Assembly (NCBI GenBank): GCA_947458455.1
Contig: CANGYJ010000009.1
Coordinates: 62,001-126,000, forward strand
Reading direction: 5' to 3'
Source of the DNA: Verrucomicrobiaceae bacterium
GTDB taxonomy: Bacteria > Verrucomicrobiota > Verrucomicrobiia > Verrucomicrobiales > Verrucomicrobiaceae
DNA length: 64,000 bases
Under the pieces are notes generated by a model that worked only from the letters and a program-made list of their open reading frames with translations, did no database searches and was not told where the DNA came from. This document shows positions 1 through 64,000 of the stretch, piece by piece (the first letter of the stretch is position 1; each line of letters opens with the position of its first letter). The position numbers and the translations under genes were made by a program.

Positions 1-43
1 CGCTCACGCCGCTTTTGGCAAAAGGAAGGTGAACCTCTCTGGC

Positions 44-1510
44 CTACTTCTTCGCTTTGTTTGGGATCTGCGGCTTCGCTTCGGGATGCTTGGCCAGAAG
101 CTTGCGAAGCTCCGCAAGCACTTCGGGCTGCTCGGCGGCGAGGTTCTTGGTTTCGGCGGGATCGTTCTGGTAATCGTAGAGTTCGAAAACGGCGGTCTCG
201 GGTGCTGCACCGGGCTTTTTCCATTCCACGAGGCGATGCCGCGCCGTGCGAATCGCACGGCCGATGAGTCCCTGTGGCCGCGGATACACATGAAGAACAT
301 GGTCACGCGTGCTCGCAGACGGATCGGCGAGCACTTGGGCAAAGCTGCTGCCATCGACCAGCTTGGGCGCGGGAAGTTTCGCCAACTCGGCAAGCGTCGG
401 ATAGATGTCACAGGTCTCGATGAGCGCTTCGGTGCGCTTTCCACCCGCAATGCCGGGCGCAGCGACGATGACGGGAATTCGCGCCGCCTGTTCATAATTC
501 GAGTGTTTGCACCACATGCCGTGATCACCCAGGTGCCAGCCGTGATCCCCCCACAGCACGATGATCGTGTTTTCGGCCAAGCCATTCGCGTCGAGCGCAT
601 CGAGCACCTTGCCGAGCTGCGCATCCATGTAGCTCGTGGCGGCATAGTAGCCGTGGATGAGGTGACGAGCCTGCTCGGGCGTCACCGGGCCTTTTTCAGG
701 CATGTCTTTGTATTGTCGCAATTCACCCCACGAGGTCGGCGCAAAGCCTGGAGCACCTTCGGGCGCTTTTTGAAGTTCCGGCAGCTTGAAGGCCGCGGCC
801 TCGTAGAGGTCCCAATACTTCTTGGGAGCCACAAACGGCAGGTGAGGCTTCAAAAAGCCGACGGCGAGGAAAAAAGGCTTCTCCGGCTTCGCCTTGGCCG
901 CCGCGAGACGCTTGATGGCCTCCTCGGCGATGATGCCATCACCGTAGCGATTGTCCGGCACATCAGCATTTTCCGTGGCAGCACCACGAGGCAGCTTCCA
1001 GGCCTCCTTTTTGTTCTCAAACAACGCCTGCTCGCGGGTGGACTCCGGCGGATTGTTCTCCGACAGCGCATAGCTGATCGTCTTCGGGCTGAAGTGCGGC
1101 ACGCTCCACGAGGCCTCGTCATTCACATTGCCATGGCCCACGTGGAAGATCTTCCCCAGCGCCTCCGTGCGATAACCCTGCGCCATGAAATGCTGCGGCA
1201 GCGTGACGGCATCTGGCACGGCTTGGCGAAAGTTCGTGCTCAATTCGTAAATGCCGAGCGTCTGCGGACGCAGGCCAGTGAGCAGCGTATTCCGCGAAGG
1301 CGAGCATACTGCCTGATTGCAAAACGCCTTCTCAAACACCACCCCGCGTGCCGCGAGCCGATCCATGTTCGGCGATTTCACGATCTTATCGCCATAGCAG
1401 CCGAGCACGGGCTTCAAATCATCCACGCAGATGAGCAGCACGTTCGGTTTGGAAGCCGCCACGAGCGTGGAGGAGAAACAAAAGAAGGAGAGAACGAGAT
1501 GGCGAAACAT
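44..1510 (-). CDS. Secreted sulfatase (iduronate-2-sulfatase-like)
   Basis: Type I sulfatase of the alkaline-phosphatase superfamily, expected to remove sulfate esters from sulfated polysaccharides outside the cytoplasm. The ATG at 1510 (488 aa) is chosen because it puts a signal peptide at residues 1-20, directly before the first metal-binding strand (ICVDD, 27-31). A longer reading to 1564 would add 18 residues ahead of the signal peptide. The signature C-S-P-S-R lies at 69-73, with Cys69 the residue converted to formylglycine. WGDHGWHLGDHG in the second half supplies further metal and active-site residues. It starts 14 bp after the stop of the M32 peptidase gene, so the two may be co-transcribed. 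The substrate cannot be read from the sequence. Confidence 0.93.
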   Translation of the reverse strand: MFRHLVLSFFCFSSTLVAASKPNVLLICVDDLKPVLGCYGDKIVKSPNMDRLAARGVVFEKAFCNQAVCSPSRNTLLTGLRPQTLGIYELSTNFRQAVPDAVTLPQHFMAQGYRTEALGKIFHVGHGNVNDEASWSVPHFSPKTISYALSENNPPESTREQALFENKKEAWKLPRGAATENADVPDNRYGDGIIAEEAIKRLAAAKAKPEKPFFLAVGFLKPHLPFVAPKKYWDLYEAAAFKLPELQKAPEGAPGFAPTSWGELRQYKDMPEKGPVTPEQARHLIHGYYAATSYMDAQLGKVLDALDANGLAENTIIVLWGDHGWHLGDHGMWCKHSNYEQAARIPVIVAAPGIAGGKRTEALIETCDIYPTLAELAKLPAPKLVDGSSFAQVLADPSASTRDHVLHVYPRPQGLIGRAIRTARHRLVEWKKPGAAPETAVFELYDYQNDPAETKNLAAEQPEVLAELRKLLAKHPEAKPQIPNKAKK

Positions 1511-1524
1511 AGACCCGAAGGTGA

Positions 1525-3000
1525 TTACCCCACATACCGCTCCCGCAGATGCGCCACATGCCATTTGGCATCCGTCGCCTTGCCGGTGGCCGCCTGCATG
1601 ATCTCCGTGGGCGTTAAAGCCGCGCCATAAGCATGCACGTGATCACGCAGCCACTTCAACAGCGGCGCGTAGTCGCATTTCTCCAGGCCGGTGGCGATCT
1701 TCTTGTTCTTCTTCGCCGTCGCGAAAAGCTGGGCGGCATTGAGATTCCCGAGCGTGTAGGTGGCGAAGTAACCGAGCCCTCCCATGCTCCAATGAATGTC
1801 CTGCAAGCAGCCTCGGCGATCATCCGGCGGCGTGAGGCCGAAAAGATCGCGAAACTCCTCGTTCCACACCTTGGGCACGTCTTTGACCGCCAGCTCCCCC
1901 TTCACCAGACGACGCTCGATGCCAAAGCGCAGCAGGATGTGCAGGTCATACGTCGCCTCATCGGCCTCCACGCGAATGAAACTGAACTCACTGCGCAGCA
2001 TCTCCTTCATGAAGGCATCCAGCTTCACCTTCTTCAGATGCGGGAAGAGCTCCTTCGCGCGTGGTAGCCACTTCGCCCAGAAGGTGCGGCTGCGGCCCAC
2101 ATGGTTCTCCCATAGGCGGCTCTGCGATTCGTGAATGCCCAGCGAGGCCGCGCTGCCGCTCGGCAGGCCGTAATCGAGTCCCGGCAGACCCTGCTCATAC
2201 AAACCGTGACCCGCCTCGTGCATCACACCGAAGAGCGACGAGAGAAAATCGCTCTCATCATACCGCGTCGTGAGCCGCACATCCCCCGCACCCAGCGTCG
2301 TGCAGAAAGGATGCGCCGTCGTGTCGATACGCCCGGCCTCAAAGTCGAAACCAAGGCTCTCCGCGATCTCGCGGTTCAGAATCTGCTGCTTCTCAATCGG
2401 GTAGCGTCCCTTCAAAACACCCGGTTTGACCTTCTTCGACTTCGCCACAGCTGCACGGGCGATTTCCGCCAGTTGCGGACGCAGCTTCTCAAACAGCGCC
2501 GCCACCTCGCGGGTCTTCGCGCCGCGTTCGTAGAGGTCCAGCAGTGCATCGTAAGGCTCGTCCGCGTAGCCAAAGAGGTCCGCCTTCCGCCTCGCGATGC
2601 TCAGCAAATGCTCCAGATGCGGCGCAAACATCGCGAAGTCCGATTTCTCCCTCGCCTCCGCCCACGCCGCCTTCGCGTGCGTGGCGGTCTCGCTCTCTTC
2701 TTGAACCAGTTTGGAGGGCAGCTTCGTCGCCCGATCAATGTCACGACGCAGGCCACGCACATTCGCCGCTTGGGTGGGCGTCTCCGGCATCTCCGTCTCG
2801 GCTTTATCGAGCAGCTTGCGAGTCTTCGCGGAGGTTAAAAGGCCATGCGCCTTGCCCGTGAGGTAAGACATCTGCCGGGCGCGGAAATCCAGCGCCTTGG
2901 CAGGCATGTAAGTTTCCTGATCCCAGCTCAGCACCGCCTCCGAGGAGGTCAGCAGCGAGATTTCCGAGACGATTTCACAAAGCGATTGGTAGGCGAACAT
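1525..3000 (-). CDS. Carboxypeptidase Taq family metallopeptidase (M32)
   Basis: Cytoplasmic zinc carboxypeptidase of family M32 (thermostable carboxypeptidase Taq type), which removes C-terminal residues from peptides. The 491-aa length is normal for the family. The zinc motif HEAGH is at about 261-265 and the IHESQSRLWEN segment, containing the third ligand, follows as in the family. The ATG at 3000 is preferred; an in-frame GTG at 3021 would add seven residues. No signal peptide is visible. The 5' end lies against the remnant of a toxin gene (2949-3116), which overlaps the first codons in another frame, so a rearrangement probably joined the two here. Confidence 0.93.
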   Translation of the reverse strand: MFAYQSLCEIVSEISLLTSSEAVLSWDQETYMPAKALDFRARQMSYLTGKAHGLLTSAKTRKLLDKAETEMPETPTQAANVRGLRRDIDRATKLPSKLVQEESETATHAKAAWAEAREKSDFAMFAPHLEHLLSIARRKADLFGYADEPYDALLDLYERGAKTREVAALFEKLRPQLAEIARAAVAKSKKVKPGVLKGRYPIEKQQILNREIAESLGFDFEAGRIDTTAHPFCTTLGAGDVRLTTRYDESDFLSSLFGVMHEAGHGLYEQGLPGLDYGLPSGSAASLGIHESQSRLWENHVGRSRTFWAKWLPRAKELFPHLKKVKLDAFMKEMLRSEFSFIRVEADEATYDLHILLRFGIERRLVKGELAVKDVPKVWNEEFRDLFGLTPPDDRRGCLQDIHWSMGGLGYFATYTLGNLNAAQLFATAKKNKKIATGLEKCDYAPLLKWLRDHVHAYGAALTPTEIMQAATGKATDAKWHVAHLRERYVG

Positions 3001-3116
3001 GGTGCCATGCTCTGGCAGCACCGCTGAGAACGATCAAGAGCGGATTCAGCCATTTCGCTGCTCCAACAGTTCTCGATGTCTTCTACGGCTTGCGGCAGGA
3101 CCACGACAGACTTCAT
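2949..3116 (-). pseudogene. Truncated ParE/RelE-type toxin remnant
   Basis: The ATG at 3116 overlaps the antitoxin stop codon by the 4-bp ATGA arrangement typical of toxin-antitoxin operons. The first 17 residues (MKSVVVLPQAVEDIENC) match the N-terminus of ParE/RelE toxins (beta-strand, then 'PxAxxDIE'). After that the frame loses all family resemblence and ends after 55 codons, where a complete toxin would have about 90-100. The last third runs into the start of the M32 peptidase gene in a different frame. I read it as a toxin gene cut off after its first 50 bases. It is too short for the fold and is presumably inactive. Confidence 0.6.
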
Positions 3117-3325
3117 GCGCGTCCCAGGCGCTGCTTGAGTTCGTCGAGCGTGAGGAAGTTCACGCCGCCAGCCTCAACCTGGGCGAGCCGTCCCGCGAGG
3201 ATTTTGCCATGCCATGCTGGCGAAGAGATTTCATCACGAGTCGTCGCGAGCGAATCCCAAAGCAGTTCCATGGCTTGAACGCGTTCGGAAGTGGTCATGC
3301 GTTCGACAGTATCGGCGGTGATCAT
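3113..3325 (-). CDS. Addiction-module antitoxin component (TIGR02574-like)
   Basis: Seventy-residue protein matching the small 'putative addiction module component' antitoxin family: an N-terminal helix with SERVQAMELLWDSLA, a central PAWH segment and a C-terminal LTLDELKQRL helix. Such proteins bind and neutralise a RelE/ParE toxin encoded immediately downstream. The start could also be the ATG at 3298. The downstream toxin frame overlaps by 4 bp but is truncated, so this antitoxin seems to be an orphan survivor. It is transcribed divergently from the gene at 3427. Confidence 0.75.
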   Translation of the reverse strand: MITADTVERMTTSERVQAMELLWDSLATTRDEISSPAWHGKILAGRLAQVEAGGVNFLTLDELKQRLGRA

Positions 3326-3426
3326 ACCACGATTCTATCCACCTGCCCCGCCACGGTCAATTCCTCCTTCACCAGTCGCTTTGGCAGTAGCCACCTCCCG
3401 CGCTCGTGCTATGGCTGCCGTCCGCT

Positions 3427-4974
3427 ATGTCCGCCGCTCCCTCTCCTGCCACGCCTCCGCGTTCGAATCGTGCCGTCCGCCTCTTCCTGGGTCTCGTCTG
3501 CTTCCTCGCGGGCGCGGCCATCATGGTGATCGAAATCAGCGCCTTCCGCCTGCTGGCACCTTACTTTGGCAACACCGTCTTCACTTCCACGGCGCTCATC
3601 GGCGTCATCTTGGTGGCATTCAGTGTCGGCGGCTATCTCGGTGGCTGGTTGGCAGATCGAAAGATGGCGCTCGACCTCATCGGCTGGCTGCTGGCCGGCG
3701 CCGCGGTGCTCACGCTGTTCATTCCAGCGCTGCACGCAGCCTTCAGCCTGCGTCTCAGTGCGGGCGGTGTCATCAGCGGCCCGGTGATGATCTCGCTCAT
3801 TCTCTTCTCGGTGCCCGGTGTGCTACTCGGAGCCGTTTCACCAGCCTCCGTGCGCTTTTACAGCCTGGCGGACAAAGACAGCCACATCGGTGCCTCGGCA
3901 GGCACGATCAGCATGCTCGGCTCGCTTGGCAGCTTCGTCGGCACCTTCTTCTCCGGCTTCTTCCTGCTGCCGAGCTTTGGCGTGAAGAGCATCTTCCTCG
4001 CCGCAGGCCTCGTCTTGCTGCTGCTGGCTGCGGCGGCCTTTGTGATGGCTCGGAATTCACTCAAGCAGCAGCTCCCCATCGTGCTCAGCGGCCTCCTCGC
4101 CGGCTTCATCGGCTGGCAATCGCAGCCACAGGCCATGAAGGACGTCCTCTACGAGCACGAGAGCGTCTATCACCACATCCGCGTGCTCGAAAACGGCGAG
4201 AAGCCGTATCGCTACCGCGTGCTGATGCTCGATTCCACCCAGGAAGGCGGCATGAATGCGGACAGTGGCGAACTCACGCTTCCCTACCAGGAATACTGGA
4301 AGCTCGCCCTGCTGCGTGAATCCGAAAAGGTGAACAGCGCCCTCTTCATCGGCGCGGGAGCCTTTGGCATGCCGGAGAATGTCTCGCGTGATTTCCCGGA
4401 AGCCAGCGTCGATGTCGTCGAGATCGACCCGCAGGTCATCGAGGTGGGTAAAAAGTTCTTCAAGCTCGACGAGCATCCCAAGGTGAAGGCGCACGCGGCG
4501 GATGCGCGACGTTTCCTGAACCTCGCCGCAGACAAAAAATGGGATCTCGTCTTTGGCGATGCCTACAACGGCCGTCACGCCATTCCATCGCATCTCGCCA
4601 CGCAGGAGTTTTTCCAGCAGATCGCCGATCACCTCACGCCGGACGGCGTTTACATCATGAACATCATCGCCAGCGTCAACGGCCCGCAGTCCGAGCTCAC
4701 CGCCGGCATCCTCTCCACCCTGCGAAACGTCTTTCCGCACATCCAAGTCTTCGGTGCTGGTGGTCGCCCGGATCAAACGCAGAACGTCATCTTGCTCTGC
4801 GGCCGTCAGGACCTCAGGCCGCGCTTCATGGACCGCTACTTTGCCAAAGACTCCTGGCAGCAGCGCCTCACCAGCCGCCTCATTCCCACCGGCCAGCTAC
4901 CGAAGCCCGGCATCGCCTTCACCGATGATCACAACCCCGTCGATGCCATCATCGCACGAGGTCTGCTGGAGTAG
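3427..4974 (+). CDS. Fused membrane domain / spermidine synthase-like protein
   Basis: 515-aa inner-membrane protein. The N-terminal half has several hydrophobic segments (from LFLGLVCFLAGAAIMVIEI through LLLAAAAFVMA), resembling the transporter-like half of 'fused MFS/spermidine synthase' proteins. The C-terminal half is an aminopropyltransferase-like Rossmann domain: a glycine loop ALFIGAGAFGMPE, an acidic ribose-binding motif VDVVEIDPQVIEVG, and FGDAYNG where polyamine synthases keep the catalytic Asp. ATG 3427 is chosen; a GTG at 3406 would add seven residues. No polyamine pathway genes adjoin it, so substrate and role are open. It converges with gcvH, nine bases away. Confidence 0.85.
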   Translation: MSAAPSPATPPRSNRAVRLFLGLVCFLAGAAIMVIEISAFRLLAPYFGNTVFTSTALIGVILVAFSVGGYLGGWLADRKMALDLIGWLLAGAAVLTLFIPALHAAFSLRLSAGGVISGPVMISLILFSVPGVLLGAVSPASVRFYSLADKDSHIGASAGTISMLGSLGSFVGTFFSGFFLLPSFGVKSIFLAAGLVLLLLAAAAFVMARNSLKQQLPIVLSGLLAGFIGWQSQPQAMKDVLYEHESVYHHIRVLENGEKPYRYRVLMLDSTQEGGMNADSGELTLPYQEYWKLALLRESEKVNSALFIGAGAFGMPENVSRDFPEASVDVVEIDPQVIEVGKKFFKLDEHPKVKAHAADARRFLNLAADKKWDLVFGDAYNGRHAIPSHLATQEFFQQIADHLTPDGVYIMNIIASVNGPQSELTAGILSTLRNVFPHIQVFGAGGRPDQTQNVILLCGRQDLRPRFMDRYFAKDSWQQRLTSRLIPTGQLPKPGIAFTDDHNPVDAIIARGLLE

Positions 4975-4983
4975 TTAAGGTGA

Positions 4984-5364
4984 TCACCCAATGTGCGCCG
5001 CATACGCTGCGGCCGTCATGAGCTTCTCCACCTCGGCTGGATTCGAGGGCTTAATCTTGAAGATGTAGCCACCGAGGTAAGGATCGGTGTTGATGAGGCC
5101 GGGCTCGTTTTGCAGCGCCTCGTTCACCGCCACGATCTCGCCACTGACGGGTGCATAAATGTCGCTCGCGGCCTTCACGGATTCGATCACGCACACCTGC
5201 TGGCCTGCCGTCACCACGGCTCCCACCTTCGGCAGATCGACAAAGACGACGTCCGTCAGTTCCGCCTGCGCATGATCCGTGATGCCCACTGGCGCGGGAT
5301 CCTGCATCGGGTCGATCCATTCATGGGAGTCACGGTAGCGGAGATTGTCGGGGATGTTGCTCAT
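4984..5364 (-). CDS. gcvH: Glycine cleavage system H protein
   Basis: Lipoyl carrier protein of the glycine cleavage complex; it shuttles the aminomethyl group from the P protein to the T protein. Length (126 aa) and sequence are typical. The lipoylation motif ESVKAASD places the lipoyl-lysine at Lys64, and the C-terminal [15 protein letters not shown] segment is conserved. It lies 12 bp downstream of gcvT on the same strand, so the two form an operon. gcvP, encoding the decarboxylase, is not in the window. Confidence 0.97.
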
Positions 5365-5376
5365 GGGTGGGTGGAG

Positions 5377-6486
5377 TTAGGCTTTGCGATAAAACGGCTT
5401 CTTCACGATTTCAGCCGGGAATTGGCGGCCGCGCACTTCAATTTCAATCTGGGTACCAAGAATGGCGATGGCACTCGGCAGGTAAGTCATGCCAATGCCG
5501 CCGCTGAGAGAGGGGGATTGCGTGCCGCTGCACACCTCGCCCACGATTTGCCCGCCGTGGAGCACCGAATAGTGCGGACGCGGCGGCGGAGCCGTGCCCG
5601 TCATGCGAAAGGCCGCCAGCTTGTCCGGCATGCCATTGGCTTTTTGCGCCGCGAGAGCTTCACGACCCGTGAAATCCCCTTTCTCCATCGCCACGAAGAA
5701 ACCGAGCCCGGCCTGGAGCGGCGTGCGTTCCTCGCTGAGGTCGTTTCCATAAAGCGGGTAGCCCATTTCGAGGCGCAGCGTGTCGCGTGATCCGAGGCCG
5801 CAAGGGACGCCGCCTTCGGCTTTGACCGCATCGACGATGCTGCGGAACCAGGTGACCGCTTTTTCAATCGGGACAAAGAACTCAAAGCCATCCTCGCCAG
5901 TGTAACCCGTGCCGCAGAGCCACATCGGACCGTTTTCCGTCATACTGATGAGGATCGTGTTCTTCTCGGGATAGGGAGCGCTTTTCTCAAACACCCGCTG
6001 AAACACCTCGCGACTGCGTGGTCCCTGCACCGCGAGGCCGGCGGTGAAGTCGCTCGCATTCGCCATCATCACGTCATCCTCCTCGGTGAGCTGCTTTTCG
6101 AGCTGCTCCCAGTCCGCATCAATGCGGGAGGCATTCACGACGAGAAAAAACTCCCGCTCACTTGTGCGGTAGGCGATCAAATCATCCACCACGCCGCCCT
6201 TGTCATTGAGCAGCAGCGTGTATTGGCCCTGGCCCGGAGAAAGCTTCGACACATCATTCGTCAGCGTGCGGTTCAAAAAAGCCGCCGCACCTTTGCCGCT
6301 CACGAGAAGCTGACCCATGTGAGAAATGTCGAACACGCCGGCGGCATTCCGCACCGCCTTGTGTTCCTCCACGATGCCCGTGTATTGCACCGGCATCTCC
6401 CAGCCCGCGAAAGGCACCATGCGGCCTCCGAGTTCGAGATGCACATCGTGAAGCGGCGTTCGGCGGAGGGAGGTGGATTCAGTCAC
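5377..6486 (-). CDS. gcvT: Aminomethyltransferase (glycine cleavage T protein)
   Basis: Transfers the methylene group from lipoyl-bound aminomethyl on the H protein to tetrahydrofolate and releases ammonia. The 369-aa length is standard. Hallmarks are the N-terminal [25 protein letters not shown], the folate-binding region around DISHMGQL, and TGEDGFEFF in the middle. The start is a GTG at 6486 aligned with the usual N-terminus; no Shine-Dalgarno sequence precedes it. It is followed by gcvH after 12 bp and preceded by an AraC-type regulator gene on the same strand 33 bp upstream. Confidence 0.97.
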
Positions 6487-6519
6487 AGCCCGCGCATCGT
6501 GGGAAGCGGCTGCCTTTTG

Positions 6520-7362
6520 TCAAACCACCCCGCCGCGATACTCGCCCGGTGCCACACCCACCCAGCGGCGGAAGACGCGGGAGAAAATCGCCGCGTTCGC
6601 ATAGCCCACACTGGCCGCCACGACCTCCAGCTTGTCGTTTTCGCGTTCTAGGAGACGACGCGCCAGCTCCATGCGCAGGCAGGTGAGGTGCTGCATCGGG
6701 CTGCGGCCCAGTTCCTTCATGCAGAGGCGGCGCAGATGCTCCGGGCTGCAATGACTGCGGTGCGCCAGCTCCGCCAGCGTCCAGTCACGACGCAAATCCT
6801 GCTCCACATCGGCCCACAGCTTCGCCACACGCGGTTCTTTGCTCCGCCACGGCTGCGCGATGCGGCGGATGGTGCCATGGAGCAGCTCCAGCCAGTGATG
6901 CAGCATGCGCGGCTCCTTTTCACACTCCCATTCAGCCCGCAGGCCACTGATGATGCGCCCGATCTCCTCCGCCTGCGCCACCGGCATCACCGGCGACGCC
7001 GCACCGACGACCGGCGTCACAAAACTCGGCTCATCATAGCGCACCCACGCGAAACACCACCTTTCACGCCCTTTTGCCTCGAAGGCATTCAGCACCCTCG
7101 GCGGCGCCAGGCACACCATGCCCGGCTTCACCCGCTGCCAGCGTCCATCGAGCAAAATCGAGCCCTCGCCGCTCACACAGGCCATCACAAAACTCCCCTC
7201 TGGCGTCATCCGCACCCGCCGATACGGCGGCAACGCCTCATCCATGCCCAGCCTAGCGATGCGGTGCGTGCTCATTTCCGCACAATCACACGCCTCGATC
7301 ACCCAGCGGCGGGTTTTCGGCCCGTCGATGGTGGTTTCAGCCAGATCACCCTTGGTTTGCAT
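6520..7362 (-). CDS. AraC-family transcriptional regulator
   Basis: Transcription factor with an N-terminal cupin-like sensor region (about residues 30-120, including GEGSILLDGRWQRVKPGMVC) and a C-terminal double helix-turn-helix (about 185-278; WTLAELAHRSHCSPEHLRRL, then VGYANAAIFSRVFRRWVG), the AraC/XylS signature. ATG 7362 gives 280 aa; a GTG at 7380 is an alternative. It is divergent from the large PVC cytochrome gene at 7471 and lies upstream of gcvT on the same strand. AraC regulators of this size usually sense a sugar and control a neighbouring catabolic gene, so the divergent gene is the likelier target (inference). Confidence 0.9.
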   Translation of the reverse strand: MQTKGDLAETTIDGPKTRRWVIEACDCAEMSTHRIARLGMDEALPPYRRVRMTPEGSFVMACVSGEGSILLDGRWQRVKPGMVCLAPPRVLNAFEAKGRERWCFAWVRYDEPSFVTPVVGAASPVMPVAQAEEIGRIISGLRAEWECEKEPRMLHHWLELLHGTIRRIAQPWRSKEPRVAKLWADVEQDLRRDWTLAELAHRSHCSPEHLRRLCMKELGRSPMQHLTCLRMELARRLLERENDKLEVVAASVGYANAAIFSRVFRRWVGVAPGEYRGGVV

Positions 7363-7470
7363 CTCCGCATTAAAGACCACTCCACCGTTCTGTCACGCAC
7401 AGGTGCATTTCAGGCATGACACCGTGCATGCGTTCCTGCTAGCCTGCGTGCTTCATTCCGTATTAACACC

Positions 7471-10400
7471 ATGCGCCTCGCCCTCCTCTTCGCCCTTTGC
7501 CCTTTGCTCTTCGCTGCCGTCCACGCGGAACCCATCAGTCTCTTCGACGGCAAAACACTCGACGGCTGGGACTTTGATCCCGCCATGTGGCGTGTCGAGG
7601 ACGGCGTCATCACTGGCGGCTCCACGACGGAGAAGATCAAAAAGAACGACTTCATCAGCACGAAGCAGTCCTACATGAACTTCGAGCTGAAGCTCAAAAT
7701 CAAGGTCAGCGGCGATCCGAAGACCGGCATGCTGAATAGCGGCATCCAGATCCGCAGTGTGCGTGAGGGCAGCGCCATGAGCGGTTATCAGGTGGACTGC
7801 GGCGCGGGCTGGTTCGGCAAAATCTACGACGAGCACCGCCGCAACAAAGTCATCTGGGCACCCACGCCCGAGCAGCAGGCCGCGCTCGACAAGGCCATCG
7901 ACGTCTTCGGCTGGAACGAATACCGCATCCGCGCCGAAGGCCCGCGCATCCAGACCTGGATCAATGGCGTCCACTGCATGGACTACACCGAGACCGATCC
8001 GAACATCGCCCTCGACGGCCACATCGCCCCGCAGGTGCATAGTGGCGGCGTTTGCCTCGTGCAGGTCAAAGAGGTCACCATCGAAGAACTCCCCGTCACC
8101 CCCGGCGCTCCGACTTGGCAGACCGTCAAAAAGGTCAATCACGTCAATACAGTCAAACCCACCCCTAAACGCGACATTTCCTACAACGACGTCCAAGGCA
8201 CCTCCAAAACCGCCGAGGAGCAGCAAAAGCTCTTCCACCTGCCAGAAGGCTACGAAATCGAACTCGTCGTGCAGGAAAGCGAAGGCCTGGGCAAATTCGT
8301 CAGCGTTTATTTCGATCAACGCGGCCGCCTGTGGACGCAGACCGCGCTGGAGTATCCCGTCGATTCGAATGAAAACCCCGCTGCCGCCGAGGCCGTGTAT
8401 GCGGGCAAGGGCAAGGACAAAGTGCTCGTCTATCCGCGGGAGTCTTTGAACGCGAAGATTCCCGCAGGTGGACTCACGAATCCCACCGTCTTCGCCGACG
8501 GCCTCGCCATCCCGCTCGGCATCCTGCCCTGGGGCGCGGGCGATACCTGCTACGTGCAGCACGGCCACGATTTGAAGCTCTACAAAGACACGAACGGCGA
8601 CGGCAAAGCGGACACCTTTGACGTCGTTCTTACCGGCTTCGGCGTGCAGGACTCGCACCTCTTTCCGCATCAGTTCACCCGGGCCCCCGGCGGCTGGATC
8701 TGGATGGCGCAGGGCCTTTTCAACAACAGCAAAGTCCACAAACCCGGCAGCGATGTCGTGGTCGATTGGCCCAAGTGCAGCATGGCCCGCATGCGGCCCG
8801 ACGGCAGCGAGTTCGAGGTCATCAGCACCGGCCCGAACAACATCTGGGGCCTCGTCATCACCGGCGAAGGCGAGACCTTCATCCAGGAGGCGAACGACTA
8901 CGGCTACCCCGTCATGCCCTTCCACGAATACGCCTACTACCCCGGCGGCATGGAGGCATTGAAGAAGAGCTACCAGCCCGATTTCCCGCCCCAGGCCGAG
9001 TTCCGCATGGGCGGCACGGGCTTGAGCGGTCTCGCGCTGATTGAGAGTGGCACGCTCTCTCCGAAAGTGGTTTCGTCTTCAGCCGATTCTTCCATACCTG
9101 CGGCTAAAGGCACAGCCACTTACTCGATGGGCGTCGCCAATCCCATCACCTCCAAGATTCAAACCATCGCCATGCACCGCGACGGTGCGTATTGGAAGCT
9201 CGCCCAGCTCCCCGACCTCATCACCTGCGACGATCCTTTCTTCCGCCCCGTCGCCCTCACCAACGGCCCCGACGGCTGCATCTACATCGTCGATTGGTAT
9301 AACAAGATCATCTCCCACAACGAGGTCCCGCGGGCGCATCCTGATCGTGACAAGACGCGTGGACGCATTTGGCGCGTGAAGCCCAAGTTCGTAGTTCGGG
9401 CTTCAGCCCGTTCTGGAACCGCCGAAGAACGGGCTGAAGCCCGAACTACCAGCGAAATCCCCGACTTCACCAAACTCAGCACCGAGGAGCTTGTCGCGTC
9501 GCTTGGTCAAGAGCCAGTCGCGAAGGCGCATCTCGCATGGCAAGAGCTACTCGATCGCAAACAGCTCCCGCAGACCCATTTCGCCGCTCAGGAGTATCTC
9601 GCCAGCAGCCAATTCAGTCAGATCAGTCAGATCGGTCGGAATCTGTCCGATCAAACCATCGCAGCCCTCCTCGCCTGCGCCAAACCCAGCCTCCCCAACG
9701 GCCCCACCATCGCCTCCTCCCGCGTTGCCAAGCAGCTCCCCGTGCGCGAGGCCTATGACCGCGAGTTCGAGCGCTTCCTCGTCCGCATGTTTCTGGAGCG
9801 TCATCCCGACCTCGTCGCGAAGTTCCTCGACTCCGAAGCCGCTACGAAGCTGCCCGTGGAGGCCCGCGTGCTCGCCTCGCTCGCATTGGAACCAAAGGCC
9901 AGCGCCTCCCGCGTCGCCAAACTGCTCCCTCAGCTCGACCGCGCCCCGAATGACGAAGAACTACTCTGCCTCGCCCAGTTCCCCGCCGAAGCTGGTGTCG
10001 GCAAGGCTCTCCAAGCACTCCTCACCCACGAAAAATCCCGCGCCGCCGTCGCCGAGAAGCTACTAGCCCAGCGCACGAAGCTCGATGCGAAGCAGATCGC
10101 GCCGCTGCTAAGTGAAACGGCGAAGCAGATGGTGCTGGCAAGTGATGCGGGCACTCCTGCCCGCAATGAAAACGCATCCGCTGCGGGCAAGAGTGCCCGC
10201 ATCACCTTGGGGCTTCAGCTTATCAGCGGCTTCCAGCTCACGGCGCTCGAAGCAGACTTGGTGTCGCTCGTCAAGGAAGCCAAAGACAAAAGCAACATCC
10301 TCACCACCCTCCGCGATCTCCGCAGCGCCGAACCCGATCTCTTCGCCTCCCTCGCCCAATCCGATCCCGATCCTCTCACGCGCGATGCCGCGCTCGAAGC

Positions 10401-11685
10401 CCTCGCCGCGTCGCGCTCACCGGATGCCGCCACGAAGCTTCTCGCGCTCTATCCTTCACTTCAACCGCAGCAGCGCCGCAGCGCCCTGAACGCCCTCTCC
10501 AGCAGCAAAGCCGGCGCGAAGACCATCGTCACTGCCTTGCTCGACAAAACGCTCCCCCAAGCCGACCTCGACGGCCCCACCGTCGAACGCCTCGCCACCG
10601 TGCTCGGCGATGATCCCGCCATCGCCAAACTCCAGCAGCAGCTCGGCGGCATCTTCCGCGAGGTCTTGCTGCTCGACGGCCAGGACACCGCGTGGGTTGA
10701 TTCCAAGATCACGCTCGATGGCCCCTTCACCGTCGAGACTTGGGTTCGCCTCGCGCCGAACATCGGCAACGATGACGACATCCTCGGTGCCCCCGGCGGA
10801 CCTGAGATGAACTTCTTCCAGTCCAAGTTCCGCGTCTTCGGCGGCCCCGAGTTGCGCGATGTCTGCACCTCCACCAAACCCATGACGCCCGACCTTTGGA
10901 CCCACATCGCCATCACCCGCGATGCGAAAGGCATCATCCGCATCTACCAAAACGGCGAACTCGACGCCACCGCCACCAAGCCCGCACCCGCCAAATGGGA
11001 AAACTGCCGCATCGGCTGGAGTGGCCCGAAAGGCGGCACTGAAGGTGTCATGACCGAGTTCCGCGTCTGGAAGCGCGAGCGCACCGCGCCGGAGATCCGC
11101 GCTAACTTCGACCGCATCCTCGCATCAGCCGAAGGCATGACGCGCTATGACTCCAAATGGGGTAAGTTTGAAAAAGGTGCCCGCATCGCCAAAACCATCG
11201 ACACCCCGCCGCTACTCACGGAAGAAGCCGCGAAGGCCCTCGACACAAAATTCGCCAAATTCACCGCCTTGGCACCCAAAGGCAATGCTGCGAACGGAAA
11301 AGCCCTCAGCGCCCTCTGCATGGCCTGCCATCAGATCGGCAGCGCCGGCGGTCAAATCGGCCCCAACCTCTCTGGTGCAGGCGCGATGGGCCTGGAGGCC
11401 GTCTTGCGCAACATCCTCACGCCGAATGCCGCCATGGAGCCCGGCTACCGCATCTACCGCGTCGAAATGAAAAACGGCGACCTCATCGACGCCTTCTTCG
11501 TCAGCGAAGACAAAGACGCCGTCGTCATCCGCCAAGCCGGCCTCCCCGACCGCCGCGTCCCCAAAACCGACATCCGCAGCACCCAATTCATCCGCCGCTC
11601 TTTGATGCCCGAAGGTCTCCTCGATGCCTTGCAGGACCAGCAAGTCGCCGATCTGCTCGCGTATCTGATGACGCTGAAAGGTTAG
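7471..11685 (+). CDS. Giant PVC-type DUF1080 / membrane-bound dehydrogenase / LamG / cytochrome c protein
   Basis: 1,404-aa exported multidomain protein. In order: signal peptide (1-19); DUF1080 or 3-keto-disaccharide hydrolase-like domain (about 20-210, starting ISLFDGKTLDGWDFD); PVC-type 'membrane-bound dehydrogenase' beta-propeller (about 250-620, starting PEGYEIELVVQESEG); a helical HEAT-like region (about 660-1050); a LamG/concanavalin-like domain (about 1065-1220); and a C-terminal cytochrome c domain with the heme motif CMACH at 1283-1287. The architecture suggests binding and oxidation of a carbohydrate with electrons passed to the heme (inference). Two near-perfect inverted repeats are inserted in frame near residues 641-660 and 891-912, in linker or helical regions rather than catalytic cores. 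It is divergent from the AraC gene. Confidence 0.92.
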   Translation: MRLALLFALCPLLFAAVHAEPISLFDGKTLDGWDFDPAMWRVEDGVITGGSTTEKIKKNDFISTKQSYMNFELKLKIKVSGDPKTGMLNSGIQIRSVREGSAMSGYQVDCGAGWFGKIYDEHRRNKVIWAPTPEQQAALDKAIDVFGWNEYRIRAEGPRIQTWINGVHCMDYTETDPNIALDGHIAPQVHSGGVCLVQVKEVTIEELPVTPGAPTWQTVKKVNHVNTVKPTPKRDISYNDVQGTSKTAEEQQKLFHLPEGYEIELVVQESEGLGKFVSVYFDQRGRLWTQTALEYPVDSNENPAAAEAVYAGKGKDKVLVYPRESLNAKIPAGGLTNPTVFADGLAIPLGILPWGAGDTCYVQHGHDLKLYKDTNGDGKADTFDVVLTGFGVQDSHLFPHQFTRAPGGWIWMAQGLFNNSKVHKPGSDVVVDWPKCSMARMRPDGSEFEVISTGPNNIWGLVITGEGETFIQEANDYGYPVMPFHEYAYYPGGMEALKKSYQPDFPPQAEFRMGGTGLSGLALIESGTLSPKVVSSSADSSIPAAKGTATYSMGVANPITSKIQTIAMHRDGAYWKLAQLPDLITCDDPFFRPVALTNGPDGCIYIVDWYNKIISHNEVPRAHPDRDKTRGRIWRVKPKFVVRASARSGTAEERAEARTTSEIPDFTKLSTEELVASLGQEPVAKAHLAWQELLDRKQLPQTHFAAQEYLASSQFSQISQIGRNLSDQTIAALLACAKPSLPNGPTIASSRVAKQLPVREAYDREFERFLVRMFLERHPDLVAKFLDSEAATKLPVEARVLASLALEPKASASRVAKLLPQLDRAPNDEELLCLAQFPAEAGVGKALQALLTHEKSRAAVAEKLLAQRTKLDAKQIAPLLSETAKQMVLASDAGTPARNENASAAGKSARITLGLQLISGFQLTALEADLVSLVKEAKDKSNILTTLRDLRSAEPDLFASLAQSDPDPLTRDAALEALAASRSPDAATKLLALYPSLQPQQRRSALNALSSSKAGAKTIVTALLDKTLPQADLDGPTVERLATVLGDDPAIAKLQQQLGGIFREVLLLDGQDTAWVDSKITLDGPFTVETWVRLAPNIGNDDDILGAPGGPEMNFFQSKFRVFGGPELRDVCTSTKPMTPDLWTHIAITRDAKGIIRIYQNGELDATATKPAPAKWENCRIGWSGPKGGTEGVMTEFRVWKRERTAPEIRANFDRILASAEGMTRYDSKWGKFEKGARIAKTIDTPPLLTEEAAKALDTKFAKFTALAPKGNAANGKALSALCMACHQIGSAGGQIGPNLSGAGAMGLEAVLRNILTPNAAMEPGYRIYRVEMKNGDLIDAFFVSEDKDAVVIRQAGLPDRRVPKTDIRSTQFIRRSLMPEGLLDALQDQQVADLLAYLMTLKG
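9391..9449. repeat. REP-like inverted repeat inside a reading frame
   Basis: Two 24-bp arms (9391-9414 and 9426-9449) are perfect reverse complements separated by 11 bases. Each arm contains its own smaller palindrome, CGGGCTTCAGCCCG, so this looks like a pair of REP units in opposite orientation (a BIME). It lies wholly within the 7471-11685 gene and is read through as an Ala/Arg/Glu-rich linker (about residues 641-660) between the propeller and the helical region. Confidence 0.85.
10143..10204. repeat. Second REP-like inverted repeat inside the same reading frame
   Basis: Arms 10143-10165 and 10182-10204 are 23 bp long and complementary with one mismatch; each holds the smaller palindrome GCGGGCACTCCTGCCCGC. 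Its sequence differs from the pair at 9391, so it belongs to another repeat family. It is translated in frame (about residues 891-912) within the helical repeat region of the PVC cytochrome protein. Confidence 0.83.
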
Positions 11686-11696
11686 CTCCAAGGAGA

Positions 11697-11771
11697 GGCA
11701 CTTGCCAAGTGCCGCATCAAGGAGACGGACTTGCCAAGTCCGCCTTCCAAACCGGGACTTGGCAAGTCCCG
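11697..11771. repeat. REP triplet upstream of the RAYT gene
   Basis: Three copies of one short palindrome. Units at 11697-11713 and 11726-11742 are in one orientation (core ACTTGCCAAGT after CAAGGAG); a third at 11753-11771 is inverted (core ACTTGGCAAGT before CTCCTTGA). The stems are perfect, for example GGCACTT/AAGTGCC with a GCC loop. This plus, plus, minus arrangement recurs on the other side of the transposase gene. Confidence 0.9.
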
Positions 11772-11793
11772 CTCCTTGATTCACGCTCATGCC

Positions 11794-12420
11794 ATGAAGT
11801 TCTTCAATCCCTTCGAAGACATCCGTGTCACGAGGAACAACCTGCCGCACTGGCAGCAGCCGGGAGCGGCTTACTTCATCACCTTTCGCCTGGCGGATTC
11901 ACTGCCGACCGACATGCTGCACGATCTAGAACAGGCGCGTGACCGCTGGCTTCACCTTCACCCGCTGCCGTGGTCGCCAGTGGTCGAAACGGAATATCAC
12001 AGGCTCTTCTCCGCCCGCATCGACCAATGGCTGGATGATGGGCATGGCTCCTGTGTCCTGCGTCAGCCGGACCTTCGCGAGGCCGTTGTCGAATCGCTCA
12101 CCTACTTCGATCAGCAGCGGTATGAACTGCTCTCCTATGTGATCATGCCGAACCACGTTCATGCACTCATGATGCTGCATCCAGACTGGCTGCTCGAAAA
12201 GGTGCTCTTCACTTGGAAGCGCCGCACGGCAGGTGTGATCCACGAGAAACTCGGGCTTCAAGGTCAGTTTTGGCAGCACGACTACTTTGATCGACTCATT
12301 CGCGATGGCGATCACCTCCGGAATGTCGTTCGATACATCCGGAGGAATCCCGCCAAGGCGCATCTCACGCCGGACGAGTTCGCACTTTGGGAGAGTGAAC
12401 TCGCGAAGTCGGTGCAGTGA
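11794..12420 (+). CDS. REP-associated tyrosine transposase (RAYT, Y1/HUH type)
   Basis: 208-aa single-strand transposase of the RAYT branch of the IS200/IS605 family. The histidine-hydrophobic-histidine motif is in MPNHVHALM, and the family segments QPGAAYFITFRLADSLP (N-terminal) and NVVRYIRRNPAKAHL (C-terminal) are present. ATG 11794 is used; a longer frame from 11731 would read through the REP palindrome. Identical REP triplets flank it on both sides, the classic layout of a RAYT with its cognate REPs, which these enzymes recognise and cleave. The frame is complete, so it may be active. Confidence 0.93.
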   Translation: MKFFNPFEDIRVTRNNLPHWQQPGAAYFITFRLADSLPTDMLHDLEQARDRWLHLHPLPWSPVVETEYHRLFSARIDQWLDDGHGSCVLRQPDLREAVVESLTYFDQQRYELLSYVIMPNHVHALMMLHPDWLLEKVLFTWKRRTAGVIHEKLGLQGQFWQHDYFDRLIRDGDHLRNVVRYIRRNPAKAHLTPDEFALWESELAKSVQ

Positions 12421-12512
12421 CAAGGAGCCGCACTTGCCAAGTGCCACATCAAGGAGCCGCACTTGCCAAGTGCGCTTATCAAAAACCGGGACTTGGCAAG
12501 TCCCGCTCCTTG
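12421..12512. repeat. REP triplet downstream of the RAYT gene
   Basis: Direct units at about 12421-12445 and 12450-12475 (CAAGGAGCCGCACTTGCCAA...) and an inverted unit at about 12486-12512 (GGGACTTGGCAAGTCCCGCT...). The plus, plus, minus order is the same as in the upstream triplet. A partial unit (CGCTCCTTGG) follows at about 12521. Confidence 0.9.
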
Positions 12513-12544
12513 AATGTGAACGCTCCTTGGAATAAGCCCACCCC

Positions 12545-13753
12545 ATGTCCTCCACCAACCCCGAAACCGCCTCCAAGCCCGCTGCGCTAGCCGACTTGGA
12601 GATCAAAGATGCGCAGCTCATCTTCAACCATGTGTGGAAGCAGCTCGAAGCCGATTACGGCCGCGTGAATCTGCGCTTTCCGAAGGAGCTGATCCTGCTC
12701 GGTGGGGCACCGGGAGCGGGTAAAGGCACGAACACGGATTTCATCCGCCAGGTGCGCGGCATTGATGCGCAGCCCATCATCGTCAGCGCCTTGCTCGACA
12801 CGCCGGAGGCCCGTGAAATCAAAGCCCGCGGCGGCATGGTGGGAGATCGCGAGGTCGTGGGCATCCTCATGCGCAAGCTGCTGGAGCCCCAGCAGCAGAA
12901 TGGGGCGATCCTCGACGGCTTCCCGCGCACGAAGGTGCAGGTGGAGTGCCTCAAGATGCTCTTCGACAAGATGGTGCGCCTGCGCCGCGACTTTCTCGAC
13001 ACACCGGACGCGGCGCATTTCAAGCAGCCCATCTTCCACATCATGGTGCTCTTTGTCGATGAGGCCGAAAGCATCGCCCGACAGCTCAAGCGCGGCCAGG
13101 AAGTGCTCGTGCACAACGCGGAGGTTCGCAGTTCCGGCCTCGGCCAGCTGTGGGAGGAGCGTGCCACCGACTTCGATGCCGCGCTGGCTCGCAACCGCTA
13201 CAAGGTCTTCAAAGAGAAGACCTACGATGCGCTCGTCTCGCTGAAGGAGATCTTCCACTACCACTTCATCAATGCGCAGGCTCCGCTGGAGCTGGTGCAG
13301 GAAAACATCGTCAAAGAGCTGGAGTATCAAAGCTCGCTCGAACTCGATCCGCGCACCTTTGACCTCCTGCGCAAGCTGCCGCTCGCCAGCGAGATCATCC
13401 GCCATGCTCGGCAGGACCTCGTGCGCCGTTTGGACGCCTACAAGGTGGAGAAAACGGAGCTGATGGAAGCCGTCGTTGCCTTCATCGAGACGAAAATGAT
13501 GCCCATCATCGTCCGCCACGCCATCTCCGGCCGCGCTGACATCAACACGGAGGACAAGCTCTTCCACGACCCCGAAGCCCTCGCCATCCTCATCGACATT
13601 TTCTCCGAACGCGGCTTCCACGCCAAGACCGACGTCCACGTCATCGAGATCCCCGACCGCTTTGATCTTCAGACCGGCAAGATCGAATGCCGAAAGAAGA
13701 AGGTTTTCCGCATCGCTGTGCAATTCAAAGGCTCGGAGATTCGCCGCGGCTGA
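12545..13753 (+). CDS. Adenylate kinase-like nucleoside monophosphate kinase, extended
   Basis: Contains an NMP-kinase core: Walker A GGAPGAGKGT at 53-62 and DGFPRTKVQVECL, the counterpart of the adenylate kinase DGFPR motif. It is 402 aa, nearly twice the usual length of about 215, with a 45-residue N-terminal helix and roughly 170 extra C-terminal residues (after about 230) that I cannot assign. Nucleotide phosphoryl transfer is the likely chemistry; the extension may add a binding or regulatory module. ATG 12545 starts just after the REP triplet, and a Uma2 gene follows after 52 bp. Confidence 0.8.
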   Translation: MSSTNPETASKPAALADLEIKDAQLIFNHVWKQLEADYGRVNLRFPKELILLGGAPGAGKGTNTDFIRQVRGIDAQPIIVSALLDTPEAREIKARGGMVGDREVVGILMRKLLEPQQQNGAILDGFPRTKVQVECLKMLFDKMVRLRRDFLDTPDAAHFKQPIFHIMVLFVDEAESIARQLKRGQEVLVHNAEVRSSGLGQLWEERATDFDAALARNRYKVFKEKTYDALVSLKEIFHYHFINAQAPLELVQENIVKELEYQSSLELDPRTFDLLRKLPLASEIIRHARQDLVRRLDAYKVEKTELMEAVVAFIETKMMPIIVRHAISGRADINTEDKLFHDPEALAILIDIFSERGFHAKTDVHVIEIPDRFDLQTGKIECRKKKVFRIAVQFKGSEIRRG

Positions 13754-13805
13754 TGACCAAGGAGAAGCTTGTCATTTGCTTCGCGAGTCATACCTTCACC
13801 CCATC

Positions 13806-14453
13806 ATGGTCGCCCTAGCCTCCAAATCCGTGAAAACCGCCCGGCGCAGTGCCTCGCCAAGGTCGCGCCAGACTGGTGTTGTGCAGCAGGAGTCGCGTCC
13901 CCTCCCGCCGCCGCAGCCCTTTCGCTTCACGGTGAAGGATTACTACCGCCTCGGCGAGATCGGCATCCTCAAGGAGGACGATCGCGTGGAGCTCATTCAA
14001 GGAGAAATCGTCATGATGCCACCCATCGATATTACCCACGCTCAAAGCACTGACCGGTCGTTCAAGAGTCTGTTTCGCAGCTTGGGAGAGAAGTTTGACG
14101 TTCGTTGTCAGTTGCCCGTCAGGCTCGGCCAGGTGAGCGAGCCCGTGCCAGATGTTTCCATCGTTAAAGCGCAGAGCTACCGGGTCAACCATCCGACTGC
14201 TGCTGAAACACTTCTGATCGTAGAGAATTCAAACACCTCCCTTAAAGATGATCTCGGCCGCAAAAAGCTGATGTATGCCGCCGCGGGCATTCCTGAATAC
14301 TGGGTGGTCGATTTGAATGCGCGAGTGCTGCACGTCTTCGCCCGCCCAAAAGGTGGCGACTACCGCGATCACCGCGTTCATGAGGAGAAGGAAACCGTTC
14401 AAAGCATCACCTTGAAGCCTCTGAAGGTCAAAGTGGCGGAGCTGCTGCCGTGA
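13806..14453 (+). CDS. Uma2 family endonuclease-like protein (DUF820)
   Basis: 215-aa protein with the Uma2/DUF820 PD-(D/E)XK nuclease-like fold: DDRVELIQGEIVMM, then PVPDVSIVKAQSY (catalytic Asp region), LLIVENSNTSLKDDLGRKK, and YAAAGIPEYWVVDL. The family is common in cyanobacteria and PVC bacteria and its biological role is unsettled. ATG 13806 is chosen over a longer frame that overlaps the upstream gene. The first 40 residues are basic and low in complexity. Confidence 0.87.
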   Translation: MVALASKSVKTARRSASPRSRQTGVVQQESRPLPPPQPFRFTVKDYYRLGEIGILKEDDRVELIQGEIVMMPPIDITHAQSTDRSFKSLFRSLGEKFDVRCQLPVRLGQVSEPVPDVSIVKAQSYRVNHPTAAETLLIVENSNTSLKDDLGRKKLMYAAAGIPEYWVVDLNARVLHVFARPKGGDYRDHRVHEEKETVQSITLKPLKVKVAELLP

Positions 14454-14463
14454 GGTGGACCAA

Positions 14464-14492
14464 GCCGGGACTTGGCAAGTCCCGCTCCTTGA
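14464..14492 (-). repeat. Solitary REP unit of the RAYT-associated family
   Basis: One inverted copy (GCCGGGACTTGGCAAGTCCC followed by GCTCCTTGAA) of the same REP that flanks the RAYT 2 kb upstream. It sits between the Uma2 stop and the tgt start and is outside both genes. Confidence 0.88.
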
Positions 14493-14508
14493 ACGAGCAC
14501 ATGACCTG

Positions 14509-16173
14509 ATGCCTCCCTCCCGTCTCGATTTTCAACTGCAAGCGCGTGCCAGCGGCTCGCGGGCGCGTGCAGCGGCGTTTCGGACGCTGCATGGCGTGAT
14601 TCAGACACCGCTGTTCATGCCGGTGGGCACGCAGGCGACGGTGAAGGCACAGACGCCGGAGTCGCTGGCAGCATCGGGATCGCAGATTTTGCTGGCGAAC
14701 ACCTACCACCTGCTGCTGCGGCCGGGATCGGAGGTGTTTGAGAAGATGGGCGGCATTCATCGCTTCATGAAATGGCCCGGCTCGGTGCTCACGGACTCGG
14801 GCGGCTACCAGATCTTCTCGCTGCCGCACTCGCGGTCGATGACGGAGAAGGGCGCGGTGTTTCAAAGCTATGTCGATAACCGCCGCATCCTGCTGAGCCC
14901 TGAGCTGAGCATCCAGACGCAGCGCAGCATTGGCAGCGACATCATGATGGTACTCGACCAGTGCATCCCGAGCACGGCGGATGAAAAAACGGCGCGGAAG
15001 GCTCTTCAAGTCACGCAACGCTGGGCGGCACGCAGTCTCGCGGCACGCGAGGACTCGCCACAATCGCTCTTCGCCATCGTGCAGGGGGCGCTGTATCCTC
15101 ATCTGCGGAAAGAGAGCGCCGCCGGACTGGTGACGATGCCGTTCGATGGCTTCGCCATTGGCGGACTGGCGGTGGGCGAGGAAAAACATCAGCGCGAGGA
15201 TGTGTGCGAGCTCACCGCCGCGCTGCTGCCGGAGGATCGTCCGCGTTATTTGATGGGCGTGGGCATGCCGATTGACCTGCTGGAAGCGGTGCATCGCGGG
15301 ATGGACATGTTTGACTGCATCATCCCCACGCAGGTGGCGAGGCGCGGCACCGCTTTCACCTCGCGCGGCATCGTCGAGCTGCGGCGCAGCGTTTATAAAT
15401 TCACTGATGCACCGCTGGATGCCGCCTGCTCCTGTCCGGTGTGCGCCACGCACTCGCGGGCGTATTTGCATCATCTCACGAAGACGCAGGAGACACTCGG
15501 CTGGACACTCATCGGCCAGCACAACATCCACTTCTACCACCAGCTCATGCGTGAGATCCGCACGAGCATTCTCGAAGATCGCTTCCTGCCGCTCTATCAC
15601 GAGAAGCGGGCCATCCTGGCCGAGGAGGACCTCGATCATCCGGTGAAGCCCCCGAAGCGCGGTCAAAGCGCCACGGTGAATGAAATCGGCTGCTACGAGC
15701 TTCATGGTTCCTCGATTCGCCATCTCGAAACGGGTGCGGTGGTGCCGACGGAGATCCGCGAGGAGCTTCCTGAACTCATTCGCCTGCTCAAAGCCAAGGG
15801 CGATGCGCCGCTGGTGGTTTGGGATGAAGGCCTTGGCGCTGGTGCGGCGGCTTTGTCCGCCATTCTCGCTTATGAAGCGCTAGCGCAAAAGCAGGCCGTG
15901 AGGCCGATGCATATCGTAAGCATTGCCAATGATCTCGATGCACTGCGACTCGCTTTGAGCCACAAGAAAATCTTTGGATGGCTACGTCATGGGGCGGCGG
16001 ATACGCTGATGCATCGCGGAGCCTGGAAATCGCGTTTTTGCCCAGGCTTGAGCTGGAGCCTCGCGAAGGATGCAGAAGCTCCGAAGCCGGATTTGGTGCT
16101 GCGGACGTTCCAGATAGCCACCAAGCATGATGCACCAGTGATTGATTGGTTACCCCTCGCTCTTGATTACTGA
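14509..16173 (+). CDS. tgt: tRNA-guanine transglycosylase fused to an MnmC-like C-terminal domain
   Basis: Residues 1 to about 375 are a complete bacterial Tgt, which swaps G34 of GUN-anticodon tRNAs for the queuosine precursor preQ1. The substrate-binding TDSGGYQIFSL has Asp96, followed by FAIGGLAVGE, MFDCIIPTQVARRG with the nucleophilic Asp, and the zinc site CSCPVC...H. Bacterial Tgt normally ends near 375-380, but this protein has 554 residues. The extra 170 contain VVWDEGLGAGAAALSAIL and HIVSIANDLDALRLAL, resembling the SAM-binding fold of the MnmC2/DUF752 tRNA methyltransferases. Both parts would act on anticodon position 34. ATG 14509 follows a REP unit. Confidence 0.9.
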   Translation: MPPSRLDFQLQARASGSRARAAAFRTLHGVIQTPLFMPVGTQATVKAQTPESLAASGSQILLANTYHLLLRPGSEVFEKMGGIHRFMKWPGSVLTDSGGYQIFSLPHSRSMTEKGAVFQSYVDNRRILLSPELSIQTQRSIGSDIMMVLDQCIPSTADEKTARKALQVTQRWAARSLAAREDSPQSLFAIVQGALYPHLRKESAAGLVTMPFDGFAIGGLAVGEEKHQREDVCELTAALLPEDRPRYLMGVGMPIDLLEAVHRGMDMFDCIIPTQVARRGTAFTSRGIVELRRSVYKFTDAPLDAACSCPVCATHSRAYLHHLTKTQETLGWTLIGQHNIHFYHQLMREIRTSILEDRFLPLYHEKRAILAEEDLDHPVKPPKRGQSATVNEIGCYELHGSSIRHLETGAVVPTEIREELPELIRLLKAKGDAPLVVWDEGLGAGAAALSAILAYEALAQKQAVRPMHIVSIANDLDALRLALSHKKIFGWLRHGAADTLMHRGAWKSRFCPGLSWSLAKDAEAPKPDLVLRTFQIATKHDAPVIDWLPLALDY

Positions 16174-16210
16174 CCCTAGAACATCCTCAGCGGAGCCGCG
16201 CAGGGTGCTC

Positions 16211-16360
16211 CCCTCTCCCCAACCCTCTCCCCGCAAGAGGTCTCAGATGATCGAGGGAAGCCTTTCGCGGGGAGAGGGAGTGCGCTTTCCGGTCCCTCTC
16301 CCCGCGAGCGGCATCCGATGACATGACGGCGTGATGCGGGGAGAGGTTAGGTGAGGGGGA
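16211..16360. repeat. Palindromic 150-bp repeat, copy 1 (CCCCTC/GGGGAG family)
   Basis: The ends are imperfect inverted repeats (CCCTCTCCCCAACCCTCTCC at the left, GGGGAGAGGTTAGGTGAGGG at the right) and a second inverted pair is nested inside (CGCGGGGAGAGGGA at 16266, TCCCTCTCCCCGCG at 16293). A related copy lies at 18620-18817. There is no gene between 16174 and 16377; the element fills the gap between the converging tgt and fdhD genes. Confidence 0.85.
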
Positions 16361-16377
16361 CAACCCAAGAGGCCTTC

Positions 16378-17214
16378 CTAGGCGACAGGCGGGAATCTCA
16401 CCGCCACACGCCTCGCATGCGTGTAAACATTCATCGTCTCGCCGCGGAGGAAGCCGATGAGGGTCTGGCCGGCATCGCGGGCGAAGTCGATGGCGAGGCT
16501 GCTGGGGGCGGAGATGGCGGCGACGAGTGGGATGCCGGCAGCGAGGGCTTTTTGGATCATCTCGAAGGAGACGCGGCCGCTGAGGAGCAAAACATGACGG
16601 TCGAGCGGCAGGAGGTCGTGCATGAGCGCATGGCCGAGGATCTTGTCGAGCGCATTGTGACGGCCCACATCTTCGCGGGAGACGATGAGGTTGCCTTCGA
16701 GGTCAAACACGGCGCAGGCATGCAGGCCGCCGGTCTTGGAAAAAGTCTCCTGGGTGGCACGGAGCTTGTCGGGTAATGAAGCGATCAGTTTCGGTGACAC
16801 ACTCCACTCGGCGGTGACGGGCGGAAACTGGCCGAAGACGCTTTCGATGCTCGCTTTGCCGCACAGACCGCAGCTTGAGGCGCTGAAGACGTGCCGCGTG
16901 AGCGAGTCCCAGTTCACCACGGCGCCGCCAAGGAGCACATCGACGACGTTGCCATGCTTGTTATTGACGCTGGGGCATTGGGAGACTTCGAGAATGTCTC
17001 GCGGATGCTTCACCACGCCCTCGCTGACGAGAAAACCGGCGGCGAGTTCTTCGTCGTGGCCAGGCGTTCGCATGACGACGGCCACGCTGCGGCCCTCGAC
17101 GCGGATTTCGAGCGGCTCCTCACGCGCGGCCACATCCGCCACCTCGCGTGAAGCTCCAGCGGCATCCACTTTGAGCACACGCACCTCGGTGATCGTTGGA
17201 TGGGCGGTTTCCAT
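16378..17214 (-). CDS. fdhD: Formate dehydrogenase accessory sulfurtransferase FdhD
   Basis: 278-aa cytoplasmic protein that passes sulfur from a cysteine desulfurase to the molybdenum cofactor of formate dehydrogenase. The catalytic pair is in SSCGLCGKAS (Cys115 and Cys118), and SREDVGRHNALDKI and TMNVYTHARRV match the family. Its ATG overlaps the lpxK stop codon by one base (TGATG), implying translational coupling, although the functions are unrelated. No formate dehydrogenase gene is in the window. Confidence 0.95.
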   Translation of the reverse strand: METAHPTITEVRVLKVDAAGASREVADVAAREEPLEIRVEGRSVAVVMRTPGHDEELAAGFLVSEGVVKHPRDILEVSQCPSVNNKHGNVVDVLLGGAVVNWDSLTRHVFSASSCGLCGKASIESVFGQFPPVTAEWSVSPKLIASLPDKLRATQETFSKTGGLHACAVFDLEGNLIVSREDVGRHNALDKILGHALMHDLLPLDRHVLLLSGRVSFEMIQKALAAGIPLVAAISAPSSLAIDFARDAGQTLIGFLRGETMNVYTHARRVAVRFPPVA

Positions 17215-18437
17215 CAGGTGGACTCCATGAAATCAGCCGGAAGGATGCCCACGGGCACATGACGCGGCTCGGCGATGAGGCGCACGAGCTTGTCGAAGAT
17301 CTCGCGGCCCTTCACGATCTCGATCTGCACCCGCATGAAGTAGAAGGGCACATCGGCAGGCGGCAGTTTGGGAAAGCGCACGAAGTCCTTTTCGGTCGTG
17401 ACCATGCAATGCACATCGCGGCGCTGGCAGCGCTCGATGAACTGCGTGATCTCCGGCCCGTGGAAGCGGTGATGATCAGGAAACCGCGCCGTGACCTCCA
17501 CGCGGGCACCGAGGCGGCGCAGGCCGTTTTCAAAGCTCTCCGGCACGGCGATGCCGCTCAAAGCGCCGACGAATTTTCCGCTCATCTCGTCCAGGCCGAG
17601 CTTCGCACCGGTATAAATATCCTCGAAGTGCATCGGGCGGTGGCGGCATTCAATGATCTCGGCGGCCTTGTTGTAACGGCGGATCTGCTTCACGAGATCC
17701 TCGCTGTCTCCATCGCTCTTGGTGATGAAGATGTAGCTGGCACGGCGCAGGCTGCGCGGCGGCTCACGCAGCGTGCCGCGTGGGAGCATGTGGCCATTGC
17801 TGCCGAAGGGAGCGGTCTTATCGATGAGCACAATGTCATGCCGGTGCTTGAGTTTGAGATACTGCAAACCGTCATCGAGCACCAAAACGTCCGCGCCGAG
17901 ATGCTTGATGGCATGTGCGCCGGCCTTCACGCGGTTCTTATCCACCACGACGGGCACGCCAGGGCAATTTCGAGCGAGCATGTAGGGTTCATCACCGGCC
18001 ACATGGGAATCGAGCAGCACCTTCTGGCCATCGCTCACGATGCGCGGCGGGGCTTCCGGCGGCTTTTCGACAAACCCGAACTTCGCGCCGATCCGCTTGA
18101 GCAGCGGCGCTTTCTTCTGGCGCTTGCTTTTGTAGCCGCGGCTCAGGATGCACACGCGGCGACCGCGTTCCTGAAGGGCTTTGGCCAGCATTTCGACGAC
18201 GGGCGTCTTGCCCGTGCCGCCGACGGTTAAATTGCCCACGCTGACGACGGGCACGCCCAGATGGTGATCATGGATGAAGCGCTCGCGGTAGAGCTTCAAT
18301 CGCAGCGAAACCACACTCGAATAGACGACCGCCAGCACGCGGAAGGCCACACGCAGCAACGAAGCACGAATGCCGCGGCGGTTATGCACCACCACTTCCG
18401 TCACAAAGTTTTCGAGGTCTTCCAGAGCTTCCTTCAC
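17214..18437 (-). CDS. lpxK: Tetraacyldisaccharide 4'-kinase (lipid A synthesis)
   Basis: Inner-membrane-associated kinase that phosphorylates the 4' position of the lipid A disaccharide precursor. Walker A is GNLTVGGTGKT (68-78), preceded by an amphipathic N-terminal segment. The LSRGY, VLDDGLQYLKLKHRHDIVLID and LPRGTLREP motifs are typical of LpxK. At 407 aa it is longer than the roughly 330 of E. coli, with an N-terminal extension. The start is a GTG at 18437 with no visible ribosome binding site, so it is uncertain. Its presence indicates a lipid A-containing outer membrane. Confidence 0.93.
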   Translation of the reverse strand: MKEALEDLENFVTEVVVHNRRGIRASLLRVAFRVLAVVYSSVVSLRLKLYRERFIHDHHLGVPVVSVGNLTVGGTGKTPVVEMLAKALQERGRRVCILSRGYKSKRQKKAPLLKRIGAKFGFVEKPPEAPPRIVSDGQKVLLDSHVAGDEPYMLARNCPGVPVVVDKNRVKAGAHAIKHLGADVLVLDDGLQYLKLKHRHDIVLIDKTAPFGSNGHMLPRGTLREPPRSLRRASYIFITKSDGDSEDLVKQIRRYNKAAEIIECRHRPMHFEDIYTGAKLGLDEMSGKFVGALSGIAVPESFENGLRRLGARVEVTARFPDHHRFHGPEITQFIERCQRRDVHCMVTTEKDFVRFPKLPPADVPFYFMRVQIEIVKGREIFDKLVRLIAEPRHVPVGILPADFMEST

Positions 18438-18834
18438 GAGACGGCACTGGAGCGCAGGACGGGGATGCGCTCAAGCGGGGATGCGGAGGTGTGTTGGTCA
18501 TGGACCCTGGGTTCTTTTGCCCCTCCCAAATCAACAAGCATTTTTGACCGGCAAAAAGATGTGCGGCAAAAAAGATCATCCAGGAAGTTCGTGCTCTCAC
18601 CGGGACGGATCGTTCGATGTCCCCTCACCTAACCTCTCCCCGCAAACTCGCCAAGAAGCAGGCGGATACGCCCAGCGGGGAGAGGGACTGAAAAGTGCGC
18701 GGCAGGCTGAAGCTGACACGGATCAATCAAGCGTGGATGCGCACTTGCTGGCCCCTCTCCCCGCGATTGGCAGCCGATCACTTCTTCGCTTGATGCGGGA
18801 GAGGTTAGGTGAAGGGAACAGAGGAGCCTTTGGC
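18438..18834. other. Gene-free stretch holding a dispersed repeat
   Basis: No supported gene in 397 bp between lpxK and the small gene at 18835. The left third (18438-18619) has no recognisable feature and presumably contains the lpxK promoter. The right part is the repeat at 18620-18817. Confidence 0.6.
18620..18817. repeat. Palindromic repeat, copy 2 (CCCCTC/GGGGAG family)
   Basis: Begins TCCCCTCACCTAACCTCTCC and ends GCGGGAGAGGTTAGGTGAAG, with the internal pair CAGCGGGGAGAGGG and CCCCTCTCCCCGCG, matching the copy at 16211-16360. The two copies bracket the fdhD-lpxK pair. Confidence 0.85.
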
Positions 18835-19170
18835 TCAGATTTCGCCGAAGTGTTTTTCGCGCACGTCCACGATGGCATTGAGCATCGTTTCGGCTTCGCC
18901 ACGGACCTTCGCGTCGAGGCTGCTGGCGCTGCGGTTGAAGCGGCGGTAGAGGAGCTTCAATTGGGCGCGGATCTCATCCTTGCTCATCTTCGGCGTGATC
19001 TCGCAGAGTTCCTCGGGCGTTTTCACTTTGGCCGGAGCCGCAGGGGCGGCGTTGCCTTTGGCGACTTGGTTGAGCACACCGCCTTTGGGGGCCTCGGCCG
19101 GCTTTTTGACCTCGGTAGCGGGCTTGTGACCGGTGAGGGACTTGGAGAGGGATTTGAGGATCTTGAACAT
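18835..19170 (-). CDS. Small helical protein of the Hsp70/FHA locus
   Basis: 111-aa protein of unknown function, 34 bp downstream of the lidless Hsp70 gene and almost certainly in its operon. The N-terminal 45 residues are Lys/Ala/Pro-rich and disordered. The C-terminal 60 are predicted helical (LCEITPKMSKDEIRAQLKLL, a turn, then a long helix ending REKHFGEI). Spacing and pattern resemble helices I-III of a J domain, but the essential HPD is replaced by FNR, so a degenerate J-like adaptor is only a hypothesis. The initiating ATG is at 19170. Confidence 0.75.
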   Translation of the reverse strand: MFKILKSLSKSLTGHKPATEVKKPAEAPKGGVLNQVAKGNAAPAAPAKVKTPEELCEITPKMSKDEIRAQLKLLYRRFNRSASSLDAKVRGEAETMLNAIVDVREKHFGEI

Positions 19171-19204
19171 AAATGGCGTGATTTGAGGTTCCTGAGTCCT
19201 GGGG

Positions 19205-20695
19205 TCATTCGATGCGCATCGCTCGCAGATGGGCGCTGCGGCGTTTGAGTTCCTCGTCGCTCAAAACGCCAGCCCCCTTGTAGCTGACGGCGACTTCTTT
19301 GCTGCGGCCGGATTGCTTATCGACGATGAGGGCGCGGACGCGCTGGTTTTCGTCGTAGCTGAAGGTCACGGCGATCTCGCAGCCCTTCGGACGGCCGGCG
19401 GGCACGTCAAGGGTGATGCGGCCGATGACATCGACGTATTTCGCATCGGGGTCCTCGCCTTGGGTGATGTCCACCTCGATGATGCGCTCGTTGTCCTCGC
19501 TCGTCTGATACACCTGCGTGCGGGAGCAGGGGATGGGCGTGTTCTTCGGGATGACGATGGAGTTCATGAGCTTCTCCTCCTTCGTCTTGGCGTTGTAAAC
19601 CATCGCCAGGGTGCCGTAGCTGGCATTGCAGACCTCCTGAATCTTGGCGGACTTCTTGGCGAAGAGCGCCGCGCCGAGGGCGACGCATTCATCGACGTTG
19701 CCGCAGCTCTTGGGCACCTTGCCGAACATCTTTTCGAGGATGACCTTCACCTTTGGAATGCGGGTGGAGCCGCCGACGAGCACGACGTGGTCGATGTCGC
19801 TCGTTTTGAGCTTCGCGGAGTCCAGCGCCTGCTCCACGAGGAAGACGGTGCGCGTGAGCATGTTGCGGATGAGTTTCTCAAAGTGCTCGCGGGAGAGATC
19901 GATGCGGGCAATGCCGGAGTTTTGATCGTTGGCGACGGTGTCGTTCACGCGTTGGAGCTTCGAGAGCATCTTCTTGGCGTCTTCCGTGGCCTGGAGCACG
20001 CGGCGGCGATGGCGCTCATCGGAGAAAAGCGCCGCGCCGGTCTGCTTTTTGTACTGCTCGGCGTAAGCATCAAGGAGGATATCGTCAAAATTGCTGCCGC
20101 CGAGGTGGCGGGCGCCTTCGGAGGTGAGGATCTTGATGTTATCGCCCTCGACTTCGAGGATCGTGGTGTCCAGCGTGCCGCCACCCAGGTCATAGACGAG
20201 GATGCGGCCCTTCACGCCCTGCGAGTGGGCGTAATACACGGCGGCAGCGGTCGGCTCGTTCACGAGGCGCTTCACCTTCATGCCGGCCATTTCGGCGGCG
20301 GCGATGGTGCTTTTGCGGGCAAGTTCGTTGAAGTTCGCGGGCACGGTGATGACCACATCGGTGATGTCTCCACAGATTTTGGAGCAGTCACGCTTCAGCT
20401 TGGAAAGGATGAGCGCCGAAATTTCAGCGGGCGTCCACTTCTTGCCGTCGATCTCCACGAGATGCTCGGGATCGTCCATGTGGCGCTTGATCTGGAAGAT
20501 CGTGCGGTCCGGCTCACCGCCATCGCGTGCAGCGCTGCCGACGAGCTTCACATCCTCATGCGAATCGAAAAAGACGACGGAGGGCGTGAGGCGCTCGCCA
20601 TCGGAATTCGGGACGATTTCTGGATTACCGTCCGGCTTCAGGTAGGCCAAGCCCGAGAGGGTCGTGCCGAGGTCGATGCCAACGTATTCAGCCAT
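19205..20695 (-). CDS. Hsp70/DnaK-like ATPase lacking the C-terminal lid
   Basis: 496-aa Hsp70. The nucleotide-binding domain is complete: GIDLGTT (6-12), DLGGGTLDTT (169-178) and VVLVGGSTRIPK (304-315). A beta-sandwich substrate domain follows (about 360-475; IPKNTPIPCSRTQVYQTSED and the GRITLDVPAG segment). The protein stops just after LSDEELKRR, where DnaK begins its helical lid, so about 140 residues are missing. The hydrophobic interdomain linker (DVLLLDV in DnaK) is replaced by IQEVCNASYGTL, suggesting altered allostery. It lies between the giant FHA/GrpE-like gene and the 111-aa gene on one strand. This is a specialised paralogue, not the housekeeping DnaK. Confidence 0.93.
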   Translation of the reverse strand: MAEYVGIDLGTTLSGLAYLKPDGNPEIVPNSDGERLTPSVVFFDSHEDVKLVGSAARDGGEPDRTIFQIKRHMDDPEHLVEIDGKKWTPAEISALILSKLKRDCSKICGDITDVVITVPANFNELARKSTIAAAEMAGMKVKRLVNEPTAAAVYYAHSQGVKGRILVYDLGGGTLDTTILEVEGDNIKILTSEGARHLGGSNFDDILLDAYAEQYKKQTGAALFSDERHRRRVLQATEDAKKMLSKLQRVNDTVANDQNSGIARIDLSREHFEKLIRNMLTRTVFLVEQALDSAKLKTSDIDHVVLVGGSTRIPKVKVILEKMFGKVPKSCGNVDECVALGAALFAKKSAKIQEVCNASYGTLAMVYNAKTKEEKLMNSIVIPKNTPIPCSRTQVYQTSEDNERIIEVDITQGEDPDAKYVDVIGRITLDVPAGRPKGCEIAVTFSYDENQRVRALIVDKQSGRSKEVAVSYKGAGVLSDEELKRRSAHLRAMRIE

Positions 20696-20738
20696 AGGAG
20701 TGCGGGGAGTGAAGGGTCTGGGAGAAAGCGGGGTGGGG

Positions 20739-20870
20739 AATGACGAAGGACGAATTCAGAATGACGAATGAATGACGAAGCCGGAAGGGCGGCGAGAGGC
20801 GTTGGAGAGTGTTTTCATGGCATTCGGGTTTAGGATTTAATTCGTCATTCTGAATTCGGCATTCGTCATT
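20739..20870. repeat. 31-bp inverted repeat between the FHA and Hsp70 genes
   Basis: Arms 20739-20769 (AATGACGAAGGACGAATTCA...) and 20840-20870 (...TGAATTCGGCATTCGTCATT) are complementary with about three mismatches and enclose 70 bases. The second arm overlaps the last codons of the 20866-26853 gene. It could form a large stem in the mRNA between the two genes. The ATTCGTCATTCTGA core recurs at 55212, so this is a dispersed element. Confidence 0.85.
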
Positions 20871-23800
20871 GACTGGAAGTCCGGACTTCGACCTTCCGCA
20901 GGATTACCTCATGTCCCTCGGCACGCGAGTAAACAAATCCGGTGCGGCAGCTTTCGACGACGCGGGGTTTGTTCTTGCCGGGCGTGCTGTCCACCACGGC
21001 GATGCGCTTGCGCAGCTCGACATCGACTTCCGTGCCGGAGGCGACCTCGAACTCGTTCACACCGTGCTGGAACAGGATGTCCTCAAAGCTCTGCCGCAGC
21101 GTGTGGAGCTGCGTGACGATGTCCACGCCGCCATTCACACCGGCGTAGCGTTCCTTCAGCGCGTCGATGAGGTCGATGCGCTTGATCAGATCGTTGGCGA
21201 ACATGATCACAGTCGATTCGTCCGTGCCGAGGCCACGGCGGAGGATTTCGTGCTTCTCTTCCAGCTCGCCGAGCTGGCCGCGGAGGCGTTTTTCGATCTC
21301 CTGCCAGTGCTTGAGCTGCGCCTCGGCCTGAGCCATCTCGCTGCGCTTCTCGTCGAGGCGCACAAGCTCGGCCTTCGTCTGCTCAATCTGGGTGACGATG
21401 CGGGCTTCGGCGGCGGCGTGGTCGTTGATGCGCTTCTCCAGCTCGGCGATGCGCTTCTTCTGCTCCACCTCGTAGTTTTGAAGCGTGGAGGCCTGCTTCT
21501 GGATATCGCTGCTGAACTGCTTGAACTCCGCCTCGGCGGCCTCGCGGTCCTTGCGGGCCTGCTCGGCACGCGTCGTCTCGCGGTTGAGGGTTTCCTGGGC
21601 AGCATTGACCTTCACCTGGATGGCGAGGTCTTCTTCGGAAGCCGTGCGAATGGCCTTCGTGATCTCGTTTTGGCGTGATTCGAGGTTCGAAATAGCCTCG
21701 CCTAAGCCGAGCATCTTGCCGCCGACGTGGATGAACTCGCTGAGCCGCGTCTGGTGGCCGTCGATCTTGCCTTGCAGCTCCTTGAGCATGCTATCGGCAC
21801 CTTGGAGATCGAGCTTCTGATTATCGACGATCTTGGTGAGGCGCTCTTCGTCGGCCTTGAGATTCTGCACGCGGTCAAGGCGGGTGCGCAGCTCGTCGTC
21901 GATCGTGGCGGCTTCCTTCTTCGTGGCGGAAACTTTCGCCCGCAGGTCCTTCAATTCCTTGTCGGTATCCGCGAGGGCGGCCTCGGCGGCGCGGGTCTGC
22001 TCCTGGGCGGCTTTGAGCTTGAGGCCTTCCTTGTCCACATCCTCCTGCGCCTTCATCACCCGCTGCTGGCGGAGTTGGTGAGCCTCTTCGAGCTGCTCGA
22101 TCTGCTGCTGCAATTCGGCGAGCTTCTTGTTTTGCGTGTCCGTGGTGACGTTGAGGCGCGTGACGAATTGCGAGGCCTCATCACGCTGCTTCGTGAAGGT
22201 GGAAAGCGCGGCCTGGATGCCGGCCAGCTCGGTGGTGAGCGTGGGAATCTGCTTCCGCAGAGCCTTCTCCTCGGCGCGGGCGTTTTCGAGGCTGGCATCG
22301 GCTTCGTTGCGGGCTTTCTCGGCAGCCTGCTGGGCGGCGAGAGCCTTCTGAAGACGGGCCTCGGTATCGATGGCCTTCGTTTCGGTGGCTTTGAGCGTCT
22401 TGGAAAGGTCGGCGAGCTTGGTGGTCTCGGCTTTGAGGTCGGATTCGAGAGCCGCAAGGTCGAGGCGCAGCTTGTCCTGCTGCTTGCCGAGGGTGGCGAC
22501 GTTCTTTTCCTCGGCGGCGCGGGTCTTTTCGGCGTCCTTCAGGTTTGTCGTGGCGGCGGCGAGGCGTTCGTTGATGTCTTCGAGTTCCTTGAGTCGCGAT
22601 TCGCCGGTGGCGACGCGTTCTTGGATGCCTTTGAGGCGTGTCTCGGCCGCGTTGGCCTCGGATAGCTTGGCTTTGACTTCCGCATCCAAGGTGGAGCGTT
22701 TTTCGCCGAGCAGCTTCTCGAGGTTCGCGGACTCGATGCGCAGCGCCTCGGTGGCGGCTTCGGCTTCCTGGCGTTGTTTGACGGTCAATTGCATCGCATC
22801 GAGCGCGGCCGTTTTGTCCTTGGTGAGGGCGGCGAGCTCGTCGGCGAGGTTTTGGGCCTGCGCACGCGTTTGCTCGACCTTGCCGCGAAGATCCGGCAGC
22901 AGCGCTTCGAGATCCGTGCGCTCTTTGGTGAGGCGCTGGGCTTCGGAGGCGAGCTTGTCGCGGTTCTGCGTGGCGGCGGTAATGGTGGCGGAAAGCTCGG
23001 CGTGCTGCTTGCTGGCCTGATTGAGTTCCCCGAGGCGATCTTCGAGGCCAGCGGTCTGGCTGGTCAGCTCGGCGACGCGTTTCTCCGCAGCGACGATTTC
23101 CTTCTGCTTCGCGGCGAGGTTGTCCTGAAGGTTTTGATAATCGGACTGAGCCGCGGCCACGCTCTGCTGCGCGGTGGCGTGCGTGCTGGTGAGCGTGGCG
23201 ATGACGGCCTCCAGGCCGCTGATCTTCTCCGCGAGCGTGAGATGGTGCTGCGAATTCTTTTCCAGTGAGGCGACGGATGTGGCCAGCTCCTTCGTTTTCG
23301 CGGCGACGGAGGTGGTAAGCTCTTCCAGCTCGTTTTTGGCGGCGGCGACTTGAGCGATGAGCTTCTTGTCCTCGGCCTGCGTGGTCTTGAAGTGCGCTTC
23401 CGTCGTGGCGGCCAGTTCCTGCACATTTTGGAGGCGCTGCTCGGCGGTGGCGATTTGCGACTGACGATCGCTGAGATCAGTTTCGGCCTGTTTGATGTCC
23501 TCGCGCAGCTTGCCGAGATCGTGAGAGAGATTCGTCTGCTGATCCTCAATGGTGCGGACTTCTTTTTCGACGGCCTCGCGACGCGTGGTGAGCGTCTGGA
23601 TGAGCAAATGCTGCGCCCGGCCATGCTCGGTGGCGGCGAGAAGCTCGCGAGTGCGTTCGTCGCGGTCTTTGACGAGCGCGGCGACGGCGGCAACGACCTC
23701 CGCTTTGTGCGATTCGACGGCTTTGAGCGCCTCGTTGCGATCCTTGAGGCGTGAATCGGTTTCCGAGAGATCGGAGAGCTTGTTTTCGAGGTCGGCAGCC

Positions 23801-26800
23801 TTGTCTTCGAGGGCTTTGACCTGCGCGGCGAGATCGTTCGAGCGAGTGGTGCGCAGCTCGATTTGGAGATCGAGTTCGTCGCGTTCTTTGGTGGCGGCTT
23901 TTTGCTGCTCGGTGGCTTTGGCCTGGGCTTCGGCGGTCTGCTTTTGAAGCTCCGCCAGCTTGGCCTCGACGGCTTTTTGCATCGCGTCAAAATCGGCCTG
24001 CGCGGCATCGCGTTCCTTGCAGATGCGCTCGAACTCGCTCTTCGCGGCCTGCTGCTTCGCGTTGAAGTCATCGACCTCGGCGCGGAGCGTGGTGAGGCGC
24101 TGCTCGGAGCCGCTCACGTCTTTTTGATGCGTCGTTTGTGTGGCGAGAAGCGCGGCGATCGCCGTTTCAAGCACGCCACGCTGATCCTGCATCTGGCCGA
24201 GCTGCTTGGTGACCTCGACGAGTTTTGTTTCGCTGCCACGAAGGGCTTCCACGCGGGCTTTGAGCGCCGTTTCCTCGCCGCTGGTCTGGGCGAGGCGCTG
24301 CTGGGTATCTAGAAGCTGCTCCTGCGCTTTTTGGAACGCGGCGTTTTTGGCTTCGAGGTCGTCGGTGAGCTTGGCAAGGTCTTTGTCGAGCTTTTGAAGC
24401 TCGGCACCGCGTTTGGATTTCAACTCGGCTTCGGACTTTTCGGCCTCGGCTTTGAGTTTGGTGAGTTCGGCAAGGCGGGCTTCGCTGGTGGCGATGTCCT
24501 TCGTGAGAGTGGCGAACTTTTGCTCGGCGGACGAGGCGTTCGAGCTCCTTTGCGCTAGCGTGGTTTCGAGGGCGTTGAGATCGCTGGAGAGTTTGTCGAG
24601 CTTCGTTTGGGCGGAGGAGGCGTCCGCGCTCCGGGTGGTGATTTGCTCGGCGAGTTTCGCGGCCTCGGTTTTCTTGGCGGCGAGGTCTTTGTCGAGGACT
24701 TGAAGCTCGGCGCTGCGCTTGGTCTTCTGCTCGCCTTCGGATTTTTCGGCGTCGTTGCGGCGCTGGACGAGTTCTTTAACGCGAGCTTCAGCGACGCTGA
24801 TCTCGGCGGTGAGCTTGCTGAGCTTTTCCTCGGCGGAAGTGAGCGCGGGGAGCTTGGCTTCGAGGGTTTGGGTTTGCTCGGTGAGCTGCTTGAGCTTTGC
24901 CTCGGTGGCGGTGGCGTTTTCGCTGAGTTTGGCGAACTCGGCCTGCTTGGCGGTGAGGTTGGTTTCGAGGCCTTGGAACTCGACGGCGCGTTTTTCGCCC
25001 GCGGCGATGTCGGCGACGAGTTTGGAGAGATTGCGGCTCGCAGCGGCGGCCTCGGCCATGTTCGACGACAAGGTCGATTCGATGGCCTTTGCCTGATCGG
25101 TGAGCAGAGCGTGCTTTTTCTCGGTGGCGCTGAAGTCAGCGGTGAGCTTATCGAATTCGGCCTGCTTGGCGGTGAGCGAAGCTTCGAGGGTTTTGAGTTC
25201 GCTGCCGCGCTTGGATTGAAGCTCGGCCTCGGATTTTTCGGCGTCGGCTTTGCGAGTGGTCAGCTCGGTGAGGCGGGCTTCGGCGCTGGAGATGTCGGCG
25301 GTGAGCTTCGAGAGTTTCGTTTCAGCGGACGAGGCGTCCGCAGTCCTTTGCGCCAGTGAGGATTCGAGAGATTGAAGCTTCGCGGAGAGGTCTTTGAGTT
25401 TCGTTTCGGCGGACGAGGCGTCCGCGCTCCGGGTGGCGAGCGTGGCTTCGAGAGCTTGAAGTTCGCTGCTGCGCTTGGATTTGAGTTCCGACTCGGACTT
25501 TTCAGCATCGGCTTGGAGCTTCGTCAGCTCCGCGATGCGGGACTCGCTGGTGGCGATGTCTTTTTGGAGCGCGGCGAGCTTTTGCTCGGCGGCGGTGAGT
25601 TCCGGGAGCCGGGATTCGAGGGCTTTTGACTGGGCGGTGAGCTGCTGGAGCTTCGTTTCAGCGGACGAGGCGTCCGCGCTCCGGGCGGTGAAAAGGGCGA
25701 CGAGGGTGGCGAGTTCGGCCTGCTTTGCGGTGAGCGTCGATTCGAGGGATTGCAGCTCGCTGCTGCGCTTGGATTTGAGTTCGGACTCGGACTTTTCGGC
25801 ATCACCTTTGAGCTTTGTCAGCTCGGCGAGGCGGGCTTCGGTGGTGGCGATGTCTTTTTGAAGGGCGGCGAGCTTTTGCTCGGCGCTGGCGGTATCGGTG
25901 GCTCGCTTGACCTCGGCGGCGGTGTGGATGCTTTCGAGGGCTTTTTGCGCGGTGGCGAGGTCGGCCTCGCTCTTGGTGACGAGGGTGCGGGTGGAATCGA
26001 GCTTGCTCTCGATGTTGCCGAGATCGCGGCGCTTCTGGTCAAACTTGGCGGCTTCGGCTTGGGCGTTTTCCACCTCGGCGCGGGCGTTTTGCACCTGCTG
26101 GCGGAGCGTTTCGGACTCGGACTTGAAGCCGGCGAGGCTGGCCTGGGACTCCGTGAGTTCTTTTTTGCGGACTTCGAGCGTGGCCTCCAGGCTGCGGAGT
26201 TCGTCGCGGCGGCGCTGCTCGACTTCGGCCTCGATTTTCAGGGCGTCACGCTGCTGGCGGAGCTTGTCGATCTCGTCGCGGAGATCAGCGGCCTGTTTCG
26301 CGGCGGCGGCGGGATCGGGCTTCGGAATGAGTGAGGGCGGTGGCGCGGCAGGAGACTTCTGCGAATCGCCGGTGGAGGAGGCCATGCGATGCACGACCGG
26401 TTTCGTCGGCTCGACCTTGCCGGTATCCGGCGAAGGCGGCGGCGTATCGTCTTTGTCACGGGCGGGAATGCCCTCGGTATCGCCACGGCGGCCGTCGATG
26501 CGCGGCGGCTCGTTTTTGGTGGCGACGGCTTTGGAGGCACCGACGGGGGCGAGGCCCTTGGGTGCTCGCTCGCGGAAGCGGCTCTCCAATTGGCCGAACA
26601 TGATGCGATCCCCGCCTTTCACGCGGGCCTTCTCGATGCGCTTGCCGTTGACGAAGGTGCCGTTGGAGGATTTCAGATCAACCAACTCGTAAACGCCATC
26701 CGGCTGCTTCAGGAACTCGGCGTGGAAGCCGGAGATGAAGGTGTTGTCGATGACGATGTCGTTTTTGGCGTCACGACCGATGGAGAGGCGGTCTTCGAGC

Positions 26801-26853
26801 ACATCGAAGACGAATTCGTTACCATCGTTGAGATTGAAGGCCAGGTACGGCAT
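20866..26853 (-). CDS. Giant FHA / coiled-coil protein with C-terminal GrpE-like domain
   Basis: 1,995 aa. An N-terminal FHA domain (about 1-95) has SIGRDAKNDIVIDN, SGFHAEF and SSNGTFVNG, the loops that bind phosphothreonine. A Pro-rich linker (about 95-185) is followed by roughly 1,650 residues of Glu/Lys/Ala/Leu-rich coiled coil, which between about 320 and 870 is built of repeated modules (SADASSAETKL; AEKSESELKSKRSSELQ). The last 130 residues match GrpE: a helix MFANDLIKRIDLIDAL, then LRQSFEDILFQHGVNEFE, and a beta domain with VVESCRTGFVYS and EVILRKVEVRTS. GrpE is the Hsp70 nucleotide-exchange factor, and an Hsp70 gene follows 170 bp downstream. There is no signal peptide or membrane segment. 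Confidence 0.92.
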   Translation of the reverse strand: MPYLAFNLNDGNEFVFDVLEDRLSIGRDAKNDIVIDNTFISGFHAEFLKQPDGVYELVDLKSSNGTFVNGKRIEKARVKGGDRIMFGQLESRFRERAPKGLAPVGASKAVATKNEPPRIDGRRGDTEGIPARDKDDTPPPSPDTGKVEPTKPVVHRMASSTGDSQKSPAAPPPSLIPKPDPAAAAKQAADLRDEIDKLRQQRDALKIEAEVEQRRRDELRSLEATLEVRKKELTESQASLAGFKSESETLRQQVQNARAEVENAQAEAAKFDQKRRDLGNIESKLDSTRTLVTKSEADLATAQKALESIHTAAEVKRATDTASAEQKLAALQKDIATTEARLAELTKLKGDAEKSESELKSKRSSELQSLESTLTAKQAELATLVALFTARSADASSAETKLQQLTAQSKALESRLPELTAAEQKLAALQKDIATSESRIAELTKLQADAEKSESELKSKRSSELQALEATLATRSADASSAETKLKDLSAKLQSLESSLAQRTADASSAETKLSKLTADISSAEARLTELTTRKADAEKSEAELQSKRGSELKTLEASLTAKQAEFDKLTADFSATEKKHALLTDQAKAIESTLSSNMAEAAAASRNLSKLVADIAAGEKRAVEFQGLETNLTAKQAEFAKLSENATATEAKLKQLTEQTQTLEAKLPALTSAEEKLSKLTAEISVAEARVKELVQRRNDAEKSEGEQKTKRSAELQVLDKDLAAKKTEAAKLAEQITTRSADASSAQTKLDKLSSDLNALETTLAQRSSNASSAEQKFATLTKDIATSEARLAELTKLKAEAEKSEAELKSKRGAELQKLDKDLAKLTDDLEAKNAAFQKAQEQLLDTQQRLAQTSGEETALKARVEALRGSETKLVEVTKQLGQMQDQRGVLETAIAALLATQTTHQKDVSGSEQRLTTLRAEVDDFNAKQQAAKSEFERICKERDAAQADFDAMQKAVEAKLAELQKQTAEAQAKATEQQKAATKERDELDLQIELRTTRSNDLAAQVKALEDKAADLENKLSDLSETDSRLKDRNEALKAVESHKAEVVAAVAALVKDRDERTRELLAATEHGRAQHLLIQTLTTRREAVEKEVRTIEDQQTNLSHDLGKLREDIKQAETDLSDRQSQIATAEQRLQNVQELAATTEAHFKTTQAEDKKLIAQVAAAKNELEELTTSVAAKTKELATSVASLEKNSQHHLTLAEKISGLEAVIATLTSTHATAQQSVAAAQSDYQNLQDNLAAKQKEIVAAEKRVAELTSQTAGLEDRLGELNQASKQHAELSATITAATQNRDKLASEAQRLTKERTDLEALLPDLRGKVEQTRAQAQNLADELAALTKDKTAALDAMQLTVKQRQEAEAATEALRIESANLEKLLGEKRSTLDAEVKAKLSEANAAETRLKGIQERVATGESRLKELEDINERLAAATTNLKDAEKTRAAEEKNVATLGKQQDKLRLDLAALESDLKAETTKLADLSKTLKATETKAIDTEARLQKALAAQQAAEKARNEADASLENARAEEKALRKQIPTLTTELAGIQAALSTFTKQRDEASQFVTRLNVTTDTQNKKLAELQQQIEQLEEAHQLRQQRVMKAQEDVDKEGLKLKAAQEQTRAAEAALADTDKELKDLRAKVSATKKEAATIDDELRTRLDRVQNLKADEERLTKIVDNQKLDLQGADSMLKELQGKIDGHQTRLSEFIHVGGKMLGLGEAISNLESRQNEITKAIRTASEEDLAIQVKVNAAQETLNRETTRAEQARKDREAAEAEFKQFSSDIQKQASTLQNYEVEQKKRIAELEKRINDHAAAEARIVTQIEQTKAELVRLDEKRSEMAQAEAQLKHWQEIEKRLRGQLGELEEKHEILRRGLGTDESTVIMFANDLIKRIDLIDALKERYAGVNGGVDIVTQLHTLRQSFEDILFQHGVNEFEVASGTEVDVELRKRIAVVDSTPGKNKPRVVESCRTGFVYSRAEGHEVILRKVEVRTSSQ
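24527..25677. repeat. REP-like palindromes recurring inside the coiled-coil gene
   Basis: The 17-bp palindrome GCGGACGAGGCGTCCGC (stem GCGGAC, loop GAGGC) occurs exactly at 25325-25341, 25409-25425 and 25661-25677, with one mismatch at 24611-24627 and in degraded form near 24527. On the coding strand each gives the peptide SADAS within a module of the coiled coil. The surrounding DNA is also repeated (GTTTCGGCGGACGAGG and similar), so the modules may have spread by duplication together with the palindrome. Confidence 0.8.
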
Positions 26854-26889
26854 GCGGCGGACGCAGGAAAGAGGCGGTTGAAAGCGGGT

Positions 26890-26918
26890 AAACTAGCGGG
26901 GGAAAATCAGTGAAGCAA
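26890..26918 (-). promoter_or_regulatory. Possible sigma70-type promoter of the FHA/Hsp70 operon
   Basis: On the minus strand TTGCTT (26918-26913) and TAGTTT (26895-26890) are separated by 17 bases, about 37 bases before the ATG at 26853. The match to consensus is moderate. No Shine-Dalgarno sequence lies ahead of the start, and no heat-shock operator (CIRCE) is visible. Confidence 0.35.
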
Positions 26919-27011
26919 TCTTAATGAAATTTGGAGGACAAGAGGGAAGATGGACGGCTATTGTTTCAAAAATCAGTCCGATTCCAAGCATTCAGTTAAG
27001 AATACCAAAAT

Positions 27012-27788
27012 ATGACCACGAAAAGTTACACACGTGAATTCTGGCTTCTCACCTTGGCCGGGGCGACTTTTCTGCTCGGCTGCGCCGCTCCCCTGCCCAC
27101 GGCGCAGGCCGGTTTGACCTCGGCGCAGATGAACCGCGTGGGCCAGCGCATCTGGCAAAACGAGTGCGCTGGCAGCGTGGCCGGCCTGACGAGCTGGAAC
27201 GGCGGCGAGGATTTCGCGTCGCTGGGCATCGGCCATTTCATCTGGTATCCGGCCGGACGGCGCGGGCCGTTCGAGGAGAGTTTTCCCGGCCTCGTGAGGC
27301 ATCTGGAGGCTCGCGGCGTGCCGATGCCGGGCTGGACCAAAGGCGCGTGCGCCTGGAACTCGAAGGCGGTCTTTGACGCCGACAAAAATAGCCCGCGACA
27401 GGCCGAACTGCGCAAGGTCCTCGCCGCGAATGTGGGCCTGCAAACCGAGTACATCATGCTGCGGCTCCAGCGTGCTGCTGGCAGCATGACCGGCGCGGCG
27501 AAGAGCGGTTTCGCGTCTATGAACACGACGCCGGAGGGCATGTTTTGCCTGATCGACTATGTGAATTTCAAAGGCGAGGGCACGAACCCCAAGGAACGCT
27601 ATCGCGGCCAAGGCTGGGGCCTCATGCAGGTGCTCGAAGACATGCGCGGCGGCACGCCCGCCGCCTTCGCCGAAGCCTCCAAACGCGTCCTCAGCCGCCG
27701 TGTGGCGAATTCTCCCCCTGAACGCGGCGAACAGCGCTGGCTGGCTGGGTGGCATAACCGCTGTGAGGCGTATAAGAGGCCGCTGTGA
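27012..27788 (+). CDS. Exported lipoprotein of a conserved NEC/GIGHFIWYP family
   Basis: 258-aa protein with a signal peptide and lipobox (LLGC, Cys24), so a lipoprotein. The core IWQNECAGSVAGLTSWNGGE and SLGIGHFIWYP (about 48-80) is a strongly patterned motif that I know only from conserved exported proteins of uncharacterised function. An acidic residue (Glu51) followed by Gly-rich turns recalls lysozyme-like folds, but I cannot establish this. The C-terminal half contains RYRGQGWGLMQVLEDM and WLAGWHNRCEAY. It is divergent from the giant FHA gene, with 158 bp between starts, and is followed by a sulfatase gene 59 bp downstream. Confidence 0.8.
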   Translation: MTTKSYTREFWLLTLAGATFLLGCAAPLPTAQAGLTSAQMNRVGQRIWQNECAGSVAGLTSWNGGEDFASLGIGHFIWYPAGRRGPFEESFPGLVRHLEARGVPMPGWTKGACAWNSKAVFDADKNSPRQAELRKVLAANVGLQTEYIMLRLQRAAGSMTGAAKSGFASMNTTPEGMFCLIDYVNFKGEGTNPKERYRGQGWGLMQVLEDMRGGTPAAFAEASKRVLSRRVANSPPERGEQRWLAGWHNRCEAYKRPL

Positions 27789-27847
27789 GGTGACCTCACT
27801 GACCTGATTGACAGAGTGACGGTGTGGCTGGCGTTCGCAGCGCTTCC

Positions 27848-29245
27848 ATGAAGACCCTGCTCGTCCTTTTGTTCCTGGCCTCCCCGCTGCTCGCGGCGAA
27901 GCCGAATGTGCTTTTTCTCTTCGCCGATGACCACACCTACGAGGCGGTGCGGGCCTTCGGGCACACGGATATCGACACGCCGAACCTCGACCGACTCGCG
28001 GCCCGCGGCACCACCTTCACCCGCGCTTACAACATGGGCTCGTGGAGCGGCGCGGTGTGCGTGGCCAGCCGCACGATGCTCATCAGCGGACGCAGCGTGT
28101 GGGATGCTGGCAAAATCCACAAGACCACCGATGCGGAGCGCAAGGCCGGCGTGCTCTGGCCGCAGCTCATGAAGAAAGCGGGCTACAAAACCTACATGAC
28201 CGGCAAGTGGCACATCGAGACGGATGCCGCGAAGTGCTTTGACGTCACACGCGATGTCCGCGCCGGCATGCCGAAGACCGTCGCCTCTGCCTACAACCGC
28301 CCCATCGCCGACCAGACGGATGCGTGGAGCCCGTTCGATCAATCCCTCGGCGGCTTTTGGGAAGGCGGCACGCATTGGAGCGAGGTGGTGGCGAATCACA
28401 CCCTCAGCTTCCTCGCCGAGGCGAAGCAAGGCAGCGATCCCTTCTTCATCTACGCCGCCTTCAATGCCCCGCATGATCCACGGCAGGCGCCGAAGGAATT
28501 CGTGGACCGCTACCCGCTCAGCCGCATCGCCATGCCAGCGAATTTTCTCCCCGAGTATCCGCACAAAGACGCCATCGGCTGCTCGCACAAGCTGCGGGAT
28601 GAAAACCTCGCGCCGATGCCCCGCACCGAACTGGCGGTGAAGACGCATCGTGCCGAATACTACGCCCTCATCACGCATCTCGACTCGCAGTTCGGCCGCA
28701 TCCTTGATGCGCTCGATGCCTCCGGCCAGGCGGAGAACACCTGGATTTTCTTCACCGCCGACCACGGGCTCGCCGTGGGACATCACGGCCTCCTCGGCAA
28801 ACAAAACCTGTATGACCACAGCGTGCGTGTGCCCTTCCTCGTGGCTGGCCCCGGCGTGGCGAAAGGCGCGAAGAACGACGCCGCGATCTACCTGCAAGAC
28901 GTGATGGCCACCGCCCTCGATCTCGCTGACGCGGAAAAGCCCGCGCATGTTTTCTTCAACAGCCTGCGTCCGCTGTTGAATGGCGAAAAAAGCCGCTACG
29001 AATCCGTCTATGGTGCCTACCTTGAACTCCAACGCGCCATCACGCACGATGGCTGGAAGCTCATCGCCTATCCAAAGGCCAAAGTGCTGCGTCTCTACCA
29101 CCTCGCCGAAGATCCGCAGGAGATGCAAGACCTTGCGGCGAAGACCGAGCATGCCGCCAAGGTCAAAGATCTCCTCCAACGCCTCGTGAAGCTCTCCACC
29201 GATCTCCACGACAAGGTGGATTTGACGAAGGTGTTTGGGGAATGA
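27848..29245 (+). CDS. Secreted sulfatase (choline/heparan-sulfatase-like)
   Basis: 465-aa type I sulfatase. ATG 27848 gives the signal peptide MKTLLVLLFLASPLLA, followed by the metal strand FADDH. The active-site motif is C-V-A-S-R at 71-75 (Cys71 becoming formylglycine), an Ala-containing variant of C-x-P-S-R. TGKWHIE and ADHGLAVGHHG provide further active-site and metal residues. It differs clearly from the sulfatase at 44-1510 and probably has another substrate. A longer frame from 27824 adds eight residues before the signal peptide. Confidence 0.93.
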   Translation: MKTLLVLLFLASPLLAAKPNVLFLFADDHTYEAVRAFGHTDIDTPNLDRLAARGTTFTRAYNMGSWSGAVCVASRTMLISGRSVWDAGKIHKTTDAERKAGVLWPQLMKKAGYKTYMTGKWHIETDAAKCFDVTRDVRAGMPKTVASAYNRPIADQTDAWSPFDQSLGGFWEGGTHWSEVVANHTLSFLAEAKQGSDPFFIYAAFNAPHDPRQAPKEFVDRYPLSRIAMPANFLPEYPHKDAIGCSHKLRDENLAPMPRTELAVKTHRAEYYALITHLDSQFGRILDALDASGQAENTWIFFTADHGLAVGHHGLLGKQNLYDHSVRVPFLVAGPGVAKGAKNDAAIYLQDVMATALDLADAEKPAHVFFNSLRPLLNGEKSRYESVYGAYLELQRAITHDGWKLIAYPKAKVLRLYHLAEDPQEMQDLAAKTEHAAKVKDLLQRLVKLSTDLHDKVDLTKVFGE

Positions 29246-29257
29246 ACGTCGCGCCGC

Positions 29258-29686
29258 CTACAACCGCGAACTCGCCGGAGGGGTGAAGCGCGACGGCAAT
29301 GGAAGGTGGATGAGCAGCAGCAGGATCGAGCCGCCGATGAAGGGCAGCCAGGCGTCCTTGCCGGGAACGCTGAGGCCATTGACGAAGCCGAGGACGCCGA
29401 TGCTCTCACTGAGGGCAAAGACGATGATGTTGCCGATCAAGAAAAGGCTCTGCCCCGGAAGCGTGGCAAGGGACACCTTACCTTGGGCGAAGCCGCCGAG
29501 CATGAAATGGCGGAGCACAAAGGTCAGCGCGGCGGTTGTTCCCGCCACGAGGGCGAAGATGTCGGCATTTGATTCACCCTTGGGCTCGCTGGTATTGGTG
29601 GTGAGAACAAAAACGAAGAGGAGCTGGCCGATGATGAGCGAGCTCCAGATGAGGAAGACCGTGAGAAAGACAGGGCGAATGGTCAT
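29258..29686 (-). CDS. Small integral membrane protein, function unknown
   Basis: 142 residues with about four hydrophobic helices (roughly 5-27, 42-62, 78-103 and 112-128). The segment SLFLIGNIIVFALSESIGVL resembles the acidic-residue helix of ATP synthase c-type proteolipids (ALSESIG), but the rest does not make the protein a recognisable subunit c. It sits 19 bp downstream of the hydrolase gene at 29706 and converges with the sulfatase gene. Function not assigned. Confidence 0.75.
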   Translation of the reverse strand: MTIRPVFLTVFLIWSSLIIGQLLFVFVLTTNTSEPKGESNADIFALVAGTTAALTFVLRHFMLGGFAQGKVSLATLPGQSLFLIGNIIVFALSESIGVLGFVNGLSVPGKDAWLPFIGGSILLLLIHLPLPSRFTPPASSRL

Positions 29687-29705
29687 GGGTGGAAGAAAGC
29701 TTTCT

Positions 29706-30779
29706 TCAAGGCTTCAGCCAGTGCTCGAAGAAGCGGTAGATGGCCGCGTTGGATGCTTCGTTGGGATCGTGCTTCTCGCGGTTGGTCATGGAGACGCGGT
29801 CGGTGAAGCCCAGGAGCTGGTTCACGGCGATGACGTGCTTGAGCGAGAGCCAGCGCTTCGGCGGGTCCTCTTCCCCACCAGAGACGAGGAAGGGTCGCGG
29901 AGCCATGAGCGCATGCAGTTCTTGAAGGTCGTGGCCTTTTTCGACGAGCACCTTGTAGGCACCGGTGCGCGGGCTGTCCGCTCGCACGAGACCGGGTTTG
30001 CGAGCGAGCGAGGAATCGAGGCCCAGATACCATGGCTCCTGGTAGTTGATGCTGTGGCGAGTTTCCTCAAACACGATGCCGGGATCGCTCCAGGCGGCGC
30101 AGGCGTATTTCTCCCACAGGCAGGAGCCGAAGAGCGACCACTTCCCGCCATACGAATGGCCGACGATGCCGATGCGGCTGGCATCGACCTCCGGCTGCGC
30201 AGCGAGGGCGTACCACATGTTCGCGCAAAGGTAGCCGAGATAAGACAGCGGCTGGCATTTGGCCTCGGCACTCAAAACCGGCTTTCGCGCATCGCCGCCG
30301 GGTGAGCCGATGCAAAGCGTCACAAAACCCCGACGGGCGAGCTGCCAGGCAAAATCACGCAGCGGCTTCGGGCCGAGTCCCGCGCTGGTTTCGGGATCGT
30401 AATACGGCACGAAGACCGCCGGCCGTTTGCCAGAGGCTTTCGGTAGCAGCAGGTAGCCCTCGCCCGTCTGGCCGGGGGCGATTTCGATGCGCACTTTTCG
30501 CTGCGTGATGCCTTCTTCGCGGTCTTTGGTTTCCAGCACCTCGACGCGGGGATTCTCGATCACCTTCGGCCAGGCACCCATGAGGCCGTGCCAGTCCTGG
30601 AGGATCTCCTCACGGCGTCGCGGCCAGTCCTGCGCGGTCTTCACCGGGCTGCCATCGCGAAAAATCAGCGGTGAAGCTCCCACCGCCGGTTGGGAGGCAA
30701 ACTCCGCTGGCATCGTGGTGAAGGGTGCCTCGGCAAAAGCGAGCGTGAGGAGCGAGAAGAAAGCGAGAGCGAGTTTCAT
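29706..30779 (-). CDS. Secreted alpha/beta hydrolase (acetyl xylan esterase / dienelactone hydrolase-like)
   Basis: 357-aa exported alpha/beta hydrolase. ATG 30779 starts a signal peptide (MKLALAFFSLLTLAFA); a TTG at 30788 is less likely. The nucleophile elbow is GHSYGG, an oxyanion region is at VFVPYYDPET, and HDPNEASNAAIYRFFEHWL at the end carries the candidate catalytic His. PVC genomes have many such esterases close to sulfatases, and a role in removing acyl groups from polysaccharides is inferred. The next gene on the strand is the small membrane protein. Confidence 0.85.
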   Translation of the reverse strand: MKLALAFFSLLTLAFAEAPFTTMPAEFASQPAVGASPLIFRDGSPVKTAQDWPRRREEILQDWHGLMGAWPKVIENPRVEVLETKDREEGITQRKVRIEIAPGQTGEGYLLLPKASGKRPAVFVPYYDPETSAGLGPKPLRDFAWQLARRGFVTLCIGSPGGDARKPVLSAEAKCQPLSYLGYLCANMWYALAAQPEVDASRIGIVGHSYGGKWSLFGSCLWEKYACAAWSDPGIVFEETRHSINYQEPWYLGLDSSLARKPGLVRADSPRTGAYKVLVEKGHDLQELHALMAPRPFLVSGGEEDPPKRWLSLKHVIAVNQLLGFTDRVSMTNREKHDPNEASNAAIYRFFEHWLKP

Positions 30780-30823
30780 CTTTCCCAAGTCGCGATCAAA
30801 CCGGCCAACGTTTCAGTCTTTGC

Positions 30824-32491
30824 TCACCCCATCTGCGCAATGATCTGCGCCGCGACGATGCGCAGCAGCATCGTGAGCGGATAAACGGCCGCGTAAGCGA
30901 TGGCCGGTGAGTCGCAACGAGCCATCGTGGTGGCAAAGGCGAGCGCAGGTGGATCGGTCATGCCACCGGAGAGCAGGCCGCAAAGGTTCATGAAGTTCAT
31001 GCGGTGCCATTTGCGTGCGATGAAGCCCACCAGCAGCAGCGGCAGCATGGTGACGAGCACGCCGAGCAGCACCCACTGCAAACCCTGTGTCGAAAACACC
31101 GTGGCGGCGAATTTTTCGCCGGAGAGCAAACCGACGTTCGCGAGAAAAAGGATGATGCCGAGTTCGCGGAGGGCTCGATTGGCATTCAGCGGCATGTGCA
31201 TGACCATCGGCCCGAGGCGGCCGAGATGGCTCAAAAGGATGGCGACGACGAGCGGACCTCCGGCGAGGCCGAGGCGCACGGGCGCAGGAAGGCCTTCGAT
31301 GTGCACGGGATACAGCCCGAGTAGTACGCCGAGTAAAATGCCCGCGAAGATCGCGGCGAACTTCGTCTCCTGAAGCATGTGAACGGCATTGCCGAGCGCT
31401 TGCGTGGCGTGGTTGAGGCTTTCTTCATCGCCCACGAGCTGGAGCATGTCGCCAAACTGCAGCCGCACATCAGGCAGCGCGGTGAAGATGAGATCGCCAC
31501 GGCTCACGCGGGTGACGGTGACATTGTGAAGATGCTCCAGGCCGAGCTCGCGGACGGTTTTGCCGAGCATGCGCCTGTTGGTGAGCACCACGCGGCGGTA
31601 GGTGACATCGCCGGGAGCCTTCATGAGGTTCTCCGCGCTCACGCTGCCGATGACGAGGCGGAATTGCTCGAGGTGCGATTGCGTGCCCACGGCCATGATC
31701 GCATCGCCGAGATGCAGCCGCGTCTCCGGCGTGGCGGCTTTGACCTCCGTTTCATTCGCGGCGCGATAGCGGGAGATCACCACGCCGGTTTCCTGAATGC
31801 CGGGCACCTCCGCCAGCAAGATGCCATCGAGGTTTGGATTCTCGACGCGGAGATTCATGCGCTGGAGCGCCTCGATGCCTTCGCCCTGTTCTTCTCTAAA
31901 TTGGGCCGCTTCCGCTGCCACATCGATTTTGAACATCACCCGCAGCAAGATGAGCGAGCCGATGATGCCGACGATGGCGAGCGGGTAAGTGGCCGCGTAG
32001 GTCAAAGCGGGCAGCGTGACGAGATCCTGCGCGGCTCCCGAAGAGGCGAGCGCCTGCTGCGCCGCACCGAGAGCCGGTGTGTTCGTGGTGGCACCGGCGA
32101 AAAGGCCCGCGATGGCTGGCAAGGGCATGCCGAGCAGCCAGCCACCGACTCCCGCCACCACCGCGCCGCCCGCGACGAGGATGAAGGCGTAGCCATTGAG
32201 CACGCGGCCCTGCTTTCGCAGCGAGGCGAAGAAGCCCGGCCCCATCTGCATGCCGAGCGCGAAGACGAAGAGCACGAGCCCGAAGTCCTTCAAAAAGTGC
32301 GAGACCTCTGTTTCCGGCCTCAGGCCGAAATGCGCCGCCAACAGACCGGTGAAGAGCACACCCGCGATGCCCAGCTTGATGCCTTTGAAGCGCACATTCC
32401 CCAACCCGATGCCCGCGAGCACCACGATGCTTAAAACGAGCAGATCATGGGCGACGGGCGAGGACTCATGCAGGCGATGGAGAAAGGACAT
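30824..32491 (-). CDS. AspT/YidE-type transporter with central RCK_C domains
   Basis: 555-aa inner-membrane transporter of the aspartate:alanine exchanger superfamily. Two membrane halves, each with the signature loop (GATTNTPALGAA in the first, GGMTDPPALAFA in the second), flank a cytoplasmic region (about residues 185-370) of two TrkA-C-like domains, as in YidE and YbjL. ATG 32491 is used; the longer frame to 32542 lacks support. Substrate unknown; the family includes amino acid and dicarboxylate antiporters. It is divergent from the globin gene. Confidence 0.92.
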   Translation of the reverse strand: MSFLHRLHESSPVAHDLLVLSIVVLAGIGLGNVRFKGIKLGIAGVLFTGLLAAHFGLRPETEVSHFLKDFGLVLFVFALGMQMGPGFFASLRKQGRVLNGYAFILVAGGAVVAGVGGWLLGMPLPAIAGLFAGATTNTPALGAAQQALASSGAAQDLVTLPALTYAATYPLAIVGIIGSLILLRVMFKIDVAAEAAQFREEQGEGIEALQRMNLRVENPNLDGILLAEVPGIQETGVVISRYRAANETEVKAATPETRLHLGDAIMAVGTQSHLEQFRLVIGSVSAENLMKAPGDVTYRRVVLTNRRMLGKTVRELGLEHLHNVTVTRVSRGDLIFTALPDVRLQFGDMLQLVGDEESLNHATQALGNAVHMLQETKFAAIFAGILLGVLLGLYPVHIEGLPAPVRLGLAGGPLVVAILLSHLGRLGPMVMHMPLNANRALRELGIILFLANVGLLSGEKFAATVFSTQGLQWVLLGVLVTMLPLLLVGFIARKWHRMNFMNLCGLLSGGMTDPPALAFATTMARCDSPAIAYAAVYPLTMLLRIVAAQIIAQMG

Positions 32492-32643
32492 GCGTCCATC
32501 TCCAGTGGCATGAAGAGTGCCAGCCGTCCCACTCTTTTGCATGCCGATCTTGTGATGCGGTGGCTGGCATTCGCTGTGCCGGATTTGGCACGGGCATCAT
32601 TGCACCTTCCACGCGGCCTTTTTCCTGCTTGGAAAGGTCTTCT

Positions 32644-33018
32644 ATGAGCGACCCTTCCCCTTCTCTATACGAACGCCTCGGCGGCGAGGACATGATCTCC
32701 ACGTTGATCCCCGCGTTTTACGTCCGCGTGCTGGCCGATGCCGAGCTGGCACCGTTTTTCCGCCACACGGCCCTCGAAAAGCTGCACGATATGCAGCGCG
32801 AGTTCTTCACGATGGCCACCGGCGGTCCGGTTTCGTATTCCGGCAAGCCTCTCGCCCATGCGCATCATGGTCGCGGCATCTCGAAGCATCACTTCGCCCT
32901 CTTCACCACGCATCTCGTCGATACGCTGCTCGACATGGGCGTGACGCAACTGGAGGCCGATGAGGTCATCGACCGCGTGAACACCTTTGTGAACGAGATC
33001 ACCGGCACGTCGTATTGA
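32644..33018 (+). CDS. Group I truncated hemoglobin
   Basis: 124-aa 2-on-2 globin. The start is supported by MSDPSPSLYERLGGEDMIS, the usual N-terminus, and by a GGAAAGG about nine bases upstream, one of the very few Shine-Dalgarno-like sites in the window. The B-helix FY pair is at 25-26 and the proximal heme ligand is probably His74 in LAHAHHGRGISKHHF. Such globins bind O2 and NO and usually serve NO detoxification. It converges with the Dabb gene, nine bases away. Confidence 0.93.
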   Translation: MSDPSPSLYERLGGEDMISTLIPAFYVRVLADAELAPFFRHTALEKLHDMQREFFTMATGGPVSYSGKPLAHAHHGRGISKHHFALFTTHLVDTLLDMGVTQLEADEVIDRVNTFVNEITGTSY

Positions 33019-33027
33019 CGCGGCGGC

Positions 33028-33420
33028 TCACTCGCAGCCGATGTCATAGACCTGCACCTTCTTCGCCAGCGGCAGGAGGGTTTCCTTCACCGTGTTTTGA
33101 TGCACGGGATGCTTTTCATAGGCGTCCATGTCCGCCTTGCTGGCAAAGCGCATCACGAAGCCCACGTCAAAGCTGTCATCCACGATGGGGCGCTCGCTCG
33201 CCACGGCCGTGCCGACGCTGAGGTGCTGGATCTCTTGGATCTCCGCCTGGAATTTCCTCGCGCAGGCGATGAGCGTGGCGCGGTCGGCGGCATTGCCGGG
33301 ACGCTTCAGCCACACCAGCACGATGTGCTCGACCTTGCCCTTCGGCGTCGTCTGGCAGCAGGTGCAGGAGTTCAAAAACAGCGAAACGGCGGCGGCGAGG
33401 ATGAGAGTGGCGTTCTTCAT
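33028..33420 (-). CDS. Dabb (stress-responsive A/B barrel) domain lipoprotein
   Basis: 130-aa protein with an N-terminal signal peptide and probable lipobox (FLNSC). It then has a ferredoxin-like Dabb domain: VEHIVLVWLKRPGNAADR, VASERPIVDDSFDVGFVMRF and the terminal YEKHPVHQNTVKETLLPLAKKV. The family is widespread and its bacterial role is mostly unknown. Its start codon is only 23 bp from the divergent PQQ-propeller start codon, so regulation may be shared. Confidence 0.88.
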   Translation of the reverse strand: MKNATLILAAAVSLFLNSCTCCQTTPKGKVEHIVLVWLKRPGNAADRATLIACARKFQAEIQEIQHLSVGTAVASERPIVDDSFDVGFVMRFASKADMDAYEKHPVHQNTVKETLLPLAKKVQVYDIGCE

Positions 33421-33443
33421 GACGTTGGTTAGCCTGACACAAC

Positions 33444-34925
33444 ATGAAAAACCCGTCGAGACTGTTTCTGCTCCTTTTCGCCTTCTCCGCCTGCGCCGCG
33501 CAGGAGGCCTTTGACCGCCTCACCTTTCACGCCGCGCCGAAACCGCTCTCGAAGGCCGCGAAGACCAGCGACTGGCCACGCGTTCTCGGCCCCACAGATG
33601 ATGCGATTTCACCAGAGACCTCGCTTTTGAAAAAATGGGCCGCAGGCGAGCCGAAAGCCGTTTGGGAAGTGGCGATGGGTGAGGGCTACAACTCGCCCGC
33701 GATCAGCGGCGAGCATTGCGTGATCTTCCACGCCCTCGAAGGCAAGGAAACCATCGAGTGCCTGCATCGCGAAACAGGCAAGCGCTTCTGGCGGCACGAC
33801 TACGCGGTGACTTATCAGGACCGCTACGGCTTCAGCAATGGCCCGCGAGGCAGTCCGGTGATCGCGGAGGGCATCGTGGTGACCTTTGGCGTGACTGCGG
33901 AGATGCGGGCGCTGGATTTGAAGACCGGTAAACTGCTCTGGAAGCATGATCTGAAGACGGAGATGCATGTGCCGCAGGATTTCTTCGGGGCCGGTGGCAC
34001 GCCGCTGATTCTCGATGGTCGCGTCATCGTGAATGTCGGCGGCAAAAAAGGGCCGATTGATGACTCCGAAGGCCTTCGCGATCGCAAAGAACGCCTCGCC
34101 GAAGCGGGTGTGAGCGTGGCGGCCTTGGATCTGAAGAGCGGCGACATCGTGTGGAAGGTCGAGGACGCGTGGGGTGCGAGTTACGCCTCCCCCATTCCCG
34201 CCAAGCTGCACGGACAGACGAAGGTGCTCGTCTATGCCGGCGGCGAGAGTGATCCGGCCACCGGCGGCCTCATGTGCATCGATCCGAAGAGCGGGAAGCT
34301 GCATTCGAAGTTCGCTTGGCGTGACGACGAATACATCCAGGCCATCGGCACCTCACCGGTGGTCATTCCCGAAAAAAACCGCGCCTTCATCACCACCGCG
34401 TATCCGAAGGGCCGACCACTCGGCGGTGTGATGGTGGAATATGATGCCGACTTTCAGCCGAAGGAGGTGTGGAAGTCCACGAAGCTCGGCGTGCACTGGA
34501 TGAACCCGGTTTATCACGACGGCCATCTCTACGCCATCGACGGCGAGACCGAGCCGAAGTCCCGCCTCGTCTGCGTGAACGCCGATACCGGCGCGGAAGT
34601 GTGGGAGCAAAAGATCGAGTGGGACGACGCGGAATTCAGCCAACAAACCGGCCGCGCCAATCCCACCCGCCTCAGCATCCTGCGAGCGAGCCTTTTGAAG
34701 GTGGACGGTGCCTTTCTCTGCCTCGGCGAGATCGGTTCTCTGCACTGGCTCGACCTCAGCCCCGCCGGAGCCAAAGTGATCGCCCAAGCGCAGCCCTTTT
34801 ACGCCCTCAACACCTGGAGCCTGCCCGCCCTCAGCCACGGCCTGCTCTATGTGCGGCAGCAGCAGAAGGACCTCATGCAGAAGACCGGTGAGCGGATCAT
34901 CTGCCTCGATTTGAGAGGGGAGTGA
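33444..34925 (+). CDS. Exported PQQ-like beta-propeller protein
   Basis: 493 residues: a signal peptide (MKNPSRLFLLLFAFSACAA), then PQQ-type propeller blades with recurring 'A-x-D-x-K-x-G-x-x-x-W' patterns (RALDLKTGKLLWKHD, AALDLKSGDIVWKVE, VCVNADTGAEVWEQK). It resembles the BamB/PQQ-binding-like proteins abundant in Planctomycetes and Verrucomicrobia, many of which are not proven dehydrogenases. Lack of conserved catalytic residues in what I can see argues for a scaffold or binding role. It converges directly with the toxin gene, with no spacer. Confidence 0.9.
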   Translation: MKNPSRLFLLLFAFSACAAQEAFDRLTFHAAPKPLSKAAKTSDWPRVLGPTDDAISPETSLLKKWAAGEPKAVWEVAMGEGYNSPAISGEHCVIFHALEGKETIECLHRETGKRFWRHDYAVTYQDRYGFSNGPRGSPVIAEGIVVTFGVTAEMRALDLKTGKLLWKHDLKTEMHVPQDFFGAGGTPLILDGRVIVNVGGKKGPIDDSEGLRDRKERLAEAGVSVAALDLKSGDIVWKVEDAWGASYASPIPAKLHGQTKVLVYAGGESDPATGGLMCIDPKSGKLHSKFAWRDDEYIQAIGTSPVVIPEKNRAFITTAYPKGRPLGGVMVEYDADFQPKEVWKSTKLGVHWMNPVYHDGHLYAIDGETEPKSRLVCVNADTGAEVWEQKIEWDDAEFSQQTGRANPTRLSILRASLLKVDGAFLCLGEIGSLHWLDLSPAGAKVIAQAQPFYALNTWSLPALSHGLLYVRQQQKDLMQKTGERIICLDLRGE

Positions 34926-35201
34926 TCAGCTTCTCGTGGATCTCGCTGCGGCTACCTTGGCCACTCTCATGATTTTAACATGGCGGTCAGCAAAGTCGGT
35001 CCAGTAATAGATCAACCAACCTGCGTGACACGCGATGTCGATTCGGCGACCTCGATTGTCTCGTTCATCTGCGGCAGAATGCTGCTCCGGGTAGAGGCGG
35101 ATTTTCTCAAAGAACGAGAGCAGCTTGATCCGGTCACGTTTGGGGAGGCCGTCGAGTTCGACCACCGCCTCCAAATCGATGAGCAACCGGTAGTCGATCA
35201 T
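34926..35201 (-). CDS. Type II toxin, RelE/ParE family
   Basis: 91-aa basic protein with the RelE/ParE fold pattern: MIDYRLLIDLEAVVELDGLP, a helix RDRIKLLSFFEKI, and the strands GRRIDIACHAGWLIYYWTDFADRHVKIMRV. It is the second gene of a two-gene operon, four bases after the antitoxin stop. Either mRNA cleavage (RelE) or gyrase poisoning (ParE) is possible; the sequence does not decide. Confidence 0.78.
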   Translation of the reverse strand: MIDYRLLIDLEAVVELDGLPKRDRIKLLSFFEKIRLYPEQHSAADERDNRGRRIDIACHAGWLIYYWTDFADRHVKIMRVAKVAAARSTRS

Positions 35202-35205
35202 GCCG

Positions 35206-35400
35206 TCAGTTCGCCCAGCGTTGCTTGAGGTCGTCGAGACTCATCCAGTTGGCTGGATTTTTGTCGTCGATCTTTCTCGTGAAATCGGCGCGGATATCAT
35301 CATCGGACGCGATCTGAATCGAAGCGAGAAAAGCCATCAGCTCACCCTGCTCGGCGGGCGAGAGTTCCTTGGCTTCGTGCTTGAGTTGAGCGAGTGACAT
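35206..35400 (-). CDS. Antitoxin of the RelE/ParE pair
   Basis: 64-aa acidic, helical protein (LKHEAKELSPAEQGELMAFL, then SLDDLKQRW) placed directly before the toxin gene. Such antitoxins fold over the toxin with the C-terminal helix, and the pair usually represses its own promoter. The C-terminal SLDDLKQRW resembles TLDELKQRL of the orphan antitoxin at 3113, so the two may be distant relatives. Confidence 0.75.
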   Translation of the reverse strand: MSLAQLKHEAKELSPAEQGELMAFLASIQIASDDDIRADFTRKIDDKNPANWMSLDDLKQRWAN

Positions 35401-35505
35401 GAGAAGAGAGTAATAAATTCAGAAGCCGCCGTCAATCGTTCAGGCGTTCCGCTCGGCGGTGAAGCGGTTGACTTTGCCCCGGCCGCTTCGCACACTCGCG
35501 GCCTC

Positions 35506-35943
35506 ATGGGACTCCTCGATTCATTCGCCAAAAACGCGCTGGGCAGCATGCTCGGCGGCTCTTCCAAACAAGATCCTGCCGCAATGCTCAGCGGTCTGCT
35601 CAGCGAGGCGGGCGGCATCGAGGGGCTGATGTCCCAGTTTCAATCCGCAGGCTTTGGCAGCCACTTTGCCTCCTGGGTGTCCACCGGTGAAAACCAACCC
35701 GTGACCGAGGACCAGATGCAGAACGCCATTGGCCCGGAGGCCCTGCAAGGACTCGCCAGCAAGCTGGGCATGAACACTGGCACCGTCCTGCCGCTGCTGG
35801 CTCAGTTCCTCCCCCAGGTGATCGACAAGCTCACCCCTCAAGGCCAGATCGCCGACAACCATCCCTCCAGCGGCCAGCTCCAAAGCGTGCTCACCAGCGT
35901 CATCAGCAGCAGCCTTGGCGGTCTTTTTGGCGGCCGAAAGTGA
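35506..35943 (+). CDS. YidB family protein (DUF937)
   Basis: 145-aa Gly/Ser/Leu-rich protein of the YidB/DUF937 family (MGLLDSFAKNALGSMLGG, then FGSHFASWVSTGENQPVTEDQ and a hydrophobic LPQVIDKLTPQGQ). Family function is unknown; members are cytoplasmic or periplasmic small proteins. It is followed 39 bp later by the Y-family polymerase gene on the same strand. Confidence 0.88.
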   Translation: MGLLDSFAKNALGSMLGGSSKQDPAAMLSGLLSEAGGIEGLMSQFQSAGFGSHFASWVSTGENQPVTEDQMQNAIGPEALQGLASKLGMNTGTVLPLLAQFLPQVIDKLTPQGQIADNHPSSGQLQSVLTSVISSSLGGLFGGRK

Positions 35944-35982
35944 TCGCTTGAACAGCTTTTCTTTCACGGCATCGTCGGCTCC

Positions 35983-37269
35983 ATGCCGTCGCTGCCGCCC
36001 ACCATCGAAGAACCTGCCCGTCCCGAGGTGGACTGGCTGTTTCTCGATTTGAACAGCTTCTTCGCCAGCGTCGAGCAGCAGGAAAATCCGGCGCTGCGGG
36101 GCAAGCCGGTGGCTGTGGTGCCGGTGATGACGGATGCCACCTGCGCCATCGCGGCAAGCGCCCAGGCGAAGAAATTTGGCATCAAGACCGGCACCAACAT
36201 CGGCGAGGCCCGCCACAAATGCCCGGACCTCCAGCTCGTGCTCGCCCGGCATGACAAATACGTCGAGTACCACCACGAGATCATCAAAGAGGTCGAGCGG
36301 CACTACCCGGTGACCTCCATCTGCTCCATCGACGAGATGGGGCTGCGTCTCGACCGCCTCCGCCGCCCGCTCCCCGCCGCCATCGACCTCTCCAAGCGCA
36401 TCAAAGCCGGCCTGCGCCGCACGATGGGCGAGTGCATCACCTGCTCCGTGGGTCTCGCCCCGAACCGCTTCCTCGCCAAAGTGGCCTCGGACATGCAGAA
36501 GCCGGACGGGCTGGTCATTTTGACCGCCGCCGATCTCCCGGGCCGTTTGCTCGATCTGGAACTGCGTGACCTTCCTGGCATCGGCCGGCGCATGGAGCCG
36601 CGACTGCATGCCGTGGGCATCCGCAGCATGCGAGAGCTATGGGAGGCATCCCGCGAGGAAATGCACCATGCCTGGGGCGGCGTGGTGGGGGACCGCTTCT
36701 GGATGGCTTTGCATGGCGAGCCCTCCGAGGACGAGCCTGAGCAGGATCCCAAAAGCATCGGCCACAGCCATGTGCTCTCACCGGAACTGCGCAAGCCACC
36801 GCAGGCCGCCATCGTGCTGCGTCGGCTGCTATTAAAAGCCGCCAGCCGCCTGCGACGCTCCAATCACCGGGCCACTGAGATGAGTGTGAGCATTCGCGTG
36901 GAGGACGGGCCGCGTTGCGAGGCGCATCAGCGCTTTTCCGCCGTGAATGACAGCCTCGCGCTCACCGAGGTGATGCGCCGCCTGTGGGAAAACGTCATGC
37001 ACCAGGCCCGCTGGCCGCGCGTGAAGAAGGTGGCCGTCACGCTCTCCGGCCTCGAATCCCTCACCCAGCCCCAGCAGCTCGATCTTTTCACGCAGGGTGA
37101 AGACCCGCGCCAGCGCCGCGAATCCCTCTCCCGCGTGCTCGATGCCATCAACAAGAAGCACGGCCGCGATTCCATCGTCGTCGGCTTCACCCCCGATACC
37201 GTGCGCACCTTCTCCGGCTCCAAAATCGCCTTCAACCGCATCCCGGACCGCGAGGAGTTCAAGGAGTGA
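35983..37269 (+). CDS. Y-family DNA polymerase (DinB/Pol IV-like)
   Basis: 428-aa translesion polymerase. Palm motifs LDLNSFFASVEQ (Asp22) and SICSIDEMGLRL (Asp117, Glu118) supply the metal-binding acidic residues. FLAKVASDMQKPDG and the HhH-type LRDLPGIGRRMEPRLHAVGI follow, then a little-finger domain. A beta-clamp-like peptide QLDLF occurs near residue 365. The acidic insertion EDEPEQDPKSIGHSHVL matches the DinB segment before the little finger. It synthesises past lesions with low fidelity and is often damage-induced, although I see no LexA box. Confidence 0.92.
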   Translation: MPSLPPTIEEPARPEVDWLFLDLNSFFASVEQQENPALRGKPVAVVPVMTDATCAIAASAQAKKFGIKTGTNIGEARHKCPDLQLVLARHDKYVEYHHEIIKEVERHYPVTSICSIDEMGLRLDRLRRPLPAAIDLSKRIKAGLRRTMGECITCSVGLAPNRFLAKVASDMQKPDGLVILTAADLPGRLLDLELRDLPGIGRRMEPRLHAVGIRSMRELWEASREEMHHAWGGVVGDRFWMALHGEPSEDEPEQDPKSIGHSHVLSPELRKPPQAAIVLRRLLLKAASRLRRSNHRATEMSVSIRVEDGPRCEAHQRFSAVNDSLALTEVMRRLWENVMHQARWPRVKKVAVTLSGLESLTQPQQLDLFTQGEDPRQRRESLSRVLDAINKKHGRDSIVVGFTPDTVRTFSGSKIAFNRIPDREEFKE

Positions 37270-37293
37270 GCGAGCGATCACCGAGGCCCGAGC

Positions 37294-39324
37294 TTACGCC
37301 CCTTCGCCCGCTTTCGGCTCCCGCACCACGCGATCGACGCTGTGCTTCGTGATGATATTCCCCAGGGAATCGCGGCCTTTGATCGCGATGGAGTTGAAGG
37401 GGAATTTGATCGTCAGATTGCGCAGGTAGAGCGCGGGCTTCAGATGCACCACAGCGTTGAAGGCATTGCTCTCCTCCTCCGTCTCGTGGCGGATGAAATA
37501 GAGCACTGAGGAGCCCGGTGTGCCCTTTGTGAGCACATACTCCTTGTCACGCGTGATGCCGCCGATGCGGAAGCGCTTGGCCATCACATTGCCCTGGCGG
37601 CCATCGCGATAGACGAAGCTGTACACGGCTTGCTCGTCCTTCTTGAACAGGTTGATGTAGAGCGGGTTCTTGCCCACGAAGAACTTCTCTCCGGCCTTCG
37701 TCACGCTCATGGTGCCGTCTTTGGTGAAGAAGATCACATCATCCAGTGGCGAGCACTTGCAGATCGGCTCGCCCTCACGCTTCAGGCCGGTGCCCGCAAA
37801 GCCGTCCTTGGCATTGAGGTAGAGCGTCTCGTTCTGCATGATCACCTCGGCGGCGGCCACACGTTCCAAAGTGCCCGCGATCACCGTCTTGCGCTCGCGA
37901 CCCACGCCGTAGGTCTTCTTGAGGCGCTCAAAGTGGGCGATGGTGTACTTCGTGAGCTGCTTGAGGTTCTTCTGCACGCCCTCGATGTCGTCTTCGAGCT
38001 TCTTGATGGTTTCATCGGCCTCGAAGCTGTTGAACTTCGAGATGCGCTTGATCTTGATCTCCGTGAGGCGAGCCACGTCTTCGTCATTCACCGGACGTTT
38101 CAGCACGCTGAGGAAAGGTTTCAGGCCTTTCCAGATGGCGGCCATCACCGCGTCCCAGGTCTCGCACTCCTCGATTTTGCGGTAGATGCGGTTCTCGATG
38201 AAAATCTTCTCCAGGGAGCTGAAGTGCCATTTTTCCTCCAACTCGCCCAATTGAATCTCCAGCTCCATGCCGAGCAGTTTCTTCGCATGCTCGGCGCTGG
38301 CCTTCAGCAGCTCCGTCACGCCCACAAAGCGCGGTTTATCTTCAAAGATGACCACCGCATTCGGCGAGAGGCTGATTTCGCAATCGGTAAAGGCATACAG
38401 CGCCTGAATCGTCTGGTCCGGATCGGCTCCGACGGGCAATTGGATCACCAGCTCGACGTTTTCGGCCGTGTTGTCATCCACGCGGGCGATCTTGATCTTC
38501 CCCTTGTCGTTCGCCGCCACGATGCTGTCCTGGAGGCCGCCCGTGGTCGTGCCAAAGGGGATCTGCGTGATCACCAGCGTGTTCTTTTTCTGCCCCTGCT
38601 CGATCTTCGCCCGCACGCGGACGCGACCGCCGCGCTGGCCGTCGTTGTAATCCGTGGCGTCCATGATGCCGCCCGTGGCAAAATCCGGCAGCAGCTTGAA
38701 AGGCTCACCACGCAGCGCCGCCACGCAGGCATCGCAGAGTTCGAGGAAATTGTGCGGCAGGATGCGGCAGGAAAGCCCCACGGCGATGCCTTCCACGCCC
38801 TGCGCCAGCAGCAGCGGGAATTTCACCGGCAGCGTCACCGGCTCCTTGTTGCGTCCGTCGTAGCTGGAGGACCATTCGGTGACCTTCGGGCTGTAAACCA
38901 CATCCAGGGCGAACTTCGACAGGCGGGCCTCGATGTATCGCGGCGCGGCCGCGTTGTCGCCGGTGAGCGTGTTGCCCCAGTTCCCCTGGGTGTCGATCAG
39001 CAGCTCCTTCTGGCCGAGCTGCACCATCGCATCGCCGATGGAGGCATCGCCATGCGGGTGATACTTCATCGTGTTGCCCACCACATTGGCCACCTTGTTG
39101 TAGCGACCGTCCTCCAGCTCGTGGAGCGAGTGCAGGATGCGGCGCTGCACGGGCTTCAGGCCGTCGTGGATGTGCGGCACCGCACGCTCCAGGATCACAT
39201 AGCTGGCGTAGTCCAGGAACCAGTCCCCGTAGAGATCGTCCACAGGCTTGTGCTCCACCGGCGCGGCGGAGGGCAGGATCGGAGAATGAGCGTCAGTCGG
39301 CTTGGAGGAAGATTTTTTGGCCAC
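37294..39324 (-). CDS. parC: DNA topoisomerase IV / gyrase subunit A (ParC-like)
   Basis: 676-aa breakage-reunion subunit of a type IIA topoisomerase. Hallmarks are DGLKPVQRRILHSLHE, KYHPHGDAS and the catalytic RY (Tyr130) in GDNAAAPRYIEARLSKFA, followed by a long coiled-coil/gate region and a short C-terminal beta region. It is shorter than E. coli GyrA or ParC and most like the Bacteroidetes/PVC form. The start is a GTG at 39324, which gives a plausible N-terminus; the frame open to 39465 has no better start. The partner parE is not in the window. Confidence 0.92.
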   Translation of the reverse strand: MAKKSSSKPTDAHSPILPSAAPVEHKPVDDLYGDWFLDYASYVILERAVPHIHDGLKPVQRRILHSLHELEDGRYNKVANVVGNTMKYHPHGDASIGDAMVQLGQKELLIDTQGNWGNTLTGDNAAAPRYIEARLSKFALDVVYSPKVTEWSSSYDGRNKEPVTLPVKFPLLLAQGVEGIAVGLSCRILPHNFLELCDACVAALRGEPFKLLPDFATGGIMDATDYNDGQRGGRVRVRAKIEQGQKKNTLVITQIPFGTTTGGLQDSIVAANDKGKIKIARVDDNTAENVELVIQLPVGADPDQTIQALYAFTDCEISLSPNAVVIFEDKPRFVGVTELLKASAEHAKKLLGMELEIQLGELEEKWHFSSLEKIFIENRIYRKIEECETWDAVMAAIWKGLKPFLSVLKRPVNDEDVARLTEIKIKRISKFNSFEADETIKKLEDDIEGVQKNLKQLTKYTIAHFERLKKTYGVGRERKTVIAGTLERVAAAEVIMQNETLYLNAKDGFAGTGLKREGEPICKCSPLDDVIFFTKDGTMSVTKAGEKFFVGKNPLYINLFKKDEQAVYSFVYRDGRQGNVMAKRFRIGGITRDKEYVLTKGTPGSSVLYFIRHETEEESNAFNAVVHLKPALYLRNLTIKFPFNSIAIKGRDSLGNIITKHSVDRVVREPKAGEGA

Positions 39325-39677
39325 GGGGCGGAGGGCTAAGAGCAAAAAGTTGGGGAGGCGCTTATTAGGAACTGAGGGGCCGGGGTGCAAATCGAAATTC
39401 CAGCACAGCCAGGACTCGGAGGCCGGGATTCCATTCCCACCCTGCCTTCCAGCTTCTCGCCGCACCCCATCCGCTCGGCCTCGACGCGCTTCCGCACCTC
39501 AAAAAGCTGCCCCATGACCTCCACTGAGGCCAAAGACCTTCTTCCACTCTTGATCGACTTCCCGAGGACGTAGGCGGGTGAAGAGAAGAACGAGGCACTG
39601 ACCTTCCTTAAACAGCCTCCAAACCGAGACGGCGGCTTAGTGGCAGCTGCCGTTCGACACACACGCATCCAAGTGAA
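39325..39677. other. Gene-free stretch before parC
   Basis: No convincing gene in about 350 bp. A minus-strand frame exists, but its composition is Ser/Pro/Arg-rich and unlike its neighbours. The stretch should contain the parC promoter; no clear consensus boxes were seen. Confidence 0.5.
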
Positions 39678-40385
39678 TCAAGCCACATGAAAACCCAAGG
39701 TGGCGGATCCCGCTGCCGTGGCGTTTCTGTTACAGCTACTGGGCTGTCCATCTGCGGTGAGGCATTCATCCGGATGCCTTGAAGTCAAATCGCCGTAGAG
39801 CTCCCCGCAGCACGAGTCACAGATGGCATGGCTTATTCCCACTTTCATGACGCGGTGGAGATAGTCATCCCATTTCATCCATCCATGACCTTCCACGCGC
39901 ACATCCTGGCAGGCACTGCATACATGGAGCAATCCCGTAGTGTCCTTGTTTTCGCCGCCAAGGTTGCCCAGCATGTGCCACCAAGCGTCAAAGATGCCTT
40001 CCAAGCGACCCAAGCTCTTCTGCGTGATGGCTGAGGCTTCTTCAAAGAGAGCCACCATGGAACGACCGGAGACATTGAGCCCGCTTAGATTCACAATGAA
40101 GGCATGATAGGTCTTCATGCCCAGGGTCACTTTCCACACCCCTGACCACGGGTTGGCAAAGTCCAGCTGGGGTAAAAGGGCATGGACGAGCTGTGAGGAC
40201 ATACGGTAGCCGGTTTCAAGGCGCCCGCCCGCCTCACCGAAGCGAATGATGGCCAGGCGAACCGCGCCTGTTTTGATACAAGCTAGCTCAAGGAGGCCGT
40301 TGAGAAGGTCTGAATCTCCTCGAGGCCGCAGATCATGCATCAGGCGGCGGTTGGAGATCGAAGGGAATGACTGGATAGAAGCCAT
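39678..40385 (-). CDS. Sensor-like protein with C-terminal Cys motif of hybrid kinases
   Basis: 235-aa protein. The middle has a GAF-like alternation (AVRLAIIRFGEAGGRLETGY ... VWKVTLGMKTYHAFIVNLSG). The end, HVCSACQDVRVEGHGWMKWD and ISHAICDSCCGELYGDL, closely follows the 'ICxxCKxIRDxxGxWxxxExY ... SHGICPxC' motif found at the C-terminus of many hybrid sensor kinases and response regulators, likely a metal-binding knuckle. No kinase or receiver domain is attached. It is the last gene of the copper-oxidase operon, 13 bp after its neighbour. ATG 40385 is chosen as the first start after that neighbour's stop. Confidence 0.7.
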   Translation of the reverse strand: MASIQSFPSISNRRLMHDLRPRGDSDLLNGLLELACIKTGAVRLAIIRFGEAGGRLETGYRMSSQLVHALLPQLDFANPWSGVWKVTLGMKTYHAFIVNLSGLNVSGRSMVALFEEASAITQKSLGRLEGIFDAWWHMLGNLGGENKDTTGLLHVCSACQDVRVEGHGWMKWDDYLHRVMKVGISHAICDSCCGELYGDLTSRHPDECLTADGQPSSCNRNATAAGSATLGFHVA

Positions 40386-40398
40386 GTTGGGGGTGAAG

Positions 40399-41157
40399 TT
40401 ATGGTTCAGGGAGCCTTGGAAAACTGCGGATGAGTTGCTCACGTCTGTTTTGCAGGCGCTCATAGTTTTGTGCCGTGCTGGGCTGCTGGGGAGTGGTGAT
40501 GCTTTGATAGGTTGCGGCGGCATCTAGCAGCACCGGGCCGCTGAGCCGTGCCGCACGGGAGTCCACCGTGGTGGGCTCCACCACCGTCTCCATAGCGGCG
40601 GCGGGAGGGGCCGCACTCATGGCAGGCTGGTTGTCTTTGACGGGTCGGTTGATCTGCTGGGAGGCGTCAGGATTCATCGAAATCCAGGCGGTTTGACCGT
40701 TTAGAGCCACTTGTGCCTGCACATTCAGAGGGTTCTCTTCACCGGAGAGACCAAGCAATTGAGGCGCGTCTTGGACCGGTGGTTCATTCTCTCCGAGGAT
40801 GACCGTCTCCTGGTCTCGCAAGCGGGTGAGATAGACCGAGAGCCGCCCGTTGAGGCGCACCCACCCGGAGAGTTGGAATTCGGCGGCCCAACCGGGGGGT
40901 GGGGCTTCCGGCGCGGGAGCTGGAGGCGGGCTGGACTGGGAGGTAAAGACAGACCGGTTCCAAAGAGCGGCGTAGGTGTCCAAGGCGGGAGCCACCGCCT
41001 GAAAGGGGGGCTTCTCCGATTCACCACCGAGGACAGCCTGCCCGCCATCGCCTGCCAGGCCTGAGGATTGGAAGAATCCGATCAAGGCCAGCAGGGTGGC
41101 TAGGGGCAAACCGCTCCAAGGCAGGTTTCTCTTCGTCAGCGAGAACGAATGGGGCAC
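40399..41157 (-). CDS. Exported Pro/Ala-rich hypothetical protein
   Basis: 252 aa from a GTG at 41157; the start is uncertain, since upstream in-frame codons overlap the next gene. The hydrophobic stretch LPLATLLALIGFFQSSGLA near residue 20 is an N-terminal anchor or signal. A Pro-rich linker follows, then a small beta-rich domain (FQLSGWVRLNGRLSVYLTRL ... VILGENEPP ... AQVALNGQTAWISMN) and a Gln-rich helical tail. No known family recognised. Gaps of 44 bp upstream and 13 bp downstream put it in the copper-oxidase operon. Confidence 0.6.
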   Translation of the reverse strand: MPHSFSLTKRNLPWSGLPLATLLALIGFFQSSGLAGDGGQAVLGGESEKPPFQAVAPALDTYAALWNRSVFTSQSSPPPAPAPEAPPPGWAAEFQLSGWVRLNGRLSVYLTRLRDQETVILGENEPPVQDAPQLLGLSGEENPLNVQAQVALNGQTAWISMNPDASQQINRPVKDNQPAMSAAPPAAAMETVVEPTTVDSRAARLSGPVLLDAAATYQSITTPQQPSTAQNYERLQNRREQLIRSFPRLPEP

Positions 41158-41201
41158 AAGCGGGCGGGCGAGAGGGTGGATGAGATGAGAACGCGGGTTC
41201 C

Positions 41202-42131
41202 TTAGCGAAGAGTCGTCTCGATCACGGCATTCGCAGTCACCCCGGCGGAGCCGTTGAGCACGGCTTTGATCTTCGATGGCGCGGTGCCGAGCACCGGATT
41301 GGCGGTGGTCGGGGTATCGACTCGGAAGGTCCACACGCCGTACTTGGGATTGACAGCATCCGGCACGAGGGTGGCGAAGCCGAGCGAGGTCAGGACACCC
41401 TTGTCGTCACGGAAGATCTGAATGATCGGGATGAGTCCGTCCTTGCTGTAGTAGAAGCCGCGGGCATCCACCTCGTCCGCACGATTGATGTTCGGCACAC
41501 GCTCGCGGCTGTCCGCACGCTGGATGTTGACTTGGGAGACATCGTTCGCCAGAGCCGCGCTGAGACCGAGGTGAATGACGTAACCATAGAGCTTGCCGCC
41601 CGCATAGTAACCCTCAGCCGCAGCTGGCTGCCCCACGGAGATGCCGCTCAGCCGGGCCGGGAAGCCATAATCGTTCATAATCTGCGTGAGGATGCGGGGG
41701 TCGGTGCTCAGGGTCACCTCGGTTCCCTGGATGCGCAGAGGCGACACCGAGGTGATGGCGCCGATCACCACATTCTCCGCAGGCTCCACGGTGACATCCG
41801 TGGCGGTGAATTTCAGGGTGGATAGATCCACGACCCCATTGATCAAAGCGGTGCCGCCCAGGAAACCTGGTTCCGTGCGGCCCGGCAAGCGATTGCGGAT
41901 GCAGAGCTGACGCACCGTCAGCACCGTGGTGGGGGAATCGATCCCCAGCTCAGCGGGCACATGCACCACGACGTCCTGCACCAGCATGGTGGCGCTGCCG
42001 TCCGGGTTGTAGGTGACCTCACGGATGGGGCCTTCCACATAACCAGTCGTGGTGGCGGGGGCGATTTGGGAGAGGGCGGCTCCTGGCAGAATAAACAGCA
42101 GGGCAAAAAGAACAGGGTGGAAAGCTTTCAC
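41202..42131 (-). CDS. Exported beta-rich hypothetical protein of the copper operon
   Basis: 309 aa with signal peptide MKAFHPVLFALLFILPGAALS. The mature part is mostly beta-strand and Val/Thr-rich, with several short OB-like segments. The region VEPAENVVIGAITSV ... LSTDPRILTQI resembles IELAENVATGVVRSV ... FNQDPRFGADV of the operon's 458-aa protein, so the two share a domain. No known enzyme motifs. A periplasmic or extracellular role beside the oxidases is inferred. Confidence 0.75.
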   Translation of the reverse strand: MKAFHPVLFALLFILPGAALSQIAPATTTGYVEGPIREVTYNPDGSATMLVQDVVVHVPAELGIDSPTTVLTVRQLCIRNRLPGRTEPGFLGGTALINGVVDLSTLKFTATDVTVEPAENVVIGAITSVSPLRIQGTEVTLSTDPRILTQIMNDYGFPARLSGISVGQPAAAEGYYAGGKLYGYVIHLGLSAALANDVSQVNIQRADSRERVPNINRADEVDARGFYYSKDGLIPIIQIFRDDKGVLTSLGFATLVPDAVNPKYGVWTFRVDTPTTANPVLGTAPSKIKAVLNGSAGVTANAVIETTLR

Positions 42132-42224
42132 TAACGGGTAGGCAGAAGGAATAAATCGTGAATTCAGCAGGTGGTAGAAGAGGACAGGGGCAGCCGCCCA
42201 CAGCGGTGGCTGCCCCTGCCTGGG

Positions 42225-43034
42225 TCATCCAACAGCCAAGCGGGATGAATTGCGGGAAGGGCGGCGGCGGCGCAGGGCCAGCAGGGAAGACGCACCCAGA
42301 AGGAGGACGGAGCCAGGCTCCGGCACCGGCGCGGCAGCGGCGGCGGCGGTGTAGCTATCCACCCAGATATCGGACACAAAGGTCATGCCATTGGTCTCAC
42401 GCAGACCAAAGCTGGTCACGCTGGTATTGAGGTCAAAGCCGCTGTTCTGCAGCAGGTTGGCGAAATCGATGCGCCCGGACTCGTTGGCGGCCGCGCCGTA
42501 GATGGCGGGGTCGAGTTCGAAGAACGTGACGGCTTGGATTTGCTGCTCGTTGAAGGTCAGCACGCCCTGGTTCGTGTTGAACCACAGCATGGGATCATCT
42601 TCATCGAGGTTGTAGCCCGGTGTGGCCAGGATATCATAAGGGCTGGCACCGAAATTGAGGCCGTTGACCACCAAGTTGATGCTATCCATGCGGGCGCTGC
42701 CGCCATTGAAGTCGAAGGTGAGTTCGCTGATCTGGCCAAAGTCACCGCGGATGCCGAGCTCGGAACTGCCCACGCCGCCAGCCACGAAAGCGTCGTCGTG
42801 TTCATAATACAGGCTGCCAGCGATGCCGTTGGTCATGGAGCCGGCGCCGGTGTAATAATCGGTCAGATCCGTGCGGGCGTGGAGGGTCAACGCTCCTTCG
42901 AAGATGCTGACGGAGCTACCGAGTGGCTGAGTCATGCCGTAGTCAAAGATGTGGTAGCCGAGGCTGGTCTGGGCCTGGGCCGTGGCGCTGAGGAGCGAGG
43001 CTCCGAGGAGGAAGGAGAGGATGGATGTTTTCAT
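42225..43034 (-). CDS. PEP-CTERM sorting-domain protein
   Basis: 269 aa: signal peptide (MKTSILSFLLGASLLSATAQA), an Asp/Gly-rich beta domain, and a C-terminal VPEPGSVLLLGASSLLALRR, which is the PEP-CTERM tripartite signal (PEP motif, hydrophobic helix, basic tail) recognised by exosortase. PEP-CTERM proteins go to the cell surface or exopolysaccharide. The 5' leader has only C/A-rich sequence and no Shine-Dalgarno. It is in the middle of the copper operon, so the oxidase system may act at the surface matrix (inference). Confidence 0.88.
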   Translation of the reverse strand: MKTSILSFLLGASLLSATAQAQTSLGYHIFDYGMTQPLGSSVSIFEGALTLHARTDLTDYYTGAGSMTNGIAGSLYYEHDDAFVAGGVGSSELGIRGDFGQISELTFDFNGGSARMDSINLVVNGLNFGASPYDILATPGYNLDEDDPMLWFNTNQGVLTFNEQQIQAVTFFELDPAIYGAAANESGRIDFANLLQNSGFDLNTSVTSFGLRETNGMTFVSDIWVDSYTAAAAAAPVPEPGSVLLLGASSLLALRRRRPSRNSSRLAVG

Positions 43035-43078
43035 GGGATTGGAGGGAGGTTTTGGGTTTGGTGATGGGTTTGCAGGGG

Positions 43079-43402
43079 TTATTTAGCGGAGACTTTTTCG
43101 AGGCTTTGGACTTGGTAATCCGCCGCGGCGCTGCCGAGCGCCTTCATGGCGGCCTCACGCGTGAGGTGCGGTGAGGTGGAGGTGATTTCGAGACGCGGCA
43201 CGGAGCCGTCCTGGGAGACGGTGATGCGCACCTCCTTCACCCCTTCGAGGCTCATGAGAGCCTCTTTGACACTGGCGGAGCAGGCGGAGCAGACGACACC
43301 GGCGATGCGGCCTTCGTAGCGCACCGGTTGGGCGGCATCCGCGGCCTGAATGGCGGAAAGAGAGGTGAAGATGGCGATGAGGCCGAACAAAAGACGTTTC
43401 AT
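43079..43402 (-). CDS. Exported heavy-metal-associated (HMA) domain protein
   Basis: 107 aa with signal peptide MKRLLFGLIAIFTSLSAIQA, then a complete HMA ferredoxin-like domain in which CSAC (Cys38, Cys41) is the metal-binding pair (VVCSACSASVKEALMSLEGV). A secreted HMA domain is unusual; it probably binds Cu(I) or transfers it to the neighbouring oxidase or SCO protein. Its ATG overlaps the upstream SCO stop by 4 bp (ATGA), implying translational coupling. Confidence 0.9.
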   Translation of the reverse strand: MKRLLFGLIAIFTSLSAIQAADAAQPVRYEGRIAGVVCSACSASVKEALMSLEGVKEVRITVSQDGSVPRLEITSTSPHLTREAAMKALGSAAADYQVQSLEKVSAK

Positions 43403-44757
43403 GGATTGACAGAGAGGGGAGGGGTGAAGGAGGCCGGAGTGGTGGGGCGGATGTGAAGGAGGCTGCGCACATCCTCACGCAGGGAGCGGGCGGCCGTCTG
43501 GCTCGCTTCAGGGTCCGGATGGAAGACTGCGTAGTGGCCGCGGACCTGGCCTTTCTGGTCCACCAGGACGAGACGCAGATCGTTCTCATACTGGTCGAGC
43601 GGGTTGAGCCGCTCCGCCGCCGGGATGAGCCGCGGCGCCTTGAGGCCGAGCTCGTGGGTGACGAACGTTTCCAACACCGGCTGATCCAGGCTGGTGAACC
43701 ACCACGGCGCGGAATCTTTCACGGAGAGGCTCTCCGCATAGGATTTGAAGAAGGCCGGGGTTTCACGCGTGGAGGCCCGTGCAAAGCTTACCAGTTGAAA
43801 ATCCTTCCGGGAGCCGAACTCCTTATTCAGCGACCTCATGGCCTGCAGGACGGCCTTGGAGCCATGCGGGCAGACGGTGTAGAGATGGCTGAAGACGGAG
43901 ATCTTCCCCTTCAGATCGGCAAAGCGCACGGGCTGTCCGGAGCGCTCTGGGGCGAGGAATTCGCCCGTCACCTGGCCTTTCACCGGGAGGCTGGCAGCCG
44001 CCGGTGTGAGAGGCAGATCCTCCGTTTCGGGGCCTTCCTGCACGCCGGGCATGAGCGCCGCGTAATCGTGCTGGATGTCACCGTAGCGGACGCCCTGGGT
44101 CCAGCCGGCCAGGCGCTTGATGCGCATGTTCAGCAGTTCCACATCCAGGCTTGCATTCACAAAGCCCCAGCGACCGGTGCCATCATTGCCGACGATGAAC
44201 ATCGAGCTGTGCTGGCTGGGGTCGCGGTCCTGGATTGCATTGGGTTCCACCACACCCAGCTGACGACGGATGCTGAGGATGTCCTCGGCACTGCCCGTGA
44301 GGAGCTGCCAGTCTGGCATATCCGGATGGTCCGCCTCGGCCACCGCCATGCGGGCGTAACGGGCCAGCACGGCTGGCGTATCACGCTCCGGATCGGCGGA
44401 GATGGAGATGAAGCGCAGGCTGCGGCCAAAAGCGGGCTGCAGTTCACGCCGCATGCGGGCAATCTTGATGTTGCTGTCCGGGCAGGTCTTCTCACAATTC
44501 GTGTAGAAGAAGTTCAGCACGACGGCGCGGTCCTTCACCAAGTCCGCAAAGAACTGGACCTTCTGACCATGGTGATTGGTGAGCGTGACGTCGGTGAACC
44601 GGTCGGCAAAACCGCGGCGCATCATGCGCCACCCCTCCTCCGCCGGCACGGGGCCGGCGGGGGGGGCGGCCTGGGCGTGGTGCTGGTAGGCCAGAAGCAG
44701 GCCCATCAGCCCCGCGGCCAGACGCACGCGGTGGAAGTATCGTGAACTAGGTGTCAT
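43399..44757 (-). CDS. Tandem SCO1/SenC-like copper chaperone
   Basis: 452 aa: signal region (1-30) and two thioredoxin-fold SCO-like domains. The first (about 50-235) carries FYTNCEKTCPDS with the copper pair Cys88 and Cys92 and a later conserved His region (RDPSQHSSMFIV). The second (about 255-430) has HLYTVCPHGSKAV, keeping only one Cys of the pair, so it may be a docking or regulatory copy. SCO proteins deliver copper to oxidases and act as thiol reductants. The gene lies between the multicopper oxidase and HMA genes. Confidence 0.88.
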   Translation of the reverse strand: MTPSSRYFHRVRLAAGLMGLLLAYQHHAQAAPPAGPVPAEEGWRMMRRGFADRFTDVTLTNHHGQKVQFFADLVKDRAVVLNFFYTNCEKTCPDSNIKIARMRRELQPAFGRSLRFISISADPERDTPAVLARYARMAVAEADHPDMPDWQLLTGSAEDILSIRRQLGVVEPNAIQDRDPSQHSSMFIVGNDGTGRWGFVNASLDVELLNMRIKRLAGWTQGVRYGDIQHDYAALMPGVQEGPETEDLPLTPAAASLPVKGQVTGEFLAPERSGQPVRFADLKGKISVFSHLYTVCPHGSKAVLQAMRSLNKEFGSRKDFQLVSFARASTRETPAFFKSYAESLSVKDSAPWWFTSLDQPVLETFVTHELGLKAPRLIPAAERLNPLDQYENDLRLVLVDQKGQVRGHYAVFHPDPEASQTAARSLREDVRSLLHIRPTTPASFTPPLSVNP

Positions 44758-44790
44758 TGAAACGGTGAGTGGGAGGGTGAGCGTTTCAGA

Positions 44791-46680
44791 TCACGGGAAG
44801 AACTGCTGCACGCGCTGCGGGCGCGGAGAGCCCACGGCGCGGGGATCCATTTGGAACATCATCTCCAAGTCTTCGTGCTCATTGGTGTGGCAGTGGAAGA
44901 CGAAGGGACCTTTGAAGGTGCGGAAGCGTTGGCGGATGGTGATGGAGGTACCGCTACCCAGCATGGTGAGGTCCTGCTTGAAGGAGTTGTGATACCAGGG
45001 AGCCTTGCCGGTGCTGAGGTTTTTCACCTGTTGATGGGACTCCAGATGGATGTGCACCGGGTGCCACCAGCCACCGCTGCCGTTGGTAAGGGTCCATTCC
45101 TCGGCCGTACCCAGAGTTGGGCAGACGTTGGCGATGCGCTCATCGTAGAAGGCCCCGTTGATGGCCCACTGACCGTTTTTGCGCTGGAAGTTGAGGGTGC
45201 GGCGCGCGGCGATTTCATGATCATGGATCACATCATGCGGACGCAGGCTGGAGTTTTCCGTGATGGTCGCGTTCGGGTAGATGCGGCCATTCGGATCTTC
45301 GAGACCGCGGGAGTTCCGCTTCTTCGGTGCGGTGACGATGAACTTCATCAACTGGTGCTTGAAGGCAGGCGTGCCAGAGACGACCGGATTTTCGACATCA
45401 TCGAGTTCGCCCTCAGGCTTGCGCTCATTTTCCTGCGCCAGGATGTTTTCCAGATAGATGACGGTGCCGGGGCGGAACTTGGAGAAGTCGATGACGATGT
45501 CCGCACGTTTACCGGGAGAGAGGCAGAAAGCCTGCACCACCTGGGGTTTGGGGAACAGGAAGGCATCGTTGGCGATGCGCAGGAAGCTGGAATTGTTGCT
45601 GAGACGGTAGCGGCGGTGGCGGGCGCTGGAGGCACCGTGCATACGGAAGCGGTATTTGCGGGCTTCGACCTCCAAGAAGGGATAAGCCTTGCCATTGACG
45701 GTTTCGACATTGCCGAGGTAGCCGTTGTGGTTGTTGGAGTCATACCAGATGGCACCTGTCGGATGGAAAACCGCATCCCCGATGGCCAACCAGATGTCAT
45801 AAGGGTTCGGGAATCCCGCAACGCCTGGCTTGGCCGCGAAGTCGGAATCCGCCCCTAGCCCTGGCAGCACGCCGGAGGCCAGCAGACCACACTCCAGATC
45901 ATCATAGTTGGGGGCTGTCCCGCGCAGGCCCCGGTTCACATGCACCGAAGTCATGTCCGCTGCGTGGTCATGGAACCACATCGAGGAGGGAGCCTCCGAG
46001 ACGTCTGGCTTGTCGGTGCCGGGGAGGCGTGGAAGCACGTTCGGGTAGTAGTAGTCACGTGCCTGCCCCGGATGAGTGAAGAAAGAGGCATGGCCATCCG
46101 AGTGGCTGGGCCAGTGACCGCCGTGCATGTGAATGCTGAGCTCTTCCGGCAGCTTGTTGCGGAAGCGCACCAGCGCCGGCTGGCCGGTATGAAAGCGGAA
46201 CTGAGGCTGCAGGGTCCTGCTGCCGTTGGGGCCGATGCCCTCATAAAGCCACATGGGGGTTTGGAGGCCCATGGATGCCGGCAGACGGGTGATATTGGCC
46301 TGCACCGCATCCATCAGGTAAAACTGTGTCGGATTAGGCTGCCCATTTTTGTCCAAGTTCCAGCCGGTGGGGTAAGTGTTTGGCGGGGTGTGATACTCAG
46401 GAGCCACACCATGGAGAACATCACCGACCGCCTTGCCTTCGTATTCGGCAGGAATGGTATCCTCGCTCAGGGGAGCTAAGGGCTGAAAGATGGGGAGCGG
46501 GTCCTGCCAGCGGGGCACGATCGCGCCATCAATGGCACCAACGAACTGGCTGGAGATCTTGAGCGGGTCATTGGCACGGGCGGAGGAGGAGGAGCCGATG
46601 CTGAAGACACTGCCGGCAGCGGTAGCCAGGGTGGTCTTGAGCATCGAGCGGCGGTCGATGTGATTGGGGTTTGTACTCAC
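44791..46680 (-). CDS. Tat-exported multicopper oxidase
   Basis: 629 aa. A twin-arginine signal is visible (DRRSMLKTTLATAAG, 9-23). Four copper-ligand motifs are intact: HMHGGHW (184-190), WFHDHAAD (235-242), HPVHIH near the C-terminus, and HCHTNEHEDLEM (596-607) with the Cys-His bridge between type 1 and trinuclear copper. Size and final motif resemble the CotA/bilirubin-oxidase/phenoxazinone-synthase type. Substrate unknown: phenolics, metal ions or a partner protein are possible. The start is a GTG at 46680 after a C-rich leader. The SCO and HMA genes follow within 33 bp. Confidence 0.92.
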   Translation of the reverse strand: MSTNPNHIDRRSMLKTTLATAAGSVFSIGSSSSARANDPLKISSQFVGAIDGAIVPRWQDPLPIFQPLAPLSEDTIPAEYEGKAVGDVLHGVAPEYHTPPNTYPTGWNLDKNGQPNPTQFYLMDAVQANITRLPASMGLQTPMWLYEGIGPNGSRTLQPQFRFHTGQPALVRFRNKLPEELSIHMHGGHWPSHSDGHASFFTHPGQARDYYYPNVLPRLPGTDKPDVSEAPSSMWFHDHAADMTSVHVNRGLRGTAPNYDDLECGLLASGVLPGLGADSDFAAKPGVAGFPNPYDIWLAIGDAVFHPTGAIWYDSNNHNGYLGNVETVNGKAYPFLEVEARKYRFRMHGASSARHRRYRLSNNSSFLRIANDAFLFPKPQVVQAFCLSPGKRADIVIDFSKFRPGTVIYLENILAQENERKPEGELDDVENPVVSGTPAFKHQLMKFIVTAPKKRNSRGLEDPNGRIYPNATITENSSLRPHDVIHDHEIAARRTLNFQRKNGQWAINGAFYDERIANVCPTLGTAEEWTLTNGSGGWWHPVHIHLESHQQVKNLSTGKAPWYHNSFKQDLTMLGSGTSITIRQRFRTFKGPFVFHCHTNEHEDLEMMFQMDPRAVGSPRPQRVQQFFP

Positions 46681-46696
46681 GATGATGTTTTTTTAC

Positions 46697-46708
46697 GGGG
46701 GGGGGGGG
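46697..46708. repeat. G12 homopolymer in the multicopper oxidase leader
   Basis: Twelve consecutive G on the plus strand, hence C12 in the leader of the minus-strand multicopper oxidase gene, 16 bases before the GTG. It lies in the 53-bp gap after the 46734-48110 gene. Such runs are slippage-prone and could affect expression. Confidence 0.7.
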
Positions 46709-46733
46709 TGGGGAATGGGCTTTGAGGCAGCGG

Positions 46734-48110
46734 TTATTGGCGGAATTCGGCGACTTCGAACGGATGGCTGGCAAGCACGCCTCCCGTCACGGCATCACGG
46801 GCCTGCATCTCGATCTGCGTGAGGTTCGTTACGTTGATGTTGCGAAAGCGGGCGTCGTAGGTGGCCGCGCCGTTCAATGGATCGATGACGATCGGGACGC
46901 TGAATTCACGGCGGGTCTGCACGCCTGTGGGCAAGGTATCGATGAGGACGGCGACCAGGTTGATGCCTTCCGGCTTGTCCACCACGCCACGCCAGCGTGC
47001 CTCACCAGCGGCCACCCGAATCACAAAGCGATCAGCCGTGATCTGGATCTCAGCATCAGGATCAACGAGCTCGGTCAGCACTTCCTGAACGAACATCACA
47101 TGCTCACCGACCATGTGGCCGATGACATCAATCGTAGTCTGGCCGGGAATGACCTGATTGAAAAATAGGTCCCGTGGGATGTGCGCATCGGCGAGGCCGA
47201 GCACATCCGCGCCAAAGCGTGGGTCCTGATTGAACACCACCAGCATGTCCCCGATGACGAAGGAATCTGGGCGGGTCGAATTTCCTCGGGCGACGGAGCG
47301 GACCACACCGGTGGCGACGTTTTCCGCCAGTTCGATCACCACTTCGATATCGGGCACGAAATACTCCGCACCTGCAGCATCGACATAAATATGTCCCGCC
47401 GATTTCAGAGTGGCTCCCGTGGTCATGGGATAGGAGCGCACAGTCGTGCGCGGGCTGGCACGGAAGGCCTGCGCCGGCGTCAGCGGAGTGCTGGTCTCAG
47501 TGACCGGAACGGGGCGTGAAAGCACGCCACTGCGGTCAAGGAAGTCCGCCGGTAAAACGGCGGCGTGAAGGGGATAGCAGCGCTCGACGATTTGAAAGTA
47601 ATTCTGCTCAATCTGGGTCTGCGCTTTGGGCTCCCTCATAATGCCACCGCCGGTGACCGCACGGCGCGCCTCGGCCGTGGAGAAGACCGAGCGCGTAGCA
47701 CCCAGACGAAGCGGCCCCAGCCCGCTCGAGGCCAACTTGAGGTCTCGATCCCTGCCGATCGCATTGCTATCAAGGAGGGCGTTGAAATTGGCAGCGCCAA
47801 TGCCGACGCCATGTCCATCGCCACTCAGGACCGAGGAGCCAGCGATCAGCAACGGCTGGCCATTGACCGTGTCAGGGATGGTGACTTTTCTGCCGGTCAC
47901 AATGATACCCTGATTCGCCAGATCGAGGTTCCAGATCGGTCCCTCCGTGGCGAACAAGGACAGCGGAACCTTCTGGGTGAGCACGCGGCCATCAAGCATG
48001 ACGGCGGTTTGTGCGGAGACGAGTGAGGCCTGCAGAGAAAGCCAGAGAGTGGCCAAAGTGGTTGCTTTGGCGGCTCTCGTTAACCAAACATTTTTAGAGA
48101 GATAATTCAT
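46734..48110 (-). CDS. Exported hypothetical protein of the copper operon (458 aa)
   Basis: Signal peptide to about residue 33 (LATLWLSLQASLVSAQ), then mostly beta-rich sequence without recognised catalytic motifs. It has an OB-like region AENVATGVVRSV, DMLVVFNQDPRFGADV and TIDVIGHMVGEHVMFVQEV, similar to part of the 309-aa protein at 41202. The tail (FRNINVTNLTQIEMQARDAV) may be an Ig-like domain. It lies directly before the multicopper oxidase gene. The leader is a run of CCCCCA units. No function assigned; it may be a partner or docking protein. Confidence 0.75.
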   Translation of the reverse strand: MNYLSKNVWLTRAAKATTLATLWLSLQASLVSAQTAVMLDGRVLTQKVPLSLFATEGPIWNLDLANQGIIVTGRKVTIPDTVNGQPLLIAGSSVLSGDGHGVGIGAANFNALLDSNAIGRDRDLKLASSGLGPLRLGATRSVFSTAEARRAVTGGGIMREPKAQTQIEQNYFQIVERCYPLHAAVLPADFLDRSGVLSRPVPVTETSTPLTPAQAFRASPRTTVRSYPMTTGATLKSAGHIYVDAAGAEYFVPDIEVVIELAENVATGVVRSVARGNSTRPDSFVIGDMLVVFNQDPRFGADVLGLADAHIPRDLFFNQVIPGQTTIDVIGHMVGEHVMFVQEVLTELVDPDAEIQITADRFVIRVAAGEARWRGVVDKPEGINLVAVLIDTLPTGVQTRREFSVPIVIDPLNGAATYDARFRNINVTNLTQIEMQARDAVTGGVLASHPFEVAEFRQ

Positions 48111-48115
48111 GACGT

Positions 48116-48143
48116 GGGTGGGGGTGGGGGTGGGGGTGGGGGT
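48116..48143. repeat. Tandem GGGGGT repeat before a start codon
   Basis: GGGT followed by four GGGGGT units on the plus strand. On the coding strand this is C-rich leader immediately upstream of the ATG at 48110. It can form a G-quadruplex on the template strand or slip in replication. It occupies the place where a ribosome binding site would be. Confidence 0.75.
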
Positions 48144-48158
48144 GAATCAACCGATGTC

Positions 48159-48476
48159 TCAGGCGACCAACGGGTGGTCTGTCTGAATGCCCGCCGGATA
48201 GCCTTGGGAGGCCAGCCAGGCGGCGGCGGTATTGAAGGCACTCGCCTCGGCGGTGATCTGCTCAAAAAGCAGGGCGTCCTGGCTCACGCCGCTCTCCACG
48301 GCCTTCTGGATGAGCTCCTGCGTCTTATGCCGCAGGACGGAAACCGCCTGGGCGTACAGGGAAGGCGGAGCGGCAGGCAGGCGCTGCTGGCGTGGAAGCC
48401 GCGGCACTGGTTTGACGCGCCAGGATGCCTGCGGGGCAGGCGTTAGTAGCTCGGGATAAGTCGATTGCGTGTTCAT
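48159..48476 (-). CDS. Small helical protein, paralogue 1
   Basis: 105 aa, no signal peptide. A Pro-rich N-terminus is followed by helices SLYAQAVSVLRHKTQELIQK and ITAEASAFNTAAAWLASQ. The second half aligns with the 83-aa protein of the next gene upstream (LR.K...L, then ASA....A.+LA). No known family. The position between the peroxidase and the exported proteins suggests a shared role. Confidence 0.68.
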   Translation of the reverse strand: MNTQSTYPELLTPAPQASWRVKPVPRLPRQQRLPAAPPSLYAQAVSVLRHKTQELIQKAVESGVSQDALLFEQITAEASAFNTAAAWLASQGYPAGIQTDHPLVA

Positions 48477-48517
48477 GTTGGCTGTTGGGTTTGGTTTGGT
48501 TGCTGGGGGAAATGGTG

Positions 48518-48769
48518 TTAGTCGCGGCCACCCTCGCTCAGGCCTTCTTGAGCCAGCAGGTCCTGCGGGCAGTCAGCGAGAAAACCTGCCGCGCGGCTCA
48601 GCGCCGAGGCCTGGGCAGTGAAACGTTCGGTGCGGCTCGCGTGGCCGCGGCACTCCGCGTCATAGGCCTGCTCCATCAGCAGATGCGCCTTCCGGCGCAG
48701 CATCTGGATGGCCGGCTCGAATGGAGGATGGAACGCCTTGGTTTGATGCTTGAAAATGGAACGGCTCAT
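48518..48769 (-). CDS. Small helical protein, paralogue 2
   Basis: 83 aa with the core PAIQMLRRKAHLLMEQAYDA and FTAQASALSRAAGFLADCP, parallel to the neighbouring 105-aa protein, so the two arose by duplication. The ATG overlaps the peroxidase stop by 4 bp, so translation is probably coupled. Function unknown. Confidence 0.68.
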   Translation of the reverse strand: MSRSIFKHQTKAFHPPFEPAIQMLRRKAHLLMEQAYDAECRGHASRTERFTAQASALSRAAGFLADCPQDLLAQEGLSEGGRD

Positions 48770-50775
48770 GGGGTGTTTAAGAAGTTGGGGAGGGCACGGA
48801 AACCTTGCCGGCCTGCGGCGGGCACCTCGATCAGGCTGCTCATGGCGCGGCCGTCCTTGTCGGTCAGAATGGCACCGCTCGAATCCGTCGAATGCCCGTT
48901 GGGAAGCAGGAGCTGCGGATGATCAAAAGGCGCTCGGTGATGACGAACCCGCTCGTCCGTGAGCGCCCGCATGAAGGCCACGAGCTGCTCTTTCTCTGGA
49001 GGGGTGAGCCCCAGCTCGGCAATGTCCTCCGGCACATCAGCGATGTTCTGATCTTTGAAGTCACTGCCACGGTTATAAAAATCGACCACCTGGTCCAGCG
49101 TCAGTGTGCCGCCATTGTGAAAGTAGGGCGCGGTGAGCTCCACATTGCGAAGTGTGGGTGTTTTGAACGCACCATCGGCGGACGGAGCCCAGGCTCGATC
49201 GAAGCCGAAGGTGGGCATCGGAAGTCCGAGGGCACCGAGACGCCCCTGAACATACAACCGCGCCTCGGCAAGCGGGTAGCCAAAGGGATCCGTGGCACCG
49301 AGGCCAAGATCCTCGCGTGTGGGCCGAACACCAATGTTGTAGAAACCATTGTCGTAAACCACCCGTCGGCCGGTGGTGTTGACAAAGCCAAAGGCATCTG
49401 GCTGCGCAGGAGTGGATGCGAACAGCATCCGCTCGATGCGCTCATGCGACGAACGAAACACCGAAGCATTCGTAAACTCTGCGCCGTCATGGCAGGCCAC
49501 ACAATGAGCCTTGCCCATGAAGATATCCAAGCCGGCCGCCTGGTCAGCGCTCAACGCAGCGGCGTCACCCTGCGCGTATCGATCGAATGGGGTTTCATCC
49601 GAAACGAGGGTGGATTCATAGACCTGAAGAGCCAGCCCGAAGAACAAGGCGAAATTCCAGCTCGCGTGGCTGTATTGGTTCGCGGCCACAGAACTTCCTG
49701 ATGGAACGAGGCTGGCGCTGCCATCCGCCGAGCGTTGCACCCATGAGGTGCCCTGCCACCAGCGTGGATGAAAAGCCTGCCTGACAAGCTGGAGGTAATT
49801 GGCATAAACCAGACCTTTGCCAGAGACATGCCGCACCCCGGAAAAGACGCTGTCATCTGCATGAACCACCTGCTTGGCAAGCGGTCTCATACCCAGCAGC
49901 TTCTTACCCAGATCGGCAAACGAACGGCCATCCGCCGACATCTCGATGTCACTCAAAGGCGGCCCCACCGCCTGGGATGCGAGACTCGACTGCGCCAGGC
50001 GCACAGCCACAGGCACCATCGAAGCAGGTGTTTGAGCGCTCAGGACGCGTGCGTTCGCATCACGAGCCCCAAAGGAATTCACCCCATTGAAAACATCCTG
50101 CGCTCGTCCATCCCAAAAATTGCGGAGATTGAAGACCGCGTTGATCACCGTGGGGCTGTTACGCGGGGTCACGCGGCGTGTGTTTTTTCCACCTTTGGAA
50201 AACTGGGAGTCTTGGACGAGCGTCCTCGTCTCCTCCGCTGTTCGCGGCAGGATCTGTCCAAAGCGTTCCTTGAGCACCCCTTGGGAGCCAGTGATGGCGC
50301 TGCTGTCAGCCAGAACAGTGGAATGGCGGTTCGCCGGATCCGAAAGGCGGTGAAAAGGAAAATCACGAACCGTGAGCCGCGCGTTGGTGCCACGCACATC
50401 GAAGGTTGAAGGAGCGGCAGGCTGTGTACCCGAAGTCCGAAGCTGTGCGGGAGAAAGGGTGTTGATGCTCCGGCTGTCCGCACCTGCATGGAAGTGGCAA
50501 CTGGCACAGGTCGTCATGCCATCACTGCCCACCTGCATGTCCCAGAACAAAGCTTTGCCCAAGACGAGGGCCGCTTTCCGGTCCGCGACGAAATCGGCCA
50601 GATTGGCCGGGCCCGGAACCGGCACCGACTTCAGGCTGCTCAACTGAACTGGCTCATCCTGAGCCAGCGAGGCAGTCGCCAAAACAAGCATCCAACCAAT
50701 CGCCGCCGAGCAGGCAAACACAGCCTCGAACGGTCTTTTGGAAATGGATGGGTAGTCGGTGTTCACGGTGCTCAT
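48766..50775 (-). CDS. Di-heme cytochrome c peroxidase / MauG-like protein
   Basis: 669 aa with an N-terminal signal or anchor (FACSAAIGWMLVLATASLA, ending near 39). The first heme motif is CASCH (90-94) after LGKALFWDMQVGSDG, and the second is CVACH (about 424-428) in KAHCVACHDGAEFTN. Both are the hallmarks of bacterial cytochrome c peroxidase and MauG. It is larger than classical CcpA (about 350), like the extended MauG-type members, some of which modify partner proteins by oxidation. It is the first gene of the eleven-gene minus-strand operon. Confidence 0.92.
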   Translation of the reverse strand: MSTVNTDYPSISKRPFEAVFACSAAIGWMLVLATASLAQDEPVQLSSLKSVPVPGPANLADFVADRKAALVLGKALFWDMQVGSDGMTTCASCHFHAGADSRSINTLSPAQLRTSGTQPAAPSTFDVRGTNARLTVRDFPFHRLSDPANRHSTVLADSSAITGSQGVLKERFGQILPRTAEETRTLVQDSQFSKGGKNTRRVTPRNSPTVINAVFNLRNFWDGRAQDVFNGVNSFGARDANARVLSAQTPASMVPVAVRLAQSSLASQAVGPPLSDIEMSADGRSFADLGKKLLGMRPLAKQVVHADDSVFSGVRHVSGKGLVYANYLQLVRQAFHPRWWQGTSWVQRSADGSASLVPSGSSVAANQYSHASWNFALFFGLALQVYESTLVSDETPFDRYAQGDAAALSADQAAGLDIFMGKAHCVACHDGAEFTNASVFRSSHERIERMLFASTPAQPDAFGFVNTTGRRVVYDNGFYNIGVRPTREDLGLGATDPFGYPLAEARLYVQGRLGALGLPMPTFGFDRAWAPSADGAFKTPTLRNVELTAPYFHNGGTLTLDQVVDFYNRGSDFKDQNIADVPEDIAELGLTPPEKEQLVAFMRALTDERVRHHRAPFDHPQLLLPNGHSTDSSGAILTDKDGRAMSSLIEVPAAGRQGFRALPNFLNTP

Positions 50776-50794
50776 TTTTGAAGTTCTAGAATCA

Positions 50795-50810
50795 CCTCAA
50801 GCGATTGAGG
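50795..50810. promoter_or_regulatory. Palindrome in the leader of the peroxidase operon
   Basis: CCTCAAGCGATTGAGG is a perfect 6-bp stem with a 4-base loop, 20 bases upstream of the peroxidase start. It may be an operator for a small dimeric regulator or a leader hairpin. The flanking DNA is AT-rich, as expected of a promoter region, but no convincing -35/-10 pair was found. Confidence 0.4.
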
Positions 50811-50931
50811 CTAATGTGGTATTGACTGTTTTTATCGCTGTGTTTGTGGATGTTGCTTTTGACACTGCTTTTGACTCTGAATTGTATTCACCATTAAGCT
50901 TTATAATTTCCATGCATGCACACGATACGAT

Positions 50932-51035
50932 GTGTTAACCCCCGTGCTTATTGGGGTAACTCGTTCATGATTACGCCCACCACGTGGCCGGTGGATGGTG
51001 TTAACCCCCGTGCTTATTGGGGTAACTCGTTCATG
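50932..51035 (+). repeat. Two identical 38-bp direct repeats, 66 bp apart
   Basis: Copies at 50932-50969 and 50998-51035 are identical. Each contains an imperfect hairpin, GTTAACCCC then GGGGTAAC around a 10-base loop. The 28-base spacer holds a second partial palindrome (CCACCACGTGGCCGGTGG). Translation of either copy gives RAYWGNSF, a chance product. Possible regulator array, recombination site or MITE remnant. Confidence 0.88.
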
Positions 51036-51360
51036 CGTATTCGAATCCTAACTTTTGTCTTTTCTCTGTTTTCCATAATAGAATCTGGTGCGCATCTCCT
51101 TTTTAACACCCTGCATAAGACTCGTCCTCATCTGCCAATGAACGCTCCGTTTCGCTCTTGGATTGGACAGCTGATAAGCTCATCGAAGTGATCCAAGATC
51201 AGGCAATCATCCATCGCGCCAAGAAGCTCTGTGCCTGCCCAAAGCAGGTCTTGTCGAGCGTCGCGAGACGATGAACGCATCGCCGCCGCAACCGAGCTTC
51301 TGCGCAGTCACCACGGCCTCCGCCTTCTCGATGTTCACCTTCAACTTGGAGGTCTCTGCC

Positions 51361-51842
51361 ATGAGTCAACACCAAGCCACCATCACCCCTGCCGCGATGA
51401 AGATCGTAGTCGATGCCAACAGCCCGCAGCGCTGGACCACCAAGCGCAAAGCCGCTCTCTTCATCGTCATCCTCCAGAGCAAGATCACCGCTGCGAAGAC
51501 GACGCGTCAGCACTCGCTCACTCTCGCCGAGATCGGGTCGTGGAGCCGAACGCCGTGAGACCGCCACTGCACGCTGGCCGAAGGGCGAGCGAAGCGAGGC
51601 CATACAACGCCCCCTGCACGCCTGAGGAAGCGAGCGGTGCGTTCGCTTCGCTCAACCTGCGGCCCTGACTGCCTCTCTTCGGTCAACTCATCCGCCCCTT
51701 CAAAGAGGAATGCACCTGGCAGCACTGCTTTGAAAACCACGCCGCCGCTTGCAAGCCGGTCACCAGATACATCGAACATGACAACACCCAGCGCCAAGCC
51801 TACCTCAGCCTAGGCAACCCATCCCATCCACAAGCCGCCTGA
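51361..51842 (+). pseudogene. IS3-like transposase remnant
   Basis: Two fragments of an IS3-type element. At 51361-51558 (65 codons from MSQHQATITP) the segment RWTTKRKAALFIVILQSKIT with QHSLTLAEIGSW matches the helix-turn-helix OrfA pattern. In another frame at about 51665-51842, RPFKEECTWQHCFENHAAAC and TRYIEHDNTQRQAYLSLG match the C-terminal end of the integrase-type OrfB. The catalytic middle is missing and the reading frame is broken, so it is dead. Confidence 0.75.
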
Positions 51843-52002
51843 ACAACACTGGCGCGTGTACATCTTCAGAGGAGCAACCCCTCTGTGCCCATGGAAGGTT
51901 CACAACCGAGTGGCTTTCTTGATTTCATTTTTCCACCTGGGACGGCACTGCTCATCGCCTTGGTTTGCTCATGGCTTCATCCATGTCGCGAGAAAGCATG
52001 TC

Positions 52003-52551
52003 CTAGATCTTCTGCTCCTCGGGCTTTTCCAAGAAGGTGCTCAGCGCCAGCAGGATGGCGGCACAGACGACGCAGGAGTCGGCGACGTTGAAGGAGGGCC
52101 AGGGATTGAAGGGCGGGAAACCGAAGTCGAAGCGCAGGAAATCGACGACGTAGCCATCGAAGAAGGTGCCGTTGAAGAGCTTGCCGGTGGCATGCTCGCG
52201 GAAGAGACGGTCCGTGAGATTGCCAAAGATGCCGCTGACCAGCAGGGCGACGGCGAGGCGGCTCATCCAGCCGGGGAAAGCACCTTGGCGATGCAGCACG
52301 ATGATGAAGGCCAGCGCGGCGAGCGAGACGAAGGTGAAGGCGTAGTTCGCATACGCGGTGCCGTTGAACATGCCGAAGGCCACGCCGGTGTTCGCGGCAT
52401 GATGCAGCCAGAAGATGCCGGGAATGATCTCGCGCTCGACGCCATAGCCCGCCGGATCAAACGGCGAGGGAAAGTTTGCGACGATCCAGCTCTTCGTGAC
52501 CTGATCGGCGATGAACAGCGGGAGGGTGAGGAGCAGGAGCAGGCGAAGCAT
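52003..52551 (-). CDS. lspA: Lipoprotein signal peptidase (signal peptidase II)
   Basis: 182-aa inner-membrane aspartic protease that cleaves prolipoprotein signal peptides. ATG 52551 gives the first membrane helix MLRLLLLLTLPLFIADQVTK. Catalytic Asp114 is in FGNLTDRLFR and Asp158 in PSFNVADS, with NTGVAFG between. The remaining helices (about 70-87, 98-110, 155-175) fit the four-helix topology. A larger frame to 52833 would add 94 non-homologous residues. Confidence 0.95.
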   Translation of the reverse strand: MLRLLLLLTLPLFIADQVTKSWIVANFPSPFDPAGYGVEREIIPGIFWLHHAANTGVAFGMFNGTAYANYAFTFVSLAALAFIIVLHRQGAFPGWMSRLAVALLVSGIFGNLTDRLFREHATGKLFNGTFFDGYVVDFLRFDFGFPPFNPWPSFNVADSCVVCAAILLALSTFLEKPEEQKI

Positions 52552-52872
52552 GGAGAGAATGGAAAGGTGACGATTAGGACGCTCGATTTGGCCGCAGAGG
52601 GGCGGAGGAGCAGAGGGCGTGCGGAGAGCGGAATATCGATTGCTGATGGCTGATTTTTGAAGGGTGCGGAGGCGGTAAGTGAACAGGGTATCCATCGAAG
52701 TTCGTCGGGAGGTGAAAAGAAACCGAGGGGCTGGAGTTTTGATGTGATCAAAGGCTCTGCGCCCTCCGCCTCTTTGCTCCTCTGCGGCAAAACCGAGAAC
52801 CTGGGCAGGCGTTGCAGCACGAGTGTTAGCCACCCGGGCCCTGGAAGCGAGTAAAAGCTGGTGAGTAAAGCC
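52552..52872. other. Gene-free stretch upstream of lspA
   Basis: About 320 bp between lspA and the dipeptidase gene, filled mainly by the inverted-repeat element at 52586-52792. No gene seen. Confidence 0.6.
52586..52792. repeat. MITE-like inverted-repeat element
   Basis: Arms 52586-52619 (ATTTGGCCGCAGAGGGGCGG...) and 52760-52792 (...TTGCTCCTCTGCGGCAAAA) are imperfectly complementary and enclose about 140 bases without coding capacity. The ends GCCGCAGAGG resemble those of the element at 63567 (GCCGCAAAAGAG), so both may belong to one superfamily. Confidence 0.75.
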
Positions 52873-54183
52873 TCACACGGCATTCGCCCGCAGCACACGA
52901 AGCATGTTTCCGCCGAGGATCTGGCGGATGGTCTCATCGCTGTGGCCGCGCATGATGAGACCGAGGGTGAAGAGAGGCCAGTTGGACCAGGCGACGCTTT
53001 GCTCGGCTTCGATGCTCGTTTGGTAATCGTCCTTCGGCCAGAGATGCTCCCATTTATCGGCGGGACCACCCGGGGCCTTCATGAGCTTGGCGCGTTCTTC
53101 TTTGTCAAAGCGGCTCGTGTAAGCCACATCGCAACCGATGGCGGCGTGCTGGGAGCCGAATTTTTGGATGAGATAGCTCAGATGATCGAGCAGCGCGGTG
53201 ATATCGCCTTTGCCGCCGAGGAAGCGCGGGATGCAGCAGATGCCGACAAGGCCGCCAGTGTCGCAGATGGCCTTGATGGTATCGTCCGGCTTGCCGCGAA
53301 AGTGCTCGTAAACACCGCAGCAGGTCGTGTGACTGGCCACCATGGGCTTCGCGGAGGCTTTCGCAGCATCAAAGGCCGTCTTCCAGCCGCTGTGCGCCAC
53401 ATCGGCAATGACGCCGATCTTGTTCATCTCGGCGATGGCCGCCTTGCCGAAGTCGCTCAGGCCACCGTCATGCGGCTCCCCTGCCCCATCGCCGAGTGGA
53501 TTGCGGCGATTGTAGGTCACATGCATCATGCGTGTGCCGAGCTCATGGAAAAGGCGGATGAAGCGCAGCTCGTCCTTCACACTCTCCCAGTCCTGCATGA
53601 GTGGCACACCATTGGTGGTGAAGCACAGGCCCACATGCCCCGCCTTTTTCAGCGACTCGATTTCGTCCGCCGTCGTCACCTTCGAAAGCGCGGGCTTCAG
53701 CGCATCGGTGGCCTTGGTGAAATGGGCCAGGCGTTTGATGAGGCGCATCGGATCACTGCCTTCTTCGCCGGTGTTTTGGAAGATGCAGGTCACGCCGGCG
53801 GCGTGGAAGGCATCGAGGAATTCCTTCCGCTCTCGCTCGCTCGTGGCGTTTCGGTTCATGCTCATCGACTCCCGCAGGTCGCTGATCTCCGCCGCAGACG
53901 CACCGCCTTGGATCGCCTCATTCATCGCCTCCGCGTCGATGGCGCAGCGCGGAGCAAAGCCATAGCTCTCAAACACCACCGAGCCGAAATGCAGCTCCCA
54001 CGCATGCTCGATCTGTGCCTGGGTGGGCTTCAGCAGGTTGAATGCGATCTCACGCGGCTTGTCGATGGCCGGATGGCCGGTGCGCCAGAGCTGCTTCACC
54101 TCCTGCGAGCGAGCATGGATGTGAAACGACGCCGCGAACGCGGCAGGAACGGCCTGAATCAAGGAGCGACGGGAGAGAGGCAT
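52873..54183 (-). CDS. Membrane dipeptidase family protein (M19)
   Basis: 436 aa. It starts MPLSRRSLIQAVPAAFAAS, which can be a Tat-like signal (RRS). Downstream are dipeptidase regions: LRFIRLFHELGTRMMHVTYN, DGGLSDFGKAAIAEMN, GVIADVAHSGWKTAFDAA and PMVASHTTCCGVYEHFRGKPD, the zinc-ligand and substrate region of renal-dipeptidase-type enzymes. The N-terminal H-x-D metal pair could not be identified with certainty, so activity is inferred. It is 32 bp downstream of the Kelch gene on the same strand. Confidence 0.88.
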   Translation of the reverse strand: MPLSRRSLIQAVPAAFAASFHIHARSQEVKQLWRTGHPAIDKPREIAFNLLKPTQAQIEHAWELHFGSVVFESYGFAPRCAIDAEAMNEAIQGGASAAEISDLRESMSMNRNATSERERKEFLDAFHAAGVTCIFQNTGEEGSDPMRLIKRLAHFTKATDALKPALSKVTTADEIESLKKAGHVGLCFTTNGVPLMQDWESVKDELRFIRLFHELGTRMMHVTYNRRNPLGDGAGEPHDGGLSDFGKAAIAEMNKIGVIADVAHSGWKTAFDAAKASAKPMVASHTTCCGVYEHFRGKPDDTIKAICDTGGLVGICCIPRFLGGKGDITALLDHLSYLIQKFGSQHAAIGCDVAYTSRFDKEERAKLMKAPGGPADKWEHLWPKDDYQTSIEAEQSVAWSNWPLFTLGLIMRGHSDETIRQILGGNMLRVLRANAV

Positions 54184-54215
54184 TCACGGCATACGCCCGA
54201 AGCCACAGCATCCCT

Positions 54216-55187
54216 TCACTCCACAGGCAATGACCACACCTGCGGAGATCTCACCCCAGGCCTCGCTTCGCCACCGGGGATGATGAGGTCGTTGTTCCAG
54301 AGCACGGCGTTCGTCGTGACGAGGGAAAAAGGCACTTCACCGGCTTTGGACCATGTTTGGGATTTCAGATCGAAAGCCAGAATCGAGCGTGGAAAGCCCG
54401 GATGGGCCGATTTGGGTTCAAAGTTCATATTTGCTCCATCATCACCACCGATGATGAGAATCTTGCCATCGAGCACCGGAGCAGGCCCTGGAGCCGCCAC
54501 GGCTACGCGTGGCATGTCCGGCTGCTTTTGCCATCCCACAGTCTCGGAATAGCTCCACGCGTCCTTGAGCCAAAGGCGTTCCGCTTTGCCATCCGCGCCA
54601 GCTTTCAACGCCGCGCCGCTGAACAGCCACACGCGCCCTTCCGCAGCTGCCATGCAGCTCAGGATGCGCCCGCCGCCGGGACACGGCGGCAGCTCCCGCC
54701 ACACCGCGTCCGGTTTCTTCAAATCGAGCGACCAAAAGGTGTTCATCGCACTCGTGGCCGTCGGCGTCTCGATGCCTCCGGCGATGAAGAGGACGTCATC
54801 CAGCACACAGCCGCTCATGAAGGCACAGGGCTTCGGCAGCGGCGGCAGTTTCGCGTCTTTTTGCAGCCAGAAGACCTCGCGAAAATGCTCCGTGGCATTC
54901 CCACCGCCCGCGATGATCATCCCCTGCCCTGTCGTGACGCTGACGCCGTAGCCGTTGGGCTTCGGCAGCTTGCCCGTAGCCTTCCATTCGCCATCAAAAG
55001 CAAACACCGTGCCATACCAGACCTTCGTCCCGCCTTCCCACGGCATCCTGTCCGTGAAATGCGTGCCACCCGCGACGATGAGCTTTCCATCCTGCACACC
55101 CGCAAAAGCTCCCGCGAAGCCGCGAGCATCCGGGATGTCGGGAAGTCGTGCCCAGGCCATGGCGGCGAGTAGAAGAAGCGATTTCAT
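54216..55187 (-). CDS. Exported Kelch-repeat protein (NanM-like mutarotase fold)
   Basis: 323 aa from ATG 55187 with signal peptide MKSLLLLAAMAWA. About six Kelch blades are visible as recurring 'IIAGGG', 'FIAGGIE', 'LFSGAA', 'LIIGGDDG' and 'IIPGGEAR' strands, each followed by a Trp-containing motif (W.ELP, W.KQP, W.KAG). Family members include N-acetylneuraminate epimerase, but specific catalytic residues cannot be confirmed. Co-directional with the M19 gene. Confidence 0.85.
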   Translation of the reverse strand: MKSLLLLAAMAWARLPDIPDARGFAGAFAGVQDGKLIVAGGTHFTDRMPWEGGTKVWYGTVFAFDGEWKATGKLPKPNGYGVSVTTGQGMIIAGGGNATEHFREVFWLQKDAKLPPLPKPCAFMSGCVLDDVLFIAGGIETPTATSAMNTFWSLDLKKPDAVWRELPPCPGGGRILSCMAAAEGRVWLFSGAALKAGADGKAERLWLKDAWSYSETVGWQKQPDMPRVAVAAPGPAPVLDGKILIIGGDDGANMNFEPKSAHPGFPRSILAFDLKSQTWSKAGEVPFSLVTTNAVLWNNDLIIPGGEARPGVRSPQVWSLPVE

Positions 55188-55286
55188 GCCGCTTTTTAGG
55201 GCTTCTCCCTTCATTCGTCATTCTGAAATCGTCATTCACCCTTCTTCACTGAAAGCCTTCGCTCCGCCCCGCCGTAGTTTTTGGCC

Positions 55287-56648
55287 ATGCTCACCCTCTC
55301 CGGCAAATCTCACGGCAAATTCTGCGACGGCGTCTCGCGTCGCGATTTCCTGCGCATCGGCGGTCTCGCCATGGGCGGGCTGTCATTGCCAGAGCTGCTG
55401 AAGGCGGAAGCGGAAGCCAAAACAGGCCGCAGCTTCAAATCGGTGATCATGATCTACCTGTGCGGCGCCCCGCCGCATCAGGACATGTATGATTTGAAGA
55501 TGGATGCGCCGCTGGAGATCCGCGGGCCGTATAAACCCATCAAGACTGCCGTCCCCGGCATCCACATCTCCGAGCACGCCCCGCGCCTCGCCAAGATCAT
55601 GGATAAGCTGGTGCCCATTCGCAGCATGTACGGCAGCCCCAATGGCGCTCACGACAGCTTCATCTGCTACACCGGCCGCCCACCGCCTCCAAACGGCGGC
55701 AATGCACCCACCGGTCGCCTTTCCGATCCGCCTTCCTTCGGCTCCGTCGTTTCCAAGCTCCAAGGCCAGGCCGATCCGGCGGTGCCCGCTTTCGTCGGCC
55801 TCGCACCCAAAGCAGGACATCCGCCGTATGGCTCGCCGGGCCATCCCGGCTACATGGGCAACACACACTCCGCCTTCCGCCCGAACGGTGCCGGCGTGGA
55901 GGACCTCCAGCTCAATGGCATCACGCTCGATCGCCTGGAAGGCCGTCGCTCGCTGCTCGATGGCTTCGACAACTTCCGCCGTGAGATCGACGCCAGCGGC
56001 CTCGTCAGCAGCATGGATGCCTTCAATCAGCAGGCGCTGAATGTGCTCACCAGCAGCAAGCTGCTCACCGCGCTCGATTTGACCAAGGAGACCGTCAAAA
56101 CCCGCGAACGCTACGGCAAGGGCGATCCGAAAAACTACGGCGACGGTGCTCCGCTGAACCTTGAGCACTTCCTGCTGGCCCGCCGCCTCGTCGAGGCCGG
56201 TGCCCGCGTGGTCACGCTGAACTTCGGTCGCTGGGACTTCCACGATAACAACTACCCGCAGCTCCTCCGCCATCTGCCGCTCTTCGATCAAGGCATGAGC
56301 GCCCTCGTCGAGGATCTGCACGAGCGTGGCCTCGACAAAGACGTCGCCGTCGTCGCCTGGGGCGAGTTTGGTCGCACACCCATCGTGAACAAGGATGGTG
56401 GCCGCGATCATTGGCCGCGAGTCGGCGGGGCGTTGCTCGCCGGGGGTGGTTTGAAGACCGGTCAGGTCATCGGTGCCACCGACAAACTCGGCGGTGAACC
56501 CACCGACCGTCCCGTGCATTTCGGCGAGGTCTTTGCCACGCTTTATCGCCACATGGGCATCGACACCGTCAAAACCACCCTCAACGACCTCACCGGCCGC
56601 CCGCAATACGTCGTCGATGGCTGGCAGCCGATGCCGGAGCTGGTGTGA
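55287..56648 (+). CDS. DUF1501 domain protein with Tat signal
   Basis: 453 aa. The Tat signal is near residues 18-30 (SRRDFLRIGGLAMGG). The body is the DUF1501 family, a sulfatase-superfamily relative common in Planctomycetes and Verrucomicrobia: VIMIYLCGAPPHQDMYDLK, VPIRSMYGSPNGAHDSFICY and VAWGEFGRTPIVNKDGGRDHW, the last carrying Asp/His metal-ligand candidates. ATG 55287 is preferred over TTG 55281. Such proteins are exported and usually accompany a DUF1549/DUF1553 partner, which is not seen here. Confidence 0.9.
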   Translation: MLTLSGKSHGKFCDGVSRRDFLRIGGLAMGGLSLPELLKAEAEAKTGRSFKSVIMIYLCGAPPHQDMYDLKMDAPLEIRGPYKPIKTAVPGIHISEHAPRLAKIMDKLVPIRSMYGSPNGAHDSFICYTGRPPPPNGGNAPTGRLSDPPSFGSVVSKLQGQADPAVPAFVGLAPKAGHPPYGSPGHPGYMGNTHSAFRPNGAGVEDLQLNGITLDRLEGRRSLLDGFDNFRREIDASGLVSSMDAFNQQALNVLTSSKLLTALDLTKETVKTRERYGKGDPKNYGDGAPLNLEHFLLARRLVEAGARVVTLNFGRWDFHDNNYPQLLRHLPLFDQGMSALVEDLHERGLDKDVAVVAWGEFGRTPIVNKDGGRDHWPRVGGALLAGGGLKTGQVIGATDKLGGEPTDRPVHFGEVFATLYRHMGIDTVKTTLNDLTGRPQYVVDGWQPMPELV

Positions 56649-56694
56649 GGTAGCTTAGCCGTAATCATGCGGTCGAAAGCGGGAACAACATCCA

Positions 56695-56752
56695 TGTAGG
56701 CTCGTTCGCCAGAACGAGAACACCGCTCCGCATTCTGGCGAATGCGCCTACA
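56695..56752. repeat. Imperfect 22-bp inverted repeat
   Basis: Arms 56695-56716 and 56731-56752, starting TGTAGGC and ending GCCTACA, pair with about four mismatches. Each arm centres on TTCGCCAGAA or TTCTGGCGAA. It sits between the converging DUF1501 and L,D-transpeptidase genes and may act as a terminator or be a REP pair of a further family. Confidence 0.7.
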
Positions 56753-56807
56753 TCCTTCGGTGGTCGAGCTTCGATGCAGGAAGCTTCTTCAACGACATGG
56801 TTACGGT

Positions 56808-57617
56808 TTAGCGGACGCGATAGCGCCCCTGCTCCACGGTGATGTTCGGCACCACGCGCTTCGTTTCGAAATGCTGATAGCCTTCGCGGAGGTTTTCCCA
56901 AAAGCTGAACCACGGATCACCCTTCGCTTTTTGTAGGCGTTCATCGGTGAAACGGAAGGGGAAGCAATGCACGGGCACTTCCGGCTGGCCGTTTTCGAGA
57001 GCAGCGGCGACGAGGAGGTAGATTTCCTCGATGACTGCATCCGTCATGGCGTAGCAGCCGACGCTGACTTCATCGCCATGCACCATGATGAGGCTGCCGG
57101 TGCGCTGGTGATGGAGGTCAAAAGCATTCGGGTAGCCGATGTTGAAGGCGAGATGGTAGCTGCTGGCCGGATTGAGCTGCTTCGAGGTGACCGAGTAAAA
57201 GCCTTCGGGAGCTTGTTTGTCGCCTTCACGCTGCTTCGGGCCGAGTTCACCGGAAAAACAGGCGATGCGATGGGTGCGAAAGGGTTTCCAGACTCCGGCG
57301 GCATCTTGGAGCCAGAGTTCGAACTCGCCGGATTCTTTGAACAAGCGGATGAAAACGCGGTTTCCGAGCCGCAAACCCCTCTCGACGAGTTTCTTCTCCA
57401 AAAGCGGTTTTACGCGACGGTTCACATCGGCGAGCCGCTCGGAAGCGGGCATCGTTTTCCACGGCACGCGGGATGGTGGCGGCGGATAAGGCAGCACGAG
57501 AGGCTCCAAGGTGAGGCGTTGCATCAGAAGGCGAGTGTAGGGTGCCAATAAATCAAAACCCCAGGCAGCGGATAGCAGCACAACGAACGCGGCGAAGATC
57601 CAGACGAGGCGTCTCAT
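56808..57617 (-). CDS. L,D-transpeptidase (YkuD/YafK-like)
   Basis: 269 aa, N-terminal membrane anchor (LVWIFAAFVVLLSAAWGF). The YkuD catalytic motif is SLIMVHGDEVSVGCYAM (His and the nucleophile Cys in SVGCY), with GPKQREGDKQAPEGFYSV, the typical upstream segment, as in YafK/DpaA. It cuts or forms 3-3 cross-links or releases peptidoglycan-bound proteins. It is 12 bp downstream of the zinc-ribbon bactofilin gene, so the enzyme probably acts at the site marked by the bactofilins. Confidence 0.92.
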   Translation of the reverse strand: MRRLVWIFAAFVVLLSAAWGFDLLAPYTRLLMQRLTLEPLVLPYPPPPSRVPWKTMPASERLADVNRRVKPLLEKKLVERGLRLGNRVFIRLFKESGEFELWLQDAAGVWKPFRTHRIACFSGELGPKQREGDKQAPEGFYSVTSKQLNPASSYHLAFNIGYPNAFDLHHQRTGSLIMVHGDEVSVGCYAMTDAVIEEIYLLVAAALENGQPEVPVHCFPFRFTDERLQKAKGDPWFSFWENLREGYQHFETKRVVPNITVEQGRYRVR

Positions 57618-57629
57618 GCCGCAAAGACC

Positions 57630-58763
57630 TCAAGAAGCCGCTGGCGGCCGTGTGGCGGGCTTGCCACGGACGATGTTCATCGCGCCATTCAGCTCGCCAC
57701 CAGGCTCGATGGAGACGGAGCGGGCGGTGACATCGCCATTCACCGAGCCATTGGCTCCGATGAGCACGAGACCGGAAGAAAAGACATTGCCCGTGATGCG
57801 TGCCTGAATCTCCACCTCCTCAGCACGGATGGGATTTTTGAAGACGAGGTCCGATCCTTTTTCGACGATGAAACGCCGGCAGCGGATTTCTCCGATAACC
57901 GTGCCGGTGGCTTTGAAAATGGCATCACTGCTGCACACCACATTAGCCTCCAAATTGCCGAAGCAGCGCAGATCGCGGCATTGCAGGCTGCTGGCGGAGA
58001 GATGGCCGCGCTTGCGGATGATCACATCGCCACGCGTCTTCACCGGCTGCGTGGCGTTCATGTTGATCTCCACGTCTTCGAGCGAGATGTAGGCACCGCA
58101 GGCGGGGCAGTTCGCGGAGCGGGCGGAGCGGCTGGTCTTGAACTTGTGCCCGCAGTCAAAGCAGTCCGCGTCCTTGAAATACTGGTTCCGATACATGCCC
58201 AAATCCTTCATCTTCTGAATGGAGTTGGCATTCATCGGAGCTGGCGTGGGCGTGGGGGCCGAAGAATTGGAGGTGGGACGTCGCAGCGAGCTCGTAAGAG
58301 GCTCATCTTGAGGCCGAGCCTCTGCCATGGGTAGCTCAGAGGCCTCGACGGCAATCGCGGGCAGCGCATCGGGCTGCACCTGCGCCTTTAAAAAGGCTCC
58401 AAAACCATCTGAAGCCGAGAGATCCGCCTTTCGATCTTCTTCACTCACCGCTTCGGGCAGGACGACCGCTTTGATTTCAGGCTCCGGTGCTGGCTTTTCA
58501 GGAGCGGGAGCGGCTGGAGCCTCGATCTTGGCGGGAGAATCTTCCGCCCAGTCTTCATAGCCTGCTCCAGACCGGCTGACGTTCGAGGCGGTGACGCGGC
58601 GCTTCTGAATCGTGAGGTGAGCGCCGCACTTTTTGCAAAACGTGGATACGACAAGGCGCGGCTCATACTGAGCCGCGCCACAAGCCGGACACACCACTTC
58701 GATATGGTTCTTCGGTGGTGTCGGAAGAATGCTGGACTTCGGTGCGAAAAACCGTCCGAACAC
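57630..58763 (-). CDS. Bactofilin with two zinc ribbons
   Basis: 377 aa. Two CxxC pairs form an N-terminal zinc ribbon (VVCPACGA and CKKCGAH, about 24-48). A Pro/Ala-rich linker is followed by a second ribbon (FDCGHKFK and CPACGA, about 205-230). The C-terminal 130 residues are a bactofilin beta-helix (GDVIIRKRGHLSASSLQCRD ... GSVNGDVTARSVSIEPGGEL). Bactofilins polymerise without nucleotide and scaffold envelope enzymes. Zinc ribbons on a bactofilin are unusual and could bind a partner. Eighteen bases follow the preceding bactofilin gene. Confidence 0.88.
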   Translation of the reverse strand: MFGRFFAPKSSILPTPPKNHIEVVCPACGAAQYEPRLVVSTFCKKCGAHLTIQKRRVTASNVSRSGAGYEDWAEDSPAKIEAPAAPAPEKPAPEPEIKAVVLPEAVSEEDRKADLSASDGFGAFLKAQVQPDALPAIAVEASELPMAEARPQDEPLTSSLRRPTSNSSAPTPTPAPMNANSIQKMKDLGMYRNQYFKDADCFDCGHKFKTSRSARSANCPACGAYISLEDVEINMNATQPVKTRGDVIIRKRGHLSASSLQCRDLRCFGNLEANVVCSSDAIFKATGTVIGEIRCRRFIVEKGSDLVFKNPIRAEEVEIQARITGNVFSSGLVLIGANGSVNGDVTARSVSIEPGGELNGAMNIVRGKPATRPPAAS

Positions 58764-58781
58764 TCGGATAAGAATTAGAGG

Positions 58782-59306
58782 TTAGGGCTTGGGGCCAAGG
58801 TTGAGACCACCAGCGGGCTTTGAATCCGCCTTTTTGCCGACTTGGGACTGGCCCATGAAGGTAGCGCCCTCTTCGATGGAGAGCGTGCCTGCGGCGATGT
58901 CACCCACGAGGATAGCGTTGCTCTTCAGCTCGCAACGCTCGGAGACCGTGATGTTACCTTCGACCTTGCCGAAGATGATCACGCTGCGGGTTCTGACTTC
59001 ACCCTTGATGAGAGCGTTTTCACCCACGGTGAGGCTACCGTCGGAGATGACTTCTCCTTCGATTTTGCCGTCGATGATGAGGTCGTGGGAGAACTTGATC
59101 GAGCCTTTGATCTCGACGTCGTTGGAGAGGACGTTTTTACTGGATGACATGATGGGTGCAGAGTGAACGCGTTGGGGTAATGCAGCGGGAGCGGGGGCGG
59201 CGGAGAGGATGGGAGTACGCTCGGCCACAGGAGCCGGTGCGGGAGCAGCCTCGACGCGTTTGTCGTCCTTATGCGCTTCTGATTGTCCGATGATTTGCCT
59301 GAGCAT
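58782..59306 (-). CDS. Bactofilin (polymer-forming cytoskeletal protein)
   Basis: 174 aa. A short disordered N-terminus precedes a beta-helix (KNVLSNDVEIKGSIKFSHDL ... IDGKIEGEVISDGSLTVGE ... AGTLSIEEGATFMGQ). It is typical of BacA-type bactofilins, which assemble filaments at the inner membrane and direct cell-wall growth. ATG 59306 is used: a strong promoter puts the predicted transcript start at this ATG itself, implying a leaderless mRNA. First gene of the three-gene operon. Confidence 0.93.
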   Translation of the reverse strand: MLRQIIGQSEAHKDDKRVEAAPAPAPVAERTPILSAAPAPAALPQRVHSAPIMSSSKNVLSNDVEIKGSIKFSHDLIIDGKIEGEVISDGSLTVGENALIKGEVRTRSVIIFGKVEGNITVSERCELKSNAILVGDIAAGTLSIEEGATFMGQSQVGKKADSKPAGGLNLGPKP

Positions 59307-59312
59307 GACAAA

Positions 59313-59342
59313 AATATAGCTGTCTTGCCCGATGAGTGTCAA
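59313..59342 (-). promoter_or_regulatory. Strong sigma70 promoter of the bactofilin operon, leaderless
   Basis: On the minus strand TTGACA (59342-59337) and TATATT (59318-59313) are spaced by 18 bases. The -10 box ends six bases before the ATG at 59306, so transcription should begin at or next to the A of that codon. This is the clearest consensus promoter in the window. Confidence 0.8.
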
Positions 59343-59438
59343 TGCCCGCGTCTTTATATTTTTAGAAGTCCTTAAATTTTGTCACCCACCGGCTCTTTCA
59401 TACTTGGCACGGGCTATCGAGGCGGCAGAATCGGGCGC

Positions 59439-60233
59439 ATGCCGAGCCTGCCTCTCTCGATCTCCCTCATCTCGCTCAACGAGGAGGCCAATCTGCGCCG
59501 GTGCCTGGCCAGCGTGGCGAATCTGGCCTCGGAAATCGTGATCCTCGACTCAGGCTCCAAGGATCGAACGGCGGAGATCGCAGCGGAATTTGGCGCCACG
59601 TTCATCCATCAAGACTGGCTCGGCTACACCGCTCAGAAAAATCGCTGCTTGGAACTCTGCACGCAGCCCTGGATCCTGAATCTCGATTGCGATGAAGTCG
59701 TCTCGCCCGAACTCGCCGCCTCCATCCGGGCCTTTTTCGATCAGGGCGAGGCCGAAAAGCATGCCGGAGGCTCCATGGCGCGGCGCACCTGGTTCCTCGG
59801 TCGCTGGATTTATCATGGCGACTGGTATCCCGACCGCAAAACACGGCTCTTCCGCCGCGAAGGCAGCCGCTGGGAGGCCGATGGCGGTGGGCAGGTGCAT
59901 GAGCGCCTCGTGGTGAATGGCCGCACGACCTCGCTCAGCGGGGATCTGCTTCACTACTCCTTCCAAAACATCCGGCACTACCTCGTGAAGCACATCGAAT
60001 ACTCCGGCGTTTTTTTGAGCACGCAGCAGGTGAAAAAGAAGCGCTGGTCGCTTCTCCACACGATCTTCCGGCCCGTTTGGCGCTTCACGCGGGCATATTT
60101 TTTGCGCCGTGGCTTCCTCGATGGCTTCCCTGGTTTGTGGATCGCCGTGGCGACCGCATTCTTTGCTTTTGATCGCTACGCACGGCTTTACGAGAGCGAG
60201 GTCGAGGCACGTCAAAACAAGAGCGGCATATAA
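59439..60233 (+). CDS. Family 2 glycosyltransferase (LPS core type)
   Basis: 264-aa GT-A enzyme: SISLISLNEEANLRRCL, SEIVILDSGSKDRTAEIA and LNLDCDEVVSP with the DxD metal motif. It resembles WaaE/KdtX-type beta-glucosyltransferases of the LPS core. A C-terminal hydrophobic segment (about 235-250) may associate with the membrane. ATG 59439 is used. The decayed GT4 gene starts in the overlap at its stop. Confidence 0.88.
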   Translation: MPSLPLSISLISLNEEANLRRCLASVANLASEIVILDSGSKDRTAEIAAEFGATFIHQDWLGYTAQKNRCLELCTQPWILNLDCDEVVSPELAASIRAFFDQGEAEKHAGGSMARRTWFLGRWIYHGDWYPDRKTRLFRREGSRWEADGGGQVHERLVVNGRTTSLSGDLLHYSFQNIRHYLVKHIEYSGVFLSTQQVKKKRWSLLHTIFRPVWRFTRAYFLRRGFLDGFPGLWIAVATAFFAFDRYARLYESEVEARQNKSGI

Positions 60234-60933
60234 AAATCGCCCTCCTCCACCCTCAAATCATCCGCAGCACCGGCGTGGAGGTGTTTCTCATCGAATTTGC
60301 CAAGCACCTCATCGCCGCTGGGCACGAACTAACCTACATCAGCACGCTCACCACGCCGGAGATCGGTGCCATGCTGCCGGGAGACTGGCGACTGCTTCCT
60401 CGCCTCAAAGGTAGCGCCACCCTGCGAATGTGGCACTTCAACCGCCTCGCCCCTCAGGCCGCTCGCGAAGCTGGAGCGGATGTCAGCATCGGTTGCGGCC
60501 GCACCAGCGTGCAAAGCATCCACCGCAATGGCACTGGCTGCCATCGGCTCTACGGTCAGCTTTTGCCCCTGTGGCAACGCTTCAGTGTGAAGCACCTCTA
60601 CGAGCTGCATCTGGAGAAAAAACTCCACACCAGCTCCAGCACGCCCACGCTCGTCACCAGCTCCGCCCGCGTAAGCGCCCAGCTACAAGGCATCTACCGC
60701 AACGATGCCTCACGCTTCCGCATTCTCTCCCCGCCCGTCGAATCCCAGGTCTTCAAACCTGCCGAAGATCGAGCGAATATCCGCGAGCTGCTCTGTCACA
60801 AGCTCCAGACCGATCCCGCACGCCCCGTGCTGCTCTTCGTCTCGCTCAAAACGCCCGCGAAAGCATTCTCCCGCTGACGTGGGAAAGGCACATGCGTGAC
60901 TGGCTGGAGCTGATTGAGGCGGGCAACGCGTAG
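60230..60933 (+). pseudogene. Decayed family 4 glycosyltransferase
   Basis: From 60233 the frame reads KIALLHPQIIRSTGVEVFLI, the N-terminus of GT4 enzymes, but the position of the expected Met (60230) is ATA. The first good start is a GTG at 60275. The GT-B N-terminal domain runs to LFVSLKTPAKAFSR and stops at 60877, where about 150 residues of the C-terminal domain should follow. Instead the end of such a protein, LPLTWERHMRDWLELIEAGN, occurs in another frame up to 60933. This fits a large internal deletion with frame shift plus a lost start codon. Confidence 0.78.
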
Positions 60934-60970
60934 AGCCAAGGGCAAAGGGCAAAGGGCGTAGAGCGAAGAC

Positions 60971-61081
60971 ACTTCAACAATCAGCAATCAGAGTTCTTCA
61001 ATCTGCGGTTGGATTGGCGGTCGATGGCGTGGCGGAGCGGGGAATGACGATTGTCGATCAACCGATTGCTGATTGTCGAAG
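60971..61081. repeat. Inverted repeat with ATCAGCAATC arms
   Basis: Arms ACTTCAACAATCAGCAATCA (60971-60990) and CGATTGCTGATTGTCGAAGT (61062-61081) pair with about two mismatches. The 71-base interior has no gene. It lies between the dead glycosyltransferase and the pseudopilin and may be a small mobile-element relic. Confidence 0.7.
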
Positions 61082-61098
61082 TTCCCAAGCCCTTCGCC

Positions 61099-61551
61099 TC
61101 ATTGCAGCCTTGGCAGCAGCGGCGGATACACCCAGGTCTCCTCTTCGAGATGCTGATCACTCCTGCCGTCCTTCCAGTCCGCCGTGGTAATCACCTGCCA
61201 GAGGCCCTCGACGGGCGCCTTGTCCTTGTTCACGAGGTTTTTGATCTCCTGCACCTTCACTTGATAGGTCACCCCGCTTTCCTCGACAGGCGGCGGTTGC
61301 TGCGGACGTGCGCCCGCCACCGTCAGGGCAATCAAACGTGTCGTCTCCGCCGTCAGCGCCGCCATGCGGTCGTGGATGCGGATGTCCTCGCGGATGATGT
61401 TCGAGGTATCGCCCGACCTTTGAATGGCCTCCGCCAGCGCCACCACCGCGAGGCTGAAGATCGCCAGCGCGATCACCGTCTCCAGCAAGGTGAAGCCGGC
61501 GCGGCGTGCGGAAAGGCGGAAGTGGAAGCACATGGCTGATGAATACGACAT
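61099..61551 (-). CDS. Pseudopilin / prepilin-like protein (GspI-like)
   Basis: 150 aa from ATG 61551; ATG 61533 is an alternative. The type III prepilin signal is visible: RRAG followed by FTLLETVIALAIFSLAVVAL, with the mature Phe1 and Glu5. The rest is a short globular domain (TYQVKVQEIKNLVNKDK ... LEEETWVYPPL), like minor pseudopilins of type II secretion systems. No other secretion genes are adjacent, so it may belong to a scattered system. Divergent from the ligase gene at 61666. Confidence 0.82.
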   Translation of the reverse strand: MSYSSAMCFHFRLSARRAGFTLLETVIALAIFSLAVVALAEAIQRSGDTSNIIREDIRIHDRMAALTAETTRLIALTVAGARPQQPPPVEESGVTYQVKVQEIKNLVNKDKAPVEGLWQVITTADWKDGRSDQHLEEETWVYPPLLPRLQ

Positions 61552-61665
61552 CGCCAGAGAGCGGACAAACGGATTGTCAGACGGCCCTGACTCGTCCGAC
61601 CGGTCTAATCGGGGAGACTTGCACGGCTTGCGCAAAACGCGGAAAGCGTTGTAAATGGACGGCGC

Positions 61666-63567
61666 ATGCAAAAACTCGTTGTCACTCTCTTCTTGGCCGC
61701 CCTGCTTCTGGGCGGGATGCTGGGCACGGAGACGAGGCTGCTGTTTTTCTGGCCGGGGGCCTTGCTGCTGGGGCTGGGAGGATTGCTGGCGGCGGCGAAG
61801 TGGAGGCTGCGGGTGAGTTCCCCCCCGGCGGATGCGTGCCTGGCCTCGACGCTGCTGTTTGCGGGCTATGTGGCGGCACGAGCCTGGGGCTCGCCGGTGG
61901 GGGATTGGGCGCGGGAGGATGCGGTGATGCTATGCGGGGCGCTGGTGGCCTATTTACTGGCGGCGACGGCGGCGAGTCATCCGAGTTCAAGGATGGGCCT
62001 ATTGTATGTGTTGCTCGTTTTGACCGTGGCAAACCTCGCACTGGGGCTGGTGCATTTCAGCGGGCGCTGGGAATTTCATGTGGTGCCGGGCTTTGGGCGC
62101 AGTTTTGGAGCGGGCCGCATCGGCGGCCTGTTCAACAATCCAAACCATCTGGCGGCGTTTCTCTCAATGGTGATGTTTCTGTGTGCGGGCTGGATGTGGT
62201 TTGGCCGGGCGGGCGCGGCGCTGAGGTTGTTTTTGGGCTTTGTGATCCTGGCGATCGCCACGGGCACGGCGCTGACGGTGAGTCGAGGGGCTTTGCTGGG
62301 CGTGGCGGTGGGTGCGGCAGTCTTTATGCTGCTGGCGCTGTGGCTGGTGTGGCACACGCAGCGGGCGCTTTTCAAATGGCTGCTGCTCGGTGGATCGCTG
62401 CTGCTGCTGCTCGGCGGCGGGGTGCTTTACAAAGTGAACGAGGAGGCGATCCAGCGTCGCGAGGTCGGATCGCCGATGTCCGAGGATGTGCGCGGCAAGA
62501 TCTGGAGCTCGGCGATGACGCAGCATGCGGAGCAGCCGCTGTGGGGAGCAGGTGCGCGGATGTTTTACTCCGGCAGCATCCAGTTTCGTGATCCGCGCAT
62601 GACGAACTGGGAGGGCGACGCGCTCTTCGCTCACAACGACTACCTGCAAATGCTGGCGGACTATGGCTGGGCGGGCCTGGCGCTGCTGTTGATGCTGATC
62701 GCCACGCATCTGTGGAATGGGATCGTGTTCATGAAGTGGTTCGCGAGGAGCAAATTTCCACGCACGGGCCGGCTCGGCAGCGTGACGCTTTCACTCGTGC
62801 TCGGGTCGCTGGCCGCGCTGACGGCCACGATGGTGCATGCGCTGGTGGAGTTTCACTGGCACATCCCGGCGGTGATCCTCACGGGAGCCGTGATGCTCGG
62901 TTTTCTGGCGAATCCGGGCATCGACGCGGATGGCCCGAAGCGACTCCGCGTGCCCGGTGTGCGTGTGGGCATTAAACTGGCCGCGATGGCGGCGAGCGCC
63001 GTGCTGGCCTGGGGCGCGGTGACCTGGGGCCTGGCGGATTTTCAAGTTGCGCAGGCCTATCTGGCGGGGAAGCAAAAGGATCAAGCGACCGCGCTCGAGC
63101 ATCTGCTGCGAGCAGCGGAGATCGATCCACGCAGCGGAGAGATTCAGTATCGACTTGGACTCGCCTACCTCGACAACTGGAGTCCGAAAAAAAGCCCCTC
63201 CGAGCAAAAACGCCTCATCGAAGCCGGACTGGCCGCTTTGACACGAGCCTGCGTTTTGAACCCCGCGAGCCATTACTACCAGCTCGCGAGAGCGGATGCG
63301 CTGGATGCCGCAGGCAAACATGACGAGGCCTTGTTAGCTATTCACCGGGCGATGGAACTGGCTCCACTGCACGAGGAACCCCGCGTGGCGCTCGGGAAGC
63401 ATTTCCACAATCTGCGACAGTTTGAAAAAGCCGAGGAAGCCTACCTGTGGGCACGCTCATCCAAGGCCTCCAACCCCAAAGGCACCGCGAACGGGAGCAG
63501 CTACTATGAGCAGATGCTGCGCGACACGGCGTATCTCGCGGAGTTGGCGAGGAAGAGGGCAGGATAG
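61666..63567 (+). CDS. O-antigen ligase-like membrane protein with TPR tail
   Basis: 633 aa. About ten membrane helices contain the Wzy/WaaL region: GRIGGLFNNPNHLAAFLSM, then the periplasmic loop with HNDYLQMLADYGW, which carries conserved residues of O-antigen ligases. After the last helix (about 440-460) the C-terminal 170 residues form TPR-like repeats (YLAGKQKDQATALEHLLRAA, LDAAGKHDEALLAIHRAMEL, FEKAEEAYLWARS). It probably joins a lipid-linked glycan to lipid A core or another acceptor. ATG 61666. Confidence 0.9.
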   Translation: MQKLVVTLFLAALLLGGMLGTETRLLFFWPGALLLGLGGLLAAAKWRLRVSSPPADACLASTLLFAGYVAARAWGSPVGDWAREDAVMLCGALVAYLLAATAASHPSSRMGLLYVLLVLTVANLALGLVHFSGRWEFHVVPGFGRSFGAGRIGGLFNNPNHLAAFLSMVMFLCAGWMWFGRAGAALRLFLGFVILAIATGTALTVSRGALLGVAVGAAVFMLLALWLVWHTQRALFKWLLLGGSLLLLLGGGVLYKVNEEAIQRREVGSPMSEDVRGKIWSSAMTQHAEQPLWGAGARMFYSGSIQFRDPRMTNWEGDALFAHNDYLQMLADYGWAGLALLLMLIATHLWNGIVFMKWFARSKFPRTGRLGSVTLSLVLGSLAALTATMVHALVEFHWHIPAVILTGAVMLGFLANPGIDADGPKRLRVPGVRVGIKLAAMAASAVLAWGAVTWGLADFQVAQAYLAGKQKDQATALEHLLRAAEIDPRSGEIQYRLGLAYLDNWSPKKSPSEQKRLIEAGLAALTRACVLNPASHYYQLARADALDAAGKHDEALLAIHRAMELAPLHEEPRVALGKHFHNLRQFEKAEEAYLWARSSKASNPKGTANGSSYYEQMLRDTAYLAELARKRAG

Positions 63568-63791
63568 CCGCAAAAGAGCGCAGAGATCGCAAAGAGAAGG
63601 GCCTGAGTGATTCTTCGCGTCATCATTCCTGGTGAATTCGCAGACAAGAAAAACCGCTTATATGACGCTAATATGACGCTGATAAAAGAGGGCCATCAGC
63701 GTCTCGTTAACGTCATATTAGCGGTGAACCAGACTCACCGCACGCATGATGCCCGAAGAATTTTTTTGCGGTCCTTGCGATCTTTTGCGGC
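63567..63791. repeat. 225-bp inverted-repeat element (MITE-like)
   Basis: Ends GCCGCAAAAGA (63567-63577) and TCTTTTGCGGC (63781-63791) are perfect complements; further bases pair imperfectly (GCAAAGAGAAG against the TTTTTTTGCGG side). Inside is a smaller inverted pair, GCTAATATGACGCTGAT and ATCAGCGTC...GTCATATTAGC. No gene is present between 63568 and 63808. It begins at the last bases of the ligase gene. Confidence 0.78.
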
Positions 63792-63808
63792 CATTCCGTC
63801 AGCCGTGA

Positions 63809-64000
63809 TCAAGCCTTGAGCGCCCAATCCAGCAGGGCCTGCGCATCCTTCCAGACGCCGCTTTCGGTGTCGTTGAGGATGACGACGATGCGGCGGCGGC
63901 CGTTGCGCTCGCCGGTGGCGACGAGGCAGTAGCCAGCGGCATCGGTGTAGCCCGTTTTCATGCCATCGCAGTAGGAGGCGGTGCGCAGGACGCGGTTGGT
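63809..64000 (-). CDS. D-alanyl-D-alanine carboxypeptidase, C-terminal part
   Basis: Incomplete at the window edge; 63 residues are visible. The sequence SYCDGMKTGYTDAAGYCLVA contains the KTG motif of serine penicillin-binding enzymes (S11, DacA/PBP5 group), followed by the strands RRRIVVILNDTES and a terminal helix DAQALLDWALKA. It trims peptidoglycan pentapeptides. The stop is at 63809-63811. The domain is too short here to distinguish D,D-carboxypeptidase from endopeptidase. Confidence 0.85.
   Translation of the reverse strand, partial: TNRVLRTASYCDGMKTGYTDAAGYCLVATGERNGRRRIVVILNDTESGVWKDAQALLDWALKA

Follow-up and report, generated by a model that had tools for sequence, protein, structure and literature searches.

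Three co-directional genes on the minus strand of a Verrucomicrobiaceae genome of 5.35 Mb appear, with slightly better than even confidence, to encode a dedicated three-subunit Hsp70 machine, in which the exchange factor would be addressed to phosphorylated sites and an HPD-less, J-like partner would act at the membrane. The genes lie in the window analysed here, a stretch of 64,000 nucleotides (G000:C9:62001-126000), and specify a protein composed of an FHA domain, a coiled-coil rod and a GrpE domain, an Hsp70 that lacks the helical lid, and a small partner protein (Table 1), with gaps of 170 bp between the first two genes and 34 bp between the last two. The domains, their conservation, the linkage of the genes and the absence of the lid, of the usual linker and of the HPD motif were established by computation. 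An initial annotation of the window had described such a trio, which is confirmed by minus-strand open reading frames of 1,995, 496 and 111 aa; its overall interpretation is partly supported, and the pairing of a GrpE-tailed FHA protein with a neighbouring lidless Hsp70 is upheld, since both tests named there as able to refute it, on the GrpE likeness of the C-terminus and on gene linkage, turned out in its favour. Since the same genome, which also has another Hsp70 on contig C21, carries on contig C2 a separate grpE adjacent to a J-domain gene, as well as a full-length dnaK, the trio is additional to the standard chaperone set.

Table 1. Features of the trio, with positions in the window
Feature	Position	Strand	Basis
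FHA - coiled-coil rod - GrpE protein, 1,995 aa	20866..26853	-	ORF list, Pfam, homologues
FHA domain, residues 24-87	26593..26784	-	Pfam and residue conservation
Coiled-coil rod, about residues 191-1830	21364..26283	-	Heptad period, coil matches
GrpE domain (helical part plus beta domain), residues 1832-1975	20929..21360	-	Pfam, tail profile, AlphaFold2 model
Lidless Hsp70 (496 aa) with ATPase and beta substrate domains	19205..20695	-	ORF list, Pfam, alignment
Replaced interdomain linker EVCNASYG, residues 354-361	19613..19636	-	Alignment with DnaK
111-aa partner protein	18835..19170	-	ORF list, profile searches
Amphipathic N-terminus (residues 1-12), which may serve as membrane anchor	19135..19170	-	Hydrophobic moment
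Putative J-like helical hairpin without HPD, residues 52-108	18847..19017	-	Model, structure and profile comparison

On profile and alignment evidence, the second gene product is a member of the Hsp70 superfamily that stands apart from canonical DnaK in its lid and linker. It matches the Pfam Hsp70 profile with 349.5 bits (cut-off 20.6) over profile positions 2-509 of 599, the match stopping at residue 485, after which the protein ends. Intact ATPase motifs, a missing lid and a replaced linker had been proposed from the window alone, and all three features recur among the homologues. The ATPase-motif residues are invariant in 24/24 aligned members, which are 62-96% identical to the window's protein. 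Where DnaK, including that of the same genome, has VLLLDVTP, the trio Hsp70 has EVCNASYG, and a linker of the type [VI][CA]Nxx[YF]G (VCNxxYG-type) was found in 65/65 distinct full-length Hsp70s and the LLLDVTP type in 0/65. In each of the 65, the linker motif starts exactly 143 residues before the C-terminus and the helical lid (SBD-alpha) is absent. The same type of linker is also present in all three Hsp70 relatives outside Verrucomicrobiales. The arginine preceding NEPTAAA, which is aligned to that of a DnaK and corresponds to E. coli R167, a contact of the HPD motif, is retained in 65/65 Hsp70s, the three outside relatives having glycine. It is quite improbable that the trio represents an ordinary accessory DnaK/GrpE/J stress-chaperone set: although the three roles are identical and extra Hsp70s are described as common in large genomes such as that of Myxococcus in the consulted part of the source (PMC8265645), the lid and the usual linker are missing throughout the 65 Hsp70s, the HPD motif is missing from 71/71 small proteins, and the window's Hsp70 falls far under the NCBIfam DnaK equivalog cut-offs (368.5 vs 648 and 357.7 vs 822.55 bits).

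The C-terminus of the first gene product has, according to profile searches and a structure model, a GrpE fold with helices and a beta domain. Both the FHA domain and the GrpE-like C-terminus recognized in the initial annotation lie over the Pfam cut-offs, the former with 72.1 bits (cut-off 20.7) and the latter with 28.1 bits for the whole protein and 31.6 bits for the tail alone (cut-off 25.8). The tail is matched weakly by NCBIfam GrpE models (best E 0.012, under the equivalog cut-off), and a phmmer search of PDB chains with the lone tail found no GrpE; a profile built from 41 tails retrieved the PDB entries 1dkg (E. coli GrpE, E 4.7e-7) and 4ani (GrpE, E 9e-4). Moreover, the AlphaFold2 model of the tail alone (monomer, mean pLDDT 91.6) was used for a PDB structure search, in which the first seven matches were GrpE chains (E 1.4e-5 to 5.6e-3, six of them at E <= 0.001) and the next row followed at E 0.25. 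The TM scores were 0.44-0.55 and the rmsd was 14-17 A, implying that the long helix and the beta domain of the tail are placed differently than in the GrpE chains. Identity to the window's tail ranges from 27 to 94% (41 rows), and the tail is thereby less conserved than the Hsp70 (24 rows), the two sets of rows being different; tail positions G134, R148, K149 and V152 are invariant in the 41 rows.

At the opposite end of the protein, G26, R27, S41, H44, N64 and N69, which are presumably the phosphothreonine-binding core residues of the FHA domain, are each found in 50 to 55 of 55 homologues, and the FHA tip can probably grip a phosphorylated protein. The two ends are joined by about 1,640 heptad-periodic residues, in good agreement with the coiled coil of about 1,650 residues claimed earlier; the hydrophobic period is 3.5 (z 14 vs 60 shuffles), 14/59 single windows of the rod pass at the 1% level, prolines number 4 per 1,640 residues, and the rod matches the coils of SMC, Rad50 and crescentin. 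The helical rise in a coiled coil is 0.1485 nm per residue, and a rod of 1,640 residues could span about 240 nm, supposing that it forms one straight rod. The heptad signal is clear over the full length of the window's rod taken together, but the rod exceeding 200 nm that had been suggested is not the conserved feature: whole proteins range from 276 to 2,388 aa across the 55 homologues with both ends in one frame, and the near-rodless forms (276 and 294 aa) still carry both FHA and GrpE. These 55 were taken from 61 stretches (the window and 60 fetched), six being left out owing to contig-end cuts (L045, L055, L071) or broken or split frames (L050, L076, L081). The rod varies in length, and the FHA and GrpE ends are the constant parts. 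Rod growth via tandem repeats was considered and rejected, as a tandem-repeat search in the window's rod gene revealed two short arrays only. Canonical GrpE dimers possess paired long N-terminal helices, and the rod can thus be read as a lengthened GrpE stalk.

The near-rodless forms also bear on another possibility, namely a chiefly structural role of the FHA protein as a rod or scaffold, in which the GrpE end would be a docking or dimer cap devoid of exchange activity and the Hsp70 would work apart from it in spite of the neighbouring genes. Wide variation in rod length, the coil matches, a tail less conserved than the Hsp70, FHA-coil genes without detectable GrpE upstream of the Hsp70 in two genomes, and the persistence of FHA-GrpE proteins in three genomes without the Hsp70 would all be compatible with such a role. 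Nevertheless, this explanation is considered unlikely, in view of the retention of both FHA and GrpE in proteins almost devoid of a rod, the four invariant positions of the tail, and the occurrence, at two loci outside the order, of GrpE-like genes without FHA upstream of related Hsp70s.

The distribution of the three genes was investigated in 141 genomes of Verrucomicrobiales, among which the tail was found in 77, the small protein in 70 and the lidless Hsp70 in 70 (counted at E 1e-95; two of these, G020 and G043, are partial). Occurrence of the Hsp70 and the small gene agrees in 137/141 genomes (both in 68, neither in 69), the discordant genomes having the small gene only (G005, G101) or the Hsp70 only (G051, G055). 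The tail is present in 61/68 genomes with Hsp70 and small gene vs 16/73 others, and among these 16 matches there are weak ones that may represent GrpE proteins of another kind. Linkage of the Hsp70 with the FHA gene, on which the earlier proposal of a joint system depended, was observed in 53/61 genomes, in which the tail lies beside the Hsp70 (52 on one contig, plus G121, where the Hsp70 runs off the contig); in the other 8/61 (G079, G128, G087, G113, G024, G032, G004 and G062), both are kept on different contigs. Because shared ancestry inflates these linkage counts, no probability is attached to them. Among 61 tail-anchored stretches, the Hsp70 was found in 47 and the small gene in 46, and 14/61 are without a lidless Hsp70, which in some cases is located elsewhere in the genome. 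The gap between the FHA-GrpE gene and the Hsp70 gene is <110 bp in 37/45 stretches measured, two of the 37 being overlaps that may reflect start-codon choice. Every trio-bearing genome but one has a single copy.

In addition, a contig scan with a single peptide pattern yielded 54 loci labelled Verrucomicrobia, Verrucomicrobiales, Verrucomicrobiaceae or genera within, including Prosthecobacter, Brevifollis, Verrucomicrobium and Akkermansia. In 54/54 of these loci, the small gene is immediately preceded by an Hsp70 match within the stretch, partial or broken ones included, and also counting L156, where one frame carries both the Hsp70 and the small protein; the tail was matched in 45/54 and the FHA domain in 39/54, some of the stretches ending early. 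Genus f2 g10, whose genomes measure 2.2-3.5 Mb, was absent from the tail, small-gene and Hsp70 matches in the 141 genomes. A phylum-wide tail search detected 12/337 genomes, comprising 7 strong matches, which all belong to the family of the window, and 5 weak ones in frames of 202-245 aa, the size of an ordinary GrpE. The corresponding Hsp70 search (E 1e-95) detected 11/337 genomes: 7 belong to the family of the window, G368 and G302 contain relatives, and the last two have frames of 648 and 673 aa, which look canonical by length. These phylum-wide counts depend on how many genomes of the other trio-bearing families the sample of 337 included.

Some genomes hold only part of the trio. The FHA-GrpE protein occurs without the lidless Hsp70 or the small gene at least in G049 and G006, both single-contig genomes, and in G131, each of which also has an ordinary GrpE. 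The dedicated pairing of Hsp70 and FHA-GrpE protein that had been put forward holds as linkage in most genomes, but service to this Hsp70 need not be exclusive, given the several genomes in which the FHA-GrpE protein occurs without it. Conversely, 7/68 genomes have the Hsp70 and the small gene without a detected tail, and in two of them (L157, L158) the upstream FHA-coil protein keeps FHA and coil with GrpE undetected.

The third gene product is probably a membrane-held, J-like partner, as suggested by sequence features and a structure model. It had been described as helical, and this description fits residues 52-108, where the AlphaFold model shows a hairpin with a short first helix (helices at 52-55, 64-82 and 87-108; block pLDDT 85-93), but not the whole protein, the remainder of the model being of low confidence. 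The 12 N-terminal residues have a mean hydrophobic moment of 0.61 vs 0.30 in shuffled sequences (46 members), and 83% of the 46 lie above the 90% level obtained by shuffling the respective sequence; this amphipathic N-terminus was not built as a helix in the model. An HPD motif is present in 0/71 distinct small proteins, with Asn at the matching spot in 70/71. When the hairpin was compared with known structures, J-domain or DnaJ titles accounted for 12 of the first 20 Foldseek matches (best E 0.58, none at 0.001), and J-domain proteins, one of which we take to be P58(IPK), occupied ranks 1-4 of a VIA structure search (Z 5.7-6.1). Ribosomal-protein hairpins, presumably of the L29 type (Z 5.7), and designed and other hairpins (Z 5.5) score near the J-domains, and thus the fold match alone decides nothing. 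Comparison by hhalign with J-domains fetched from the window's own family gave probabilities of 2.9% in local mode (7.5% once the outside relatives were added; reversed controls 0.2-0.7%) and 0.34% in global mode (reversed controls 0.02-0.04%), in a register that keeps helices I-II and aligns the invariant Asn with the HPD histidine. A Pfam scan of 27 small proteins at E 5 gave matches to 23 families, each of which matched <=3 of the 27 and none of which is DnaJ, a PDB profile search with the small proteins found one unconvincing chain (E 0.063), and the window's small protein has no Pfam match to TerB.

Two loci outside Verrucomicrobiales (L224, L225) contain a GrpE-like gene, a lidless Hsp70 (in L224 a tandem pair) and a hairpin protein, arranged as in the window. 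Their GrpE-like genes match Pfam with E 5.5e-4 and 0.01, below the cut-off, and have no FHA match. The hairpin protein of L224 has a hydrophobic N-terminus, TerB (46.7 bits) and then the hairpin domain (22.5 bits, whole protein), and that of L225 (35.4 bits) has a hydrophobic N-terminus and no TerB match; the hydrophobic N-termini are probably transmembrane segments. These two loci, which have the GrpE-like, Hsp70 and hairpin genes without FHA, suggest that Hsp70, hairpin protein and GrpE form the older unit and that FHA and rod seem to have been added later, in Verrucomicrobiales.

The same loci bear on the nature of the small protein, which has a substantial, somewhat below even, chance of being an unrelated helical-hairpin adaptor that is not J-derived, the rest of the model being unchanged. 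The uniform absence of HPD, the Pfam scan in which DnaJ did not appear, the low global hhalign probability and the nearly equal scores of ribosomal-protein and other hairpins would all be expected of such an adaptor. J-derivation is favoured by the helix I-II register in hhalign, with reversed controls scoring lower, and by the succession of hydrophobic N-terminus, TerB and hairpin in L224, which parallels E. coli DjlA, where TerB (62-170) is followed by DnaJ (208-267). For J-likeness, this context is a stronger argument than the fold match. DjlA, however, keeps a recognizable J-domain, whereas the window's small protein has neither a TerB match nor HPD; its layout of membrane segment, TerB and J is not that of the window's protein, and TerB occurs in L224 only of the two relatives.

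Several known systems resemble the reading preferred here, a dedicated Hsp70 machine with its own exchange factor and J-like partner. Mitochondrial Hsp70 is a canonical Hsp70. It is served by Mge1 and by Pam16, which is J-like but lacks HPD and at the membrane keeps the stimulation of this Hsp70 by Pam18 in check, so that an HPD-less J-like regulator is combined with a nucleotide exchange factor, as the consulted part of the source describes (PMC12953747). The partner of Pam16, Pam18, is a true J protein, whereas the trio encodes no HPD partner. Canonical DnaK/GrpE shares with the trio the ATPase motifs, the beta substrate domain and the GrpE fold; it differs in that the trio has no lid, another linker and GrpE on an FHA rod. 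Hsp70-GrpE pairs beyond the stress set are already known. In Myxococcus xanthus, according to the consulted parts of two papers, SglK (MXAN_6671) is a second Hsp70 that is not heat-induced and acts in social motility and development, and the adjacent locus tag belongs to a second GrpE, GrpS (MXAN_6672) (PMC8265645, PMC10313047). The likeness to the trio consists in an extra Hsp70 with its own neighbouring GrpE; SglK is set apart by its description as rescuing the growth of an E. coli dnaK mutant, and for GrpS a GrpE domain alone is named, the word FHA being absent from the main text of the paper.

GAP1-N2 neighbourhoods, as far as covered by the consulted part of the source, include HSP70, GrpE and a fusion protein that carries either a DnaJ domain or TPRs, in systems that are GTPase-centred and mainly found in actinobacteria and firmicutes, with no FHA-rod-GrpE fusion described there (PMC7159879). 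It is highly improbable that the trio is a defence or conflict module akin to these systems, a subset of which joins HSP70, GrpE and a J-domain fusion and some of which have an additional HSP70 that lacks the peptide-binding domain (PMC7159879, consulted in part). PADLOC matches were confined to the coil of the FHA-rod-GrpE protein, with none in the Hsp70 or the small protein, the trio is single-copy in all its genomes but one, and no extra gene around it occurs in >6/24 genus groups. For the last result, the window and 58 of 77 fetched stretches, which together make 59 stretches from 24 genus groups, provided 743 frames for clustering, and the 22 most widespread clusters were judged by eye; no widely shared neighbour beyond the trio that might point to a client or kinase was found among them. 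With antisense frames excluded, the widest non-trio cluster covers 6/24 genus groups, which all belong to the family of the window, and the second widest covers 5, all in family f3. In the open-licence literature, no paper was found that joins 'GrpE domain' with 'FHA domain', and titles and abstract starts gave no pointer to an FHA-GrpE fusion; within that literature, as far as consulted, no described case was found of an FHA-rod-GrpE fusion or of an Hsp70 family that lacks the lid and the usual linker and has an HPD-less partner.

Under the preferred model of a dedicated, phospho-addressed Hsp70 machine, the Hsp70 would bind and hydrolyse ATP via its normal ATPase domain and keep its beta substrate domain, and we infer that the GrpE domain would dock on the ATPase domain and reset the Hsp70 by ADP release. 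The coiled coil would probably be dimeric, with FHA domains at the N-terminal tips and GrpE at the C-terminal end. The place of action would be chosen by the FHA tips, which would bind phosphothreonine at a site marked by a kinase of the same genome; a nearby Ser/Thr kinase, which had been suggested as something to look for, was not found on the trio's contig C9, the genome's 16 kinase matches (E 1e-10) lying elsewhere. With GrpE at the far end of an FHA-tipped coil, exchange would be located at a threonine-phosphorylated partner. The small protein may be a J-derived, HPD-less adaptor that would be held at the membrane via its amphipathic N-terminus and, through J-type docking, may position or regulate the Hsp70 there without classical J stimulation, in a way reminiscent of Pam16, so that the machine would act between the membrane and the phospho-marked partner.

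A bolder and rather doubtful extension of this model is that the trio is a rewired motor, in which the J-to-linker switch has been rebuilt on both sides and the rate would be set, instead of by a classical J protein, by a phosphorylation-recruited exchange factor on a rod of adjustable length. Both sides of the switch are changed, with Asn near the position of the HPD histidine and VCNxxYG in place of VLLLDVTP. If true, such a motor would pull or remodel between the membrane and a distant phospho-marked site.

The core of an Hsp70 machine, as usually taught, consists of the lid, the linker and the HPD motif of the J partner. Here, all of them are gone or replaced together and the ATPase motifs and GrpE are kept, which makes this conserved family a natural test of what the Hsp70 cycle needs. 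Moreover, an exchange factor with a phospho-address would link Ser/Thr kinase signalling to the site of chaperone action, and the trio gives the impression of a universal protein machine that has been rebuilt and made addressable.

The three-gene set encoding FHA-GrpE, the lidless Hsp70 and its HPD-less, probably J-like partner is adjoined in the window by a divergent gene for a 258-aa protein, in which no Pfam match could be detected at E 0.01. By clustering of neighbouring frames, the cluster holding this protein was found near the trio in six genus groups, all belonging to the window's family. Elsewhere in the window, Pfam places the TGT domain at residues 36-384 of the TGT-frame protein; the remaining ~190 residues, which gave no Pfam match, look like an added domain. 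The ARAGORN call that overlaps this frame is probably false.

Features of the window beside the trio
Feature	Position	Strand	Remark
Gene for 258-aa protein	27012-27788	+	adjoins trio, divergent; N-terminus signal-like
TGT (queuine tRNA-ribosyltransferase) frame	14455-16173	+	572 residues
tRNA-Arg(tcg) call	14544-14633	+	ARAGORN; overlaps start of TGT frame

Among the stretches fetched from other genomes, eight from the same genus (L046, L049, L050, L052, L053, L054, L057 and L058) carry a short second FHA protein (214-279 aa), checked by Pfam in L049 alone, immediately upstream of FHA-GrpE. An M48-family peptidase (L224:2843-4000, minus strand) lies downstream of the relative trio outside the order.

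The pair of Hsp70 and small gene is present twice in genome G023, on contigs C79 and C99. In G043 (L076 / L155), the Hsp70 gene is fragmented, with an internal stop and a short GrpE frame alongside; either the copy is degenerating or the assembly is faulty there. Genome G049, which is devoid of the lidless Hsp70, contains a further GrpE-family match (C1:899466-899876, 50.4 bits) adjoining another Hsp70 (591 aa, C1:899931).

A complete trio was also present in L113, which belongs to a metagenome assembly bearing the title Akkermansia muciniphila and is one of its contigs, in contrast to the small-genome genus f2 g10, where 0 genomes matched; this assembly is perhaps misnamed.
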